Shown here piece after piece: positions 1 to 56,929 of a stretch of DNA of 56,929 bases (positions within the stretch are counted from its first letter, which is position 1; each line of letters opens with the position of its first letter). A program made the position numbers and the translations under genes. A model generated the notes under the pieces. That model did not search any database and had not been told where the DNA came from. It worked only from the letters and a program-made list of their open reading frames with translations. This DNA comes from Phycisphaerae bacterium. Its GTDB lineage: Bacteria; Planctomycetota; Phycisphaerae; UBA1845; PWPN01. Where the stretch lies: assembly GCA_012729395.1 (NCBI GenBank), contig JAAYDF010000077.1, positions 1 through 56,929 of the forward strand. Reading direction: 5' to 3'.

Positions 1-117
1 ACGCGGCTGTTCATCGACAATGCCGAAGTGCCCAACCTGCTCCGGCATCCGCCTGACTCATCCGGCCGCCGCAGCGTCTCACTACCCTGGCGCCGATTGG
101 TGTTTCCCGGCCTATGA
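1..117 (+). CDS. C-terminal end of an unidentified protein (5' truncated by window)
   Basis: Frame 1 is open from the first base to a TGA at 115-117 and encodes the last 38 residues of a protein, beginning TRLFIDNAEVPNLLR and ending in LVFPGL. The stop overlaps the ATG of the next gene (ATGA at 114-117), the usual sign of translational coupling and the main reason to believe this frame. The tail is too short to assign a family. From its neighbours it is probably another polysaccharide-biosynthesis gene, but that is inference only. Confidence 0.55.
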   Translation, partial: TRLFIDNAEVPNLLRHPPDSSGRRSVSLPWRRLVFPGL

Positions 118-1322
118 TCGTACTCTCAGACAACCCCTCCTCTGCCGACTCCCCGGCGACACTCGCACGAAGCGACCGTATCAACGTCCTCCTGCTCATC
201 AGCACACTCGAGTACGGCGGTGCTCAGCGGCAAGTGATCGAGCTAGCCAATCACCTCGACCCGCAGCGATTCAATGTGGCGGTGTGTAGCCTTCTGGATT
301 ACGTGCCGCTAGCCGACCAGTTGCGCGAGCGCGAACACCGACTGCACATCGTCCGTAAGCTATACAAGCTCGATTTCACGGTAGTCCCCAGACTCGCCAT
401 GCTCTGCAAGCAACTGCGAATTGATATTCTGCATAGCTACTTGTTCGACGCGGACATCGCCGCCCGGCTGGCTGGCCGGCTGGCCCGTACGCCGGTCATC
501 ATCAACTCTGAGCGCAATACCGACTACCACCTCAAGCACCGGCATTTGGCCGCTTACGCCATCACCAAATCCGCTGTCACGCTCGTTGTGGCCAACTCGA
601 ACGCCGGCGCCGATTTCAACAGCCGCCGCTTGCGCATGGATCGCTCTCGCTACCGGGTGGTACACAACGGCGTGGATCTTGCCCGGTTTCGCCAACAGCC
701 GGAGATCGGGCAGAGCACGAGACGGGATCTTGGCATCTCCCCTGCTGAGCCGGTCGTGGGCATGTTCGCCAGCTTCAAGCAACAGAAGAACCATGCCCTG
801 TTCTTCCGCGCCGTCGCCCGTGTCCTCAAGGCAATCCCGCAAACTCGAATCCTCTTGGTCGGCGATACACTGCATGGAGCAATGAACCGATCAGACGTCT
901 ACAAGGCACAAATGACAGAGCTCATGGATGAACTCGGCATTCGTGAGCGATGCCTACGGGTGGGCAATCGCCGCGACGTCGAGCGTCTTTACCAGGCCTG
1001 CGACGTGACCGTCTTGTCCTCACTCTATGAAGGCACGCCCAACGTCCTGCTGGAGTCAATGGCTTGTGGCGTGCCAGTGGTGGCGACGGACGTGGCCGAC
1101 AACGCCTACGTCGTCCCCGACAGTCGCTGTGGCTACGTCGTCCCGTTACACGATGAGGCCGGCTTGGCCGATCGTATCTCCCGCCTTCTGACCAATGCCG
1201 ATCTGCGTACGACTCTGGGCCGGCAAGCACGCTCGTGGGTCGAGCAGGAGTTCTCGATCCCCGTCATGGTGGCCAAGATGGCCCGCGTCTACGATGACGC
1301 CATCACCGCAACCGGCGTATGA
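114..1322 (+). CDS. GT4-family glycosyltransferase
   Basis: A 402-residue GT-B fold glycosyltransferase of family GT4, expected to move a sugar from a nucleotide-sugar donor to a lipid-linked or growing polysaccharide acceptor at the cytoplasmic face of the membrane. The N-terminal half has the acceptor-side GT4 signature EYGGAQRQ (residues 33-40). The C-terminal half has the donor-binding E-x7-E motif (E306 and E314, in EGTPNVLLE), followed by the typical ACGVPVVATDV. The length is normal for the family. There is no signal peptide or clear transmembrane segment. The ATG overlaps the preceding stop codon, so it is probably translated together with the upstream gene. Donor and acceptor cannot be read from sequence. 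Confidence 0.9.
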   Translation: MIVLSDNPSSADSPATLARSDRINVLLLISTLEYGGAQRQVIELANHLDPQRFNVAVCSLLDYVPLADQLREREHRLHIVRKLYKLDFTVVPRLAMLCKQLRIDILHSYLFDADIAARLAGRLARTPVIINSERNTDYHLKHRHLAAYAITKSAVTLVVANSNAGADFNSRRLRMDRSRYRVVHNGVDLARFRQQPEIGQSTRRDLGISPAEPVVGMFASFKQQKNHALFFRAVARVLKAIPQTRILLVGDTLHGAMNRSDVYKAQMTELMDELGIRERCLRVGNRRDVERLYQACDVTVLSSLYEGTPNVLLESMACGVPVVATDVADNAYVVPDSRCGYVVPLHDEAGLADRISRLLTNADLRTTLGRQARSWVEQEFSIPVMVAKMARVYDDAITATGV

Positions 1323-1327
1323 GCAGA

Positions 1328-1375
1328 ACCGAGTGAACTTGTTCGTGGACCGGACCGAGCGAACTTGTTCGTGGA
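1328..1375. repeat. Short direct repeat (2 x 22 bp) in intergenic gap
   Basis: Two copies of a 22-bp unit (1328-1349 and 1354-1375, containing GAACTTGTTCGTGGA) differ at one base and are separated by four bases. They lie just after the first glycosyltransferase, in the 197-bp gap before the DUF362 gene. I see no other gene in the gap. The role is unknown; a duplicated regulatory site or simple slippage is possible. Confidence 0.6.
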
Positions 1376-1519
1376 GGAAAACGAACACCGCGCCAGAGCA
1401 GTGGCACGGTTGCTTTCCTCATTGACTCGCTGCCTTGCTCACTCACCGCGAAGCGGCAAACCCGGAACGGAACTCCGCACGCAGGCGCGCTGCCTCGCCC
1501 GAGACCGAAACACTCACTG

Positions 1520-3007
1520 ATGACCGATCAGCTTCATGATTCCCGGGTCGCGATCGCTCACGGCCTAGCCGAGTACCCCAGAGTGCCGCCCTACAGCCCG
1601 AATGAGCGTTACCCGGAGTATCCGTTCAGCGTCATTCAAAGCGAGCCCAATCCTGCCTACGCCTTGGTGCGCGAAAGCCTGCGCCTGCTTGAGCTTGACA
1701 AGGATTCCTTCGATACGGCCCGCTGGAATCCATTCCGCGATCTGATTCAGCCCGGCCAGACCGTCGTGCTGAAACCCAACCTGGTGCGTGACCGGCGTGA
1801 GACCCTGCCAGGACTCGATGATTGCACCATCACTCACGGCTCGGTCATCCGGGCCGTGCTCGACTACGTCTACATCGCCCTCGCCGGGCGCGGTCGCATC
1901 GTCATCGCCGACGCCCCGATGGATGATGCCGACTGGCAGGCCCTGGACCACATCACCGGCCTGAGCGCCATGGCTGCCTTCTATCGGCAACACGCCGACT
2001 TCAACATCGAGATCATCGACCTGCGGCTGCATCGCGACCACAAGATCAACGGCCTCATCGTCGGCCGCGATAATCTGCCCGGCGACCCGGCCGGCTACGT
2101 CTGGGTGGATCTCGGCGAGCATTCAGCATTCCACGAAATCGAGCACCTCTGCCACAAGCTCTACGGTGCCACGTACGACGTCGCGGAAACGCGGCGACAC
2201 CACACCGGTGGCCGGCATGAGTACCTGGTTTCGAAGACCGTCCTCGGTGCCGACTGCGTCATCGAAATCCCGAAACTCAAGACGCACCAGAAAACGGGTA
2301 TCACATGCAACCTCAAGCTCCTCGTCGGTATCGTCGGGGATAAGGACTGCATCGCCCACTACCGGCTCGGCGTACCCGCGGACGGCGGCGACCAATTCGC
2401 CGGCAACTCGCCTCGCGAGCGGATCGAACGCGGCACACTGGGCCTGTTCAAACGTGTGTTCCCCCGACTCGGCCCGCTCCGCCGCGCCGTCGCCCGCCCC
2501 GCAAGGCGCGTGGGCGAGCTCCTTTTCGGCCGGACCGGCGACGTCGTCCGATCCGGCAACTGGCACGGCAATGATACCGCTTGGCGCATGACCCATGATC
2601 TCATGCGCATCGTTCTTTATGCGGACAAGGTTGGCTGCCTCCAACCCCGCCCTGCGCGCAGACTCTTCAGCGTCGTTGATGCCATCATCGCCGGTCAGGG
2701 CAATGGCCCGCTTGACGCAACCCCCTGCCGTATGAGTGCCATCCTCGGCGGCATGCAGCCCGCCGCGGTCGATCTGGTCTGTGCACGCTTAATGAACTTC
2801 GACGACGCCTCGATGCCTCTTCTGGCGAAAGCCTTCGACCAGCATCCCATGCCGTTGAGTACCGCCGGTCGCGAGACTGCGGTTCTAGGTCAGCTTCGCA
2901 TACCCCCGCCCGTCGGGGTAACCCTTCCGAGCCAGTGGCGGATATACGGTAGCTCGATGCAACAGAACGCATGCAGACCCTGCGCGAACCAGCAGGCCAC
3001 GCTATGA
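1520..3007 (+). CDS. DUF362-domain protein
   Basis: A 495-residue protein that I assign to the DUF362 family from its overall pattern: VVLKPNLVRDR near residue 80, VIADAPMDDADW near 135, the LGADCVIEIPKLKTHQKTG block near 245 and GDKDCIAHYRLG after it. DUF362 proteins are poorly characterised; some carry a C-terminal ferredoxin domain, but no CxxCxxC cluster is visible here. It has no signal peptide, so it is probably cytoplasmic. Its last codons overlap the following glycosyltransferase in an ATGA junction, which ties it to the exopolysaccharide locus. What it does there is unknown. The ATG at 1520 is the first good start after a 197-bp gap; the exact start is not certain. Confidence 0.8.
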   Translation: MTDQLHDSRVAIAHGLAEYPRVPPYSPNERYPEYPFSVIQSEPNPAYALVRESLRLLELDKDSFDTARWNPFRDLIQPGQTVVLKPNLVRDRRETLPGLDDCTITHGSVIRAVLDYVYIALAGRGRIVIADAPMDDADWQALDHITGLSAMAAFYRQHADFNIEIIDLRLHRDHKINGLIVGRDNLPGDPAGYVWVDLGEHSAFHEIEHLCHKLYGATYDVAETRRHHTGGRHEYLVSKTVLGADCVIEIPKLKTHQKTGITCNLKLLVGIVGDKDCIAHYRLGVPADGGDQFAGNSPRERIERGTLGLFKRVFPRLGPLRRAVARPARRVGELLFGRTGDVVRSGNWHGNDTAWRMTHDLMRIVLYADKVGCLQPRPARRLFSVVDAIIAGQGNGPLDATPCRMSAILGGMQPAAVDLVCARLMNFDDASMPLLAKAFDQHPMPLSTAGRETAVLGQLRIPPPVGVTLPSQWRIYGSSMQQNACRPCANQQATL

Positions 3008-4341
3008 ACCACGCCACGCCGATGTCTCCCGAGAGCCCGCCGCTGCAGGAACTCGGCACATTCCCATGGTGGAAGCGAACAGCAGCCTGGATCGCGGCTT
3101 GGGGACTGGTGGCCGGGGTCGGTCTAACCCTGCCCATAGCTTGGATCTTGAGCTGGTTTCTCAGGAGACGTCGGAATGCCACCCCACCCGGCGCATCTCG
3201 TGTCGTGGTCACGGGGATGTTTGCATCAGACGGGTGGGTAGCTGCCCACATCCGGCCAATCAGCCTGGCTCGCGGCTGTGGGCACGTCTGGGTGGTAACC
3301 GATCGCCCCTGGCTCGAGTTACCTCATGTAACCTACGCTTGCCCGCCCAAGAGACTGCAGCGGTACGCAGGCGGCAATCTGGCCCGGGCCTTCTGGCTTT
3401 TCCTGACAGTGCTACACACCCGCCCTCACGTCGTCGGCGGCTTCCACCTGCTCCCGAATGCTCTGTTTGCGCTGCTGGGCGCCCGGCTCGTGAAAGCCAA
3501 GGCAGTGTACTTCTGCGTAGGCGGATGGACCGAAATATGGGGAGGCGGAGCGCGTTCGGAGAATCGTCTTTTCAGGCTGCTCGGCAAGGACCGCCCGATG
3601 CTGCAACGGGCCCTGCTCGCCCTGGTCAACCGCGTCGATCTCATACTCACCATGGGGCATCGAGCCCGCCGCTTCCTGTCAGAGCAAGGCGTGACCTGCG
3701 CGATTGAGGTCATGTCCGGAGGCATTGATGCCCGGCAGTTCGCCGCTGTTTCCCGCCCTATTGCCCCGGAGTATGATCTTCTCTTCGTCGGCCGCCTGGT
3801 CCGAATCAAAAGACTGGACGTTCTTCTGCAGATCGCGGCGCGCGTCGGCAAGGCCAGACCCAACCTGCGCGTGGCCATTGTGGGTGACGGCCCTCTGCGA
3901 GATGAACTCGCCAGACTCACGCGGGAACTGGGGCTGGAGCAGAAGGTGTTCTTCGCCGGCCATCAAGACCGGATCTGCGAATGGCTTCAACGGACACGGC
4001 TGTTCGTGCTGACCTCGGACAGTGAAGGGCTACCTCTCTCGGTGCTCGAGGCGATGATGGCCGGCGTGCCTTGCGTGGTCTCTGACGTCGGGGATCTGGC
4101 CGATGCGATTCTCAACGGGAAGAATGGATGGCGTGTGCCGAGGCGAGATCCGGACGCTTTCGCCGAGGCCATTCTTGCGCTGCTGACCGATGAGAACCTG
4201 TACAGTACCTGCCGGTCGGCCGCTCGGCAGGCGGCAATGAACTACACGGTCGAAACAATGAGCGAGCATTGGGACCGCATTCTTGACACTTGGCCCAGCC
4301 GGCAGGCGATCCGGGCACCCGTCGGTTTCATGGCCGGATAA
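3004..4341 (+). CDS. Membrane-anchored GT4-family glycosyltransferase
   Basis: A 445-residue GT4 glycosyltransferase. I chose the ATG at 3004 because it forms an ATGA overlap with the DUF362 stop; an in-frame ATG at 2971 would add 11 residues with no family support. A hydrophobic stretch at about residues 30-55 (AAWGLVAGVGLTLPIAW) should anchor the enzyme in the inner membrane. The C-terminal donor-binding half carries LLFVGRLVRIKRLDVLL and the E-x7-E motif (E341 and E349, in EGLPLSVLE), followed by MAGVPCVVSDVG. It probably adds a sugar to the lipid-linked repeat unit made by this locus. The adjacent CapK-like gene starts five bases after its stop, which suggests one operon. Confidence 0.88.
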   Translation: MNHATPMSPESPPLQELGTFPWWKRTAAWIAAWGLVAGVGLTLPIAWILSWFLRRRRNATPPGASRVVVTGMFASDGWVAAHIRPISLARGCGHVWVVTDRPWLELPHVTYACPPKRLQRYAGGNLARAFWLFLTVLHTRPHVVGGFHLLPNALFALLGARLVKAKAVYFCVGGWTEIWGGGARSENRLFRLLGKDRPMLQRALLALVNRVDLILTMGHRARRFLSEQGVTCAIEVMSGGIDARQFAAVSRPIAPEYDLLFVGRLVRIKRLDVLLQIAARVGKARPNLRVAIVGDGPLRDELARLTRELGLEQKVFFAGHQDRICEWLQRTRLFVLTSDSEGLPLSVLEAMMAGVPCVVSDVGDLADAILNGKNGWRVPRRDPDAFAEAILALLTDENLYSTCRSAARQAAMNYTVETMSEHWDRILDTWPSRQAIRAPVGFMAG

Positions 4342-4346
4342 CCTCC

Positions 4347-7298
4347 ATGAAACTCGCCCTGTCCAGAAAGAACCTCTGGGAGCGTTGCCCCCGGCCGATG
4401 AGAAGGCTTGCGGGTGCGGCTCTGACCCCGATCCCACTGCCATGGCTGCTTGGCGGGCGGTTCCGCCAAGCCTACCAGTTTGTGCAGGAGTCCCAGTGGT
4501 GGGATGAGGAACGTATCAAGCAGTATCAACTTGAGCGGCTCAAGGCCATCGTGACTCTCGCCTATGAGCGCAGTGACTTCTACAGGGAGCTGTTTCAGGG
4601 CGTGGGATTCGAACCGGGCGATCTGAAGCAGCCTGCCGACCTGCTTGGTCTGCCTCGAATCGACAAGCACATCGTGCGAGAGAATCTCCACCGGATGCTC
4701 ACACAGCCAAGCACCCTTCCTTCCGTGGACTACATGTCTACGAGCGGGACTGGCGGAACGCCGCTGAGCTTCTACATCGGCGCGGATCGGTCGGCGGTGG
4801 AGTTCGCACATCTGGCCAGCTCGTGGGCGCGGGTTGGATATCGTCCGGGTATGCGTCTGGCCGTTCTGCGCGGGCAAATCGTCCGCCCCGATCGTTCCGG
4901 GCTGTATTGTCAGTATGATCCATTGCTTCGCAGCTACACGTACAGCAGCTTCCATCTGACCGCGGAGCACATGCACAGGTACGTCAGCCACATGCACAGG
5001 GTCCGCCCGGATTACCTGCACGCCTACCCCTCGTCGGCTTTCACGCTCGCCCGCTTCATGCATGAGAACAACCTCTCATTCCCCTCAAGCGTGAAGGGTG
5101 TGCTGATGGAGTCCGAACCGGTTTACCCGCATCAGAGGAGCTTCATCGAAGAGCACTTTCCTCTGCGGGCTTACGCATCCTACGGCCACACGGAGAAGCT
5201 GGTCCTTGCCGCTGAATGCGAGTACTCGACGCACTACCATGCCTGGCCCACCTATGGTTTCCTCGAGCTGCTCGGGCCGACCGGACAGCCGGTCGAGCCT
5301 GGGCAGGTGGGCGAAATCGTGGGTACCGGATTCATCAACCGTGTCGTGCCCTTCATCCGCTACCGGACTGATGACTACGCCGAGCTTGCGGGCACCGGCT
5401 GTCCCCATTGTGGGCGGCAGCACATCTGTCTGAGCCGGATTGTCGCCCATCGCTCTCAGGAGTTCCTGGTTGCTCAAGACGGCCGGCCGATCATGGCTTG
5501 GGCCGTGCTCAATATGCACGATGAAACCTTCGACGGTATCACCCAATTCCAGTTCGTCCAGAAGACGCCCGGCCGGGCGGAGTTGTTCCTGGTACCCGGC
5601 TCACACGGGCCACGTTATGACCTGAGCCGCATCCAGGCTCATCTCTCCACAAAACTCGGCGGGCAGTTGGAAATCGCACTGCAGGTCTGCCCGAACATCC
5701 CCCCCAACCCGTCCGGCAAGAAGCCTTTGATTCGCCAGCAAATCCCCCATATTGATGATTTACTGGCCACCTACCATACCACAGGAGGCGACACGACTCC
5801 CATTACCCAAGTCGCGAGCAACAGCCCCGAAGAGCGGGACACCGCTTATCTCTGTCCGCATCCCCATGCCCTGAGGAGTCGCCGCGCATGGTCGCGCAAG
5901 AACCTGTGGGAACGCCTACCCGGCTCCGGCACAACTCGTTGGACCCGCGCTCTGGGGCTGATTCCACCCAGATTCTGGCTTGGTACCCGATTTCGCAAGC
6001 ACCTCCGGCTGCTCAACGACGCTCAATGGTGGTCCGCCACGCAGAACAGCGAGTACCAACTGGCCCAGTTGCGACGAATCTGCACGCTTGCCTACCTGCG
6101 CACACCTTACTACCGCAGGTTCTTTGACGCGGCCGGCGTGGATCCCCAGAGCATCAAGAGTCTGAATGATCTCTGCGGATTGCCTACCATTGACAAGGAA
6201 GTCCTGCGCCGGCATCTGACGGCGATGTGCACGGTACCACCAACCTCTAAGCAGCTTGACCTGGTTTCAACCGGGGGGACTGGCGGACAGCCTTTTCACT
6301 TCTATGCGCCCGCCGGCCGTTCGGCCATAGAGTATGCCCACCTCGTGGCCAGTTGGGAACGGATTGGCTATCGACTCAACATGCCGCTCGTGGTACTCCG
6401 GGGCCGAGTAGTCCCTAAGAACCACCGTGGTTTCGAGCATGCTTACGACCCCGTCCTCCGACACCACCACTACAGTACTTTCGATCTGACCGACGAGTAT
6501 ATCCGCAGGGCGATCGACCACATTCGCACCCTGGGGCCGTGCTTCCTGCATGCCTATCCGTCATCCGCCGCAGTTGTGGCCCGCTGCGTCCAGAGGCTAG
6601 GCTTAACGTCGCCCGCCAACATCCACGGTATCATCGTTGAATCCGAGACTCTGTACCCCGAACAGCGAGAGCTGATCGAACGCACCTTCGGGACACGGCT
6701 GTTCTCGTCCTACGGACATTCGGAGAAGCTGATACTCGCCACCGAATGCGAGCACTCCAATGACTATCACGTTTGGCCCACATACGGCTTCCTCGAGCTG
6801 CTGGACGAGCAGGGACACCGGGTTACCACGCCGGGGCAGCGGGGCGAGATCGTCGGCACGGGCTGGATCAACGATGTGGTACCCTTCATTCGCTACCGCA
6901 CCGGCGACTACGCCGAGTACGTGGGCGAGGGCTGCTCGAAATGCGGTCGGCAGCACACGATCATTCGCCGGGTTGAAGGTCGCTGGCCGGCCGGCGATCT
7001 CGTGGCACAAGACGGGTCGCTCATCTCGATGACCTCGCTGAACGTGCACGATGACACCTTCACCCGCGTTCAACGGTTTCAGTTCTACCAGGATACGCCC
7101 GGCCAAGCCGTGCTCAAGGTTGTTCCGGCCATTGGTTTCGGCGACGAAGACCGGCAAAGGATCGCTCACAGCCTCGGCGCCAGGCTTGCCGGTCGCATCG
7201 ATCTTGCCATCGAACTCGTGCAGACGATTCCACTTTCGCCTCGCGGCAAATCCATCTATGTGGACCAACGCATCCACCTGGAGTCAGCCCCGAGGTAA
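4347..7298 (+). CDS. Tandem CapK/PaaK-like adenylate-forming protein (two fused homologous domains)
   Basis: A 983-residue protein made of two full-length copies of the CapK/phenylacetate-CoA-ligase-like fold (COG1541 type), which normally occurs as one domain of about 450 residues. Copy 1 spans about residues 6-485 and copy 2 about 512-983; each begins with the same SRKNLWER. Both have the nucleotide-binding loop (STSGTGGTP / STGGTGGQP), SYGH(T/S)EKL and a CxxCGRQH pair. Copy 2 keeps the family's YRTGD and EGR motifs, while copy 1 reads YRTDD and AHR at those places, so copy 1 may be catalytically weak. CapK homologues are typical of capsule and exopolysaccharide loci, but their substrate is generally unknown. 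The ATG at 4347 was preferred over 4290 because the earlier start overlaps the upstream gene by 52 bases and lies before the duplicated SRKNLWER. Confidence 0.88.
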   Translation: MKLALSRKNLWERCPRPMRRLAGAALTPIPLPWLLGGRFRQAYQFVQESQWWDEERIKQYQLERLKAIVTLAYERSDFYRELFQGVGFEPGDLKQPADLLGLPRIDKHIVRENLHRMLTQPSTLPSVDYMSTSGTGGTPLSFYIGADRSAVEFAHLASSWARVGYRPGMRLAVLRGQIVRPDRSGLYCQYDPLLRSYTYSSFHLTAEHMHRYVSHMHRVRPDYLHAYPSSAFTLARFMHENNLSFPSSVKGVLMESEPVYPHQRSFIEEHFPLRAYASYGHTEKLVLAAECEYSTHYHAWPTYGFLELLGPTGQPVEPGQVGEIVGTGFINRVVPFIRYRTDDYAELAGTGCPHCGRQHICLSRIVAHRSQEFLVAQDGRPIMAWAVLNMHDETFDGITQFQFVQKTPGRAELFLVPGSHGPRYDLSRIQAHLSTKLGGQLEIALQVCPNIPPNPSGKKPLIRQQIPHIDDLLATYHTTGGDTTPITQVASNSPEERDTAYLCPHPHALRSRRAWSRKNLWERLPGSGTTRWTRALGLIPPRFWLGTRFRKHLRLLNDAQWWSATQNSEYQLAQLRRICTLAYLRTPYYRRFFDAAGVDPQSIKSLNDLCGLPTIDKEVLRRHLTAMCTVPPTSKQLDLVSTGGTGGQPFHFYAPAGRSAIEYAHLVASWERIGYRLNMPLVVLRGRVVPKNHRGFEHAYDPVLRHHHYSTFDLTDEYIRRAIDHIRTLGPCFLHAYPSSAAVVARCVQRLGLTSPANIHGIIVESETLYPEQRELIERTFGTRLFSSYGHSEKLILATECEHSNDYHVWPTYGFLELLDEQGHRVTTPGQRGEIVGTGWINDVVPFIRYRTGDYAEYVGEGCSKCGRQHTIIRRVEGRWPAGDLVAQDGSLISMTSLNVHDDTFTRVQRFQFYQDTPGQAVLKVVPAIGFGDEDRQRIAHSLGARLAGRIDLAIELVQTIPLSPRGKSIYVDQRIHLESAPR

Positions 7299-7443
7299 GC
7301 CAATGCCTGATGCGAGATCTCCTCACACCGCCGGCACTGTCGTAAGGCTAACCAAGTGACAACCAGTACGACCGCCACGGAAATCGGTCAACACGCCGGT
7401 ATGCGCGTCGCACGCCTGTTGCCGAGCACAAAGGCACACAAGC

Positions 7444-8385
7444 ATGAATGATGTTCTCTCACAGACCCTCTCCAACGCACCGGATGATTTTTTGCGGCTC
7501 CTGCGCGCCTTGATGCATCTGCACAACGCCGGAGCCCGGCAACTGGACGCCGCTCGTCAGGAGGTCCAACGGTTGAATACCGAATGCGGCGACGGGTTGG
7601 CGCAGGCCCACAGGTTGGGCCTGGTGGATAGCGAGGATCCGGAGCATCTGGGCTTCACCGCCCTGGGGAAGCAGGTCTGCGACGGTGTGAAGCAATACGT
7701 GAACTGGCTCGACCACGCCGATGAGCTACCCATCGGCGTGCGTCCGGAAATGGTCAAGGGCAAGGAGATCCTCGATGTCGGGTGCGGAGTGGGCTGTGCT
7801 CTGCTGACCTTTGGTCGGCATGGAGCCGCCGGCCTGACCGGAGCCGACATGATGGCCACTTTCCCGGCGATGGCCCGCGTGTTCGCCGCTCGCCAGAAGC
7901 TCCAGGCGCCGCTCGTCGTTTTGGCCGACGGTGCCCGGCTGCCCTTCCCCGACCGCAGCTTCGATCTCGTGTTCTGCCGGTTGGCGATCAACTACATGCA
8001 CAGCGAGGACGCCTTGGCCGAGATGGCGCGTGTCGCCCGCGATGGAGCCGACTTGGTCATCTGCCTCAACATGCTTCGCTGGCATATGAAGACGATGCGG
8101 AAGCAGTTAAGTCGTTTGCAGTGGAAGGGACTGGCCTTCGACCTGTTTCGCATGGGCAATGGCCTGCTGCTCCATACTCTGCACCGCCAAATCACGCTCT
8201 CCTACGCCGGCCAGATGTTCGGTACGCACTCCCCAGTTTGGCATACGCCCTGGACGATGCGAAGACAACTGGCCCGTTGGAGCTTCGATTGCCTCTGGGA
8301 CAACGCCACTGAGCACGCCGACACACCCACCTTCCACGCCCGACGACGACCGCGGGAGACTACAATGGAGCATGACCACTCCTGA
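7444..8385 (+). CDS. Class I SAM-dependent methyltransferase
   Basis: A 313-residue protein with a Rossmann-type methyltransferase domain starting near residue 105. Motif I is EILDVGCGVG (D111 to G117), followed by an acidic post-I strand (TGADMM), the motif II region LPFPDRSFDLVFC and CRLAINYMHSEDALAEMARVARDG, the usual helix after it. The first 100 residues are mainly helical and may be a substrate or dimerisation cap. It lies between the CapK-like gene and the exosortase genes on the same strand, so it may methylate a sugar or lipid intermediate of the polysaccharide; the sequence does not prove this. The 145-bp gap before it holds no gene I can recognise. Confidence 0.83.
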   Translation: MNDVLSQTLSNAPDDFLRLLRALMHLHNAGARQLDAARQEVQRLNTECGDGLAQAHRLGLVDSEDPEHLGFTALGKQVCDGVKQYVNWLDHADELPIGVRPEMVKGKEILDVGCGVGCALLTFGRHGAAGLTGADMMATFPAMARVFAARQKLQAPLVVLADGARLPFPDRSFDLVFCRLAINYMHSEDALAEMARVARDGADLVICLNMLRWHMKTMRKQLSRLQWKGLAFDLFRMGNGLLLHTLHRQITLSYAGQMFGTHSPVWHTPWTMRRQLARWSFDCLWDNATEHADTPTFHARRRPRETTMEHDHS

Positions 8386-8540
8386 AATCCAAATGACCAA
8401 CGCCGAAGTCCGAATGACCAATGAATGCCCGAGTCCGAACATCCAAGCGCCCACCCGCACGGCAGACCACAGGCTCGTCATTCGTCATTCGGGCTTGGTC
8501 ATTGATTGGTCATTCGGGTTTCGGAATTGGTCATTGATTC
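8384..8540. repeat. Imperfect inverted repeat rich in ATGACCAAT / ATTGGTCAT
   Basis: The 171-bp gap before the EpsI gene is mostly a repeat. The left arm (about 8384-8432) carries AAATGACCAA and CCGAATGACCAATGAATG. The right arm (about 8473-8540) carries the complement, with TTGGTCATTGATTGGTCATT followed by CGGGTTTCGGAATTGGTCA. The loop is about 40 bases. It could form a large cruciform or RNA hairpin between methyltransferase and EpsI. The internal direct repetition suggests growth by duplication of a 9-12 base unit. Confidence 0.75.
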
Positions 8541-8556
8541 GCCCCCCGGCTTTGCC

Positions 8557-9279
8557 ATGAAGATACCGTCTCATCGGAAGTCCTACCACTTGGCCTCGGC
8601 CCTGGCTTTCGCTCTTCTCATAGCCAGCGGCGTCGGTTACCGCGTGCTGTGGGGACGCTACTTGGCGAAACCATCGCAACCCATGCTGCCAATCGGTACG
8701 CTGGGCCGTCTCCCAATGGACCTCGGCCCCTGGCTCGGCCGCGAACGCCCGCTCGATAAGTACATCGTCCGGCTAAGTGCCACCGACGATCACCTCAGCC
8801 GAGACTACGCCCTGCCCGACGGGCATAGCGCAGTCGCCGTCTTCATCGGGTATGGCGCACGACCGCGGGATCTCATGCCCCACCGTCCGGAGATCTGCTA
8901 TCCGGCCTCAGGCTGGGCGATGGAACGTGTTCGACAGGTTGAGATCACCGCCGCGGACGGGGCCACAATTCCCGCCGAGCTACATCACTTTCGCCGCACC
9001 GGTCTGCATACCCAGCGTGTCGCGACCCTGAGTTACTGGATGGTCGACGGCGAGTACTACCCCGATATCTCCGGCTTCCGGTGGCAGGTCTTGCGTCCCG
9101 GGGCCGCAAGCGACTATGTGATCCAGGTGCACATCTCCAGTTCGATCGAGACCGCATCCGACAAGGCCGACGATCTGGTCCGTTCCTTCGCTGCCGAGGC
9201 GGCTCCGGCCATCCGCCGCTTACTCGACCAGAGCGTTCAAAGGCACAATGATGATGCAGTCCCACCCAAGTCCCCCTGA
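8557..9279 (+). CDS. EpsI-family exosortase-associated protein
   Basis: A 240-residue EpsI-family protein. EpsI domains are found either fused to the C-terminus of exosortases or, as here, as a separate neighbour gene; their exact biochemical role is not settled. A signal-anchor lies at about residues 10-30 (HLASALAFALLIASGVGYRV), so the rest is probably periplasmic. The diagnostic EpsI block is PHRPEICYPASGW at residues 108-120, with the conserved His, Glu, Cys and Pro, followed by a long beta-rich stretch. I chose the ATG at 8557 because the in-frame start at 8506 lies inside the intergenic inverted repeat. Its end overlaps the exosortase gene by 32 bases, so the two are almost certainly co-translated. 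Confidence 0.87.
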   Translation: MKIPSHRKSYHLASALAFALLIASGVGYRVLWGRYLAKPSQPMLPIGTLGRLPMDLGPWLGRERPLDKYIVRLSATDDHLSRDYALPDGHSAVAVFIGYGARPRDLMPHRPEICYPASGWAMERVRQVEITAADGATIPAELHHFRRTGLHTQRVATLSYWMVDGEYYPDISGFRWQVLRPGAASDYVIQVHISSSIETASDKADDLVRSFAAEAAPAIRRLLDQSVQRHNDDAVPPKSP

Positions 9280-10225
9280 GGCCCAAGCCCTTGAGCCAAT
9301 GAAACCAATCACCAAGCCATCTTCAGCAAGGAGTACCGGTCCCGAGCCCGATTGTTGCCTGTCGGCACGACTTGGCCGCTGGGCGATTCCCTGCATTCTG
9401 CTGGCCGCCCTGCTCTGGGCCTACTGGCCAACCGCCTACCGCCTGTCCAAGGAATGGAATAGCCAGGATGACTACTCCGTCGGGATGCTCGTGCCCTTCG
9501 CCGCCCTGTACCTGCTCTGGCAGGAACGACGGTTGCTCAACAGGTACTCGCCCAAGCCTGCCTGGGTGGCGGGGATCTGCTTCATTCTGGCCGCACAAGG
9601 CGTCCGGGCATTCGGGCTGATCGGGCTCTTTGATTCCATCGAACGCTACGCAATGGTCCTGACCCTGTGGGGCGTGGTCTTACTGACCACGGGATGGAGA
9701 ATCTTCTTCCGCACGTTCTGGGTCCTTGCCTTCCTTCTCCTGATGATCCCGCTCCCCGGTGCGGTCCACAATCGTATTGCCTACCCCTTGCAGACTGTGG
9801 CCACGGAGGGCGCCCTGGTAACCCTCGAAGTCATGGGAATCACTGTGGACCAGCACGGCCACGTTCTCGTGCTCAACGACAGCATCGAGGTCGCCGTCGC
9901 CGAGGCATGTAGTGGCCTGCGCATGCTGACCGCGTTCGTGGTAGTGGCAGCCTTCCTGGCCTATCTCGTTGACCGTCCGCCTTGGCAACGCATCGTCCTT
10001 CTCCTGTCCAGCCTCCCCGTCGCCATCATCTGCAACCTGATTCGCCTGGTTGTGACTTCGCTGCTCTGTCTCTTCGTGAGCGACAAGGTTGGGCGCAGCT
10101 TCTTCCATGACTTTGCCGGATTGACTATGATGCCTTTGGCAGTGCTCATGCTGCTTGGGGAATTGTGGATAATGTCCCTTCTCGTATACGAGCCCGAACG
10201 TGCCCGAACACAGCAACCAAGTTGA
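9248..10225 (+). CDS. Exosortase (transpeptidase-like integral membrane protein)
   Basis: A 325-residue polytopic membrane protein with the exosortase triad: Cys221 in EACSGLRML, Arg266 in CNLIRLV and His287 in FFHDFAG. Exosortases are predicted to cut PEP-CTERM-type C-terminal anchors from exported proteins, by analogy with sortases, and they co-occur with exopolysaccharide loci. About eight hydrophobic segments are visible between residues 45 and 315. The order here is unusual, with EpsI upstream and overlapping by 32 bases. I cannot assign an Xrt subclass from sequence alone. No protein in this window ends in a recognisable PEP-CTERM tail, so its substrates must be encoded elsewhere. A start at 9299 (MKPITK) is a possible alternative to 9248. 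Confidence 0.92.
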   Translation: MMMQSHPSPPEAQALEPMKPITKPSSARSTGPEPDCCLSARLGRWAIPCILLAALLWAYWPTAYRLSKEWNSQDDYSVGMLVPFAALYLLWQERRLLNRYSPKPAWVAGICFILAAQGVRAFGLIGLFDSIERYAMVLTLWGVVLLTTGWRIFFRTFWVLAFLLLMIPLPGAVHNRIAYPLQTVATEGALVTLEVMGITVDQHGHVLVLNDSIEVAVAEACSGLRMLTAFVVVAAFLAYLVDRPPWQRIVLLLSSLPVAIICNLIRLVVTSLLCLFVSDKVGRSFFHDFAGLTMMPLAVLMLLGELWIMSLLVYEPERARTQQPS

Positions 10226-10748
10226 GAACTCCGTCGCCTCCTGTTCTTTGCCGGCTGAGACGAAGACCGATCCTGCGGCCTTCGGCTCCTCCTGCGAGAA
10301 ATGCGGAGCGCCCGCCCTCGTGCATATCTCCAACGGCAGCGGCCAGGTGAGTCTGATGCGTCATCTGTGCCTCGACTGTGCCGCCGCGGAAGACGCCCTT
10401 GTTCCGCGCGAGCGCACTCTCAACCTTGCCGCACTTCTCATTGTGGTCGGCCTTTTCACCCTGGCGATCTCCGCAGCCGCAGACGCTCTCCATCTTGGCG
10501 CCACAGCGAATTTCGGAGTCCGCCAACTCGCGGGCACCGCCCTTGCCCTCATCCTCGTCATCGCCGGGGCCATCATCCGCATCCCCACCGTTGCCGTGGT
10601 CGGCATCATGATGGGCTCCATCACCCTGCTTGCGGACTGGCTTGCGCTTGGTAGCAGGGCCGGCTTCGGGTTCAAGCAGACCATTGGCTGCATGCTGGGC
10701 TGCATCCTGATCGCCGTCGGCCTCGCCCTGAGTCGCAGGAGATGCTGA
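10200..10748 (+). CDS. Zinc-ribbon (McsA-like) membrane protein of unknown function
   Basis: A 182-residue protein starting with GTG at 10200, overlapping the exosortase end by 26 bases. The N-terminal part has a CxxC-x21-CxxC arrangement (Cys32, Cys35, Cys57, Cys60) in the pattern CEKCG-PALVHI...HLCLDCA, which resembles the zinc ribbon at the start of McsA-type proteins. It is followed by about four hydrophobic segments between residues 76 and 178. I do not recognise a named family that combines these parts. Overlap with the exosortase and a one-base gap before the TPR gene place it firmly in the exosortase operon. It could be a metal- or redox-sensing membrane accessory, but this is speculation. 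The GTG start is inferred from the overlap and is not certain. Confidence 0.75.
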   Translation: MPEHSNQVENSVASCSLPAETKTDPAAFGSSCEKCGAPALVHISNGSGQVSLMRHLCLDCAAAEDALVPRERTLNLAALLIVVGLFTLAISAAADALHLGATANFGVRQLAGTALALILVIAGAIIRIPTVAVVGIMMGSITLLADWLALGSRAGFGFKQTIGCMLGCILIAVGLALSRRRC

Positions 10749-10749
10749 G

Positions 10750-13700
10750 GTGACCGCGCCCGGAGCCACTCAAACCACCCGCTTGAGAGCCCAGATCAAC
10801 GTGACCGTGGCGCTCGTTCTCGTCGCGGTAATCCTCCTCGTCACTGCCGGTTTCGCTGCAAGCTACTTCCTTCGCCGACTCGCAGTGGCTCGCGAAGCCC
10901 TGAGCCAGGGCCGAGCAGCCCTTGATGCCGGTGACTGGGAGAAGGCCACACCTCACCTTCGTCGCTACCTCACCAAGTACCCCAACGACACAGAGTGGCT
11001 GGCCCGCTACGCGGAAGCCAACTTGCGTGTCCGCCCCCCTACCCCCGAACGTGTAGGCCATGCCCTCGGTGCCTATCGGCGACTCTTCCGCCTCAAGCCG
11101 GATGACCGCCGAACGGTAGTCAAGTTGGCCACGCTCTACCGACTCATCCGTGACTTCAACGAGATGGCCTATGTCTGCCGCGAGTGGCTCACCCTTCACC
11201 CCGAAGACCTGGAGCTCACACTCTCGCTGGGCAAAGCTCTCGTCGCCCAGAAAAGACCCGATGAAGCCCGACTCGTGCTCGAGCCTCTGGCTGAGCAAAC
11301 TCCCCACGAACCGGAGGTCTTCGCCCTGCTGAGCAGCATCGCCCTGCAGGATCTGTCGCCCAATGGTATCGCCGCCGCTAAGCAATGGTTAGACGAAGGC
11401 ATTCAGCAGAACCCCACAGCGGCTGAACTGCTCGTTCATCGTGCTCGTCTCCACCAGACCCATCTCAACCTGCCAGAGGCAGCTCAGGCCGATCTGCAAG
11501 CCGCCACACAACTGCAACCCAGCGGCCCCTGGGTCCGCCTCATGATGTTTGATCTGCACATGACACGCGGCGAACTGGAGCAGGCTCAGGTTGATCTCGC
11601 GTTCGTGCAGTCGCTCGACGAAGCGGCTCTCGAACAAACCGAGGGCGAGGTGGCCGACCTCAAACTCGCGATCCTCAAGGCCGCCGCCAGTCTCTCCCTC
11701 AGGCAAGGCACAACAGAAGCCGGCATCGAGCTCGCCACACGGGCGCTGGCGGAACTGCAGGACTTCCGGTGGGTGGAGTTCCTGCCTGTCGCGGTTGATC
11801 TGTATCTCGCTGGCGGAAAGGCTGACCTCGCGGCCCAAGCGGTCCAGCACTATCGCCAGCAGCTCCAGTTACTGCCTGGGGTTGTCACTGCCGCCACCGA
11901 TCATCTCGCCATCCTTGACGCCTTGGTTGCCGCTGCCCAGACACGTCCCTACACCGTCATCAACCTGCTCGAACCGGTCGTCACCCGTCACCCGCGAGTA
12001 GACACCCCCTGGAAACTGCTGGCCCGAGCCTACGAAACGATTGGCCAACGTCGCCGGGCCCTGCATATCTGGGAGCAGTTCCTCACTCGCTGGCCCGACG
12101 ACCCGGAGGCCGTGGCCCGTGTGGTCAGCGCTTACATCGCTGAGCGGCGATGGAGCGACGCTCTCATGCTTGCCCGCAAGGCCGAACCCGCCATCCCCCA
12201 GGATCTCACGGACACACTCACCGAACTCAAGATGGCCCAGATCAAAGCCCGGGCGCTGGCCGTCGCCTACGAAAATGAACCGGCGGAAACCCTCGATGAC
12301 GTACTCCAGGAGTTGGACCGCCTGGCTGAAGCCCAAATCGGTTCCGCGGAGGTTCGCACCGTCCGGGCGTTCATCGCACTTTACCAGGACCATCCCGATG
12401 AAGCTGTCGCCCAGCTTCGCCAAGCCGTCGATGAGGCCGAGGATTCGCTGCCCCCTCTCATCCAGTTGGCGGACCTCCTTGCCCGACTGGGGCGACGCGA
12501 ACAGGCTGAAGAAACCATTCGCGAAGCCGTTGCCTCGCATCCGGACCTCGCGATTCCGCGTCTGGCCTTGGCTTACCTGCTGAGAACCGACGAGCGTCTG
12601 GAACAGGCCCGCGAGGTCCTCGAAGTCGCCGCCAATTCGCTCGGCAACGGCGAGAAAGCTCGGGTTGAGCGAGCACTCGGCCGACTTCTGTTAGGCACCG
12701 CCGATCGCGAGAGGGGAATAAACCTGCTCCGTAACCTGGCCGCCGCTGGAGCTGAAGACGCCCAGACTCGCCTCTATCTGCTCGCCCTTCCCGAAATCCA
12801 GGCTGCCCCAGAAGAACGCGACCGCCTGATTGTTGAACTACGTCGCATCGAAGGAGAACGTGGACTACGATGGCGAATCGAGCAGGCGAAAGCTTGGCTG
12901 CGCAGCTCACACGACACCGTTCGGCAGCAACACATCATCAGCCTGCTCCAGTGGTGTATGAACGAGGATCGAGAATGGGCCGAGCCGGTCGTCGTGCTCG
13001 GCAGCCTCTATGAACGCATTGGGCAAGACAATCTGGCCGAGGATACCTACCGCAGCTTCTTCAACCGCCAGCCGGTCAACCTCGAGGTTGCCGACCGCCT
13101 CCTCGCCCTACTTCAACGTCAGAACCGCTACAACGAGGCATGGAGCGTGCTTCGCCGATTGCCTGAGCCCATCATGAAAGCCAGCGCCCATCGCGCCTGG
13201 ATCGCCATTGCCTGCGAAGAGTACAACGACGCCATTGACGCCCTCCAGATGCGCGTCGACGCCAATCCCCATGATGCGGCTTCGCGGGCACTCCTTGCGC
13301 AGGTCATTTACGCCGACCGCCGTCAGGCAGAAACCGCCTTGCGACTTCTCGATGAAGCGTTGACGCTAAATCCAGACCTTACCCTCGCCGTATCGACCCG
13401 CGTATCGATCCTCCACAGCGAGGGCCGAGATGCCGATGTCGTGCCTTTTCTCGATGCCGAGGTCCAACGGCGTAACGACTTTCCCGCCTACCTCATCCGG
13501 GCCGAGTACCACGAGCTGGTCAAACGCCACGATCTCGCGGAACGCGATTACCTGCACCTCATCACTTTCGAGGACCAGATCGCCAAGAGCTATGAACTGC
13601 TTGGCAACTTCTACTTCCGCACCGGCAAACCCGACGAAGCCATGCAGGCATGGGAAACCGGGCTGCAAAGAGATCCAGGCAACGTCAACCTCCAAAGATC

Positions 13701-15120
13701 GCTCATCCGTCTCCTGCTGGCGACTGGCTCGCCCACCGATCGGCAACGCGGCAGAGTGCTTCTCGAAGACCTGCTCAAACGGCTCCCCAACGACCCCGAG
13801 CTACTCTACGAGCACGCCAGTACCCTGCTTCAAGACCGCCGATTGCCTTCAATTCAGGAGGCGACGAAGATCCTCGAACGCGTGGTCGCCCTTGACCCTC
13901 AGCGCGTTGTCGGCTGGATGCGTTTGATCGACCTGGCTCGCCGTCAAGGCGATAGTGATCGGGTGGCGCGTCTGGTCGCCAGCGCGATGGGCACCAACCC
14001 ACGCAGTACCGACTTATTGATGGCCCAGGCACAGATTGAGAAGGATGCAGGCCGTCTCCTGATCGCTCGCTCCTTCGCCCAACGCGTTCTCGAGGTGACT
14101 CCCGGCAGCGTGGTCGCTCGAACCTTTCTCGTAGACTTAGAGATCCAGGCCTCGCGATTGGAGTCCGCCGAGAAATTGGTCAATGAGGTTCTGCGTTTCG
14201 CTCCGGAAAATGAGGATGTGCAACTGGCCCGGGCTCAACTGCTCAACGCCAAATCTCAGCGATCGGAGGCCCTTCGCCATCTCGAGGCTTATCACGAAAC
14301 GCGGGCTGGCCGGCGGAGTATCGGCACCCTCCTCGCCATCGCCGAGATCCACCGCTTCGAAGGCAACCTCACCGAAGCCAGCAACGCTCTCGACCGCGCC
14401 GAGCAGATGGCCCCCACCGACCCCAAGGTCATCCTCGCCCGGCTGCGGTGGTACGCCGGCCAGCAACGCTACGACGACATGCTCGCCAGGCTCGCCATCC
14501 GCTGGGACAACGTCGCCGACGAGTCCACCGTCATTCTCACCGCCGCTTCCATGCTCGCCTACGCCGAAGAAGCTCGCCTCCTGCGCGAGAGCTTGAATCT
14601 CTTCAACCGTTACATCCAGCTCAACCCCGATAGCCTCGACGGCTTGCTCGGTGTCGCCCAAGTTGCCCAGAACCTGGGCGATCACCGGATGGCTGAAGAG
14701 GCCTATCTGCGCATCCTCGACATCTCCCCCAATCACCGCGAGACACTCAACAACTTCGCATGGCTCTTGGCTACAGAACTCGGCCAGGCCGAAGAGGGCC
14801 TTCGCCTGGCCAACCGGGGCATCGATCGATATCCAGAGTACCCATACCTTCTGGATACCCGAGCGATGATCCTGTTACGCCTTGATCGACTTGACCAGGC
14901 TCGACGTGACCTCGAACACTGTCTCAGTCAACCCGGCATCCAGCCCGATACCCAAGCCAGCGCCAGCCTCCACCTCGCCGAGGTTTCTGCCCGTCAAGAC
15001 AACCTGGATCAGGCACGCTCGTTCCTCGAACAGGCCACCCGGCTTGATCGTCGCCACAACTGCCTTTCCGCACGGCAACGAGCTCAAGCCGAAACACTTC
15101 TCCAGTCGCTCAACCAGTAG
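10750..15120 (+). CDS. Giant membrane-anchored TPR-repeat protein
   Basis: A 1456-residue protein starting at GTG 10750, one base after the previous stop. One N-terminal transmembrane helix (about residues 17-40, ALVLVAVILLVTAGFAASYF) is followed by about 1400 residues of helical repeats with TPR spacing, for example LSQGRAALDAGDWEKATPHL, LARAYETIGQRRRALHIWEQ, LGNFYFRTGKPDEAMQAWE and LNNFAWLLATELGQAEEGL. TPR arrays are protein-interaction scaffolds. Large TPR proteins such as PrsT are recurrent partners of exosortase systems, where they are thought to support polymer export or assembly. Here the array is probably periplasmic, anchored by the N-terminal helix. It is the last gene of the + strand locus and has no enzymatic domain that I can see. 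Confidence 0.88.
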   Translation: MTAPGATQTTRLRAQINVTVALVLVAVILLVTAGFAASYFLRRLAVAREALSQGRAALDAGDWEKATPHLRRYLTKYPNDTEWLARYAEANLRVRPPTPERVGHALGAYRRLFRLKPDDRRTVVKLATLYRLIRDFNEMAYVCREWLTLHPEDLELTLSLGKALVAQKRPDEARLVLEPLAEQTPHEPEVFALLSSIALQDLSPNGIAAAKQWLDEGIQQNPTAAELLVHRARLHQTHLNLPEAAQADLQAATQLQPSGPWVRLMMFDLHMTRGELEQAQVDLAFVQSLDEAALEQTEGEVADLKLAILKAAASLSLRQGTTEAGIELATRALAELQDFRWVEFLPVAVDLYLAGGKADLAAQAVQHYRQQLQLLPGVVTAATDHLAILDALVAAAQTRPYTVINLLEPVVTRHPRVDTPWKLLARAYETIGQRRRALHIWEQFLTRWPDDPEAVARVVSAYIAERRWSDALMLARKAEPAIPQDLTDTLTELKMAQIKARALAVAYENEPAETLDDVLQELDRLAEAQIGSAEVRTVRAFIALYQDHPDEAVAQLRQAVDEAEDSLPPLIQLADLLARLGRREQAEETIREAVASHPDLAIPRLALAYLLRTDERLEQAREVLEVAANSLGNGEKARVERALGRLLLGTADRERGINLLRNLAAAGAEDAQTRLYLLALPEIQAAPEERDRLIVELRRIEGERGLRWRIEQAKAWLRSSHDTVRQQHIISLLQWCMNEDREWAEPVVVLGSLYERIGQDNLAEDTYRSFFNRQPVNLEVADRLLALLQRQNRYNEAWSVLRRLPEPIMKASAHRAWIAIACEEYNDAIDALQMRVDANPHDAASRALLAQVIYADRRQAETALRLLDEALTLNPDLTLAVSTRVSILHSEGRDADVVPFLDAEVQRRNDFPAYLIRAEYHELVKRHDLAERDYLHLITFEDQIAKSYELLGNFYFRTGKPDEAMQAWETGLQRDPGNVNLQRSLIRLLLATGSPTDRQRGRVLLEDLLKRLPNDPELLYEHASTLLQDRRLPSIQEATKILERVVALDPQRVVGWMRLIDLARRQGDSDRVARLVASAMGTNPRSTDLLMAQAQIEKDAGRLLIARSFAQRVLEVTPGSVVARTFLVDLEIQASRLESAEKLVNEVLRFAPENEDVQLARAQLLNAKSQRSEALRHLEAYHETRAGRRSIGTLLAIAEIHRFEGNLTEASNALDRAEQMAPTDPKVILARLRWYAGQQRYDDMLARLAIRWDNVADESTVILTAASMLAYAEEARLLRESLNLFNRYIQLNPDSLDGLLGVAQVAQNLGDHRMAEEAYLRILDISPNHRETLNNFAWLLATELGQAEEGLRLANRGIDRYPEYPYLLDTRAMILLRLDRLDQARRDLEHCLSQPGIQPDTQASASLHLAEVSARQDNLDQARSFLEQATRLDRRHNCLSARQRAQAETLLQSLNQ

Positions 15121-15248
15121 CCCATCTCTGGCAACAGCGCAACCAGAAGCAATCCGCACACCCACCCACGGCGGGCCGTGACGAGCCCCCCCTTGCCCGC
15201 CTGATTCGCCATCTCCGCCGGCACCATTCCATCAGCAGTCGCGGCAGC

Positions 15249-16169
15249 CTATCCCCGCGACAGCACATCCGCGATCGTAAGCACTCCCAACAGCAGGCTA
15301 ATCACTCCGTTCACCGTGAAGAAAGCCATGTTCACACGCGACAAGTCTGTCGGCCGAACCAGAGCATTCTCCAGCAGTAGCAGCACCGCAACCATAGCCA
15401 CACCCAGAAGATACCACCCACCCAGCCCGCCAAGTGAAACAAGCACGAGCAGACACGCCACCGTGGCGGCATGAGCCGCCCGCGCGATCCACAAGGCCGG
15501 CCCCACGCCCAGCCGAGCGGGGAGACTGTGCAGGCCCTCGCGCCGATCCGCTTCGACATCCTGGCATGCGTAGATGATATCGAATCCGCCGATCCACAGG
15601 ATCACCGCCCCTCCCAACACGACCGCCGGCCAACCCAACGACGCTGGATGCACCGCCAGCCACGATGCCGGCGGCGACATCGCAATCGCGCTGCCAAGCA
15701 CAAAATGCGACCACCGGGTGAATCGCTTGGTGTACGAGTAGAAGAAGAGGTACGCAAGCACCGGCACCGACAACATCACCGGCCAGGCGTTACCAGAAAC
15801 CCACCAGAACCCGGCCGAGCACAGAACAAATGCCGCGGACGCCAATGCGAGGAACAAGGCCGCCTGGGCGCGGGAAACAGTGCCGGCCGGTAGAGCACGG
15901 CCCGCGGTACGAGGATTTCGCCCATCCAAGCCCGCATCCACGAGACGATTGAACGTCATCGCCGCTGACCGGGCCGCCACCATGCAGCACACGATCAAGG
16001 CAATGAGCACGCCCGCCGGATGCTTCTGAGCCGCGTCTCCCGCATCGTAAGCAGCCCGCCCCGCCATGAAGGTCGCCATCAGGGCAAACGGCAACGCGAA
16101 CACCGAGTGCGAGAACTTGATCATCTCGCCCCAACGCCGCATCACCACCCATCCGCCCAACCACGTCAT
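15249..16169 (-). CDS. UbiA-family prenyltransferase (4-hydroxybenzoate polyprenyltransferase-like, possibly MqnP)
   Basis: A 306-residue integral membrane prenyltransferase that attaches a polyprenyl chain to an aromatic acceptor during quinone biosynthesis. The first Asp-rich motif is NRLVDAGLDGRNPRT (Asn74, Asp78, Asp82) and the second is DIIYACQDVEADRREG (Asp197, Asp204, Asp208); together they bind magnesium and the prenyl diphosphate. About nine transmembrane segments are visible. The N-terminal MIKFSHSVFALPFALM resembles the futalosine-pathway enzyme MqnP as well as UbiA, and planctomycetes usually make menaquinone, so MqnP is plausible; no other mqn gene is in the window. Starts at 16142 (MRRWGEM) or 16124 (MIKF) are possible alternatives. 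The 128-bp gap between it and the TPR gene, which converges on it, shows nothing I can identify. Confidence 0.88.
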   Translation of the reverse strand: MTWLGGWVVMRRWGEMIKFSHSVFALPFALMATFMAGRAAYDAGDAAQKHPAGVLIALIVCCMVAARSAAMTFNRLVDAGLDGRNPRTAGRALPAGTVSRAQAALFLALASAAFVLCSAGFWWVSGNAWPVMLSVPVLAYLFFYSYTKRFTRWSHFVLGSAIAMSPPASWLAVHPASLGWPAVVLGGAVILWIGGFDIIYACQDVEADRREGLHSLPARLGVGPALWIARAAHAATVACLLVLVSLGGLGGWYLLGVAMVAVLLLLENALVRPTDLSRVNMAFFTVNGVISLLLGVLTIADVLSRG

Positions 16170-16355
16170 CCGCCCCTGACCTCCTGCTCAAAATGAACAC
16201 CACTCCGCAACAAGCTCTGCGAAACGGCAAGGCAAACCGGCGTCGCCCTTGTCACATCTTACTCAAACCGCATCCCCGGCCGATTGTACTGCACCGTACG
16301 CACGAGAACCACGAGCGAGATACAGCCAGCGCGCGATGGGCCTCAAAGACAATGC

Positions 16356-17570
16356 TTATATCGGGTACGGACATGACGTCGGATGCCGTAAACGGATAAG
16401 ACATGATTCGCGAAAAGCTTCCGGCATGGCTGGGTCGTCAACCATCCACAGATTTCCCGCCTCGTCACGGGCAATGCCCTCGATGCTCACGTAGACCATA
16501 CGCCGCGAACCGGGCATGTCGGCCAACCGCTCGCGCAGATTGAGCCGAGCAGGATCATACAGATTCAGCCAGCGTGCCGTCCGACCGGTTCCCGTATCGG
16601 CAACCAGAATCCAACCGCCGTTGCGATCCACAGCAAGCAGACGGCGTTGATCCCAAAGCGCCAGTGCGTTGAGCGTCTGGGACGGCTGACCCCGTCGAGC
16701 CCGCACGGATTCCGTGGCTCGATCCGACCACCGTGCCATCGCAACGATTCGGTTGTCCGCCAACCGCGTCAACATGAGCCGCGGGTGGTCGAAAAAATGC
16801 AGTACGTCGCTCGCGCGGAACGGCCGCGTGCCCTCCTCCGCAAGCAAGAACTCCCCCGGCCGACCAGTCCAGGCAATGCCCTCGAGCCCGTCGTTGCCGT
16901 CGCCCCCGCGTTCGCTCAAAGCCTCTGTGTACGAGAAGCAATCCATCAGCACTGCTTGTGATCCCGGCCCTTCACCGGCAAGACGGAACTGCAGGACCAG
17001 GTTGAAGGGCTGCTCCGCAATGACGAACAAATCCAGGATCGCGCGATCGGCCAGCGATCGCCCCGCGGTGATACCCTCAAGGTCGAGCACCGGCAAATGG
17101 CCCGCCGCATGATTCTCTAATTGATGGCGAAGCTCCGCCATGACCTCGGCGGGGATGGCCGGCCGGTCATGGGCGAATCGAGCCCAGCCTTCAGACGGCC
17201 CGACCAGCGGGATGGCTTCACTGGCCACAATCGTCCCCCCGGCCTCTGCCGCGTCGAGGCGGCCTTGTTGGATGAAGAACACTTGATTGGCGCTCGGCCC
17301 GCTGTTCCGGTCGCACACCAACCACAAGCCATGACGCCCACCGACCCAACCGAAGTGCAGACCTGATGCCTGAGAAACCGGCGCGTTTCCGTCGGGAGCC
17401 CTCAGCCGGAACACCTCTACCACTGGGGCCAGGGGGCCAGGAACTGAACAAGCAAAAACGCTCGCCGCCCCACACAGCAATACCAATCCCAGTACCGACC
17501 GCCGTCGCGTTCGCCGAACACCTCGACGCCAGATAGCATCTCGATAGCTCACCATATTGACCGGCATCAT
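16356..17570 (-). CDS. Exported beta-propeller-like protein, possibly phytase/esterase-like
   Basis: A 404-residue protein with a basic N-terminus (RRGVRRTRRRSV) followed by a hydrophobic core LGLVLLCGAASVFAC, so it is exported; the Cys after SVFA could be a lipoprotein acylation site, although the box is weak. The body is beta-rich, with repeated short blocks such as GLEGIAWTGRPGEFLLAEEG, LLAVDRNGGWILVADTG and MVYVSIEGIARDEAGNLWMVDD. The EGIA...EE and EGIARD...D patterns resemble phytase-like or SdiA-regulated beta-propellers, but I cannot assign a substrate. Starts at 17567 or 17555 are equally possible. It is divergent from the ADP-ribosylglycohydrolase gene across about 210 bases. Confidence 0.65.
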   Translation of the reverse strand: MMPVNMVSYRDAIWRRGVRRTRRRSVLGLVLLCGAASVFACSVPGPLAPVVEVFRLRAPDGNAPVSQASGLHFGWVGGRHGLWLVCDRNSGPSANQVFFIQQGRLDAAEAGGTIVASEAIPLVGPSEGWARFAHDRPAIPAEVMAELRHQLENHAAGHLPVLDLEGITAGRSLADRAILDLFVIAEQPFNLVLQFRLAGEGPGSQAVLMDCFSYTEALSERGGDGNDGLEGIAWTGRPGEFLLAEEGTRPFRASDVLHFFDHPRLMLTRLADNRIVAMARWSDRATESVRARRGQPSQTLNALALWDQRRLLAVDRNGGWILVADTGTGRTARWLNLYDPARLNLRERLADMPGSRRMVYVSIEGIARDEAGNLWMVDDPAMPEAFRESCLIRLRHPTSCPYPI

Positions 17571-17782
17571 AACCAGATTCGATGATCGCTGTCACACCAA
17601 CGGCCCAGACTCACCGGGTATCTGTGATTCCCGCCAATGCGACTCTCGATGGATCCGTTGCTTGCTTACAACCCGGCAACTTGTCGTCAGACCCGCCACC
17701 GGCTATGTTGACGCGCGATTCACACGCCGGGGACAAAGGCGCCCCCTGCGACTGGTCCATCCTGCCAGGCAAGGAGACTCTC

Positions 17783-19036
17783 ATGACTCATCAGGCAGTG
17801 TCTCTCATCGTCATCTTCGCGAGTATCCAGGCAATGGCAACGGCGGTGGAACCCGCCGCCCGAAGACTCACCTTGGCCGAGTACCGCGACAAAATGAAGG
17901 CGGGATGGATCGGCCAGATGGTCGGCGTCGGCTGGGGCGGCCCAACGGAGTTCAGATACTGCGGCAGAATCGTCCCGCCCGAGGTTATGCCCCAGTGGAA
18001 ACCCGAGATGGTCAATCAGTTCCATCAGGACGACCTCTACGTCGAGATGACCTTCCTGCGAACCCTCGAAGTGCATGGGCTCAACGCATCCATCCGCCAG
18101 GCGGGCATCGACTTCGCTAACAGCGGCTACGAACTCTGGCACGCGAATCGGCAGGGCCGTGTCAATCTACGCCGCAGAATCGCTCCGCCCGACTCCGGAC
18201 ACCCGAGATTCAACCCCCATGCCGACGACATCGACTATCAGATCGAGGCGGACTTCTCCGGGTTGGTTGCACCCGCTCTACCCAACTCGGTCATCGAATT
18301 GGGCGAGAAGTTCGGCCGGCTTATGAACTACGGCGACGGCGTCTACGGCGGCCAGTTCGTCGGTGGCATGTACGCCGAAGCGTTCTTTGAAACTGACCCC
18401 CTCAAGCTCGTTCAAGCTGGACTCGCATGCATACCCGCCCAAAGCCAGTATGCCGAGACTATCCGGGACGTCATCGCCTGGTACCGCGAAGACCCCAACG
18501 ACTGGGAAAGAACCTGGCAGAAGGTCATGGACAAGTACCACAAGAATCCCAGCTACCGTCGCTTCTCCTGCAAAACGGATGACGACTTCAACATTGATGC
18601 CAAAATCAACGGGGCGTTTATCGTGATGGGCATGCTCTTCGGCAAGGGCGATTTCGATCAGACGGTTATTATCTCCACCCGCTGCGGCCTGGACTCCGAC
18701 TGCAACCCATCCAACGCCGCCGGCGTCCTGTTCACCACCGTCGGCTTCGCCAAACTACCCGACCGGTTCACCTCGGCTGTCGATCAGAACGGTGTATTCA
18801 GCCACACCGAGTACAACTTCCCCAAACTCATCGCCGCCTGCGAAAAGGTGACCCGCGAAGTAGTCATCAGGGCCGGTGGACGTATCGAGAAGAACGCCGG
18901 CGGAGAGGAAGTCTTCGTCATTCCGGTGCGACCGGCCAAGCCAGGCAAAGTCGAGCAGTGTTGGGAACCCGGACCGATCGCCGAAAGCCGATTCGCCTCC
19001 GAGGAGATGGCCAAGATCACCGCCCAACCTGAATAG
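17783..19036 (+). CDS. Exported ADP-ribosylglycohydrolase-family protein
   Basis: A 417-residue member of the ADP-ribosylglycohydrolase (DraG/ARH) fold, which hydrolyses ADP-ribose or related N- or O-glycosidic bonds using a two-magnesium site. Metal-ligand motifs are visible: FHQDDLYVEMTFL near residue 75, HADDIDYQIEADF near 150 and CGLDSDCNPSNAAGV near 305. Unlike the classical cytoplasmic enzymes, it starts with a signal peptide (SLIVIFASIQAMATAVEPA), so it should act outside the cytoplasm. The ATG at 17783 follows an AAGGAG ribosome-binding site by seven bases; an open frame upstream to 17582 has no family support. Substrate unknown; a carbohydrate or nucleoside glycoside is as likely as ADP-ribosyl-protein. 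Confidence 0.85.
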   Translation: MTHQAVSLIVIFASIQAMATAVEPAARRLTLAEYRDKMKAGWIGQMVGVGWGGPTEFRYCGRIVPPEVMPQWKPEMVNQFHQDDLYVEMTFLRTLEVHGLNASIRQAGIDFANSGYELWHANRQGRVNLRRRIAPPDSGHPRFNPHADDIDYQIEADFSGLVAPALPNSVIELGEKFGRLMNYGDGVYGGQFVGGMYAEAFFETDPLKLVQAGLACIPAQSQYAETIRDVIAWYREDPNDWERTWQKVMDKYHKNPSYRRFSCKTDDDFNIDAKINGAFIVMGMLFGKGDFDQTVIISTRCGLDSDCNPSNAAGVLFTTVGFAKLPDRFTSAVDQNGVFSHTEYNFPKLIAACEKVTREVVIRAGGRIEKNAGGEEVFVIPVRPAKPGKVEQCWEPGPIAESRFASEEMAKITAQPE

Positions 19037-19049
19037 GCCGTGATACACG

Positions 19050-19440
19050 CAAATGCCGTGACCTACGAGCGCAATACGAGCCCCGAACGCAGAACACGAG
19101 CCCCAAGCGCGGACTACGAGCCCCGAGCGCAAGCGAGCGGGTGGGAGTAGAACACACACCCTCCCCCCCCTGCTCACAGGGCAGTACCACACGTGAGCCA
19201 ACGAGCCCCGAGCGCCGAATACGAGCCCCGAGCGCAAGCGAGCGGGTGGGAGTAGAGCACACACCCTCCCCGACTGCTCACAGGGCAGTGCCACACGTGA
19301 GCCAATGAGCCCCGAGCGCAGACTACGAGCGCCGTGCGCCGAATACGAGCCCCGAGCGCAAGCGAGCGGGTGGGAGTAGAACACACACGCTTCCCCCACA
19401 GAGCAGTGCGAGTGGGGTCCCGCGATCGGAATTGCCTACC
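19050..19440. repeat. Intergenic block of about three repeats plus inverted-repeat elements
   Basis: The 473-bp gap between the ADP-ribosylglycohydrolase gene and lpdA has no credible gene. It contains three copies of a unit with GAGCGCAAGCGAGCGGGTGG followed by GAGTAGA(A/G)CACACAC, starting near 19126, 19230 and 19354 (spacing about 104 and 124 bases). Between copies are CTGCTCACAGGGCAGT-type segments followed by ACCACACGTGAG, and shorter GAGCCCCGAGCGC pieces. Part of the unit is self-complementary, so hairpins are likely. Related CACTGCTC/GAGCAGTG pieces also occur near 32780 and 56740. Confidence 0.8.
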
Positions 19441-19509
19441 GAGCGGTGCCCCACGCAAGCCGGCACCCCCCGAGCGAACGTCACACGAGAACATGCGACG
19501 CTCGAGGGA

Positions 19510-20964
19510 TCATCGGCGCGGCGGTGCCAGGTGAATCGTAGTTCCTGACACCAGTTCGGCGGCCTCGCCCACCGTCTCCGACAGCGTCGGGTGGGCGTGA
19601 ATGCTCATGCCTACGTCAGAGGCGGTCCCCCCCATCTCGATCGCCAGCACGCCCTCGGCGATGAGTTCGCCGGCCCCGACGCCGACAATGCCGACACCGA
19701 GCACTCGCCCGCTTTCCGGCGAGGCAATGACCTTGGTCAGGCCATCGTTGCGCCCGAGGGCCGTCGCCCGACCCGAAGCTCCCCAAGGGAACTTGGCAAC
19801 GACGATCTCCCGGCCCGCCTGCTGGGCCTGCGTCTCGGTCAGTCCCGCCCAGGCGATTTCCGGGTCGGTGAACACCACGGCCGGGATCGCCCGGGCATCG
19901 ACCGCGACGTTCTCGCCCGCAAGGACTTCCGCCACGACCTTCGCCTCGTAAGAAGCTTTGTGGGCCAACATCGGCTCCCCCGCGATATCGCCGATCGCGT
20001 AGATGTGCTCGTCCGCCGTGCGACGGTGCTCGTCCACCTCGACAAAGCCGCGGGCAATGGTCTTGACCTTGGTATTCTCCAGGCCCAAGCCTTCGCTGTT
20101 CGGGGTGCGACCCACGGCCACGAGGATACGTTCAAACTCCGCGTTGGCAGGAGCGGGCGACTTCGCATCCGCACCGGCCGGCTCGAACGTCACGGAAATA
20201 CCGTTGCCCGTATCAGCGATGGCCGCCACCTTCGTATTGAGATGGATAGCCTTGAACGTCTTCTTGAGCCGAGCCTGCAACACACGCACCAGGTCGCGGT
20301 CGGCACCCGGCAGCAGGCCCTCGGTCATCTCGACCACCGTCACTTCGCTGCCCAACGCCGCATAGACCGTCCCCATCTCCAGCCCAATGTAACCGCCCCC
20401 GACGATCAACAACGACCGCGGGATGTTGGGAAGCTCCAAAGCGGAGGTCGAGTTCATGACCCGCGGGCTGTCGATGTTGAACGCGGGGATCGCGGTCGGT
20501 CGCGAACCCGTCGCCAGAATCGCGTATTGGAACCGCACACGGCCCTGGTCCGGCGGGCCGCCGCGCTCGCTGCTCAGCAGCAACGTCTGCGAATCCTCGA
20601 ACCGCGCCCACGCCCGCACCAGCTCCACGCTCCGCGACTTGGCGAGCTGGCGGATGCCACCGGCATTCTTGCCGATCACATCATCCTTCCACTTCCGCAG
20701 TTTCGCCAGGTCAATCTCGGGCGGTGCGAACTTGAGCCCCCACTGCTCGGCCCCGCGGGCCTCATTGATCAGGTAGGCCATATGCAGCAGCGTCTTGGAC
20801 GGAATGCACCCACGGTTGAGACACACCCCGCCCGGCTGCTCACCCGCGTCGACCAGCAAAACCTTGCGGCCCCGATCAGCGGCCGCGAACGCCGCCGCGT
20901 AACCTCCGGGGCCTGCACCGATCACCACCACTTCCGTCTCTCGCACCGCTGCTGATTCACTCAT
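19510..20964 (-). CDS. lpdA: Dihydrolipoyl dehydrogenase (E3)
   Basis: A 484-residue FAD disulfide oxidoreductase that reoxidises dihydrolipoamide on the E2 subunit and makes NADH. The FAD-binding loop is VIGAGPGGYAAA (residues 14-25), the redox disulfide is GGVCLNRGCIPSKT (Cys48 and Cys53), the NAD-binding loop is IVGGGYIGLEMG, and the C-terminal His-Glu dyad is HPTLSE (His458, Glu463). Length and motif order are normal. It is the last gene of the aceE-aceF-lpdA cluster on this strand, but a 180-bp gap with hairpin repeats separates it from aceF, so its expression may differ from that of the first two genes. It could also serve 2-oxoglutarate dehydrogenase or glycine cleavage. Confidence 0.96.
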   Translation of the reverse strand: MSESAAVRETEVVVIGAGPGGYAAAFAAADRGRKVLLVDAGEQPGGVCLNRGCIPSKTLLHMAYLINEARGAEQWGLKFAPPEIDLAKLRKWKDDVIGKNAGGIRQLAKSRSVELVRAWARFEDSQTLLLSSERGGPPDQGRVRFQYAILATGSRPTAIPAFNIDSPRVMNSTSALELPNIPRSLLIVGGGYIGLEMGTVYAALGSEVTVVEMTEGLLPGADRDLVRVLQARLKKTFKAIHLNTKVAAIADTGNGISVTFEPAGADAKSPAPANAEFERILVAVGRTPNSEGLGLENTKVKTIARGFVEVDEHRRTADEHIYAIGDIAGEPMLAHKASYEAKVVAEVLAGENVAVDARAIPAVVFTDPEIAWAGLTETQAQQAGREIVVAKFPWGASGRATALGRNDGLTKVIASPESGRVLGVGIVGVGAGELIAEGVLAIEMGGTASDVGMSIHAHPTLSETVGEAAELVSGTTIHLAPPRR

Positions 20965-21020
20965 GACTCAATCTCTCCACCACCTCCGTGGAAGTGGGCC
21001 ACCTGTCCTTGTATCGTTCG

Positions 21021-21120
21021 CCACGGCCGCCACGGGGAACGGCTGCCACGGGGGGCAGCCACTACGACCGCCACGGGGGGCAGCCACTACGAGAAACGGC
21101 TGCCGCGGGGGGCGGCCGCG
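21021..21120. repeat. Hairpin repeats between aceF and lpdA
   Basis: A GC-rich repeat block inside the pdh operon. A perfect 7-bp stem with a 6-base loop lies at 21041-21060 (GGCTGCC-ACGGGG-GGCAGCC). An 8-bp stem with one G-T pair is at 21097-21118 (GGCTGCC-GCGGGG-GGCGGCC with a flanking C-G pair). A degenerate copy at 21066-21085 has two mismatches. The loop (CCCCGT or CCCCGC on the other strand) matches the hairpin family found at 26365, 40688, 45403 and 56468. It could act as an RNA stabiliser, attenuator or processing site in the polycistronic message. Confidence 0.8.
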
Positions 21121-21144
21121 ACGATGACCGCCGCCGGCACGCCG

Positions 21145-22482
21145 TCACAAACCCAAAAGCAGGACTTCGGGATCCTCCAGCAGGCCGGCCAACTTCCGCA
21201 CAAATCGCGCACCATCCGCACCGTTGATCACCCGGTGATCGTACGAGAGACACAACGGCAACATGAGGCGGTTGGCAAGCTGCCCGTTCACGAGACCAGG
21301 CTCCTGTCGCGAACGGGCCAAGCCCAGGATGGCCACCTCCGGATAGTTGATAATGGGCGTGAACGCCGTCCCGCCGATGCCGCCCAGATTCGTCACCGTG
21401 AACGTCCCGCCACGCAACTCATCCAGACCCACCTTGCGCTTGCGGGTCCGCTCGGCCAACTCGTTCATCTCCGCGGCCAGCGACAGAACGCTCTTGGCAT
21501 CCACGTCCCGGATCACTGGAACAATCAGCCCCGCCTCCGTATCGACAGCCACGCCGATGTGATAGTACCGCTTGAGAACCAACTCACTCGCCTGTGTGTC
21601 CAGCGACGCGTTGAACTGCGGGTACTCCTTCAATGCCGCGACCAGCGCCTTGAGCACGAACGCCGTCACCGTCAGCTTCACCGCTTTGCCCTGCTCCGTC
21701 TCCCGAAACCGCCGGCGCAAAGCCTCCAAACGCGTGATATCCGCCATCTCGAACTGCGTCACGTGCGGCGCGACCGCCCAACCGGTCCACAGGTGCTCCG
21801 CCGTCTTACGCTGCAACGAGGAGAACGGCACACGCTCGACCTCGCCCCACTGCGTGAAGTCCGGAAGCGTCACCGCCACGCCGGCGAAACCCCCATGTGC
21901 TTCTCCCGCCCCCCGCTCCTGCCGCTGCCGAACGAACGCCTTGACATCATCTTCGGTAATCCGCTTACCCGCCCGGCCCGCCGCGACGTCACGCAGATCG
22001 ACACCCAACTCACGCGCCAGTCGGCGAGTGGCCGGCCCCGCAGGCACCGGCTCGTCGGATTCCTCCGCCGCAGCGGCGGCTGGCTCGGCCTTCTTTGCAG
22101 AGGGCTTCGGTTGGGCCGGCGGCTTCTCCGGCTTCCTGGCCTCCGCCTTTTTCTCCGGCTCCTTCGCCGCCGCAGGGGAAGGCTCCGCTTGCGATGCTGC
22201 AGCCGCCACAGGGGCCGCCCCTACCGCGGGGCTCTCCCCCTTCCCATCGGTATCGACAGTCAGCAGGGTGGCCCCCACCTTCACCTTGTCGCCGGTCTTC
22301 ACCAGGACATCGACCACTCGGCCCGCCACGTTGCAGGGCACTTCCAGCACAGCCTTGTCGGTCTCGATCTCCACGACCGTCTGCTCGGCCTGCACCATGT
22401 CGCCCGGCGAGACGCGAACTTGCACGATATCCCCGCCCTCGACCCCTTCACCCAGATCCGGCAGTTTCAACTCGGTAGCCAC
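21145..22482 (-). CDS. aceF: Pyruvate dehydrogenase E2, dihydrolipoyllysine acetyltransferase
   Basis: A 445-residue E2 subunit that moves the acetyl group from E1 to coenzyme A and forms the core of the pyruvate dehydrogenase complex. It has one lipoyl domain (residues 1-75) with the lipoylated Lys43 in EIETDKAVLEVP. An Ala/Pro/Glu/Lys-rich flexible linker runs from about 85 to 150. The peripheral-subunit-binding domain is TRRLARELGVDL...GKRITEDDVKAF. The catalytic domain ends in SYDHRVINGADG with catalytic His416. Many E2p enzymes have two or three lipoyl domains; this one has one. It starts 18 bases after the aceE stop, so the two are co-transcribed. Confidence 0.95.
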   Translation of the reverse strand: MATELKLPDLGEGVEGGDIVQVRVSPGDMVQAEQTVVEIETDKAVLEVPCNVAGRVVDVLVKTGDKVKVGATLLTVDTDGKGESPAVGAAPVAAAASQAEPSPAAAKEPEKKAEARKPEKPPAQPKPSAKKAEPAAAAAEESDEPVPAGPATRRLARELGVDLRDVAAGRAGKRITEDDVKAFVRQRQERGAGEAHGGFAGVAVTLPDFTQWGEVERVPFSSLQRKTAEHLWTGWAVAPHVTQFEMADITRLEALRRRFRETEQGKAVKLTVTAFVLKALVAALKEYPQFNASLDTQASELVLKRYYHIGVAVDTEAGLIVPVIRDVDAKSVLSLAAEMNELAERTRKRKVGLDELRGGTFTVTNLGGIGGTAFTPIINYPEVAILGLARSRQEPGLVNGQLANRLMLPLCLSYDHRVINGADGARFVRKLAGLLEDPEVLLLGL

Positions 22483-22500
22483 GTTTCATCCTCGGATGCG

Positions 22501-25173
22501 TTATGCGTACATCGGATCGACCGCGTCCGGGTCAATCCCCAGTTCCTGGATCGCCTGCTTCACGACGCCGCGATCCCGCTGGCCTTGCTCGGTAAGCCGA
22601 TGCAAGGCAGCCACCACGATATGCTCCGCGCTCACCTCAAAGTGCCGCCTTAACGACACCCGGTTTTCGCTTCGCCCGAACCCATCCGTCCCCAGACTGA
22701 CCATCCCGCCCGGCACCCAGCGGGCGATCTGATCCGACACCACACACATGTAATCGGACGCCGCCACCACCGGGGCCACATCATTCTCCAGCAACCCCGC
22801 CAGATACGACTTGCGCGGCGGGGCCTCCGGATGAAGCCGATTCCATCGCTCAACCTCTAGGCAATCCCGACGAAGCTGAACGTAGCTCGTCGCACTCCAC
22901 ACGTCCGCCGCCACGCCGTAGCGCTCCGCGAGGATACCCGCCGCCCGCTGAACCTCCCGCAGGATCGAGCCGCTGCCGAAAAGGTGAACCTTCGAGTCGC
23001 CCGCCAGTTCGCTCGCCTGGTAACGATACAACCCCTTGAGAATGCCCTCCCGCACGCCTTCCGGCATGCGCGGCTGCTGGTAATTCTCGTTGTAGATCGT
23101 CAGGTAGTAAAAGACATCCTCCTTCGCTTCGTACATGCGGCGAATGCCTTCCTGGATAATCACCCCCAACTCGTACGCGAACGCCGGGTCGTAAGCCTGG
23201 ATCGTCGGAACCGTCGAGGCCAGCACCAGGCTGTGCCCATCCTGATGCTGCAGGCCTTCGCCCGCAAGCGTCGTACGGCCCGCTGTCCCACCCATCAGGA
23301 ACCCCTTGCAGCGCATGTCCGCCGCCGCCCAGATCAGATCCCCGATCCGCTGAAACCCGAACATCGAGTAGTAGATGAAAAACGGGATGGTGTTCACCCC
23401 GTGCGTGGCGTACGCCGTCCCGGCAGCGATGAAGGAAGACATCGAGCCGGCCTCTGTGATGCCCTCCTCCAGAATCTGCCCGTCCTTCGACTCGCGGTAG
23501 TACAGCAAGGTGTCGCGATCCACGGGCTCGTAGAGCTGCCCGGTGCTCGCGTAGATGCCGCACTGCCGGAACAGAGGCTCCAGCCCGAACGTCCGGGCCT
23601 CATCCGGGATGATCGGCACCACCAGCTTGCCAATCTCCTTGTCCCGAACCAGCTTGGCAAACAACCTGGCAAAGGCCATCATCGTCGAGGCTTCACGCTC
23701 GCCCGTCCCCTCCAGTAGCTCGTTAAACGTCTCCATCCCCGGAGCCGCCACCGGCGGGCTCTTCACCACCCGTTGCGGCACGTATCCGCCGAGGCTCTCC
23801 CGCCGCTTGTGCATGTACTGCATTTCCGGGCTGTCGTCAGCCGGGCGATAAAACGGCGCCTGAGCAACCTCGGCGTCCGAGATGGGAATCCCAAACCGTC
23901 TGCGGAAATCCTTGAGCTCCTGCTCGTTGAGCTTCTTCTGCTGGTGGGTGATGTTCTTGCCTTCGCCGGCCTCGCCCAAACCGTAGCCCTTGATCGTCTT
24001 GGCCAGAATCACGGTCGGCGCCCCGCGATGATTAACCGCAGCCTGGTAAGCGGCGTACACCTTCTCCGGATCATGCCCGCCGCGACGCATCCGCTGGAGC
24101 TGCTCATCCGAAAGCCGCTCCGCCATCTTAGCCAACGCCGGGTACTTGCCGAAAAAATGCTCTCGCGTATAGGAGCCTGGTTCGACCACGTACTTCTGAT
24201 AGTCGCCGTCGACCGCCTCCTCCATGCGGCGGACCAGCCAGCCTTCGCTGTCCTGTTTCAGCAGTCGATCCCAGTCACCGCCCCAGATAACCTTGATGAC
24301 GTTCCAGCCGGCCCCGCGAAATACCGCCTCCAGCTCCTGGATGATCTTGCCATTACCCCGCACCGGGCCGTCCAGCCGTTGCAGATTGCAGTTGATCACA
24401 AAGGTCAGATTGTCCAGCTTCTCACGCGACGCCAGCGTGATCGCGCCAAGACTTTCCGGCTCGTCGCACTCGCCGTCCCCCATGAAACACCAGACCCGAC
24501 TGTGCTCCGTATTGCAGAGCCCGCGGTGCAACAGATACCGGTTGAACCGGGCCTGGTAGATAGCCATGATCGGCCCGAGGCCCATCGAGACGGTCGGAAA
24601 GTTCCAGAAGCCGGGCATCAACCAGGGATGCGGGTATGACGAAAGCCCACCGCCCGGCTTGAGCTCCCGCCGAAAGTTCTCAAGCTGCTCGGCGGTCAGC
24701 CGGCCTTCCAGGAACGCCCGGGCATACACGCCCGGTGTGGAGTGACCCTGGAAGTAGATCTGGTCGCCCGAGCCCTCGCCGTCCTTGCCGCGGAAGAAAT
24801 GATTGAAGGCCACCTCGTACAGCGTCGCCATCGACGCGTACGACGAGATATGCCCGCCGATCCCCGGCGACTCGCGGTTCGCACGCACCACCATGGCCAT
24901 AGCGTTCCACCGAATGATGCTCTTGATGCGGTACTCCAACTCCCGGCTGCCCGGGTAAGGCGGCTGCTCACCAGCTGGAATCGTGTTGACGTACGGCGTG
25001 TTCGCACTGAAAGGCGGGCCAAAACCCCGTTCCCACAAGCGGTTACGAAGCGCTGCCAGTAGTTCCCACGCACGGTTTGGCCCCTGTTGGCTCAGGACGT
25101 AATCCAGGGACTGCAACCACTCGCGGGTTTCCTCCGCCGACTCGGGGGACGGTAGCGGCGTCTCTTCTGCCAT
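22501..25173 (-). CDS. aceE: Pyruvate dehydrogenase E1 component, homodimeric type
   Basis: An 890-residue, AceE-type (single-chain, homodimeric) pyruvate dehydrogenase E1, which decarboxylates pyruvate with thiamine diphosphate and reductively acetylates the lipoyl group of E2. The thiamine diphosphate/magnesium motif runs from GDGECDEPES (residues 232-241) to NCNLQRLDGPVRGN (261-274). Other family blocks are GGHISSYASMATLYEV (near 107), FQGHSTPGVYARAFLEGRL (near 141) and the C-terminal GTDGFGRSENRVSLRRHFEV. Length matches the E. coli enzyme. The start at 25173 (MAEETPL) is preferred over 25203, which adds ten residues without family support. It is the first gene of the aceE-aceF-lpdA cluster. 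Confidence 0.96.
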   Translation of the reverse strand: MAEETPLPSPESAEETREWLQSLDYVLSQQGPNRAWELLAALRNRLWERGFGPPFSANTPYVNTIPAGEQPPYPGSRELEYRIKSIIRWNAMAMVVRANRESPGIGGHISSYASMATLYEVAFNHFFRGKDGEGSGDQIYFQGHSTPGVYARAFLEGRLTAEQLENFRRELKPGGGLSSYPHPWLMPGFWNFPTVSMGLGPIMAIYQARFNRYLLHRGLCNTEHSRVWCFMGDGECDEPESLGAITLASREKLDNLTFVINCNLQRLDGPVRGNGKIIQELEAVFRGAGWNVIKVIWGGDWDRLLKQDSEGWLVRRMEEAVDGDYQKYVVEPGSYTREHFFGKYPALAKMAERLSDEQLQRMRRGGHDPEKVYAAYQAAVNHRGAPTVILAKTIKGYGLGEAGEGKNITHQQKKLNEQELKDFRRRFGIPISDAEVAQAPFYRPADDSPEMQYMHKRRESLGGYVPQRVVKSPPVAAPGMETFNELLEGTGEREASTMMAFARLFAKLVRDKEIGKLVVPIIPDEARTFGLEPLFRQCGIYASTGQLYEPVDRDTLLYYRESKDGQILEEGITEAGSMSSFIAAGTAYATHGVNTIPFFIYYSMFGFQRIGDLIWAAADMRCKGFLMGGTAGRTTLAGEGLQHQDGHSLVLASTVPTIQAYDPAFAYELGVIIQEGIRRMYEAKEDVFYYLTIYNENYQQPRMPEGVREGILKGLYRYQASELAGDSKVHLFGSGSILREVQRAAGILAERYGVAADVWSATSYVQLRRDCLEVERWNRLHPEAPPRKSYLAGLLENDVAPVVAASDYMCVVSDQIARWVPGGMVSLGTDGFGRSENRVSLRRHFEVSAEHIVVAALHRLTEQGQRDRGVVKQAIQELGIDPDAVDPMYA

Positions 25174-25651
25174 GGATAAACAACCTCGTTGCCCGTCGTT
25201 CATGCGGAACTGTAGCGCTCGGTGCGGAGCACGGCCATGTCCCGCGCCAACCCGAACCCCAAGTATGGTCGACCGCCCCCATCACTGTCAACGCAACCGC
25301 TCAGGCGGCGCGCAAGGGGTAGAAAAACCGGCGGGCCGAGCAGAACCGCGCCCGCAAAACAGAGCCGCGCAAGTGAGGAAGCGGTTCTTCCTTGTTGGAG
25401 CAACCACTCCGTCGCGGTCGCGGCTCTGCCTGACGACCAGCGCTCACCTACGGTCGCGGCTCCGCTTGCGGTCCCACGCACCTTCCCAAGCGGCGCATTG
25501 CCGTTTTCGGTTCCCCGGCGGCCAGGAAAGGTCAACTCCCCAACCGCCTCCCGCCGACAATAGATGTGCGTCAAGAGCCCTGCGGTCCGGCTTGCCGCTT
25601 CGCGGCGTATCCCAGGAACCGCCGCTCGCGGGCAAATCGGATGGAAACGCG
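25174..25651. other. Intergenic region between divergent aceE and ydcF-like genes, with repeat fragments
   Basis: A gap of 478 bases. It must carry the aceE promoter, but I could not pick out a convincing -35/-10 pair. On the + strand it contains the elements GTCGCGGTCGCGGCTCTG (near 25411) and CGGTCGCGGCTCCGCTTGCG (near 25451), which match a dispersed family also seen near 37670 and 50025. An open frame that could extend the ydcF-like gene leftward through here has no family similarity and reads through the repeats, so I leave it unannotated. Confidence 0.6.
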
Positions 25652-26326
25652 ATGCCTTGTGAGATTGACAGCCCGTCCGCCGACAACCCCCAACCCGCCG
25701 CGCGAGCACCTGTCCGCCGCGCCCCCTTCCGCATGCTCGCATGGTGCTACTGCCGCGCTCGCGCCTTGTTCGCCGTTGTCGCCTTGCTCCAGATCATCCT
25801 TGTCTGCACACCGATCACCGACCGGCTCTACCGCTGGCTGGATGTCACCAAGCCCCCCCAGCAAGCCGACCTCATCGTCTGCCTGGGCGGCAACGAGGCC
25901 CGCCTCCTGTGGGCGGTCGACGCCTACCACCGCGGATTAGCTCCGCGCATTGTCGTCTCCAACCTCCCCGGCGCCGCTCAGTGGATGCGCAACAAGCTGC
26001 TGCAGTGCGGCATCCCCGCCGACCGCGTCATCCTCGACGACGCTTCCGGCACCACCGCCGAGCATCCGCCCAACGTGGCGCGCCTCCCCGGCCTCGACCC
26101 CGCACGACATCGATTCCTGTTGGTCACCGACCACGACCACAGCCGCCGAGCCCTCGCCTGCTTCCGCAAGGCGGGATTCACCCATGTCTCTGTCTATGGA
26201 TCAGGGTTTCCGATGCGCGATGACGGGCCGTTCCACATGCGCTGCCGTTGGCGCATTCTCGTCCTGCCCCGCCTGCTCTATGAATATGCCGCCCTTGTGC
26301 AGTACCGATGGCAGGGGCGGATCTGA
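25652..26326 (+). CDS. YdcF/DUF218-family membrane-anchored protein
   Basis: A 224-residue DUF218 (YdcF/SanA/ElyC-like) protein. Such proteins are implicated in envelope polysaccharide or peptidoglycan metabolism, but the reaction is not defined for most members. A transmembrane segment lies at about residues 38-55 (ALFAVVALLQIILVC). Then come the family blocks ADLIVCLGGNEARLLWAVDA (near 72), GLAPRIVVSNLPGA, a degenerate version of the usual E-x-S-x-N-T block (DDASGTTAEHPPNV, near 130) and RFLLVTDHDHSRRALACFRK. I chose the ATG at 25652 because the membrane segment follows at a sensible distance and everything upstream is repeat-derived. It converges on pyrH. Confidence 0.8.
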   Translation: MPCEIDSPSADNPQPAARAPVRRAPFRMLAWCYCRARALFAVVALLQIILVCTPITDRLYRWLDVTKPPQQADLIVCLGGNEARLLWAVDAYHRGLAPRIVVSNLPGAAQWMRNKLLQCGIPADRVILDDASGTTAEHPPNVARLPGLDPARHRFLLVTDHDHSRRALACFRKAGFTHVSVYGSGFPMRDDGPFHMRCRWRILVLPRLLYEYAALVQYRWQGRI

Positions 26327-26364
26327 ATCGCTCGCCCACGACCTTAGAGCGATTCACGCCCCAT

Positions 26365-26418
26365 CGTAGCCGTCGCCCCCCGACTTCGGCGAGCTCAGCC
26401 GAGCCGTGGCGACCGGCG
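26365..26418. repeat. Dispersed hairpin repeat (long form)
   Basis: One copy of the GTCGCCCCCCGA...TGGCGAC hairpin family with an inner TCGGC...GCCGA stem (CTTCGGCGAGCTCAGCCGA). Outer arms are CGTCGCC at the left and GGCGACC at the right, with one mismatch. It lies in the 367-bp gap between the convergent ydcF-like gene and pyrH; the gap has no gene I can support. Confidence 0.8.
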
Positions 26419-26500
26419 TATTCCTTGCGAGTCCGCGGGCTACCAGGGGCGGCGGCCGCTGCGCCATTGTGTGAAATGCTCTAGTGCACAGTTGAGAGCA

Positions 26501-26598
26501 AACCACGGATGAACACGGATGGAGCAGGAAATCGGCGCCGAACACAGCGTGCCGTAACGCAATCTCTTATCTGTGTGTATCTGTGTTCATCTGTGGTT
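26501..26598. repeat. Inverted repeat AACCACGGATGAACACGGAT / ATCTGTGTTCATCTGTGGTT
   Basis: The left arm (26501-26520) and the right arm (26579-26598) are complementary at 18 of 20 positions; the two differences would be G-T pairs in one strand. The 58-base loop shows no gene. It sits between convergent genes (ydcF-like and pyrH), where a transcript-ending or processing hairpin would be useful, but there is no following T-run. Confidence 0.75.
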
Positions 26599-26693
26599 TC
26601 GATGAATGATTCGAGCTGAAACCAGCGACTCGCGATCAAGATATGCCGGCCGACTTCGCTTTTCGCGAAGCAAGCTACCGCCGCGGGTCGCGC

Positions 26694-27437
26694 CTACTCC
26701 GCGGCTTCACCCACCACCGTGCCGACGTCCTCTCCCATCAGGATGCGCTTGACGTTCCCCGGCTCGTGAAGGTTGAACACCCGGATCACCACGCTCTTGC
26801 GCTGACACATCTCGACCGCACTGAGATCCATGACCCGCAATCGCTGATTGATGACTTCGTCGTAGGTGAGCCGCGCACAGAACTGAGCCCTGGGATCGAC
26901 CTTTGGGTCCGCGGTATAAACGCCTTCGACCTGCGTGGCTTTGAGCACCGCGTCGGCGTCCAGCTCGAGCGCCGCGAGCGCCGCCGCCGAGTCCGTGGTC
27001 ACAAACGGCCGCCCTGTCCCTCCCGCCAGAACCACTACCCGCCCCTGCTCCATGTGCCGCAGACAGTCCTGCCGCACATAGGGCTCGCACACCGCGTGCA
27101 TGTGCACCGCCGACAGCACCCGCGAAGACGCACCCATGCTCTCCAGCGTCTCCTGCAACGCCAGAGCGTTGATCACCGTCGCCAGCATGCCCATCTGATG
27201 GGCGGTCGCTTCCGGGATCGAGCACTGCCGTACAAAAGACGCCCCACGCACCAGGTTGCCGCCGCCCACCACGACGGCCACCTCCACGCCCAGATCATGA
27301 GCGGAGCAGATTTCGTTGGCCACGTGTCGCAGGGCATCAGCCCCCAGCCCAACACCGCCGGCCGGGGCCAAACCTTCTCCACTGACCTTCAATACCACAC
27401 GACGGTATGCCGGTTCAAACTTCGCGCCCGCCATCAT
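26694..27437 (-). CDS. pyrH: UMP kinase
   Basis: A 247-residue amino-acid-kinase-fold UMP kinase, which phosphorylates UMP to UDP with ATP in pyrimidine nucleotide synthesis. Diagnostic blocks are RVVLKVSGEGLA near the N-terminus, EVAVVVGGGNLVRGA, ATAHQMGMLATVINALALQ, VLAGGTGRPFVTTDSAAALAA and LKATQVEGVYTADPK. It starts five bases after the tsf stop, preceded by a GGAG ribosome-binding site; MAGAKF at 27434 is an equally good start. The order rpsB-tsf-pyrH is the classical bacterial arrangement. The next gene usually found, frr, is not here: the operon ends at a repeat-filled gap. Confidence 0.95.
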   Translation of the reverse strand: MMAGAKFEPAYRRVVLKVSGEGLAPAGGVGLGADALRHVANEICSAHDLGVEVAVVVGGGNLVRGASFVRQCSIPEATAHQMGMLATVINALALQETLESMGASSRVLSAVHMHAVCEPYVRQDCLRHMEQGRVVVLAGGTGRPFVTTDSAAALAALELDADAVLKATQVEGVYTADPKVDPRAQFCARLTYDEVINQRLRVMDLSAVEMCQRKSVVIRVFNLHEPGNVKRILMGEDVGTVVGEAAE

Positions 27438-27442
27438 GCTCC

Positions 27443-28276
27443 TCAGTTGGAACCCACCGCCAACCGGTGGTAGCTCTTGAGTGTCACTCCTGCCGCCTGC
27501 AGTACCTCGCCAACCGTCTTCTTATCGTCCTTCACGAACGCTTGCTCCAGCAACACCCGTTCGGAGAACCAACGGTTCATCTTGCCGGTCAGGATCTTCT
27601 CGATCATGTTCTCCGGCTTGCCCGAGGCTTTGATCTGCTCGCGGGCGATCTCCTGCTCCTTCGCCACCAGGTCGGCCGGCACCTGCTCGCGGTTCAGCGC
27701 ATCCGGCTGAGCGAACGCGATGTGCATGCACACATCGTTGAGCAGGGCCTCATCCTGCACGTTGCCCTCGGCCACGATCATGACCCCAAGCTTGCCCGTG
27801 TGGTGCACGTAGGTCGCCACATGACCGGTCGCCCGAATCGCCGACGCGATCTTCATGTTCTCACGCAATCGGTTCAACACGTCGTGCAGAAGATCCTGAA
27901 CCGTCTGACCCGGATCATCCACGCACTTCGTGGCCGCCAGGCCCGCCACGTCCGTACAGCCAGTCACCGCCACCTGCTTGGCAATCTTGGCCGCCAGCTC
28001 CTTGAAGTCGGGGTTGTTGGCTACCGGGGCGGTCTCGCACTGCAGTTCCACCAGCGAGCCGGCGCCTTTCTCCCGATCCACGAACGCGCCGATCCGCCCT
28101 TCGGCGGTCTCGCGGCCGGCTTTCTTCTCCGCCGCCAGCGCCCCACGCTTCCGCAGGAGTTCCATCGCCGCCGCCTCGTCTCCGCCGACCTCCTGCAAGG
28201 CCGCCTTACAGTCCATCATCGGAAGCCCGCTTCGCTCCCGAAGGCTCTTAACCATTGCTGCTGTGATTTCAGCCAT
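27443..28276 (-). CDS. tsf: Translation elongation factor Ts
   Basis: A 277-residue EF-Ts, the nucleotide-exchange factor that releases GDP from EF-Tu. The N-terminal UBA-like domain (MAEITAAMVKSLRERSGLPM, MDCKAALQEVGGDEAAAMELLR) is unmistakable, followed by the core with GRIGAFVDREKGAGSLVELQ and ETAPVANNPDFKELA, and a C-terminal part with KMNRWFSERVLLEQAFVKDD. The length is normal. It lies 140 bases downstream of rpsB and five bases upstream of pyrH on the same strand. Confidence 0.97.
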   Translation of the reverse strand: MAEITAAMVKSLRERSGLPMMDCKAALQEVGGDEAAAMELLRKRGALAAEKKAGRETAEGRIGAFVDREKGAGSLVELQCETAPVANNPDFKELAAKIAKQVAVTGCTDVAGLAATKCVDDPGQTVQDLLHDVLNRLRENMKIASAIRATGHVATYVHHTGKLGVMIVAEGNVQDEALLNDVCMHIAFAQPDALNREQVPADLVAKEQEIAREQIKASGKPENMIEKILTGKMNRWFSERVLLEQAFVKDDKKTVGEVLQAAGVTLKSYHRLAVGSN

Positions 28277-28416
28277 GTGAATCTAACACTCCTGATCGTC
28301 TACAGCGGATCGCCTGCGGCCACCCGCAATATGAGAAGAGAGAACCCGTCCGTGTCCGGCGCATGCCTCCGGACGGGACGCCTGAACCACTGTGAGTCTT
28401 CCGTCCTCTGTAATCG

Positions 28417-29247
28417 CTACGCCACGACGGAATCGTTGGCGGGCGACGCCGGAGCCTGCGTCTCCTCAGCTTTCGCCGACGCTTCCCCCTCCTCCGCCCG
28501 ACCCATCGCCCGCAACGAACGTCGCGCCGGACGCGAATCACCCGCGTCCTTGTCCGCCTGCGGCCGCGCTCGCAACGCACCCTCGATCGCCTCGCCGAGA
28601 TAGCTCAGCACCAACTCAATAGCTCGCATCGCGTCGTCATTCCCGGGAATCGGGATGTCCACGCAATCCGGATCTGAATCCGTGTCGATCAGTCCCACCA
28701 CCGGGATGTGCAGCTTGCGGGCCTCGCGGGCGCTGATGTGCTCCCGGCGGATATCCACCAGAACCAGAGCGCCCGGCAGCTTGTTCATTCGCCGAATGCC
28801 TTCCAGGTTCCGCTTGATCTTGCGGCGCTCGCGCGTCAGGGTGGCAATCATCTTCTTGCTGTACTTGTCCGCCATCCCCGCCGCCTCGATCGCCTCCAGC
28901 TCCTCCAGCCGGGCCAGCCGCGAGCGAATCGTCCGGAAGTTGGTCAGCGTGCCGCCAAGCCATCGCTCGATCACGTAGTGCATACCCGTCCGCTCAGCCA
29001 CCGCGGTGATCGACACCCGAGCTTGACGCTTGGTGCCCACGAACAACACGTCGTCGCCCCGGGCTACCACGCCTGACAGAAACTTCGAGGCTCTCAGCAG
29101 GCCCTTCACCGTTTCACGGATGTCGATGATGTGGATGAGGTTGCGCTTGCCGAAGATGTACGGTTGCATCTTGGGATTCCAGCGACTTGTGCGATGCCCG
29201 AAGTGAATCCCCGAATCAACCAGATTGCGTACCAGTTCAGACGCCAA
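28417..29247 (-). CDS. rpsB: 30S ribosomal protein S2
   Basis: A 276-residue ribosomal protein S2. Blocks include LVDSGIHFGHRTSRWNPKM at the start, YIFGKRNLIHIIDIRETVKG, FVGTKRQARVSI, VIERWLGGTLTNFRTIRSR and the C-terminal VGLIDTDSDPDCVDIPIPGN. I place the start at a TTG (29247-29245): a GGAGGTG ribosome-binding site lies a few bases upstream, and the family similarity begins there, while the open frame continues upstream to 29349 without similarity. After residue 225 there is an extra charged tail of about 50 residues (RPQADKDAGDSRPARR... ending NDSVVA), probably disordered. Confidence 0.95.
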   Translation of the reverse strand: MASELVRNLVDSGIHFGHRTSRWNPKMQPYIFGKRNLIHIIDIRETVKGLLRASKFLSGVVARGDDVLFVGTKRQARVSITAVAERTGMHYVIERWLGGTLTNFRTIRSRLARLEELEAIEAAGMADKYSKKMIATLTRERRKIKRNLEGIRRMNKLPGALVLVDIRREHISAREARKLHIPVVGLIDTDSDPDCVDIPIPGNDDAMRAIELVLSYLGEAIEGALRARPQADKDAGDSRPARRSLRAMGRAEEGEASAKAEETQAPASPANDSVVA

Positions 29248-29427
29248 AAGGCACCTCCACGATTTTCGCGACCTGTTTCGATGCGCCGACCGGGTTCGCG
29301 AACCACCCGGACCGCGGGCACGGCCAATCCGTGCACAGACCACCCCCACTGACGCCGCCCCGGCGACAGCTCACCCTCGCTCAGAGACCTTGCCGGCCCT
29401 GTAGCCCGGGCGATACGGGAACTCGGT

Positions 29428-29457
29428 ATCATAAACGAAGCCCCACGCCCATGCCAG
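29428..29457 (-). promoter_or_regulatory. Candidate sigma70-type promoter for rpsB-tsf-pyrH
   Basis: On the minus strand, CTGGCA (29457-29452) and TATGAT (29433-29428) are separated by 18 bases, with four of six and five of six matches to the -35 and -10 consensus. Transcription from here would give a leader of about 170-180 bases before the rpsB TTG start, long enough for S2-mediated feedback. Planctomycete promoters are poorly defined, so this is tentative. Confidence 0.3.
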
Positions 29458-29556
29458 CCCGCCAACCCACCTTTTTTTCCGTGCCCCAATTCGCGGTGGC
29501 TCCCTTTTGGCGCCGGCCCCGATGACCGGGCCCGCCCAGGTCGCTTGAGCCTTGGT

Positions 29557-29586
29557 TTGACCACCCCACCGCCACGACGATAGAGT
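29557..29586 (+). promoter_or_regulatory. Candidate sigma70-type promoter for lpxB
   Basis: TTGACC (29557-29562) and TAGAGT (29581-29586) are 18 bases apart and match the consensus at five and four of six positions. They lie 24 bases before the lpxB ATG, which would leave a very short leader containing the AAGGAG ribosome-binding site at 29599-29604. Confidence 0.3.
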
Positions 29587-29609
29587 CTCCCCAACCGCAA
29601 GGAGCACAC

Positions 29610-30779
29610 ATGACGCCAGGGTCTGCCGGATCGACGGGTGGGACACCACGTATCTTCATCTCGGCCGCCGAGCCGAGCGGCGACCGCCACGCCGCCAGTC
29701 TGATCCGGGCCATCCACACACAGTGCCCCGCTGCCCAGTTCCTGGGCGTAGCCGGCCCCCTCATGCAGGCCGCCGGCTGCCTCGCCATCGAGGATTGGAC
29801 CCGCCAATCCGCGATGCTCGTCGGGGCGGTCCGGCTCGCGGGTCGGGCGTACAGCCTCGTTCACCGCGTCCGCCGCCTCCTGCAAACCGAGCCCTGCAAC
29901 CTGGCGATCCTCGTGGACTCCCCGGCTCTCCACCTGCCGATGGCCAAACACATCAAGGCCGCCCGCTGCCCCGTGCTGTACTACATCGCTCCCCAATTAT
30001 GGGCATGGGCACCCTGGCGAATCGGCCGCATGAGACGCCGGGTGGACCGCCTCGCGGCCATTTTACCCTTCGAGGAGCCCTACTTCCGCCAGCGAGGTAT
30101 CGACGCAAGCTTCGTCGGGCACCCATTGGTTGAGCAACTGACCGCAGACCCGGCCGACCCCACCACGGTGCAACGGCTGAAAACGCTTGGGCAACCGCTG
30201 GTCGCCTGCCTTCCCGGCTCGCGACAGCACGTGATCCGCGAGGTGCTCCCCGGCCAGATCGAGGTGGCTCAAGGCATCGCCAGCCAACACCCCAAGGCCG
30301 GCTTCGTCTTCGCGGCGGCCAGTGCCGAGGCGGAAAACACGATCCGAGCCAAGCTGGGCACCCCGCCGTTCCCCCTGCACATCGTCACCGGCCGCACTAC
30401 GGACCTGCTGGCGGCCGCGGACTTGGCCCTGTGCGCATCCGGGACCGCCACGCTCGAGGTCGCCTGGCACCGCCTGCCCATGGTGGTCATGTACAACGGC
30501 TCGAAGTGGGGCTACCGGCTGGTCGGCCGCTGGCTCATCACCACCCCGCATCTGTGTCTGGTGAACATCCTCGCCGGCCGGCGCGTCGTGCCCGAGTTCA
30601 TGCCCTACTACGTTTCGACCGCCCCCATCCTCGCCGAGGCCCTGGACATTCTCGGCAACGACGAGCGCCGGGTGAGCATGCGGCAGGATCTCGACGCGAT
30701 CATCGGCTCACTGGGCACCGACGATGCCGCCCAACGTACCGCGTGCATGGCTCTCGACATGCTCCGCCCCGTAACCTAA
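29610..30779 (+). CDS. lpxB: Lipid-A-disaccharide synthase
   Basis: A 389-residue GT19 enzyme that joins UDP-2,3-diacylglucosamine and lipid X to form the lipid A disaccharide, at the cytoplasmic face of the inner membrane. Family blocks include RIFISAAEPSGDRHAASLI near the N-terminus, FLGVAGPLMQAAG, LVDSPALHLPMAKHIK, YIAPQLWAWAPWRIGRMRR, FVGHPLVEQL, ACLPGSRQHVI, LCASGTATLEVAW and LVNILAGRRVVPEF. The length is normal. An AAGGAG lies five bases before the ATG. Its presence implies lipid A and hence an outer membrane with LPS or a related lipid. It converges on the BNR_4 gene with six bases between stop codons. Confidence 0.96.
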   Translation: MTPGSAGSTGGTPRIFISAAEPSGDRHAASLIRAIHTQCPAAQFLGVAGPLMQAAGCLAIEDWTRQSAMLVGAVRLAGRAYSLVHRVRRLLQTEPCNLAILVDSPALHLPMAKHIKAARCPVLYYIAPQLWAWAPWRIGRMRRRVDRLAAILPFEEPYFRQRGIDASFVGHPLVEQLTADPADPTTVQRLKTLGQPLVACLPGSRQHVIREVLPGQIEVAQGIASQHPKAGFVFAAASAEAENTIRAKLGTPPFPLHIVTGRTTDLLAAADLALCASGTATLEVAWHRLPMVVMYNGSKWGYRLVGRWLITTPHLCLVNILAGRRVVPEFMPYYVSTAPILAEALDILGNDERRVSMRQDLDAIIGSLGTDDAAQRTACMALDMLRPVT

Positions 30780-30785
30780 TCCACA

Positions 30786-32192
30786 TCAAGGATTGATGCG
30801 CATATCGGCCGCAGCGGCCACGTCCGCGGTCATCTCGTAGGGCATCCGCCAAACCGCGTCACCGGCCTGGTTCGTGAAATACAGGTGCGAGGGAGACAGC
30901 TCATCCGGGTTGCCGTCGGCCCAGAACGCGTAGAAATCGGGATGAGCGTTCACCGGGCGGCGGGCGTAACCATGGTTGAACCGGCTACCCCGCGTCACGT
31001 CGCGCAGCTTACGCCAGGTCGCCCCCTGATCCTCGCTCACCCACATGGCCATCTCGCCACCGGTACCCCATCGCTGGGGCCCGGGTTCCGTCGGAGCAAT
31101 GATCCGCCAGGTACCGTCAGCCTCGATGTACAGCGAGCCCATGTCATAGTTGTGCGTGGATTGCGTCACCTCGCGGAAAACCCATCGGTCGCCCTGCCAG
31201 TGGGCGATCGTCCAGGTCCGCGGGTCACCGCCCGGCCCAGGCTGGAAGTGCGAGCTGGTGACGTAGAGCACCACCGGCCGACCTTCCTTATCAAACCCGA
31301 TGTCCTTGACGTAGACCAGGCGTCCCTCCGCCGCGTAGTCGTGGACCAATGCGGGACTGGCCACGTCACGGATCGGCGTCTCGATCACCGTGCCGTTCGC
31401 GAGCTTCCAGGTGGCACCCATGTCGTCGGTCTGCACAAAGTAGAGGTTCGTGCGTTTGTCGACCTTCCCGCCGGGGTGCATGTTGAAGGCGGTGATGACC
31501 CGCCCGTTGCGTTCGTTGCTCACCTGATAGTGCCCGCCCAACTCCGCCAGCTTGCGGTCCTCGCCCCATTGCCTGCCGTCCGGGCTGGTGTTCCAGTAGA
31601 GTTCCCGGCCGCGGGTGTACTTGGTGAACAGGAACAAGAAGCCTTTGTCGCGCACCCACCAGGGTTGCGGGTAGGTGAGCTCGGCCTCCCGGACCTGCTC
31701 GAAGTTGTCGATGCTATACGGCTCGACGCTGCGGTAGATGAAACCGGGCCGCGACCGACCGCGACCGCTCACAAACACCCACAGGTGCCCGGTCTGGTCG
31801 ATGTTGATGCTCGGGTTGTCGTGCGGGTCGGTCACACCCTTCTTGTCATATACCACGGTCGGTTTGGGCACCACGCCGCGCCGGTGGTCATAATAGGACA
31901 CCATTGCCAGGAGGTGAGTCTTGTCCGCGGCCGTCGTACCGCCGTACACAAAGAAGGTCTTGTCGGCTTGCGGTGCGTACACCGCCAGCGGGTGATGCTT
32001 TGCCGTGTAGGTTCCCAGCCCGCCGGAGTACTTCGGCCCGTATTCGGACCGCTGGCCCAGGTCGAACCAGATCGGCCGGTACCCGTCGATCTTGCGAGTG
32101 GTCCCGGCGGGCTCAGCCGCACCGACCACGCCGATCGCTCCCGCAGCTCCCACGACCAAGGCAATGCACGATTGTCGCATGTGCCTGTTCAT
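30786..32192 (-). CDS. BNR_4-family exported beta-propeller protein (copy 1)
   Basis: A 468-residue exported protein of the BNR_4 type, homologous along its whole length to the protein at 45552-47093. A signal peptide is visible (MRQSCIALVVGAAGAIGVVGAAEPA). Shared blocks are KYSGGLGTYTAKHHPLAVYA, PQADKTFFVYGGT, SYYDHRRG, DPHDNPSINIDQTGHLWVFV, LTYPQPWW, GHYQVSNERNGRVITAFN and FNHGYARRPVNAHPDFYAFW. BNR/Asp-box propellers are common in sialidases and polysaccharide lyases, and BNR_4 proteins occur in polysaccharide-utilisation loci, but activity is not established for this branch. I chose the ATG at 32192 because the signal peptide follows directly; the open frame upstream reaches into the promoter region of the next gene. 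Confidence 0.82.
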   Translation of the reverse strand: MNRHMRQSCIALVVGAAGAIGVVGAAEPAGTTRKIDGYRPIWFDLGQRSEYGPKYSGGLGTYTAKHHPLAVYAPQADKTFFVYGGTTAADKTHLLAMVSYYDHRRGVVPKPTVVYDKKGVTDPHDNPSINIDQTGHLWVFVSGRGRSRPGFIYRSVEPYSIDNFEQVREAELTYPQPWWVRDKGFLFLFTKYTRGRELYWNTSPDGRQWGEDRKLAELGGHYQVSNERNGRVITAFNMHPGGKVDKRTNLYFVQTDDMGATWKLANGTVIETPIRDVASPALVHDYAAEGRLVYVKDIGFDKEGRPVVLYVTSSHFQPGPGGDPRTWTIAHWQGDRWVFREVTQSTHNYDMGSLYIEADGTWRIIAPTEPGPQRWGTGGEMAMWVSEDQGATWRKLRDVTRGSRFNHGYARRPVNAHPDFYAFWADGNPDELSPSHLYFTNQAGDAVWRMPYEMTADVAAAADMRINP

Positions 32193-32386
32193 AGCCACGC
32201 TCCAGCCACTTGGGCTCAGGACTCTTCGCGTCGTCACACGAGGACCGCCCCCGCTCGGACCGATTATACGGTTGCCTGCCGCCCCCTCAACCGAGTGCGG
32301 TCCTGTGAAGCCGTTGTTACAATAGCCCGACCGGACGTCACCGATTGCCCGCCGCTCCGGCGCCGCGACGATAAGGAGGGCCATCA

Positions 32387-32698
32387 ATGGCCATGCTGGT
32401 GGAATTCTCGATGTGGCCCATGGACAAGGGTGAATCCGTAGGCAAACACGTGGCCCGCAGCCTCGATATCATCGACCGAAGCGGGGTGCCCTACCGGCTC
32501 AACCCGATGGGCACAGTGCTCGAAGGCGAATGGGACGAGGTGATGGCGGTGGTGCGGCAGTGTTTCGAGACGATGTCCCAGGACAGCAACCGCGTCACCT
32601 GCACGGTTAAGATGGACTGGCGGCGAGGCCACACCGGCCGACTCACCGCCAAGATCGACAGTGTAGAGCGGCACCTTGGCCGACAGGTGAGGCAGTAG
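32387..32698 (+). CDS. Thiamine-binding-like protein (MTH1187/YkoF-like, DUF77)
   Basis: A 103-residue cytoplasmic protein of the small MTH1187 family. It has the expected ferredoxin-like pattern: MLVEFSMWPMDKGESVGKHV, RSLDIIDRSGVPYRLNPMGT, VLEGEWDEVMAVVRQC and VTCTVKMDWRRG. Relatives bind thiamine or its pyrimidine part in a dimer or tetramer and are often near thiamine transport or synthesis genes, but no such gene is adjacent here; the next gene is a BtuF-like binding protein 173 bases downstream. Start at 32387 or 32393; an AAGGAGG site precedes 32387. Confidence 0.85.
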   Translation: MAMLVEFSMWPMDKGESVGKHVARSLDIIDRSGVPYRLNPMGTVLEGEWDEVMAVVRQCFETMSQDSNRVTCTVKMDWRRGHTGRLTAKIDSVERHLGRQVRQ

Positions 32699-32761
32699 TA
32701 ATAGGAGGCGAAAGCACAACCGCCAGAGAGAGACGCAGAGGTGTCAAGGCGGCGAAGGAGA

Positions 32762-32850
32762 AGATCCGTGCGGCACCGCTCTGTAGGCAGTGCGGAATGC
32801 GTTCAGAAACTCGTGTGGTGCTGCTCTGTGAGCAGCGTCGCCGGAGCCGG
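32762..32850. repeat. Dispersed repeat with GCTCTGT...GCAG elements
   Basis: The 173-bp gap holds two related pieces, GTGCGGCACCGCTCTGTAGG (from 32767) and GTGTGGTGCTGCTCTGTGAG (from about 32815), each followed by CAG(T/C)G. They resemble the CACTGCTC...GAGCAGTG pieces at 19170-19300 and 56740. No gene is seen. Confidence 0.6.
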
Positions 32851-32871
32851 CGATCATTCGAGGCATAGGCG

Positions 32872-33867
32872 ATGACCACTATGAGTCGATCTCGCGTTCT
32901 TTTCGTCGTGGTCTCTGGCCTGCTCGTCGGAGCATTCGTACTGCGCGTCCGCAGTCACCTGCACCGGCCGGAAGTGACGCTCAAGCACCCGGCGAACGCA
33001 ACCTGGGATCTGCCGGCGGTTTCCCCGCCCTCCGACTACGTCGCGCACCCCCGCGTCCTACCGGCGGAACAGAACGCAGGGCCCGATCGCATCGTCTCCC
33101 TGGCCCCCAACATCACGGAGATTCTCTGCGCCCTGGGGCTGCGTGATCGGCTCGTCGGCCGGACTCCCTACTGCCTGCATCCACCGGAGATCGGATCCGT
33201 GCCGGTCGTCGGAGCCCTCATCGACGCCAACTTCGAGAAAATCAAAGCCCTCTCGCCCGACATCGTCTTCGTCACCAGCAACAGCAGCCGATCGATTGCC
33301 GGACTGCAGCAGTTGGGCCTGCGTCATGAGATCGTCCCGCACGACACCCTCGACGAGGTATACGAGGCTATCGAGCGGGTAGGGCGAATCTGTGATCGAC
33401 CCGAGACGGCCCGCGAGTTGACCGCCGCCATCCAAGCCGACGTAGCTCGGCTGACCATCTCGCCCGACCGCGCCGCCGCCCATCCTCGCCGGGTTCTGAT
33501 CGTACTCGGCCCACTGCCCGTTCCACCCAGCGCGGTATTTGTAGCCGGGCCCGGCTCGTTCCTCGATGGTCTGCTCACCATGGCCGGCCACACCAACGCT
33601 GCCGCGGACAGCGTGTCGGCCTCACATGGCGAGATTTCGCTCGAACGACTCCGCCTGCTCGATCCCGAGATCATCGTTGAGTTTCGCACCACGGTAACTG
33701 AGCAACTGCTGACCAACCTGTACCAAAGTTGGGCTCAGGTCGGCGACCTGCAAGCGATCCGCGAACAGCGGGTCCGATGCGTCGGTGGGGAGGAGCATTT
33801 GAGTGCCGGCCCGCGCATCGCTTTGACCCTGTTCCACCTTCGGACGGCATTGGGCAGCGTCGACTGA
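32872..33867 (+). CDS. BtuF-like periplasmic (cobalamin/siderophore-type) binding protein
   Basis: A 331-residue class III substrate-binding protein. An N-terminal signal-anchor (VLFVVVSGLLVGAFVL, about residues 8-24) should place it on the periplasmic side. The binding fold begins with RIVSLAPNITEILCALGLRDRL, then VVGALIDANFEKIKALSPDIV, LRHEIVPHDTLDEVYEAIERVG, and the second lobe VFVAGPGSFLDGLLTMAGHTN. The pattern is that of BtuF and its relatives, which deliver cobalamin or other corrinoids to an ABC importer. No permease or ATPase gene is next to it, so the substrate is unproven. A GAGG lies shortly before the ATG at 32872. Confidence 0.85.
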   Translation: MTTMSRSRVLFVVVSGLLVGAFVLRVRSHLHRPEVTLKHPANATWDLPAVSPPSDYVAHPRVLPAEQNAGPDRIVSLAPNITEILCALGLRDRLVGRTPYCLHPPEIGSVPVVGALIDANFEKIKALSPDIVFVTSNSSRSIAGLQQLGLRHEIVPHDTLDEVYEAIERVGRICDRPETARELTAAIQADVARLTISPDRAAAHPRRVLIVLGPLPVPPSAVFVAGPGSFLDGLLTMAGHTNAAADSVSASHGEISLERLRLLDPEIIVEFRTTVTEQLLTNLYQSWAQVGDLQAIREQRVRCVGGEEHLSAGPRIALTLFHLRTALGSVD

Positions 33868-34041
33868 CCCGGCGGCTCCCACTATCCTCGACAGAACGGC
33901 CACCGCCCGAAAACGACCGCTGCCGTTTCCGGCACCCGCTCCCACTTGAAGCTACGAGCAGAATTACCTATCCTGACGGCTCCGATGGTCGGCCGGTTCA
34001 AACGGACAACCGTCGACCGCACGCGTACTTTCCTGTAAGGA

Positions 34042-37000
34042 ATGCAAATCATGCACTATCACTCACTCTTACTCGTGTGCCTGGTATTGCCCACGGGAGT
34101 CATGATGGCCGGTTGCCAGACAACTCCTTCAGCATCCATGGCGGTGCGAGACCTGTTCGCGGATCCCCCTGCCGAGTACAGCAGCGGGCCCCTGTGGGTC
34201 TGGAACGACATGCTGACCGACGAGCAGATCACCGGCACACTGCGCGACTTGGCGGCCCAGAACGTGCGGCAGGTATGGGTACACCCGCGGCCGGGCCTCA
34301 TGACCCCCTACCTGTCCCAAGAGTGGTATAGACTCTGGACCCTCGCGCTCGAAGAGGGCAAGCGGTTGGGCATGCGCGTCTGGATCTACGACGAGAACAG
34401 CTACCCATCGGGTTTCGCCGGCGGGTGGGTGCCGGAACTGATGCCTGAGTCGCGCGGGCGCGGTTTGGCCATGCAGGAGGTCGCCGACGCGCCGGCCTGG
34501 TCGGCGGACCTGGTCGCCGTGTACCGCCTCACCGACGCGGGATACCAGAACGTCAGCGCACAGCTCCAGGCCGGCCAGACTCAACCGCAAGGACGTTACC
34601 TCGTCTGCCGCGTCGTCCGGGCGGCGGACAGCCCCTGGCACGGCAACCGCTGTTACGTCGATCTGCTCTACCCCGGCGTCGCCGAGAAGTTCATCGAGAT
34701 TACGCTGGAACCCTACCGCCAGCGGTTCGGGTACCTGTTCGGCAGGCAAATCCCCGGCACGTTCACCGACGAGCCCGAGCTGCGGCCGGCCGGCGGGTTC
34801 CCCTGGACTGAGGACCTGCCCAAGCAGTTCGCCAAACGCTGGGGCTACTCGCTCCTCGACCACCTGCCCTGCCTCAACCATCAGCTGGGTGACTACCAGC
34901 GCGTACGGCACAACTACCTGCAAGTGCTCAACGACCTGTTCGGCCAGCGCTGGGGCAAGCCCATGCACGACTGGTGCGAGAAACACAACCTCGCATTCAC
35001 CGGCCACTACTGGGAGCACGAATGGCCCCGCTCGCTCATGGTGCCCGACAACATGGCCATGTACACCTATCACCAGGTGCCGGCCATCGACACACTCTGC
35101 AATCAGTACGCCGAGCACACCCACGCCCAGTTCGGCAACGTGCGAGCGGTGCGCGAGTTGCAGAGCGTCGCCAATCAGCTCGGGCGCACCCGCACGCTGT
35201 GCGAGGCCTACGGCGCGGGCGGATGGGACATGCGCTTCGAAGACATGAAACGCATCGGCGACTGGCTCTACGTGCTCGGCGTCAACACGCTCAACCAGCA
35301 CCTGTCCTATGTCACCATCCGCGGAGCCCGCAAACGTGATCATCCGCTGTCGTTCTCATACCACGCCCCATGGTGGGAGGCCTACAAGGTCCAGGCGGAC
35401 TACTTCGCCCGACTCTCCGTCGCCCTGTCCGCCGGCAAGCAGGTCAACCGTGTCCTGCTGCTCCAGCCCACAACCTCCGCGTGGATGCACCACACCCACG
35501 ACCAAAACGACCCCCGCCTCAGTGAGATCGGAGCGACCTTCTTCCAGACGGTCATGGACCTCGAACGCCACCAGATCGCCTACGACATCGGCTCGGAGGA
35601 CATCCTGGCCCGATTCGGCTCGGCGACCAGCGGCAAACTCACCGTCGGCGAACGGACCTACGACGTCGTGGTCCTGCCTCCGCTCACCGAAAACCTGAAC
35701 AGCCCAACACTCGCCCTGCTTCGGCAACACGCCCAGGCCGGCGGCGCGATCCTCTCCTGTGTCGAGCCGCCCGCAAGGATCGACGGCCAAGCCTCGGATA
35801 ACGCCAAAACCGCCTTGGGCAGCAGTCCGGGCTGGCAGCGCGTCGAGCCTGCGGACCTGCCCGCCAAGCTCAAGCCCTACAGCGAGGACGGTTTGGCCAT
35901 CCACCGTGCCGATAGCGACCCGGGCATCCTCTTCCATCATCGCCGCCGACTCGCGGACGGCGACCTGCTCTTCCTGGTCAATACGAGCACCGAGCACCCC
36001 TCCACAGGTGGCCTGGATGCGGACATGGGTGGCATCGAACAGTGGGATCCCGCCACCGGGCAGACACGGGACTACCCCTTCCAGCCCTTGGACGGCAAGG
36101 TCAAGACCCATTTTGAGCTGCCCCCGTGCGGTAGTCTGCTGCTGTTCCTGTCTCACGAGAAGCGCCACCCGTTGCCCGCCACGATCTGCACACCTCGCCT
36201 GGTTCAGCGGATCGCCGGAACCGCGCACACCGCGCCCGCCATCACCCGCCGCGATCCCAATGTGCTGACGCTCGATTACGTGGACGTGACCGCCGGAGGA
36301 GAAACCCGCGAGAACCTCTACGTCTACCCCGCCGGGCAGTTCGCCTTCCAGAAGAACGGCATGGAGCGTAATCCCTGGGACAGCGCCGTGCAGTTCCGCG
36401 ATGAACTCATTACCAAGCGATTCGCACCGGACAGCGGCTGCGAGGTGACCTACCGCTTCACCATCGAAGGGCCCGTGCCCGGCGACCTCAACGTGGTCGT
36501 CGAACGGCCGGACCTCTACCGCATGACCTTCAACGGCCGGGAGCTCCGCCACGACGGGCGGACGTGGTGGCTAGACCGGGTGTTCGGCCGGATGCCGGTC
36601 GCCCCCCTGGCCCACACCGGCGAGAACGTGCTCACCCTCAAAGCCGCACCCTTCACCATCTACCATGAGATCGAGGCCGCCTACGTGCTCGGCGACTTCG
36701 GCCTCAAAGCTACCGACAAGGGCTTCGTGATCGTGGCTGAGCCAACCCTGCAACTCGGGCCGTGGAAGGATCAGGGTATGCCCTTCTACTCGGCCGGGGT
36801 GAGCTACACCGAACGGTTCGACCTGCCCAACAAGAAAGGACGGTACCTGGTGTCGTTGAATCGCTGGTACGGTGCCGTGGCGGTAGTAACCGTCAACGGA
36901 AGCCCAGCCGGTTGCATCCAACACGCACCTTGGCAGTGCGACGTGACCGCCGCGATTCAGACCGGCACCAACGAGATCGACGTCAAAGTCATCGGCACGC

Positions 37001-37188
37001 TCAAGAATACGCTCGGCCCGCACCACAACAACCCGCCGCTCGGCGCCGCTTGGCCGGGAGCTTTCCATCATGCACCCAACCCCGGCCCGCCGCCCGGCAG
37101 CCAGTACTCGGTCGTGGGATACGGGCTGTTCGAGCCGTTCCTCCTTCTGGAGGAAAACCCGCAACCACCGCCGATGATGCGGAAGTAA
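34042..37188 (+). CDS. GH106-like glycoside hydrolase lipoprotein
   Basis: A 1048-residue lipoprotein. The signal sequence ends in MMAG-Cys25. The catalytic barrel begins at about residue 45 and has GH106-type blocks: SGPLWVWNDMLTDEQITGTL, VHPRPGLMTPYLSQEWY, LGMRVWIYDENSYPSGFAGG, GTFTDEPELR and AFTGHYWEHEWPRSLMVPDN. GH106 enzymes are alpha-L-rhamnosidases, many acting on rhamnogalacturonan or ulvan-type glycans. The middle has a GATase-like/beta-galactosidase-trimerisation-like region (VVLPPLTENLNSPTLALLRQ), and the last 300 residues look like two carbohydrate-binding beta-sandwiches. It probably acts at the cell surface or in the periplasm. Family assignment is by motif pattern, and substrate specificity is not shown. 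Confidence 0.8.
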   Translation: MQIMHYHSLLLVCLVLPTGVMMAGCQTTPSASMAVRDLFADPPAEYSSGPLWVWNDMLTDEQITGTLRDLAAQNVRQVWVHPRPGLMTPYLSQEWYRLWTLALEEGKRLGMRVWIYDENSYPSGFAGGWVPELMPESRGRGLAMQEVADAPAWSADLVAVYRLTDAGYQNVSAQLQAGQTQPQGRYLVCRVVRAADSPWHGNRCYVDLLYPGVAEKFIEITLEPYRQRFGYLFGRQIPGTFTDEPELRPAGGFPWTEDLPKQFAKRWGYSLLDHLPCLNHQLGDYQRVRHNYLQVLNDLFGQRWGKPMHDWCEKHNLAFTGHYWEHEWPRSLMVPDNMAMYTYHQVPAIDTLCNQYAEHTHAQFGNVRAVRELQSVANQLGRTRTLCEAYGAGGWDMRFEDMKRIGDWLYVLGVNTLNQHLSYVTIRGARKRDHPLSFSYHAPWWEAYKVQADYFARLSVALSAGKQVNRVLLLQPTTSAWMHHTHDQNDPRLSEIGATFFQTVMDLERHQIAYDIGSEDILARFGSATSGKLTVGERTYDVVVLPPLTENLNSPTLALLRQHAQAGGAILSCVEPPARIDGQASDNAKTALGSSPGWQRVEPADLPAKLKPYSEDGLAIHRADSDPGILFHHRRRLADGDLLFLVNTSTEHPSTGGLDADMGGIEQWDPATGQTRDYPFQPLDGKVKTHFELPPCGSLLLFLSHEKRHPLPATICTPRLVQRIAGTAHTAPAITRRDPNVLTLDYVDVTAGGETRENLYVYPAGQFAFQKNGMERNPWDSAVQFRDELITKRFAPDSGCEVTYRFTIEGPVPGDLNVVVERPDLYRMTFNGRELRHDGRTWWLDRVFGRMPVAPLAHTGENVLTLKAAPFTIYHEIEAAYVLGDFGLKATDKGFVIVAEPTLQLGPWKDQGMPFYSAGVSYTERFDLPNKKGRYLVSLNRWYGAVAVVTVNGSPAGCIQHAPWQCDVTAAIQTGTNEIDVKVIGTLKNTLGPHHNNPPLGAAWPGAFHHAPNPGPPPGSQYSVVGYGLFEPFLLLEENPQPPPMMRK

Positions 37189-37222
37189 GGGTAAAGGGTG
37201 AAGGGTGAAGGGTATAGGGTGA
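37188..37222. repeat. GGGTGAA-type microsatellite
   Basis: A run of four to five imperfect copies of a 7-base unit (GGGTAAA, GGGTGAA, GGGTGAA, GGGTATA, GGGTGAG) starts immediately after the stop codon of the GH106-like gene. It looks like slippage; no function is suggested. Confidence 0.8.
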
Positions 37223-37373
37223 GCTGAGTTGCGTGGTTGCAGGTCGTGGGGTGGCTCAGCCCCTCCATGCCTGAAGAGAACCAAGCTTCAGGCTTGGCCG
37301 CTTCGCGGACCCCGCGCCGGCCCCCCGCGCGCCGACGCCGCGTCAGCACCCCTGCCGGTCTGTGCCGGTGGAC

Positions 37374-37549
37374 TCAGAACGGCCAGATCACCGGAATCAG
37401 GAGCGTCGCCACCACTGCCAGCACCAAGCTCAGCGGCACGCCGACTCGCAGGAAATCCGTGAAACGGTACCCGGCGGGGCCAAGCTGCGAGCCAAGCCGA
37501 TGAAGACAGCCGCCACCACGGCCAGCGTGAACCAGCCCTCCCAGCCCAT
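37374..37549 (-). pseudogene. Internally deleted remnant of an SLC13/DASS anion permease
   Basis: On the minus strand an ATG at 37549 begins [20 protein letters not shown], a typical first transmembrane segment of SLC13 (divalent anion:sodium) permeases. About 26 residues later the coding sense jumps, with a frame change near GGCCCCGCCGGGTACC, to [17 protein letters not shown] followed by LLIPVIWPF and a stop at 37374, the typical C-terminus of the same family. The expected 500 or so residues between them are missing. The two ends are otherwise clean, which points to one internal deletion. No function is possible. An assembly collapse is the main alternative. Confidence 0.7.
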
Positions 37550-38180
37550 GCGATTCGACCCCCGCCAATCTCAAACAACCCATCCCGGGCCTCCCCGCGG
37601 CCCAGCCTGCCCGAACCATCGTCTGTCATAGCCGCCCCATCCGCACTGCCAAACCCCAGCAGAGCCGCGACCCGCCCGCTGTGGCGGAGCGAACAGGTCG
37701 CGGCACGGTCCGCGACGGAATCGGCAAGCTTGGCGTGTTCGATTCCGCTCCGAAGGAGCGAAGGGTGTGGCCACGGGTGGAGCGGCGCGACGGCGCAGCC
37801 GGCCGACGCGAAACCCGTGGAAACGAGATTCACCCATGTTCCTCCGCCCGCCCCGGCGGGGGCGGAGGGGACCACGTATACGACGCTCCTTTCGGGGCAA
37901 TTGGCGGCGAATGGGCCGGTCTGGCGGGGCCATCCTCCACCCCTGCCGGGGCGGGCCTCTTCGAATCGTACCGCTTCCTCGGGTTTCGTTCGCCTGCGGC
38001 TCACTCCACCCGTGGCTACCCCCCTTGGCCCCTATCGGGGCCGGCAGAACGCCAATCCCACCCGCCTGAGTTGTCACGCGCCCGCCGTGGCGACCGGCGG
38101 ACGGCGGCCCTGGACCGTGGTGTGCTATGGTGGTACCATAAACGCCTCCCACGGGTGGATGCCAGCAGGCTGGAGGCCAC
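37550..38180. other. Gene-free repeat-rich intergenic region
   Basis: About 630 bases upstream of the first tandem propeller gene. It contains dispersed-repeat pieces (CAGAGCCGCGACC at about 37667, GTGGCGACCGGCGG near 38086) and mosaics of short GC-rich palindromes. Long open frames run through it on both strands, but their translations are low-complexity Arg/Gly/Pro-rich with no recognisable domain. A GGAGG four bases before 38181 serves the next gene. Confidence 0.6.
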
Positions 38181-39374
38181 ATGATGACCCTGCTCCTGAG
38201 GCTACTTGCGATACAAATCTCTCTGGCTGTCCTGTTGTGTGGGCTTGCTGCCACATCGCCGGCGTCCGCCCAGACCACGCGGCCAAGTATTGCCGAACGC
38301 GAGCGATTCATCTGCGCTGAGCGCGTGGTGCTGGAGGATGGTCGTCCGGCTCCGGGTCATATCCGCCAGCTTCGATGGCTTGACCCGCTCACCGGAAAGG
38401 CCAGGGATCCGCAGGGCTTCGGCGTCCGGGGCCCTCGCGAGTTTCTGCGCACTTCTCTGCTGGACACACGCGGCAGAGCCCTGCTGGAACTGCACGCCAT
38501 CGGGGACCTGTCCCGCGGGGGAAGAATCGGCCTCACCAAGTCTGAGCCGGGAGCCCCAACGGCCGTCTTCGAGACGAATGAGGCCACCAGCGTGTGGCCC
38601 TCCGGGGCCATATCGCCCGACGGCACCCGAATCGTCTTCTTCGATCATCACGCCGAGAGCCTTGTCATAGGTGACACGACGAACGCTCACAGAATCCCGA
38701 CACAATGGATAGTCACGCACCCTTTCTCCTGGAGGCCCGACTCCAAGCAGGTCACCTTCTACTACGCGTCAGGCTACGACGGAGATGATCTACACATCCA
38801 GAATCATGGCATAGCTACCTTGTCGGCCGACGGCCAACTCCGTGAGCTTGTGAGGGCGTCGGATACGGCTGGAACCCCAGATGGTATGGGGAAGTACATG
38901 GGCCCACTATGGGGCCCTTCCGGCCGGTTCATCTACTATACTTCGGGTTTGCCGCTCGACGACCCGGACCGCAACTCGACAGCGGCGAAGATGATTCCGG
39001 GAAAAAGTGCCGCCTATCGCGTTCAGGTTGACACCGGGCGAACGGAACGCATCGGCCTTGGCGAGTTGGCGAGCGTATCGCCCGATGAACGGTATGTTCT
39101 TTTGTTCTACAGTCCCGTTCCCCGAGAAGATGGCCGCTGGGGAGGGGGCACAACCAAAGTAGACCTAGAGACGAGAGAGGCGACCTACCTTCCTGCAGGG
39201 ATCGCATACCCGAAGATCTCGCCCAGCGGAGAGCTGGTGGCCACCCTCGCGCTTGACGCCATCCATTTCTTCGATACCAAGGACTGGAAACCCCATGGCC
39301 AGCCCATCGCCAGGGAACCACACGTCAGCCCGGAGGAATGGGGCAGGGAGTACCGCTGGATCGTCATCGAGTAG
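38181..39374 (+). CDS. Exported beta-propeller-like protein, tandem paralogue 1
   Basis: A 397-residue exported protein. The signal peptide is clear (LLAIQISLAVLLCGLAATSPASAQ). The body has WD40/PD40-like propeller blocks: VWPSGAISPDGTRIVFFDHH, HPFSWRPDSKQVTFYYASG, HIQNHGIATLSADGQLRELV, PSGRFIYYTSGLPLDDPDR and ASVSPDERYVLLFYSPV. It is homologous throughout to the next gene (for example SPDGRW, WSPDSARVAFYYV, SGRFLYYTDGIP), so the two come from a tandem duplication. No catalytic motif is evident. Starts at 38181 and 38184 are both possible. Function unknown; a periplasmic sensor or binding propeller is plausible. Confidence 0.75.
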   Translation: MMTLLLRLLAIQISLAVLLCGLAATSPASAQTTRPSIAERERFICAERVVLEDGRPAPGHIRQLRWLDPLTGKARDPQGFGVRGPREFLRTSLLDTRGRALLELHAIGDLSRGGRIGLTKSEPGAPTAVFETNEATSVWPSGAISPDGTRIVFFDHHAESLVIGDTTNAHRIPTQWIVTHPFSWRPDSKQVTFYYASGYDGDDLHIQNHGIATLSADGQLRELVRASDTAGTPDGMGKYMGPLWGPSGRFIYYTSGLPLDDPDRNSTAAKMIPGKSAAYRVQVDTGRTERIGLGELASVSPDERYVLLFYSPVPREDGRWGGGTTKVDLETREATYLPAGIAYPKISPSGELVATLALDAIHFFDTKDWKPHGQPIAREPHVSPEEWGREYRWIVIE

Positions 39375-39432
39375 CCAAGGAGACGCCCGGAGCGACAGAA
39401 GCGCGTAATGAAGCATGGCCTGGAGATCAATC

Positions 39433-40692
39433 ATGAGGGCGGGCATTCGTGGCATTCTCGTCACATTCGTCATCTTACCATCGGTTCTGCAGGCACAAGA
39501 AACGCGGCCGGCCGATACGCCGCACGCGGAGACTCAGCCCGCGAATGCGGCGGAATGGTTCGTCAGCATGATCACTGTCAGGGGCGAGGAGTTCCCTCGG
39601 CGGCTGGTCCGCAGTGCCCCGCTGCGGGAGCCCGAGGTGATGCTCGAGATCCAGGATCCCGAACAGGTGTTCTCCGGGGCCTTGCTTGATCGCTCCGGAC
39701 AACTGGTAGCGGTCAAGCGAGTCGGGAAGCCCAGCAGAGAAGGGCCGCGAACCGTCGCCGGTGGCCCTGCGTCCGAGGTGCCCTTCAAGCTGTTCGAGAA
39801 GTTCATTCCAAACACGCAGGTTTCTTTGGACACCCTGACGGTTTCGCCCGATGGCCGATGGTTGGTCGCCGACTATCGAAGTCCGCCAGTCCTTCCCGGG
39901 GGTCGAGGTGGAAGCAAGCGGATCCTGGCGATAGGCGACCGTTCCACGGTCATCGAGGTCGTTCACCGTTGGTATCTCTGCCGCCCACTATCCTGGAGCC
40001 CGGATTCGGCCCGGGTCGCTTTCTATTACGTCACCGACCCCAACCACGACGATCGTTACATCCAGAAGCACGGAGTGGCGGTTCTGACGACCCAAGGCGC
40101 ACTCCAGGTAATCCTGCCCGCCGAGGAGGCCGCCGGGACCCCAAGCTTGTTCGATGCCAAGGACATACCTGTCGGATGGAGTCAATCCGGGCGCTTCCTG
40201 TACTATACCGACGGCATCCCCACGCCGCCCGGTGAGGAGTACTACGAGCCTTTGTCCGCGACGTACCGCTACGATTTCGAGACCCAACACATCTCGCAGG
40301 TTGCTTCCGGCACATTCCTCGATGTGGCCCCTAACGATGCATACGTCCTGACGCGACTTCAGATCAGACAGGACAATCACCCGGCCACGGTGACGGCACA
40401 GACCATGCTCGCGACCGGAGAAGTCCGGCACCTGCCGAAAGAACTGGTATTCCCCCGAGTTTCTCCAAGCGGCAAGTTCGCGGTCGACTGGGTCAGAGCC
40501 TTCGGCAAGGTGGCGCCGCCTCCAGACGCGAAACGGGATCTGCAATTCTACCGCACCTCCGACTGGCAACCTATAGGAGAGCCCATACCCGCCGGCGGAA
40601 CCTACACCGGCCTCAATATATGGTTCAGGAACTTCCGCTGGATCACGCTGGACTCGCCGCCGCAACCCGCCGTCCCGACGACGCAGCCGTAG
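39433..40692 (+). CDS. Exported beta-propeller-like protein, tandem paralogue 2
   Basis: A 419-residue exported paralogue of the gene just upstream, with a signal peptide (GILVTFVILPSVLQAQ). Matching blocks are LTVSPDGRWLVADYRS, LSWSPDSARVAFYYVTDPNH, IQKHGVAVLTTQGALQVIL, SGRFLYYTDGIPTPP and FLDVAPNDAYVLTRL, and the C-termini align (FYRTSDWQPIGEPI against FFDTKDWKPHGQPI). The ATG at 39433 has a GGAG eight bases upstream and is preferred to 39415. The TAG stop (40690-40692) lies inside the first bases of a dispersed hairpin repeat, so the repeat may have set the C-terminus. Function unknown. Confidence 0.75.
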   Translation: MRAGIRGILVTFVILPSVLQAQETRPADTPHAETQPANAAEWFVSMITVRGEEFPRRLVRSAPLREPEVMLEIQDPEQVFSGALLDRSGQLVAVKRVGKPSREGPRTVAGGPASEVPFKLFEKFIPNTQVSLDTLTVSPDGRWLVADYRSPPVLPGGRGGSKRILAIGDRSTVIEVVHRWYLCRPLSWSPDSARVAFYYVTDPNHDDRYIQKHGVAVLTTQGALQVILPAEEAAGTPSLFDAKDIPVGWSQSGRFLYYTDGIPTPPGEEYYEPLSATYRYDFETQHISQVASGTFLDVAPNDAYVLTRLQIRQDNHPATVTAQTMLATGEVRHLPKELVFPRVSPSGKFAVDWVRAFGKVAPPPDAKRDLQFYRTSDWQPIGEPIPAGGTYTGLNIWFRNFRWITLDSPPQPAVPTTQP

Positions 40693-40765
40693 CGGTCGCC
40701 CCCCGACTTCGGCGAGCCAGCCGAGCCGACTTCGGCGAGCTCAGTCGAGCCGTGGCGACCGGCGG
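40688..40765. repeat. Dispersed hairpin repeat (long form, partly duplicated)
   Basis: Outer arms CGGTCGCC (40692-40699) and GGCGACCG pair perfectly over 8 bp. Between them is GACTTCGGCGAGC repeated twice, with an inner CGGC/GCCG stem. The last two codons and the stop of the upstream gene overlap its first bases. Compare the single-unit copies at 26365 and 45403. Confidence 0.85.
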
Positions 40766-40896
40766 ACCGCAGGCCGCGCCGCGCACGCGCTGTCCGATTC
40801 TTGCCTCCAGGCTCAATCCCGGCCAGAATGAGCGGCTTGCCGGTGTCCACTGGATGTTGCATCGGCCCGCCCGCCGCTTGGATGGGAGGCAATCGA

Positions 40897-43617
40897 ATGC
40901 GTGCCGTGTTTCTCCCCCGAATGATCGTCATGTTCCTATTCGCCTTGACCGCGACGCACAACAGCCGAGCAGAGGTCTTGCATGTCGCCCCGGGCGGCAA
41001 CGATGCCTGGTCCGGCCGACTGGCGACCGCCAATGAGGCGGGCACGGACGGCCCCCTCGCCAGTTTGCAGGGTGCGCGGGACGCGGTCCGCCGACTCAAA
41101 GCCGCCGGGCCCCTCACCCAACCGGTGCGCGTGCTCCTCGCCGGCGGTCGATACCCCAGCCCCGAGCCGGTGGTGTTCGAGCCAATCGACAGCGGCACCG
41201 ACGCCTGCCCGGTGATCTATGAAGCCCTGCCGGGCGAGCGCCCGATCTTCGACGGCGGGCGAGCGATCGAAGGCTTCCGCCGAGGGCCCGACGGTGTCTG
41301 GACCGTACAGATCCCCGAGGTGGCGGCCGGTGAGTGGCATTTTGAGCAGCTCTTCGTCAACGGCCATAGGGCCACGCGGGCACGCCATCCCAACAAGTTC
41401 TACCTCTACATGCAGGAGCGCATCGAACACGGTATCAACCCGACCACCGGGCAGGAGGGCGACCTGAGCAAGCAGGCCTTCGTCGCCCGCCCGGGGGATC
41501 TTGATGATTGGCCGGACATACGCGATGCCGTCGTTGTCGTGTATCACTCGTGGGAAGTCTCGCGGCACGCGGTGGCCTCGTTCGATCCGCAGACGCGCGA
41601 GATGATCCTGGCGAACCCGGCCGCATGGCCCTTCTTCCGCTGGGGCAGCCACCAACGTTACCATGTGGAGAACATCCGCGCCGCCCTCGACGAGCCCGGC
41701 GAATGGTTCCTGGGCCGCGACGGCACGCTCTCTTACCTGCCGTTGCCCGGCGAAGACCCGGCCACAGCCGTCGTCGTGGCTCCGGTCGCCGAGAGCTTCG
41801 TGCAGTTCGCCGGCCGACCCGCCGAGAACGAACCGGTCACCGATATCATCCTGAGCGGGCTGACCTTCCAGCACAGCCATTACGTCATGCCCCCGACCGG
41901 CTACAACGACCCGCAGGCCGCTCGATCCATCCCCGCGGTCATCATGGCCGACGGGGCCTGTCGCGTCGCCATCGAGGATTGTGAGATCGCCCACGTCGGC
42001 ATCTACGGCATCTGGATGCGCCAGGGCTGCCGCGACTGCCGCATCGAGCGGAACTACCTGCACGATCTCGGCGCCGGCGGCGTGCGCATCGGGGAAGAGA
42101 GCATCCGCCCCGCAGGCCCAACCCGCACCGGTCACATCCTCGTGGACAACAACATCATCCAGGCCGGCGGCCGCATCTTCGCCGGCGCGGTCGGCGTCTG
42201 GATCGGGCATAGCGGCGACAATCGCGTCACCCACAACGACATCGGCGACTTGTTCTACACCGGCGTGTCCGTCGGCTGGCGATGGGGCTACGCCGAGAGC
42301 CTCGCTCAACGCAACCGCATTGACCTCAACCGCATCCACCACCTCGGCTGGGGCGTGCTCAGCGACATGGGCGCGGTCTACACGCTGGGGCCATCGGCTG
42401 GAACCACCGTCAGCCACAACGTCACCCACGATATCTACTCCTACAGCTACGGAGGATGGGGCCTCTACAACGACGAGGGCAGCTCGCACATCGTGCTGGA
42501 GAACAACCTCGTCTACAACACCAAGACCGGCGGCTATCACCAGCACTACGGCCGCGAAAACATCATCCGCAACAACATCTTCGCCTTCAGCATGGAGGGC
42601 CAACTCCAACGCACCCGCGTCGAGGAGCATCTCTCCTTCACCTTCGCCCACAACATCGTCTACTACGACCAAGGCACCTTGCATGCCGGGCAGTGGAAGG
42701 ATGACCGCGTCGCGGTGCACGACAACCTGTACTGGGACGCTTCCGGCCGACCGGTCACCTTCTCCGACCATAGCCTGGAAGAGTGGCAGAAACTCGGCAA
42801 GGACGCCGGCTCCATCGTCGCCGACCCCGGATTCGTCGATGCCGCCGGCCGGGATTTCCACTTCAAGGGCGACACGCCGGCGAAGCAGGTCGGCTTCCAG
42901 CCGTTCGACTTCTCCAAGGCCGGTGTCTACGAACGCGAGGACTGGATCGCCCTCGCCCGTGATGTACAGTACTCGCCGGTCGAGTTCGCCCCGCCGCCGC
43001 CCCCACCTCCGCCGTTGCAGTTCTCAGACGGCTTCGAGACGACGCCCGTGGGCAAGCCGCCGTGGCGAGCCACACTGCACGTCGAGGGCAAAGGCGACAG
43101 CGCGGCAGTCACGGACGAAGTCGCAGCCCAGGGCAAGCGGAGCCTCAGAATCCAGGATGCCCCCGGCCTGAGCCAACCGTTCAATCCCCATTTTGTCTAC
43201 CGGCCGGCGCACACCGACGGAACCACCCGCTGCGGCTTTGATCTCCGCGTCGAGCCGGGCGCCCACCTCTACCACGAGTGGCGCAACGAAACGACCCCCT
43301 ACCTGGTCGGCCCGAGCCTGTGGGTGCACAACGGCACATTGCGGGTCGGGGGCCGCGAACTCATGTCCATTCCCGAGAGCCAGTGGGTGCGGATCGAGAT
43401 CGCCGCCTGCCTGGGATCGGCCGCCACCGGCAAATGGGAGCTGACCGTCACCGTGCCCGGCACCGAGCCCCGCCGATTCAGCAACCTGAGCTTCGGCAGT
43501 CCGCAGTTCCAACAACTCCACTGGCTCGGCTTCGTCAGCCAGGCCACCGACAGCGTCGTCTGGTATCTCGACAACCTTACCCTAACCAGCGAGGTGTCCT
43601 CATGCACGATACCCTGA
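40897..43617 (+). CDS. Exported right-handed parallel beta-helix protein with C-terminal sandwich domain
   Basis: A 906-residue exported protein. The signal peptide is [17 protein letters not shown], followed by [16 protein letters not shown], an opening typical of secreted pectate-lyase-like helices. The middle (about 300-620) shows repeated beta-helix turns such as [51 protein letters not shown] and [18 protein letters not shown] run of about eight prolines (near residue 699) links to a beta-sandwich ([11 protein letters not shown]...[16 protein letters not shown]) resembling a concanavalin-like glycan-binding domain. It is probably a polysaccharide lyase or hydrolase, but the class is unproven. 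GGGAGG about eight bases upstream supports the start at 40897. Its end overlaps the DUF4838 gene by 16 bases. Confidence 0.82.
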
Positions 43618-45389
43618 AAAGGATCTCCATCGGTCTCCTGTGCACACTTGCACTCTGCGTCTCCACCATGGCCATTGAAATCGCCCACGACGGCAAGAGC
43701 ACCGCCACCATCGTTTGCGTCCAAGGATCGTCGCCGCCCCAGCTACACGCAGCTCGCGAACTCCAGAACTTCCTCAAAGAAGTAACCGGCGCCGAGTTGC
43801 CCATCGACGAAACCGGCACCGCACCTTCGCCGCGCATCCTCGTCGGCCCCAGGTCGGCGAAGCTAGCCGACCCACGATCCGCCGTCGGCAACCTCGGCGA
43901 CGAGGGGCTCATCATCCGCACGGTCGGCAAGGACCTCATCCTCGCCGGCGGCGAACCCCGAGGCACCCTGTACGCCGTCTACACCTTCCTCGAAGACCAG
44001 GTCGGCTGCCGTTGGTGGGCACCCGGTGCCAGCACCATCCCCCGTCAGCCCAACCTCACATTCGCCAAACTCGACAAACGCTACATACCGCCCGTGGAAT
44101 ACCGCGAGCCTTTCTGGGAAACGGCTTTTGACGGCGAATGGGCGCTCCGCAACAAGGCCAATGGAGCCCACGCGCGACTCACTCCCGAGGTCGGGGGCAA
44201 GCACGCCATCGCCGGATTCGTCCACACCTTCTATCCGCTGCTCCCCCCAGCCAAGTACTTCGCCGACCACCCCGAGTGGTATAGTGAAATCGACGGCCAA
44301 CGCAAGCACGAGGGCGGGCAGCTCTGTCTGACCAACGAGGAGATGCGTCACGAGTTCGTCAAGAATCTCAAGGCACTGCTGCGAAAAAACCCACACGCAA
44401 CCCAAGCGTCCGTATCGCAAAATGACTGGAACGGCAACTGCACCTGCGCCAAGTGCAAAGCCGTTGACCAAGAGGAAGGTAGCCCCGCCGGCTCCATCCT
44501 CCGCTTCGTCAACGCCGTCGCCGCGGACATCGAGGAGGAGTTTCCCAAGGTCGCCATCAGCACCCTGGCCTACACCTACTCCGAAGCACCCCCAAAAATC
44601 ACCCGCCCCAGAGACAACGTCATCATCTGGCTGTGCACCATGGGCTGCTCCTACAACTTACCCCTCGAAACGCACGACCGAAATGAACGCTTCGCCCAGA
44701 ACCTCATCGCCTGGGGCAAGATCGCCAACCGCCTCTACATCTGGGATTACGTCACGAATTTTCGGCACTACCTGTTCGTGCATCCCAACCTCCGCGTGCT
44801 GGGCCCAAACGTCCGCTTTTTTGTCAATAACAGTGTGACCGGCATCTTCGAGCAAGGCGCCTACGGCACGCTCGGGGCGGAGATGATGGAGCTGCGAGCC
44901 TGGGTACTGGCCAAGCTCCTATGGGATCCTACGCTCGACGACCGCAAGCTGATCGAGGAATTCACCCACGGCTACTTCGGCGCGGCCGGCCCGCACGTGT
45001 TGGCGTACATCGACACCATCCACGACGTCATGCAAGCCGGCCAACAGCCGCTCGGCTGCTACGAAGAGCCCGACAGGCGATTCATGAACATTGAAACGCT
45101 CACCGCCGCGTGGGCACACCTCAAGCAAGCCGAGGCAGCCGTCGCCTCGGAACCCGTCATCCGCCAACGCGTCCTCGACGCACAGATGCCCATGATGTAC
45201 GCCTTCATGATCCGCTGGCAGGACATGAAGCAGCAAAGCATCGCGAAGAACATCGCCTGGCCGATGGGCAACGATCCCCAAGCCGTCCTCGCGGACTACA
45301 AGGCTCGGGCGGCCCGCATCGGCATCACACGCGTTTCCGAACCGCACACGTTTGACAAGCTGGAGGAGATGCTCAAGCTGCCGCGATGA
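43602..45389 (+). CDS. DUF4838-family exported protein, probable glycan-active enzyme
   Basis: A 595-residue exported protein with signal peptide [19 protein letters not shown]. An N-terminal alpha-glucuronidase/GH20b-like domain follows: [54 protein letters not shown] and [22 protein letters not shown]. Next is the DUF4838 core with [54 protein letters not shown] and [23 protein letters not shown]4838 proteins are frequent in polysaccharide-degrading loci of Bacteroidetes and planctomycetes, but their substrate is unknown. The ATG overlaps the beta-helix gene by 16 bases, so the two are translated together and probably act on the same glycan. Confidence 0.85.
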
Positions 45390-45402
45390 AGAGCGTTCGC
45401 CA

Positions 45403-45457
45403 GTAGCGGCCGCCCCCCGACTTCGGCGAGTTCAGCCGAGCCGTGGCGGCCGGCGGG
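45403..45457. repeat. Dispersed hairpin repeat (long form, GGCCGCC/GGCGGCC stem)
   Basis: Outer arms CGGCCGCC and GGCGGCCG pair perfectly over 8 bp; the inner segment GACTTCGGCGAGTTCAGCCG is almost the same as in the 26365 copy. Relative to the 40688 copy the middle T-A pair of the outer stem is replaced by C-G on both sides, a compensating change. Confidence 0.85.
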
Positions 45458-45551
45458 TAAAAGCGCTATCTTGCCCAACGGCCATCAAAGGCCGCGGCCG
45501 ACACAAAGCAGCACCGTCATGTGACGCTGCCGCCATGAAGGGAGTGACCGG

Positions 45552-47093
45552 ATGCGAAAGACAGGTCGATTGTTGTGGCCGCTGGCTCTGATGCTCGGGC
45601 CGGCCGCATGGGCACAGGAAGCCCCCACCCAGACCCAGCCGGCTGCCGGCACCCAGCCCGCCTCCCCAACCGACCGCTGGCCGGGCAAGCCCAACCCCGA
45701 CGCCCCGCCGCAAACCTGCGAGAGACTCAACGGCTACCACGGTATCTGGTACTCCAACCAGCCTACCAACGATGAGTACCGCTACAAGTACAGCGGCGGA
45801 CTGGGAACCTACTGCGCGCATCACATCCCCATGGCCCACTATGCCCCGGAAGCTGACAAGACCTTCTTCGTCTACGGTGGCATGCCCGAGGACGGCCACT
45901 TGTCAGACGAAAAACGCACCCTGCTCATCTGCGTCTCCTACTACGACCACAAGACGGGGCTCGTCCCTCGGCCCTCCCTCTTGATGAACAAGAAGACCAG
46001 TGACGCCCATGACAACCCCGTGCTCATGCTCGACCGCGAGGGCTACATCTACGTCTTCGTCTCCGCGCACGGCACCGCCCGGCCGGCCTACGTCTTCAAG
46101 AGCGCCAAGCCCTACGACATCGACACCTTTCGCATGGTCTGGGAAACCAACTTCTCCTACCCGCAACCATGGTACATCGAAGGCCGCGGCTTCCTCTTCC
46201 TGCACACACGATACGACGCCGGCCGCAAGCTCCATTTCATGACCAGCCGCGACGGCCTCGACTGGTCCGAACCACAACCCCTGGCAGGCATCGAACGCGG
46301 CCATTACCAGGTCAGCGCACGTTTCGGCGGCAAGGTCGGCACCGCCTTCAACTACCATCCGCAGGAAGGCGGACTCAACGCCCGGACCAACCTCTACTAC
46401 ATAGAGACCCCCGATCTCGGCCACACATGGCAGACCGCCGCGGGCGAGCCCGTCGTTGTGCCCTTGACCTCCGTCGACAACACCGCCCTCGTCCGGGACT
46501 ACGCGTCCGCCCGCCAGCTCGTCTACCTCGACGACCTCACCTTCGATTCACGCGGCTTCCCGGTTATCGTCTACGTCGTCAGCCGCGGCTGGGAACCGGG
46601 ACCCAGAAACAACTGGCGAAAGGTCTATACCGCTCGATGGACCGGAAACGAATGGCAAATCAGCGGCCTACTCCTCGCCGACAACAACTACGACACCGGC
46701 TGTCTGCACGTCGAAGGCAAATCCGCGTGGCGGCTCATCGCTCCGACCATCGTCGGTCGCAACCATCCACCTCAAAGCCCGCAGCCTTACAACCCCGGCG
46801 GCGAGATGATGATGTGGACCAGTGGCGACCTCGGACGCACCTGGGTCTCGCAATGGCTGACCCGCGACAGCCTGTATAACCACGGCTACGCCCGCCGGCC
46901 CGAGTACGCCCACCAGGACTTCTACGCCTTCTGGACCGACGGCCACGGACGCCAGCCCTCCGAATCGCGACTGTACTTCACCACGCAGGAGGGGCGCGTC
47001 TACCGGCTGCCCACGCAGATGTCAGAGGATTTCGCCCGCCCCGAGCTGATGCCGTTCTTCCCCAGATCCGCACCGGCCAACCCGAATCAGTGA
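45552..47093 (+). CDS. BNR_4-family exported beta-propeller protein (copy 2)
   Basis: A 513-residue exported protein homologous to the one at 30786-32192. The signal peptide is LLWPLALMLGPAAWAQE, followed by a Thr/Pro/Gln-rich linker. Shared blocks include RYKYSGGLGTYCAHHIPMAH, PEADKTFFVYGGMPEDGH, SYYDHKTG, DAHDNPVLMLDREGYIYVFV, FSYPQPWYIEGRGFLFLHTR, GHYQVSARFGGKVGTAFNYH and YNHGYARRPEYAHQDFYAFW. The many conserved Trp, Tyr and His residues suit glycan binding. It is nine bases upstream of the uroporphyrinogen-decarboxylase-like gene and probably shares its transcript. Activity unknown; lyase or sugar-binding propeller are both possible. Confidence 0.82.
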   Translation: MRKTGRLLWPLALMLGPAAWAQEAPTQTQPAAGTQPASPTDRWPGKPNPDAPPQTCERLNGYHGIWYSNQPTNDEYRYKYSGGLGTYCAHHIPMAHYAPEADKTFFVYGGMPEDGHLSDEKRTLLICVSYYDHKTGLVPRPSLLMNKKTSDAHDNPVLMLDREGYIYVFVSAHGTARPAYVFKSAKPYDIDTFRMVWETNFSYPQPWYIEGRGFLFLHTRYDAGRKLHFMTSRDGLDWSEPQPLAGIERGHYQVSARFGGKVGTAFNYHPQEGGLNARTNLYYIETPDLGHTWQTAAGEPVVVPLTSVDNTALVRDYASARQLVYLDDLTFDSRGFPVIVYVVSRGWEPGPRNNWRKVYTARWTGNEWQISGLLLADNNYDTGCLHVEGKSAWRLIAPTIVGRNHPPQSPQPYNPGGEMMMWTSGDLGRTWVSQWLTRDSLYNHGYARRPEYAHQDFYAFWTDGHGRQPSESRLYFTTQEGRVYRLPTQMSEDFARPELMPFFPRSAPANPNQ

Positions 47094-47102
47094 GGCCCAG
47101 CC

Positions 47103-48221
47103 ATGACTTCTCGCGAACGTCTCCTGGCCGCCCTGCGCAGCGAAACGCCCGACCGCGTCCCGGTAACCTTGTACGAGAGTTCCCCCTATAACGACGGTTG
47201 GCCCAACCGCGAGCCAAGCTACGCCCCGCTGCTCGCCCTTGAACGAGAATACGGCGACACCTTCGTCCGGGCACCGATCGACGTGCCCATCCTCTTCGGC
47301 GACCCCAACGCCGTCACCGGCCTGGAAGAACGCAACGTCGATGGCAGCATCATGCGTGTACACGAGGTCGATACGCCCCGCGGCCCGCTTCGCTCCGTAG
47401 CCCGCCGCGATCCGGGGCTGATGACCTACTGGCAGATCGAACCGTTCGTCAAATCCGACGCGGACATCGAGCGAGTGCTGGCCATGCCGACCGCTCCCGC
47501 CGAGGTCAACATCCCTCGACTTCGCGATCTCGAAGCCCGCGTCGGTGACCACGGCCTGCTGCTCTTCAGCATCGGCGACGCACTCGGCCACGTGGTCGGC
47601 TTGTTCGAGTTCGAAGACTTCGTCATGCGATGCGCCACCGACGACGGCCCCATCCGTGCCCTGCTCGACAAGGTCCAGGAGCAGGTGCTCCGGGCTATTC
47701 GCATGATCGGCAACCACGTCAAAAACGCCGCCTTCCGCCTCTGGGGGCCCGAGTACTGCGGCGCGCCGCTGATGAACCCGCGGGTCTACTTCCCTCGCTA
47801 CGTCGTCCAGTATGACCAGCCGGCCACGCAGGCCATCCATGAAACAGGCAATTTCAGTGTGATTCACTGCCACGGCCGCCTGCGCGACCTGCTCACTCCC
47901 ATCGCCGAGATTGGCGCCGACGCCCTCGAACCCGTCGAAACCCTGCCCCTGACCAGCGCTGACGTGACTCTGGCTGAAGTGAAGAAATGCCTGGGGCAAC
48001 GCATGTGCATCATGGGGGGCATCCAGGCCGTCACCCTCGAAACGGGCTCGCCCGAGACCGTGCGGCAAGAGGTGCAAACCGCACTCGCTCAAGGCGCTCC
48101 CGGCGGCCGATACGTCGCTCTACCCACCGCCGGGCCGTTCATGGTGCCGCTCGATCCACGCGCGCTCGCCAACGCCGAGGTCATGTTCCGCACCGTGCAC
48201 GAACACGGCAGGTATGGCTGA
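47103..48221 (+). CDS. Uroporphyrinogen decarboxylase (URO-D) fold protein
   Basis: A 372-residue protein of the URO-D/MtaA superfamily. It has TSRERLLAALRSETPDRVPV at the start, a typical family opening, and C-terminal barrel blocks HCHGRLRDLLTPIAEIGADA, LEPVETLPLTSADVTLAEVK and GQRMCIMGGIQAVTLETGSP. The HCHG near residue 258 resembles the zinc-site region of corrinoid methyltransferases rather than true HemE, and the HemE N-terminal PxWxMRQAGRY motif is absent, so it is probably not heme synthesis. Members of this subgroup are abundant in planctomycetes and often sit beside carbohydrate-catabolism genes; the reaction is unknown. No signal peptide. Confidence 0.82.
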   Translation: MTSRERLLAALRSETPDRVPVTLYESSPYNDGWPNREPSYAPLLALEREYGDTFVRAPIDVPILFGDPNAVTGLEERNVDGSIMRVHEVDTPRGPLRSVARRDPGLMTYWQIEPFVKSDADIERVLAMPTAPAEVNIPRLRDLEARVGDHGLLLFSIGDALGHVVGLFEFEDFVMRCATDDGPIRALLDKVQEQVLRAIRMIGNHVKNAAFRLWGPEYCGAPLMNPRVYFPRYVVQYDQPATQAIHETGNFSVIHCHGRLRDLLTPIAEIGADALEPVETLPLTSADVTLAEVKKCLGQRMCIMGGIQAVTLETGSPETVRQEVQTALAQGAPGGRYVALPTAGPFMVPLDPRALANAEVMFRTVHEHGRYG

Positions 48222-48243
48222 TCCTGGCATAACCGACGGCAAG

Positions 48244-48924
48244 CTACCCGGCCTTTGTCGCCCGCCAAATCCGCCCACGATGGAGCAGACCCGCCGGCGC
48301 TTTCGACTCAACCGACCGAACCTCCAAACGCAGGCCCACCGCCGCCGCGTGACCGACGAAGGATTCCGCCGCCGTGCGATTGGGGTCGCTTAAGAGGGCA
48401 AAACCACCAGGACGAAGGGCCGACGCCACCCAGCGCGCGACCGGCTCGCAACACCGCTGCTCATACAACAGACCCGACGCAAGCACGCAATCGTAGGCCG
48501 GCTCAGCCAACGGCTCGCGATAGTCGATCGACTTCACCCCCGCAAACCGCAAACCGTTCGTCCGAGCATTCAGCATCGCATACAACAGGGCTTCCTCGTC
48601 GTAATCGCTCGCCGTCACCACCCAGCCCATACGCAACGCCGCCAGACTCGCCAGCCCGATCCCGCACCCGATCTCAATTGCCGACCGCCCGGCACCTGGC
48701 TCGCCCGCCAGCACCGCCTCGGCCAGCAGCACCGAGCTGGGCCACGGCTGCGCCCAGTAGGGCATGTAACCATCCAAGTCGTGCCGCCGCTGCGTCTCAG
48801 GGGCATCCAGCAGAGCGTCCATATCCGCCGGCCAAGCCAAATCAAAGCACATACCGGCAATCTCCCATCGCTCTCGCCGGATCGCCCGACCGCCAAACCG
48901 GCCCACTGGGGCGGAATCATTCAC
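48244..48924 (-). CDS. Class I SAM-dependent methyltransferase (PF10294-like)
   Basis: A 226-residue methyltransferase with motif I AIEIGCGIGLASLAALRMG (E84 to G90) preceded by YWAQPWPSSVLLAEAVL, a pattern typical of the lysine-methyltransferase-like (METTL21/nicotinamide N-methyltransferase) group. Post-I is VVTASDYDEEAL, and YDCVLASGLLYEQ and LRPGGFALLSDPNR follow. The start is a GTG (48924-48922) giving MNDSAPVGRF, with GAGGTGAG just upstream; the frame continues further but without similarity. It is divergent from the GNAT gene across 91 bases. Substrate unknown, possibly a protein side chain. Confidence 0.82.
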   Translation of the reverse strand: MNDSAPVGRFGGRAIRRERWEIAGMCFDLAWPADMDALLDAPETQRRHDLDGYMPYWAQPWPSSVLLAEAVLAGEPGAGRSAIEIGCGIGLASLAALRMGWVVTASDYDEEALLYAMLNARTNGLRFAGVKSIDYREPLAEPAYDCVLASGLLYEQRCCEPVARWVASALRPGGFALLSDPNRTAAESFVGHAAAVGLRLEVRSVESKAPAGLLHRGRIWRATKAG

Positions 48925-49015
48925 GATGGACTCACCTCTCAGCCGATGCACATGTAACTTCGGACGACTGGCCCACAAGGCCCGTTTACGGTATCATGGA
49001 AATACGGAACCTGTC

Positions 49016-49588
49016 ATGAGCGTCGCACCGGTTCATCTCGATGCGGTCTACGCCCGAAGGGGTTCGTACTACCTCGTACCGTTCGAGGCTGCGTTGGCCC
49101 CCTTCGTGGCCGCCTGGGTGCAAGACCACCACGCCCTGTTCTGGCTGGCCCCCAAAACGCCTCCCCCGCTTACCCCCGCCAAGATGGCGGAATGGCCCGG
49201 CCCAGGCGGATGCCCCATGCTTCTCTACCACGACGGCTTCAGCAAACCGCGGGGCTACGTCGAACTCAACCCCATGCCCAACGAGAACCGCCACCTCTGG
49301 CTCGGGCATTGCCTGATCCATCCCCGATGGCGCGGCACCGGACAAGGCCGACAAATGGTGCAACTGCTTCTCGAGTTGGCCTTCGTCCAACGTACAGCAG
49401 ATAGCGTCAGTCTGGTTGTCTTTCCAGACAACGTCGCCGCCATCCGCTGCTACCGTGCGACCGGTTTCCTCCAGGTCGGCGAACAGACCAAGTTCTTCCC
49501 CACCACCAACCGCCGCCACTGCATGCTAGTCATGCGGATCACCCGCAAGCAGTACGCCGTGCTGCCTGGCTCACCCCTCGCTCCCTGA
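49016..49588 (+). CDS. GNAT-family N-acetyltransferase
   Basis: A 190-residue GNAT acetyltransferase. The acetyl-CoA pyrophosphate loop is RWRGTGQGRQMVQLLLE (RGTGQG at 106-111), preceded by the beta-strand LGHCLIHPRW and followed by SLVVFPDNVAAIRCYRATGF, the usual C-terminal strand-helix with the Tyr. I chose the ATG at 49016 because family-like sequence begins soon after it; an upstream in-frame ATG at 48926 would overlap the divergent gene's start region. Acceptor unknown. Confidence 0.85.
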   Translation: MSVAPVHLDAVYARRGSYYLVPFEAALAPFVAAWVQDHHALFWLAPKTPPPLTPAKMAEWPGPGGCPMLLYHDGFSKPRGYVELNPMPNENRHLWLGHCLIHPRWRGTGQGRQMVQLLLELAFVQRTADSVSLVVFPDNVAAIRCYRATGFLQVGEQTKFFPTTNRRHCMLVMRITRKQYAVLPGSPLAP

Positions 49589-49679
49589 CCTGCCTTGCGC
49601 AAGACATGCACGACCGCCCGCAGAACATGCTCGATCTGCAAAACCGAGAAACGGGCATTATACGGAAGACGCCGCTGCG

Positions 49680-49922
49680 TTAGTTGCTACTGGCGCCGTC
49701 GCCCGCATCCAGGATCGCCGCGATCCAGCCGTCAAGTATCCCGTTGACGATCGTCTTGACGCCGTTGCCTATCGCCTGCGTGGCCGTCTGTCGAAACTCG
49801 GTCTGAGCGTCGGAATCGCAACTCAGCCCCGCCGATCCCGCCAACACCATCATCAGAACCAACCCCATGGCCCCTGATCGCCATCGCCCGCCTCGCCGAA
49901 ACCCGCCGTTCATGCACCCCAT
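49680..49922 (-). CDS. Small probable lipoprotein of unknown function
   Basis: An 80-residue protein with a basic N-terminus (FRRGGRWR), a hydrophobic segment MGLVLMMVLAGSAGL and Ser-Cys, which resembles a lipoprotein signal with an atypical box. The mature part, about 45 residues, is amphipathic (FRQTATQAIGNGVKTIVNGI). A GGGAGG lies about eight bases before the ATG at 49922; MNGG at 49913 is an alternative start. I do not recognise a named family. The coding evidence is the signal-like architecture and ribosome-binding site rather than homology. Confidence 0.55.
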   Translation of the reverse strand: MGCMNGGFRRGGRWRSGAMGLVLMMVLAGSAGLSCDSDAQTEFRQTATQAIGNGVKTIVNGILDGWIAAILDAGDGASSN

Positions 49923-49984
49923 ACGTCAAGCCTCCCGTGTTCACGCCAACCGGCAGCCTGCCCGCCGTCTCTGATCGCAACCCC

Positions 49985-50083
49985 AAGCAAAGCCGCGACC
50001 GAAAGCAGAGTCACGACCAAAGCAGAGCCGCGACCGTAAGGGAGCGGTCCCCGCACATGCCGTCCGGCTCACCGTCGCGGCTC
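49985..50083. repeat. Dispersed GAGCCGCGACCG repeat cluster with inverted arm
   Basis: The 306-bp gap upstream of the small lipoprotein gene has three direct copies of an AGCAGAG(C/T)C(G/A)CGACC-type unit (from 49986, 50004 and 50021) and then GTCGCGGCTC at 50074-50083, an exact complement of GAGCCGCGAC at 50025-50034. The 10-bp arms enclose 39 bases. Similar pieces occur near 25411, 25451 and 37667. No gene is seen in the gap. Confidence 0.75.
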
Positions 50084-50228
50084 CAATGCGGTTCCCGCCC
50101 TGACACGATCCAGCCTCCCTGCGAGACCAACCGCATCAATCCTGCCTCGGGTATCGTATCGGTCAACCCAGCATGCGCGGATCATCGCTTCCGGCATCAC
50201 CAAGGTCATCAAGGGGTATGTGCCCCGG

Positions 50229-51128
50229 TCAATGCGCAAGGGTTGCGCCGCCCACCCCCGGCACAGCACGGGATGGCGAGGTCGCCGACGCCGGAGCCGG
50301 CCGAGTGACTGGCAACGAAGTCCGGGCGGGCCGACGAATCAGCGTCACCGCCGCATAGCACATGAGCAGCGTAAAGGCGATGCGCAGCCCCCGTCGCGGG
50401 GCGACATGGGTCAACCGCCCGCCAAGGTACCCACCCAACATGGCCGTCGGAATGAGCAAGACCGCCAGCCGCAGAGCATCCACAAACGCGACCCCCGCCA
50501 GCGCATTGCAGTAATTCTTGTACGTCGCGCCGATCAGGCTCAACGGGATAATGGTGGCCGCGCTGTTGGCGATGGCCCGACGCAACGGAACACGCAACAA
50601 CACCTGCTGAAGCGGCACCGCCAACACCCCCCCACCGATACCCAACAGCCCACCCAGCAGACCGGTCGGCAGACCAACACCCAAGGCAATTTTCCAGCCC
50701 GGTAACCCGCGGGCCGCGTCATCATCCATATCCGCAAACCGGCGATTGGACAGCAACCGGTATACGTTGTAGCCCACCACATACAGCAGGAACACACCAA
50801 AAACACGAGCTAGGTGTACCTCACGCTCGCCCTGGAACCACGGCCCGGCACTCAGCCATACCCCCGACACGACACCGACAACCGAAAAAGGAATCATGAT
50901 GGCCACCAGACGAGGCAACACCGCCCCCGCCCGGCGATGCTGCAACGCCGCCGGAAGAGCCACGAAGAAGTTCGCCATCATCGCCGCGCCCTGGTACAGA
51001 TGCTGCTTCGTGCCGAACACCAGCGTCAACGCGGGGATCATCACCACGCTGCCGCCGATGCCCAACAGCCCGCCGACCACGCCCGCCACCAGGCCAATCG
51101 CCAACAGAATCAACGATTCAGTCACCAT
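50229..51128 (-). CDS. TauE/SafE-family sulfite exporter-like permease
   Basis: A 299-residue integral membrane protein of the TauE/SafE (TSUP) family, which moves sulfur-containing or other organic anions across the inner membrane. It shows the two inverted-repeat signatures of the family, GVVGGLLGIGGSVVMIPAL near residue 15 and GLLGGLLGIGGGVLAVPL near 165, with about eight to nine membrane segments. The C-terminal 30 residues (PARTSLPVTRPAPASATSPS) are a low-complexity tail. The ATG at 51128 follows GGGAGGCGGC; an open frame upstream to 51320 has no similarity. No sulfur-metabolism gene is nearby, so the substrate cannot be named. Confidence 0.88.
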   Translation of the reverse strand: MVTESLILLAIGLVAGVVGGLLGIGGSVVMIPALTLVFGTKQHLYQGAAMMANFFVALPAALQHRRAGAVLPRLVAIMIPFSVVGVVSGVWLSAGPWFQGEREVHLARVFGVFLLYVVGYNVYRLLSNRRFADMDDDAARGLPGWKIALGVGLPTGLLGGLLGIGGGVLAVPLQQVLLRVPLRRAIANSAATIIPLSLIGATYKNYCNALAGVAFVDALRLAVLLIPTAMLGGYLGGRLTHVAPRRGLRIAFTLLMCYAAVTLIRRPARTSLPVTRPAPASATSPSRAVPGVGGATLAH

Positions 51129-51343
51129 GCCGCCTCCCAAAGCCCCACGCGGCACAAATAGCTCGCGCAGCCCACAGCCCCCCCCGTCGCAGTCCGCGAT
51201 GATACGGCCCGGACCCGCCGGCCGCACTCCCCCCCCGCACCGTTTGCAAACGCCCCCACTCCGGGTATTCTGCATCCCGTGGGCCGGCCGCGAGCGGCGC
51301 GGTTGGCAGCATCGAACCAATCTCCACCTTCATTGGGAACCTC

Positions 51344-52345
51344 ATGAGCAAAGCATCCGGCACATCGCGTCGATACGTCAACCAACTTGCCGCCGGAGAC
51401 CTCATCGACAACCAGGTCTTCCTCATCAGCTCCAAGGATCTGCGCACCACCTCAAACGGATCCCTCTACATCCACTGCGTTCTCTGCGATCGCACCGGGC
51501 AGATACTCGGGCGAATCTGGCAGGCCACCGAAACCATGTATGCGGACATGCCCGAAGGTGGGTTCCTGCGCTTCAAGGGCCGCGTCGAAAACTACAAGGG
51601 CAATCTCCAGTTCATCGTCGACGCCATCCAGCCCGTAGACACCGCGACCATCGACCTCGGCGACTTCATGCCCCAGACCGCCGAGGACATCGGACAGATG
51701 TTCGAGCGGGTCAAAACCATCCTCAGGCACATCAAGAACCCGCACCTGTTGCGCCTCGTTAAGGCCTTCGTCACCGACGAGGAACTCATGGCCCGCTTCC
51801 GAAAAGCCCCGGCCGCCGTGCAACTTCATCACGCGTTCATCGGCGGCCTGCTCGAACACACCCGAAACGTCCTCGAACTCGCTCTGCTGGTCATCCCCCG
51901 ATACCCCGACGTCAGCCTGGATCTCGTACTCGCCGGCGTCTTCCTCCACGACATCGGCAAAACCGCCGAACTCAGCTACGAAACCAACTTCGCTTACACC
52001 AGCGAGGGCCAGCTCGTCGGCCACATCGTACAAGCCACCCTCTGGATCGACCAGAAGATAAGAGCCATCGACGCCGAGACGGGCACCCCCTTCCCCCAGG
52101 ACCTGCGGGCCGCTCTCATCCACATCGTCCTCGCCCATCACGGACAGTACGAATTCGGCAGCCCCAAACTGCCCGCCATCCCCGAGGCCATCGCCATCCA
52201 CCACCTCGACAACCTCGACGCCAAACTGCAGCTCTACCTCCAGAAGATCAAAACCGACAACGACGCCGCCAGCGACTGGACGGCGTACATCCCAAGCCTC
52301 AGTACTCGGATCTTTAAGAAGGATGTCTGCGGCATCCGCAAGTAG
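51344..52345 (+). CDS. YhaM-type 3'-5' exoribonuclease/HD-domain protein
   Basis: A 333-residue protein with an N-terminal OB-fold nucleic-acid-binding domain (about residues 10-100, QLAAGDLIDNQVFLISSKDL, LRFKGRVENYKGNLQFIVD) and a C-terminal HD metal-dependent phosphohydrolase domain: VQLHHAFIGGLLEHT (His162, His163, His172) and GVFLHDIGKTAEL (His202, Asp203, Lys206), then IVLAHHGQYEFGSPKLP. This is the architecture of YhaM, a 3'-5' exoribonuclease that degrades RNA and single-stranded DNA from the 3' end. Length and motif order match. It is divergent from the TauE-like gene and convergent with lysC. Confidence 0.9.
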   Translation: MSKASGTSRRYVNQLAAGDLIDNQVFLISSKDLRTTSNGSLYIHCVLCDRTGQILGRIWQATETMYADMPEGGFLRFKGRVENYKGNLQFIVDAIQPVDTATIDLGDFMPQTAEDIGQMFERVKTILRHIKNPHLLRLVKAFVTDEELMARFRKAPAAVQLHHAFIGGLLEHTRNVLELALLVIPRYPDVSLDLVLAGVFLHDIGKTAELSYETNFAYTSEGQLVGHIVQATLWIDQKIRAIDAETGTPFPQDLRAALIHIVLAHHGQYEFGSPKLPAIPEAIAIHHLDNLDAKLQLYLQKIKTDNDAASDWTAYIPSLSTRIFKKDVCGIRK

Positions 52346-52382
52346 CCGCGTAGCCGACAATTGCAGACCGATGAGCCACGAA

Positions 52383-52455
52383 CTTCACAACGAGCCGCGG
52401 GCCTCACAAAGAGCCGCGGGCCTCACAGAGAGCCGCGGGCTTCAGCCCGCGCGGC
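52383..52455. terminator. 19-bp tandem repeat ending in a GC-rich hairpin
   Basis: Three 19-bp units (CCTCACAAAGAGCCGCGGG type, 52383-52439) end in a hairpin GCGGGC-TTCA-GCCCGC at 52435-52450. It lies between convergent yhaM-like and lysC genes. The strong stem could end transcription from either side, but no T-run follows, so a Rho-independent terminator is only a possibility. Confidence 0.45.
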
Positions 52456-52559
52456 CTTCCGACCGCGAGCTACGCCTGCTCCCCACAAAACGCCGCGCAA
52501 ACGAAGACTCACCGCTCGATGGAGAAGCTCCGTAACCCGCCGACTGCACACGCCCGCCG

Positions 52560-53780
52560 TCAGCCGCGATCCAACTCGAACGCATTGTGCAGTAGCCGCA
52601 ACGCCTTTTCGCCGTCGTTCTGATCGACGATGCAACTGATGACGATCTCGCTCGTCGAGATGTTCTGAATGTTGACCTGCCCATCCGCCAAGGCCTTGAA
52701 CATGCGCGAGGCCACACCCGTGTGCGCCTTCATGCCGATGCCCACGATGCTCACCTTGGCCACGTTGCTGTCCACTTCCACCGACCGGATGCCGATCTCC
52801 CGAGCCAGCTTCTCGCAGATCCCCTTTGCCTCGTCCAAATCCCCCAGCGTGGTCGTAAACCCGATATTCGCCAAGCCGCCTCGTTCGTAGATGTTCTGGA
52901 TGATGTCGTCGACGACAATGTTGTGCTCGGCCACACGAGCGAAAATGTCGCCCGCGACGCCCGGCTTATTGGGTACGCCCATCAGCAACACACGCGCCAG
53001 ATCCCGCTTCAGGGTTACCCCGCGAACCACAATCTGTTCCATATCAGGTGTCTCCGCGACAATCATGGTCCCGTCCGTGTCGGTCAGCGAACTGCGCACA
53101 TGGATGGGCACGTTGTACTTCTTACCAAACTCGATGGACCGAGAATGCATCACCCCGGCCCCCAGCGAGGCCAGCTCCAGCATCTCGTCGTAGCTGATGA
53201 AGTTCATCTTGCGAGCTTCCGGAACAATCCGGGGATCCGTCGTGTACACGCCGTCCACGTCCGTGTAGACCTCGCACATCCCCGCCTTCAATGCCGCCGC
53301 CAGAGCGACAGCCGTCGTGTCCGACCCCCCGCGCCCAAGCGTCGTGATCGCCCCCTGCTCCGTCACGCCCTGGAAACCGGCCACAATCACCACATGCCCC
53401 GCCTCCAACTCGTGGTGGATACGGGCCGCGTCGATCGAACGGATCCGGGCCTTCGTGTGCGACGCGTCCGTGATCATCCCCACCTGGCCGCCCGTGAAAC
53501 TGATCGCCTCGTGACCCGCCGCCGAAATCGCCATCGCCATCAGCGAAATCGACACCTGCTCACCCGTCGTCAGCAGCATGTCCATCTCCCGCTTCGGCGG
53601 GCTCGGGTTCACCTCCCGAGCCAGGGCCACCAAGTGATCCGTCGTCTTGCCCATCGCCGACACGACCATCACCACCTGGTGACCGTCCAACTTGGCCTTG
53701 ATCGCCCTTCGAGCGGCACGCGCGATCTTCTCCGCGTCCGCCACACTCGTCCCGCCGAACTTCTGTACGACGATACTCAT
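52560..53780 (-). CDS. lysC: Aspartate kinase
   Basis: A 406-residue aspartokinase, the first enzyme of the aspartate family (Lys, Thr, Met, diaminopimelate). The amino-acid-kinase domain has VQKFGGTSVADAEK (residues 5-18), MLLTTGEQVSISLMAMAI, TLGRGGSDTTAVALAAAL and VYTDVDGVYTTDPRI. Two C-terminal ACT domains (VLLMGVPNKPGVAGDIFARV and VSIVGIGMKAHTGVASRMF) should bind allosteric end products. Its ATG overlaps the apgM-like stop codon (ATGA), so it is translationally coupled as the last gene of the hom - apgM-like - lysC operon. Confidence 0.96.
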   Translation of the reverse strand: MSIVVQKFGGTSVADAEKIARAARRAIKAKLDGHQVVMVVSAMGKTTDHLVALAREVNPSPPKREMDMLLTTGEQVSISLMAMAISAAGHEAISFTGGQVGMITDASHTKARIRSIDAARIHHELEAGHVVIVAGFQGVTEQGAITTLGRGGSDTTAVALAAALKAGMCEVYTDVDGVYTTDPRIVPEARKMNFISYDEMLELASLGAGVMHSRSIEFGKKYNVPIHVRSSLTDTDGTMIVAETPDMEQIVVRGVTLKRDLARVLLMGVPNKPGVAGDIFARVAEHNIVVDDIIQNIYERGGLANIGFTTTLGDLDEAKGICEKLAREIGIRSVEVDSNVAKVSIVGIGMKAHTGVASRMFKALADGQVNIQNISTSEIVISCIVDQNDGEKALRLLHNAFELDRG

Positions 53781-54964
53781 GGCTTCAAGAAAAACTCCAT
53801 CAACTCATGACCGGGATCAATATGCAGATCGCTCTCGACCCCGGCAGCCTCGCTGAACCGGGTCGCGCGATCCGCCACAATGCCGGTACCCGCCATCGTA
53901 AACGGGACCGGAGTATCCGTATGCGTCTTGATCGCAACCGGCGTGGGGTGATCCGGCACGCATAGGATCCGCCATCCGTCAAACGTCCGTAGCTTCTCCA
54001 GCACCGGACCCACCACGTGCTCGTCGATCCGCTCGATCGCCTTGATTTTCGCCAGGGCGTCGCCGTTGTGACCCGCCTCGTCCGGGGCCTCCACGTGCAC
54101 AACCACTAGATCGACCTCATCCAAAGCCGCAACCGCCGCTTCTCCCTTGCCCGCGTAGTTCGTATCCAGGTAGCCGGTCGCACCCTCCACCTGAATAAGC
54201 CGCCATCCAACCGCTACCGAGATCCCCCGAATCAAATCCACCGCCGTGATCGCCGCACCTTGCAGCCCAAACCGCTCCCTGTAGCTCGGCAGCCGCGGCA
54301 GCCCACCCTGCCCCCAAAGCCAGATCGAAGTCGCCGGGTTCTCACCCAAGTCACGACGGACTTGGTTCACCTCGTGACTCGCCAAAACCTCCTGCGACCG
54401 CTCAATCAGCTCGCAGATGAACTCACTCCCCTTGCCCGTCGGCATGTTCCCCGCCACGGCCTGACCCGGAATATCGTGCGGCGGAGTGCATCGCACCTTC
54501 ATCCAGTCCGCATCCCGGATCTTCACCAGATGCCGATAGCTCACCCCAGGGTAGAACCGCACCCGCTCATCTCCCAGGGCCGACTGCAAATCCGCAATCA
54601 GACGCTCCGCCTCAGGCTGTGAAATGTGCCCCGCCGAAAAGTCCTCCATGCACCCATCTACGATCGTCACCAGATTGCAGCGAAAAACCAGCTCGTCCGG
54701 AGCAAGAGAAATCCGCTGGGCCAACGCCTCCAACGGCGCCCGCCCCGTGTAGTACTTCTCCGGACCGTAACCCACCACACTCAACGTGGCCACATCGCTG
54801 CCCGGTGTGAATCCCTTGGGAACCGTGCGAACCGTACCGACCCGCCCCTCCGTCGCCACCGCGTCCATGTTCGGAATACGGGCCGCCTCCAGAGGCGTCC
54901 GACCTCCCAACTCAGAGAGGGGCTCGTCGGCCGCACCATCCGGCAGAATAAGGGCGTATTTCAT
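53777..54964 (-). CDS. ApgM-like phosphotransferase, candidate homoserine kinase
   Basis: A 395-residue member of the archaeal-type cofactor-independent phosphoglycerate mutase family (alkaline phosphatase superfamily). It opens with KYALILPDGAADEPLSELGG, then TPLEAARIPNMDAVATEGRVG, FTPGSDVATLSVVGY and YYTGRAPLEALAQ, and ends with VHVEAPDEAGHNGDALAKIK and ILCVPDHPTPVAIKTHTDTP, the metal-site blocks. It lies between hom and lysC with ATGA overlaps on both sides. A subgroup of this family in exactly this context has been proposed as homoserine kinase in species lacking ThrB, which fits better than glycolysis here. I therefore favour homoserine to O-phosphohomoserine; phosphoglycerate mutase activity cannot be excluded. 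Confidence 0.8.
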   Translation of the reverse strand: MKYALILPDGAADEPLSELGGRTPLEAARIPNMDAVATEGRVGTVRTVPKGFTPGSDVATLSVVGYGPEKYYTGRAPLEALAQRISLAPDELVFRCNLVTIVDGCMEDFSAGHISQPEAERLIADLQSALGDERVRFYPGVSYRHLVKIRDADWMKVRCTPPHDIPGQAVAGNMPTGKGSEFICELIERSQEVLASHEVNQVRRDLGENPATSIWLWGQGGLPRLPSYRERFGLQGAAITAVDLIRGISVAVGWRLIQVEGATGYLDTNYAGKGEAAVAALDEVDLVVVHVEAPDEAGHNGDALAKIKAIERIDEHVVGPVLEKLRTFDGWRILCVPDHPTPVAIKTHTDTPVPFTMAGTGIVADRATRFSEAAGVESDLHIDPGHELMEFFLKP

Positions 54965-56286
54965 AGCGAGTACTCCGCGTGTTCGTCCACCAGCCGGATA
55001 GTCACCGGTGCCGCCCGGACCGCCTCAAGCTTCGCAAGCTCCGACAACGCCTGCCGAACCTGACCCTCCCGGGCTTCGTGAGTCAGAACCACCAACGGAA
55101 CGGTATCCCCCTCCTCGTCACCCGACGATTCATGCTGGGTCACCGCCCGCAGTCCGATCCCCCGTGCACCAAACACTTGGCTCACCTGGGCCATCACCCC
55201 GGGACGGTCCGCCACCATCAGCCGCACATAATACCGAAGACGAAGATCCTCCATCGGCACATATACCGGCTCGGACGAAACATCGCTCAACATCCGTAAT
55301 TGGGCGAAAGTACGAGCCTGATTGCCCAGCGCAATATCCACCAGATCCGACACCACTGCGCTGGCCGTCGGCTTCTGCCCCGCACCCCGACCGTAGTACA
55401 GCGTGTGCCCCACCCAGTTGCCATACACGCTGATCGCATTGAACGAACCGCCGCTCCCCGCCAGCGGATGCGTCCGCTTCACAAACGCCGGATGCACCCG
55501 CAGACTCAGGCCGGCCTCCGTCCGCACCGCGATACCCAGAAGCTTGCAGACGTAGCCCAGCTCGCGACCAGCGGCAAGATCTTGAGCGTCCAGGCTCTCA
55601 ATGCCCTCAATGTGCAGCCGATCGAAATCCACCGCGCTGCAGAAGGCAATCGACGCCAGAATAGCCAGCTTGTGCGCGGTATCCGTGCCATTCACGTCCA
55701 GCGTTGGGTCCAGTTCCGCGAAACCCGCCTGCTGGGCCTCGCTCAGGGCCTCCGCGTAGGTCTTCCCCTTCTGGTCCATTTCGCTCAGGATGTAGTTGCA
55801 CGTGCCGTTCAGAATCCCATAGATGGCCGAGATCCGGTTCGCAATCAGCCCGCTCCGCAACGGCAGAATCAGCGGTATCCCGCCCCCGCAACTCGCCTCG
55901 AACGCCACGCACCGCCCCGCCGACCGGGCAGCTCCGTAAATCTCCCGCCCGAATTTCGCCAGCAAAGCCTTGTTGGCGGTCACTACGTCCTTCCCCGACC
56001 GCAACGCCCGCAGGACCAACTCCCGCGCAATCGTGGTGCCCCCAACCAGCTCAACCACCACCTGAATCTCAGGGTCTTCGAAGATCGCCGTCGCATCGGT
56101 GGCAATCCGCTCCGCAGGCACTCCCGCCTTGCGAGCCTGCTCCGGAACCTTGTCCACAACACGCGATAACTCCAGCCGCAGACCGGTTTTGCGCGCAATC
56201 TCCCCCGCCTCAGCCTCCAGCAAAGCCACCACGCCTTGGCCAACCGTCCCACAACCAATCAGTCCGACTTTGAGCACCTCTGCCAT
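54961..56286 (-). CDS. hom: Homoserine dehydrogenase
   Basis: A 441-residue homoserine dehydrogenase that reduces aspartate semialdehyde to homoserine with NAD(P)H. The nucleotide-binding loop is KVGLIGCGTVGQGVV (residues 6-20), followed by GKDVVTANKALLAKFG, VAFEASCGGGIPLILPLR, GILNGTCNYILSEM, DPTLDVNGTDTAHKLAILA and a C-terminal ACT domain (VADRPGVMAQVSQVFGARGI). I chose the ATG at 56286 because the dehydrogenase begins there; an open frame continues 210 codons upstream through a tandem repeat and is not coding. It is first in the hom - apgM-like - lysC operon and overlaps the next gene by ATGA. Confidence 0.95.
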   Translation of the reverse strand: MAEVLKVGLIGCGTVGQGVVALLEAEAGEIARKTGLRLELSRVVDKVPEQARKAGVPAERIATDATAIFEDPEIQVVVELVGGTTIARELVLRALRSGKDVVTANKALLAKFGREIYGAARSAGRCVAFEASCGGGIPLILPLRSGLIANRISAIYGILNGTCNYILSEMDQKGKTYAEALSEAQQAGFAELDPTLDVNGTDTAHKLAILASIAFCSAVDFDRLHIEGIESLDAQDLAAGRELGYVCKLLGIAVRTEAGLSLRVHPAFVKRTHPLAGSGGSFNAISVYGNWVGHTLYYGRGAGQKPTASAVVSDLVDIALGNQARTFAQLRMLSDVSSEPVYVPMEDLRLRYYVRLMVADRPGVMAQVSQVFGARGIGLRAVTQHESSGDEEGDTVPLVVLTHEAREGQVRQALSELAKLEAVRAAPVTIRLVDEHAEYSL

Positions 56287-56467
56287 GGGAACCGCATCCT
56301 CTGGGCTATCGCCCAAAATCCGACGCCCGCCAAACGCGTTCCAAGCCCCCCAGGCCACCTCCGGACGCCGCAAAAACCGGTCCACAACTGTAGAGACCCA
56401 CCGCTCCGGATGCAAGAACCCTCCCCCCATCAAGCCGTCGAACGTCGACGCCTCAACCCAACCCCTC

Positions 56468-56715
56468 CGTAGCGGTCGCCCCCCGCGGCGACCGGGGCGT
56501 GCTTGGTGGCGGGGCCGTCGGCGCGTTTTCCGTAGCGGTCGCCCCCCGTGGCGACCGGGGCGTGCTTGCTGACGGGGCCGCCGGCGCGTTTCCCGTAGCG
56601 GTCGCCCCCCGCGGCGACCGGGCGTGCTTGCTGGTGGCGCCGCCGGCGCGTTTCCCGTAGCGGTCGCCCCCCGCGGCGACCGGGGCGTGCTTGCTGACGG
56701 GGCCGCCGGCAAGAA
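56468..56715. repeat. Tandem array of four ~62-bp hairpin repeats upstream of hom
   Basis: Four consecutive copies start near 56468, 56530, 56593 and 56655. Each begins with CGTAGCGGTCGCC and contains CGGTCGCC-CCCCGC-GGCGACCG, a perfect 8-bp stem with a six-base loop in copies 1 and 4; copy 2 has CCCCGT in the loop, and copy 3 lacks one G after the stem. The rest (GGGGCGTGCTTGCTGACGGG, CCGCCGGCGCGTTT) is nearly constant. A CACTGCTCCCAGAGCAGTG hairpin follows at about 56740. The array sits within the 604-bp gap between hom and the right-end gene, which has no other gene I can support. Confidence 0.9.
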
Positions 56716-56890
56716 AGCCTTACACGCATGCACTGCTCCCAGAGCAGTGCCACACGAGTGTATTCCGCATGCCTCCGGCAACCCAAGCCGCATCACGCCC
56801 CAGCGCCCGCCCTCCACACTTGCACCACCCCACCCGTCAGCGATAATCCCATCGGAAACTCGTAGCCACCCAAACGAAAAGGAGCTCCCC

Positions 56891-56929
56891 ATGCGATTGC
56901 TCGCCATCTTCATCATCGCCCTGCTTGTC
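56891..56929 (+). CDS. Start of an exported protein (3' truncated by window)
   Basis: An ATG at 56891 is preceded by AAAGGAG seven bases upstream and begins MRLLAIFIIALLV, a basic-then-hydrophobic start typical of a signal peptide or membrane anchor. Only 13 codons are present, so nothing else can be said. It is divergent from hom. Confidence 0.6.
   Translation, partial: MRLLAIFIIALLV

Follow-up and report, generated by a model that had tools for sequence, protein, structure and literature searches.

In the window (the whole stretch of DNA that we analysed, 56,929 nucleotides), one gene is predicted to encode two ligases in tandem, and the locus raises the question of whether this fusion is genuine, whether both halves could work as enzymes and what they would do among the genes around them. 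The gene is one open frame of 983 aa, running from an ATG at 4347 to a stop at 7298. A TTG at 4290 could serve as an earlier start and lengthen the protein by 19 residues, but we prefer the ATG because the MKxALSRKNLWE encoded there is the start of the single-domain relatives. The parts of the gene are as follows.

4347..7298, + strand: fused double ligase gene, a single open frame, with PF00501 above cut-off
4347..5756, + strand: copy 1, predicted PaaK/CapK-type adenylate-forming domain, residues 1-470, hinge type I-like (alignment, PaaK matches, AF2 model)
5757..5885, + strand: linker between the copies, 43 aa, without in-frame ATG, GTG or TTG (start-codon scan, codon composition)
5886..7295, + strand: copy 2, predicted PaaK/CapK-type domain, residues 514-983, hinge type II (alignment; groups with type II ligases, 100/98)

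The two halves are identical at 221 of 465 aligned positions (47.5%) with only 3 gap positions, a similarity far above chance (E about 1e-138). Identity by codon position is 61/66/39%, as expected under constraint at the protein level. An earlier note on this DNA, made from the letters, had described two full-length homologous domains in one frame, and this description stands. All the motifs that it named were found, with SRKNLWER, the Gly-rich loop and CxxCGRQH occurring twice each and SYGHTEKL in one half matched by SYGHSEKL in the other; its YRTDD and AHR in copy 1 and YRTGD and EGR in copy 2 were likewise confirmed.

The gene lies in the order GT4, DUF362, GT4, double ligase, methyltransferase, EpsI, exosortase.

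114..1322, + strand: GT4 glycosyltransferase (PF00534)
1520..3007, + strand: DUF362 protein, overlapping the next gene and found near the ligase in many relatives (PF04015)
2971..4341, + strand: GT4 glycosyltransferase, ending 5 bases before the ligase and fused to it elsewhere (Pfam, relatives' loci)
7444..8385, + strand: SAM methyltransferase (PF08241)
8551..9279, + strand: EpsI, exosortase-associated (PF11984 and TIGR02914, both above cut-off)
9248..10225, + strand: exosortase (PF09721 and TIGR02602, both above cut-off)

The ligase belongs to an exosortase/exopolysaccharide (EPS) operon. The order GT4, DUF362, GT4, ligase matches relatives' loci, and a relative of the DUF362 protein, of the GT4b type or of both lies near the ligase in 35 of the 40 loci fetched, GT4 being a large family whose neighbour matches were counted at E < 1e-8; EpsI or exosortase genes are nearby in several. 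Partial phylogenetic profiling has already connected CapK with PEP-CTERM genomes (PMC1569441), and the CapK-annotated ligases of PEP-CTERM/exosortase EPS loci (NE2015, PMC1569441) resemble ours in general annotation and in the PEP-CTERM/exosortase link. No double-domain form is reported in that paper, and the likeness to NE2015 is one of annotation rather than of alignment. Our search for literature on exosortases together with an acyl-CoA ligase and an amidotransferase found nothing, and in the literature found, the role of the CapK-like ligase in exosortase-linked EPS operons is not established. Farther along the window, positions 10750-15120 encode a large TPR protein of 1456 aa that resembles PrsT of XrtA/PEP-CTERM systems, its PrsT-like NCBIfam score being 255.9 bits vs. 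a cut-off of 312.2.

A fused frame of this kind could arise if an assembly or sequencing error had joined two ordinary neighbouring genes. The assembly consists of 370 contigs and the same ligase-ligase fusion was seen in no second genome, both of which would agree with an artefact. Against it, codons 471-574 contain no in-frame ATG, GTG or TTG, so that the next possible start, at codon 575, lies about 60 residues inside the domain of copy 2. GC content by codon position runs smoothly across the 43-aa linker, and the gene order on both flanks agrees with that of relatives. With no start codon of its own for copy 2 and a smooth codon composition, the fusion is not explained by a stop lost between two ordinary genes; one stop-removing error would leave copy 2 with no start, and an artefact would thus need more than one error. 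The frameshift or missing stop that the earlier note had named as its possible undoing is not supported, and we regard an artefact as very improbable. The fusion of two ligases in one chain is confirmed as real.

Both halves carry the P-loop, YGxTE, A7 Asp, A8 Arg and A10 Lys that served as the membership test for PaaK/CapK-type ANL ligases. The Pfam AMP-binding family PF00501 scores 36.6 bits vs. a cut-off of 29.9 for the whole protein, the matched stretch lying inside copy 1. Among NCBIfam models, the best matches of both halves are the DVU_1553 family AMP-dependent CoA ligase (NF045666; 121 and 106.2 bits for the two halves, cut-off 300) and FlxY (NF053551; 105 and 103 bits, cut-off 520), all far below the curated cut-offs, and the PaaK equivalog TIGR02155 gives 79.6 and 81.7 bits (cut-off 646.3). 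On these profile scores, both halves are PaaK-like, not PaaK itself. Among solved structures, the sequence matches are BT_0428 (4R1L) and PaaK1/PaaK2, the match to 4R1L being 101 bits for copy 1 vs. 86 bits for copy 2. An AlphaFold (AF2) model of copy 1, built from an alignment of five sequences and with a mean pLDDT of 73.5, adopts the PaaK fold (Foldseek E 3e-25 to 4r1m; VIA Z 26.6 to 4rvo), a BT_0428 PaaK-type ligase being the closest structure; for copy 2 the fold was assigned by sequence only (E 2.5e-23 to 4r1l). Each half is thus predicted to be a PaaK/CapK-type adenylate-forming domain of the ANL superfamily, able to form an acyl-AMP. The PaaK ligases (BT_0428, 4R1L/4RVO; Burkholderia cenocepacia PaaK1 and PaaK2, 2Y27/2Y4O) have the fold, P-loop, YG.TE, YRTxD, hinge Arg and A10 Lys in common with the double ligase. 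Unlike it, they belong to the phenylacetate pathway rather than an EPS operon, and the solved structures are single-domain chains of ~440 aa, homodimers in the case of PaaK1/2, vs. two domains per chain here.

From the differences in YRTDD and AHR, the earlier note had judged copy 1 apparently degenerate at its ATP contacts. The relevant motifs lie at the following positions, all placed by the ligase-domain alignment, in the case of copy 1 A7 and A8 with the near-invariant columns and for A7 also with the solved PaaKs.

4737..4763, + strand: copy 1 P-loop (A3), STSGTGGTP
5178..5201, + strand: copy 1 A5, SYGHTEKL
5361..5375, + strand: copy 1 A7, YRTDD, with G342D and the ribose-binding D343 retained
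5445..5462, + strand: copy 1 A8/hinge, AHRSQE, with G367A and the Arg retained
5712..5720, + strand: copy 1 A10, SGK, with the catalytic Lys retained
6267..6293, + strand: copy 2 P-loop (A3), STGGTGGQP
6894..6908, + strand: copy 2 A7, YRTGD
6975..6983, + strand: copy 2 A8/hinge, EGR
7242..7250, + strand: copy 2 A10, RGK

The judgement was not borne out. In an alignment of 59 ligase domains, copy 1 retains the core catalytic residues: the P-loop and SYGHTEK are present, as are the YRTxD Asp, the Arg of the hinge and the SGK Lys. In A7 and A8 an Asp and an Arg, respectively, contact ribose, and the Lys of A10 serves catalysis (PMC8388817). The residue changed in YRTDD is the Gly at position 342 and not the conserved Asp. 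At the equivalent position the solved PaaKs have Arg (YRTRD in 4R1L, 2Y27 and 2Y4O); G797, a close relative that is unfused and whose operon is intact, has Ser; and relatives farther away have Met, Arg or Ala. AHRSQE differs by a G-to-A replacement from GHRxQE, which is the hinge that most relatives have, and position 367 is Ser in G339. The hinge of copy 2, EGRWPxG, is of a second type (GRWPxG), and the comparison of AHR with EGR had therefore run across types.

These residues also bear on the earlier note's proposal of a regulatory or acceptor-binding half, in which copy 1 would be a pseudo-enzyme with no role beyond stabilizing or regulating copy 2 or holding the acceptor. Its terminal branch measures 1.15 vs. 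a median of 0.5, about twice as fast, and over 51 close relatives it deviates at 5 of 65 near-invariant positions (H197Y, G220R, D310G, G342D and G367A), including one in A7 and one in the hinge; exact YRTDD occurs in none of the relatives examined. Given this long branch and these changes, copy 1 may have lost or altered its activity. Against a pseudo-enzyme stand the retained catalytic core, the other residues found at 342 and 367, the larger deviations at near-invariant positions in two other proteins (G316, 8 of 67; G339, 6 of 68) and the closer match of copy 1 than of copy 2 to a solved PaaK. We therefore consider a pseudo-enzyme unlikely: copy 1 has diverged, but its residues as aligned give no indication of lost function. 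A functional split between the two halves is possible.

The halves need not be products of one duplication. In the maximum-likelihood tree, copy 2 falls inside the type II ligase clade (support 100/98) and copy 1 outside it with the long-branched G316, leaving the halves unpaired. A recent tandem duplication is disfavoured by this tree, yet a sister relation of the halves was not rejected by the AU test (p 0.159) and their pairing is admissible. The "tandem duplication" of the earlier note is accordingly doubtful in its history, and a history in which the gene duplicated and copy 1 then changed fast is an alternative that the test did not reject. In the rooted tree copy 1 appeared as an early branch of the subfamily, a placement that we took as probable long-branch attraction. 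QE-type hinges occur in the outgroups G278 and G329, the latter having NMHDDTF as well, so the form seen in copy 1 looks ancestral. The origin that appears to fit best is a joining of two ligase types, GHRxQE and GRWPxG, in which two ligase genes of one operon, one of the older GHRxQE type and one of the GRWPxG type, were probably joined in frame. In G286, type I and type II ligases are separate genes ~2 kb apart in one locus (L054, 323-1762 and 3874-5361, with DUF362 near), an unfused counterpart of the double ligase, and G344 carries both types on two contigs.

Of 397 genomes sampled from the class, where the best four candidates per genome were scored, 53 carried the ligase subfamily; it was also present in 42 of 114 genomes of the order, where all candidates were scored, and in 11 of 89 genomes of another family. 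A second ligase-ligase fusion was found at none of the family, order, class (best four candidates per genome) or phylum levels, nor in five further family or order groups or the named genome collection, and the viral_contigs search gave no relative of the ligase. The earlier note had proposed looking for the same fusion near exosortase genes; the fusion here does adjoin such genes, and two ligases in one frame were seen in none of the other genomes searched. Fusions of the ligase to other operon genes were found in 13 other genomes.

GT4-ligase: G011, G339, G230, G261, G028 and G411
DUF362-GT4-ligase: G211 (L057, 6155-10495), one 1447-aa frame corresponding to three separate adjacent genes in the window
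Asn-synthase-like amidotransferase-ligase: G348 (L055, 775-4290) and G165 (L056, 6623-10138), 1172 aa in both
SAM methyltransferase, N-terminal to the ligase: G312, G292, G272 and G281 (L062, L063, L065 and L066)

With 11 of the 13 fusion genomes in the tree, the fusions to other operon partners need at least 6-7 changes. The GT4, amidotransferase and methyltransferase fusions of the same class share with the double ligase an orthologous C-terminal ligase domain and a similar EPS operon, but their N-terminal partner is another operon enzyme and not a second ligase, and the other ligases of exosortase/EPS operons searched in the class have one ligase domain per chain. The double-ligase architecture is thus so far unique among the genomes searched, and fusions between operon genes are frequent in its family. 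The recurrent in-frame fusions, to glycosyltransferase, DUF362, amidotransferase, methyltransferase or a second ligase, tie the ligase to one pathway, and we regard this wider pattern as the more useful finding. It suggests that the ligase acylates or amidates the sugar made by the adjacent GT4 enzymes.

Our main reading, to which we give a probability of roughly 45%, is that the protein is a covalently linked pseudo-heterodimer of two complete PaaK/CapK-type domains, active in EPS synthesis. Each half would bind ATP and use it to turn a carboxylic acid into the activated acyl-AMP, and the acyl group would then pass to CoA, to a carrier or straight to a sugar unit from the neighbouring GT4 enzymes. 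The halves would pack on each other, since PaaK-type enzymes are generally homodimers: PaaK1 and PaaK2 are homodimers, dimerization is described as necessary for the N-domain, HCL is a dimer and in NatL2 a Lys is supplied by the other monomer (PMC8388817, PMC7204872). Monomers reported for some PaaK-type ligases (PMC8388817) count against such packing. Transfer to a hydroxyl without CoA is known for some PaaK-type enzymes (PMC8388817, PMC7204872); NatL2, which works as a dimer, moves the acyl group there from acyl-AMP (PMC7204872). NatL2 and AjiA1, both PaaK-like ester-forming ligases (6SIW, 6WUQ), share the PaaK fold with the double ligase but belong to small-molecule pathways, are single-domain chains and show ~20% identity in structural alignment.

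The halves could instead be independent ligases, both fully active but each on an acid of its own, brought together by operon gene fusion with no working contact. The ligase is elsewhere fused to unrelated partners (GT4, amidotransferase, methyltransferase), so fusion need not mean coupling, and the two hinge types coexist unfused in G286 and G344. PaaK-type enzymes, however, generally need a dimer partner (PMC8388817), so that each half is likely to contact the other or a second chain, and we hold full independence to be doubtful. Within the pseudo-heterodimer, labour might be divided in the decoration of the exosortase-linked exopolysaccharide, for example if one half activated the acid and the sugar acceptor or a second acid was bound by the other; we put this forward tentatively, as somewhat improbable in that specific form. 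The double ligase is a natural construct for asking whether two PaaK-type domains act as one unit.

Two further long frames were seen in relatives. In G252 (L069, 5204-8842), a distant ligase (35%) forms the C-terminus of a 1213-aa frame, the N-terminal part of which matches no Pfam family at 1e-8, and in G013 (L071, 2698-5682), GT4 and DUF362 share one 995-aa frame without the ligase.
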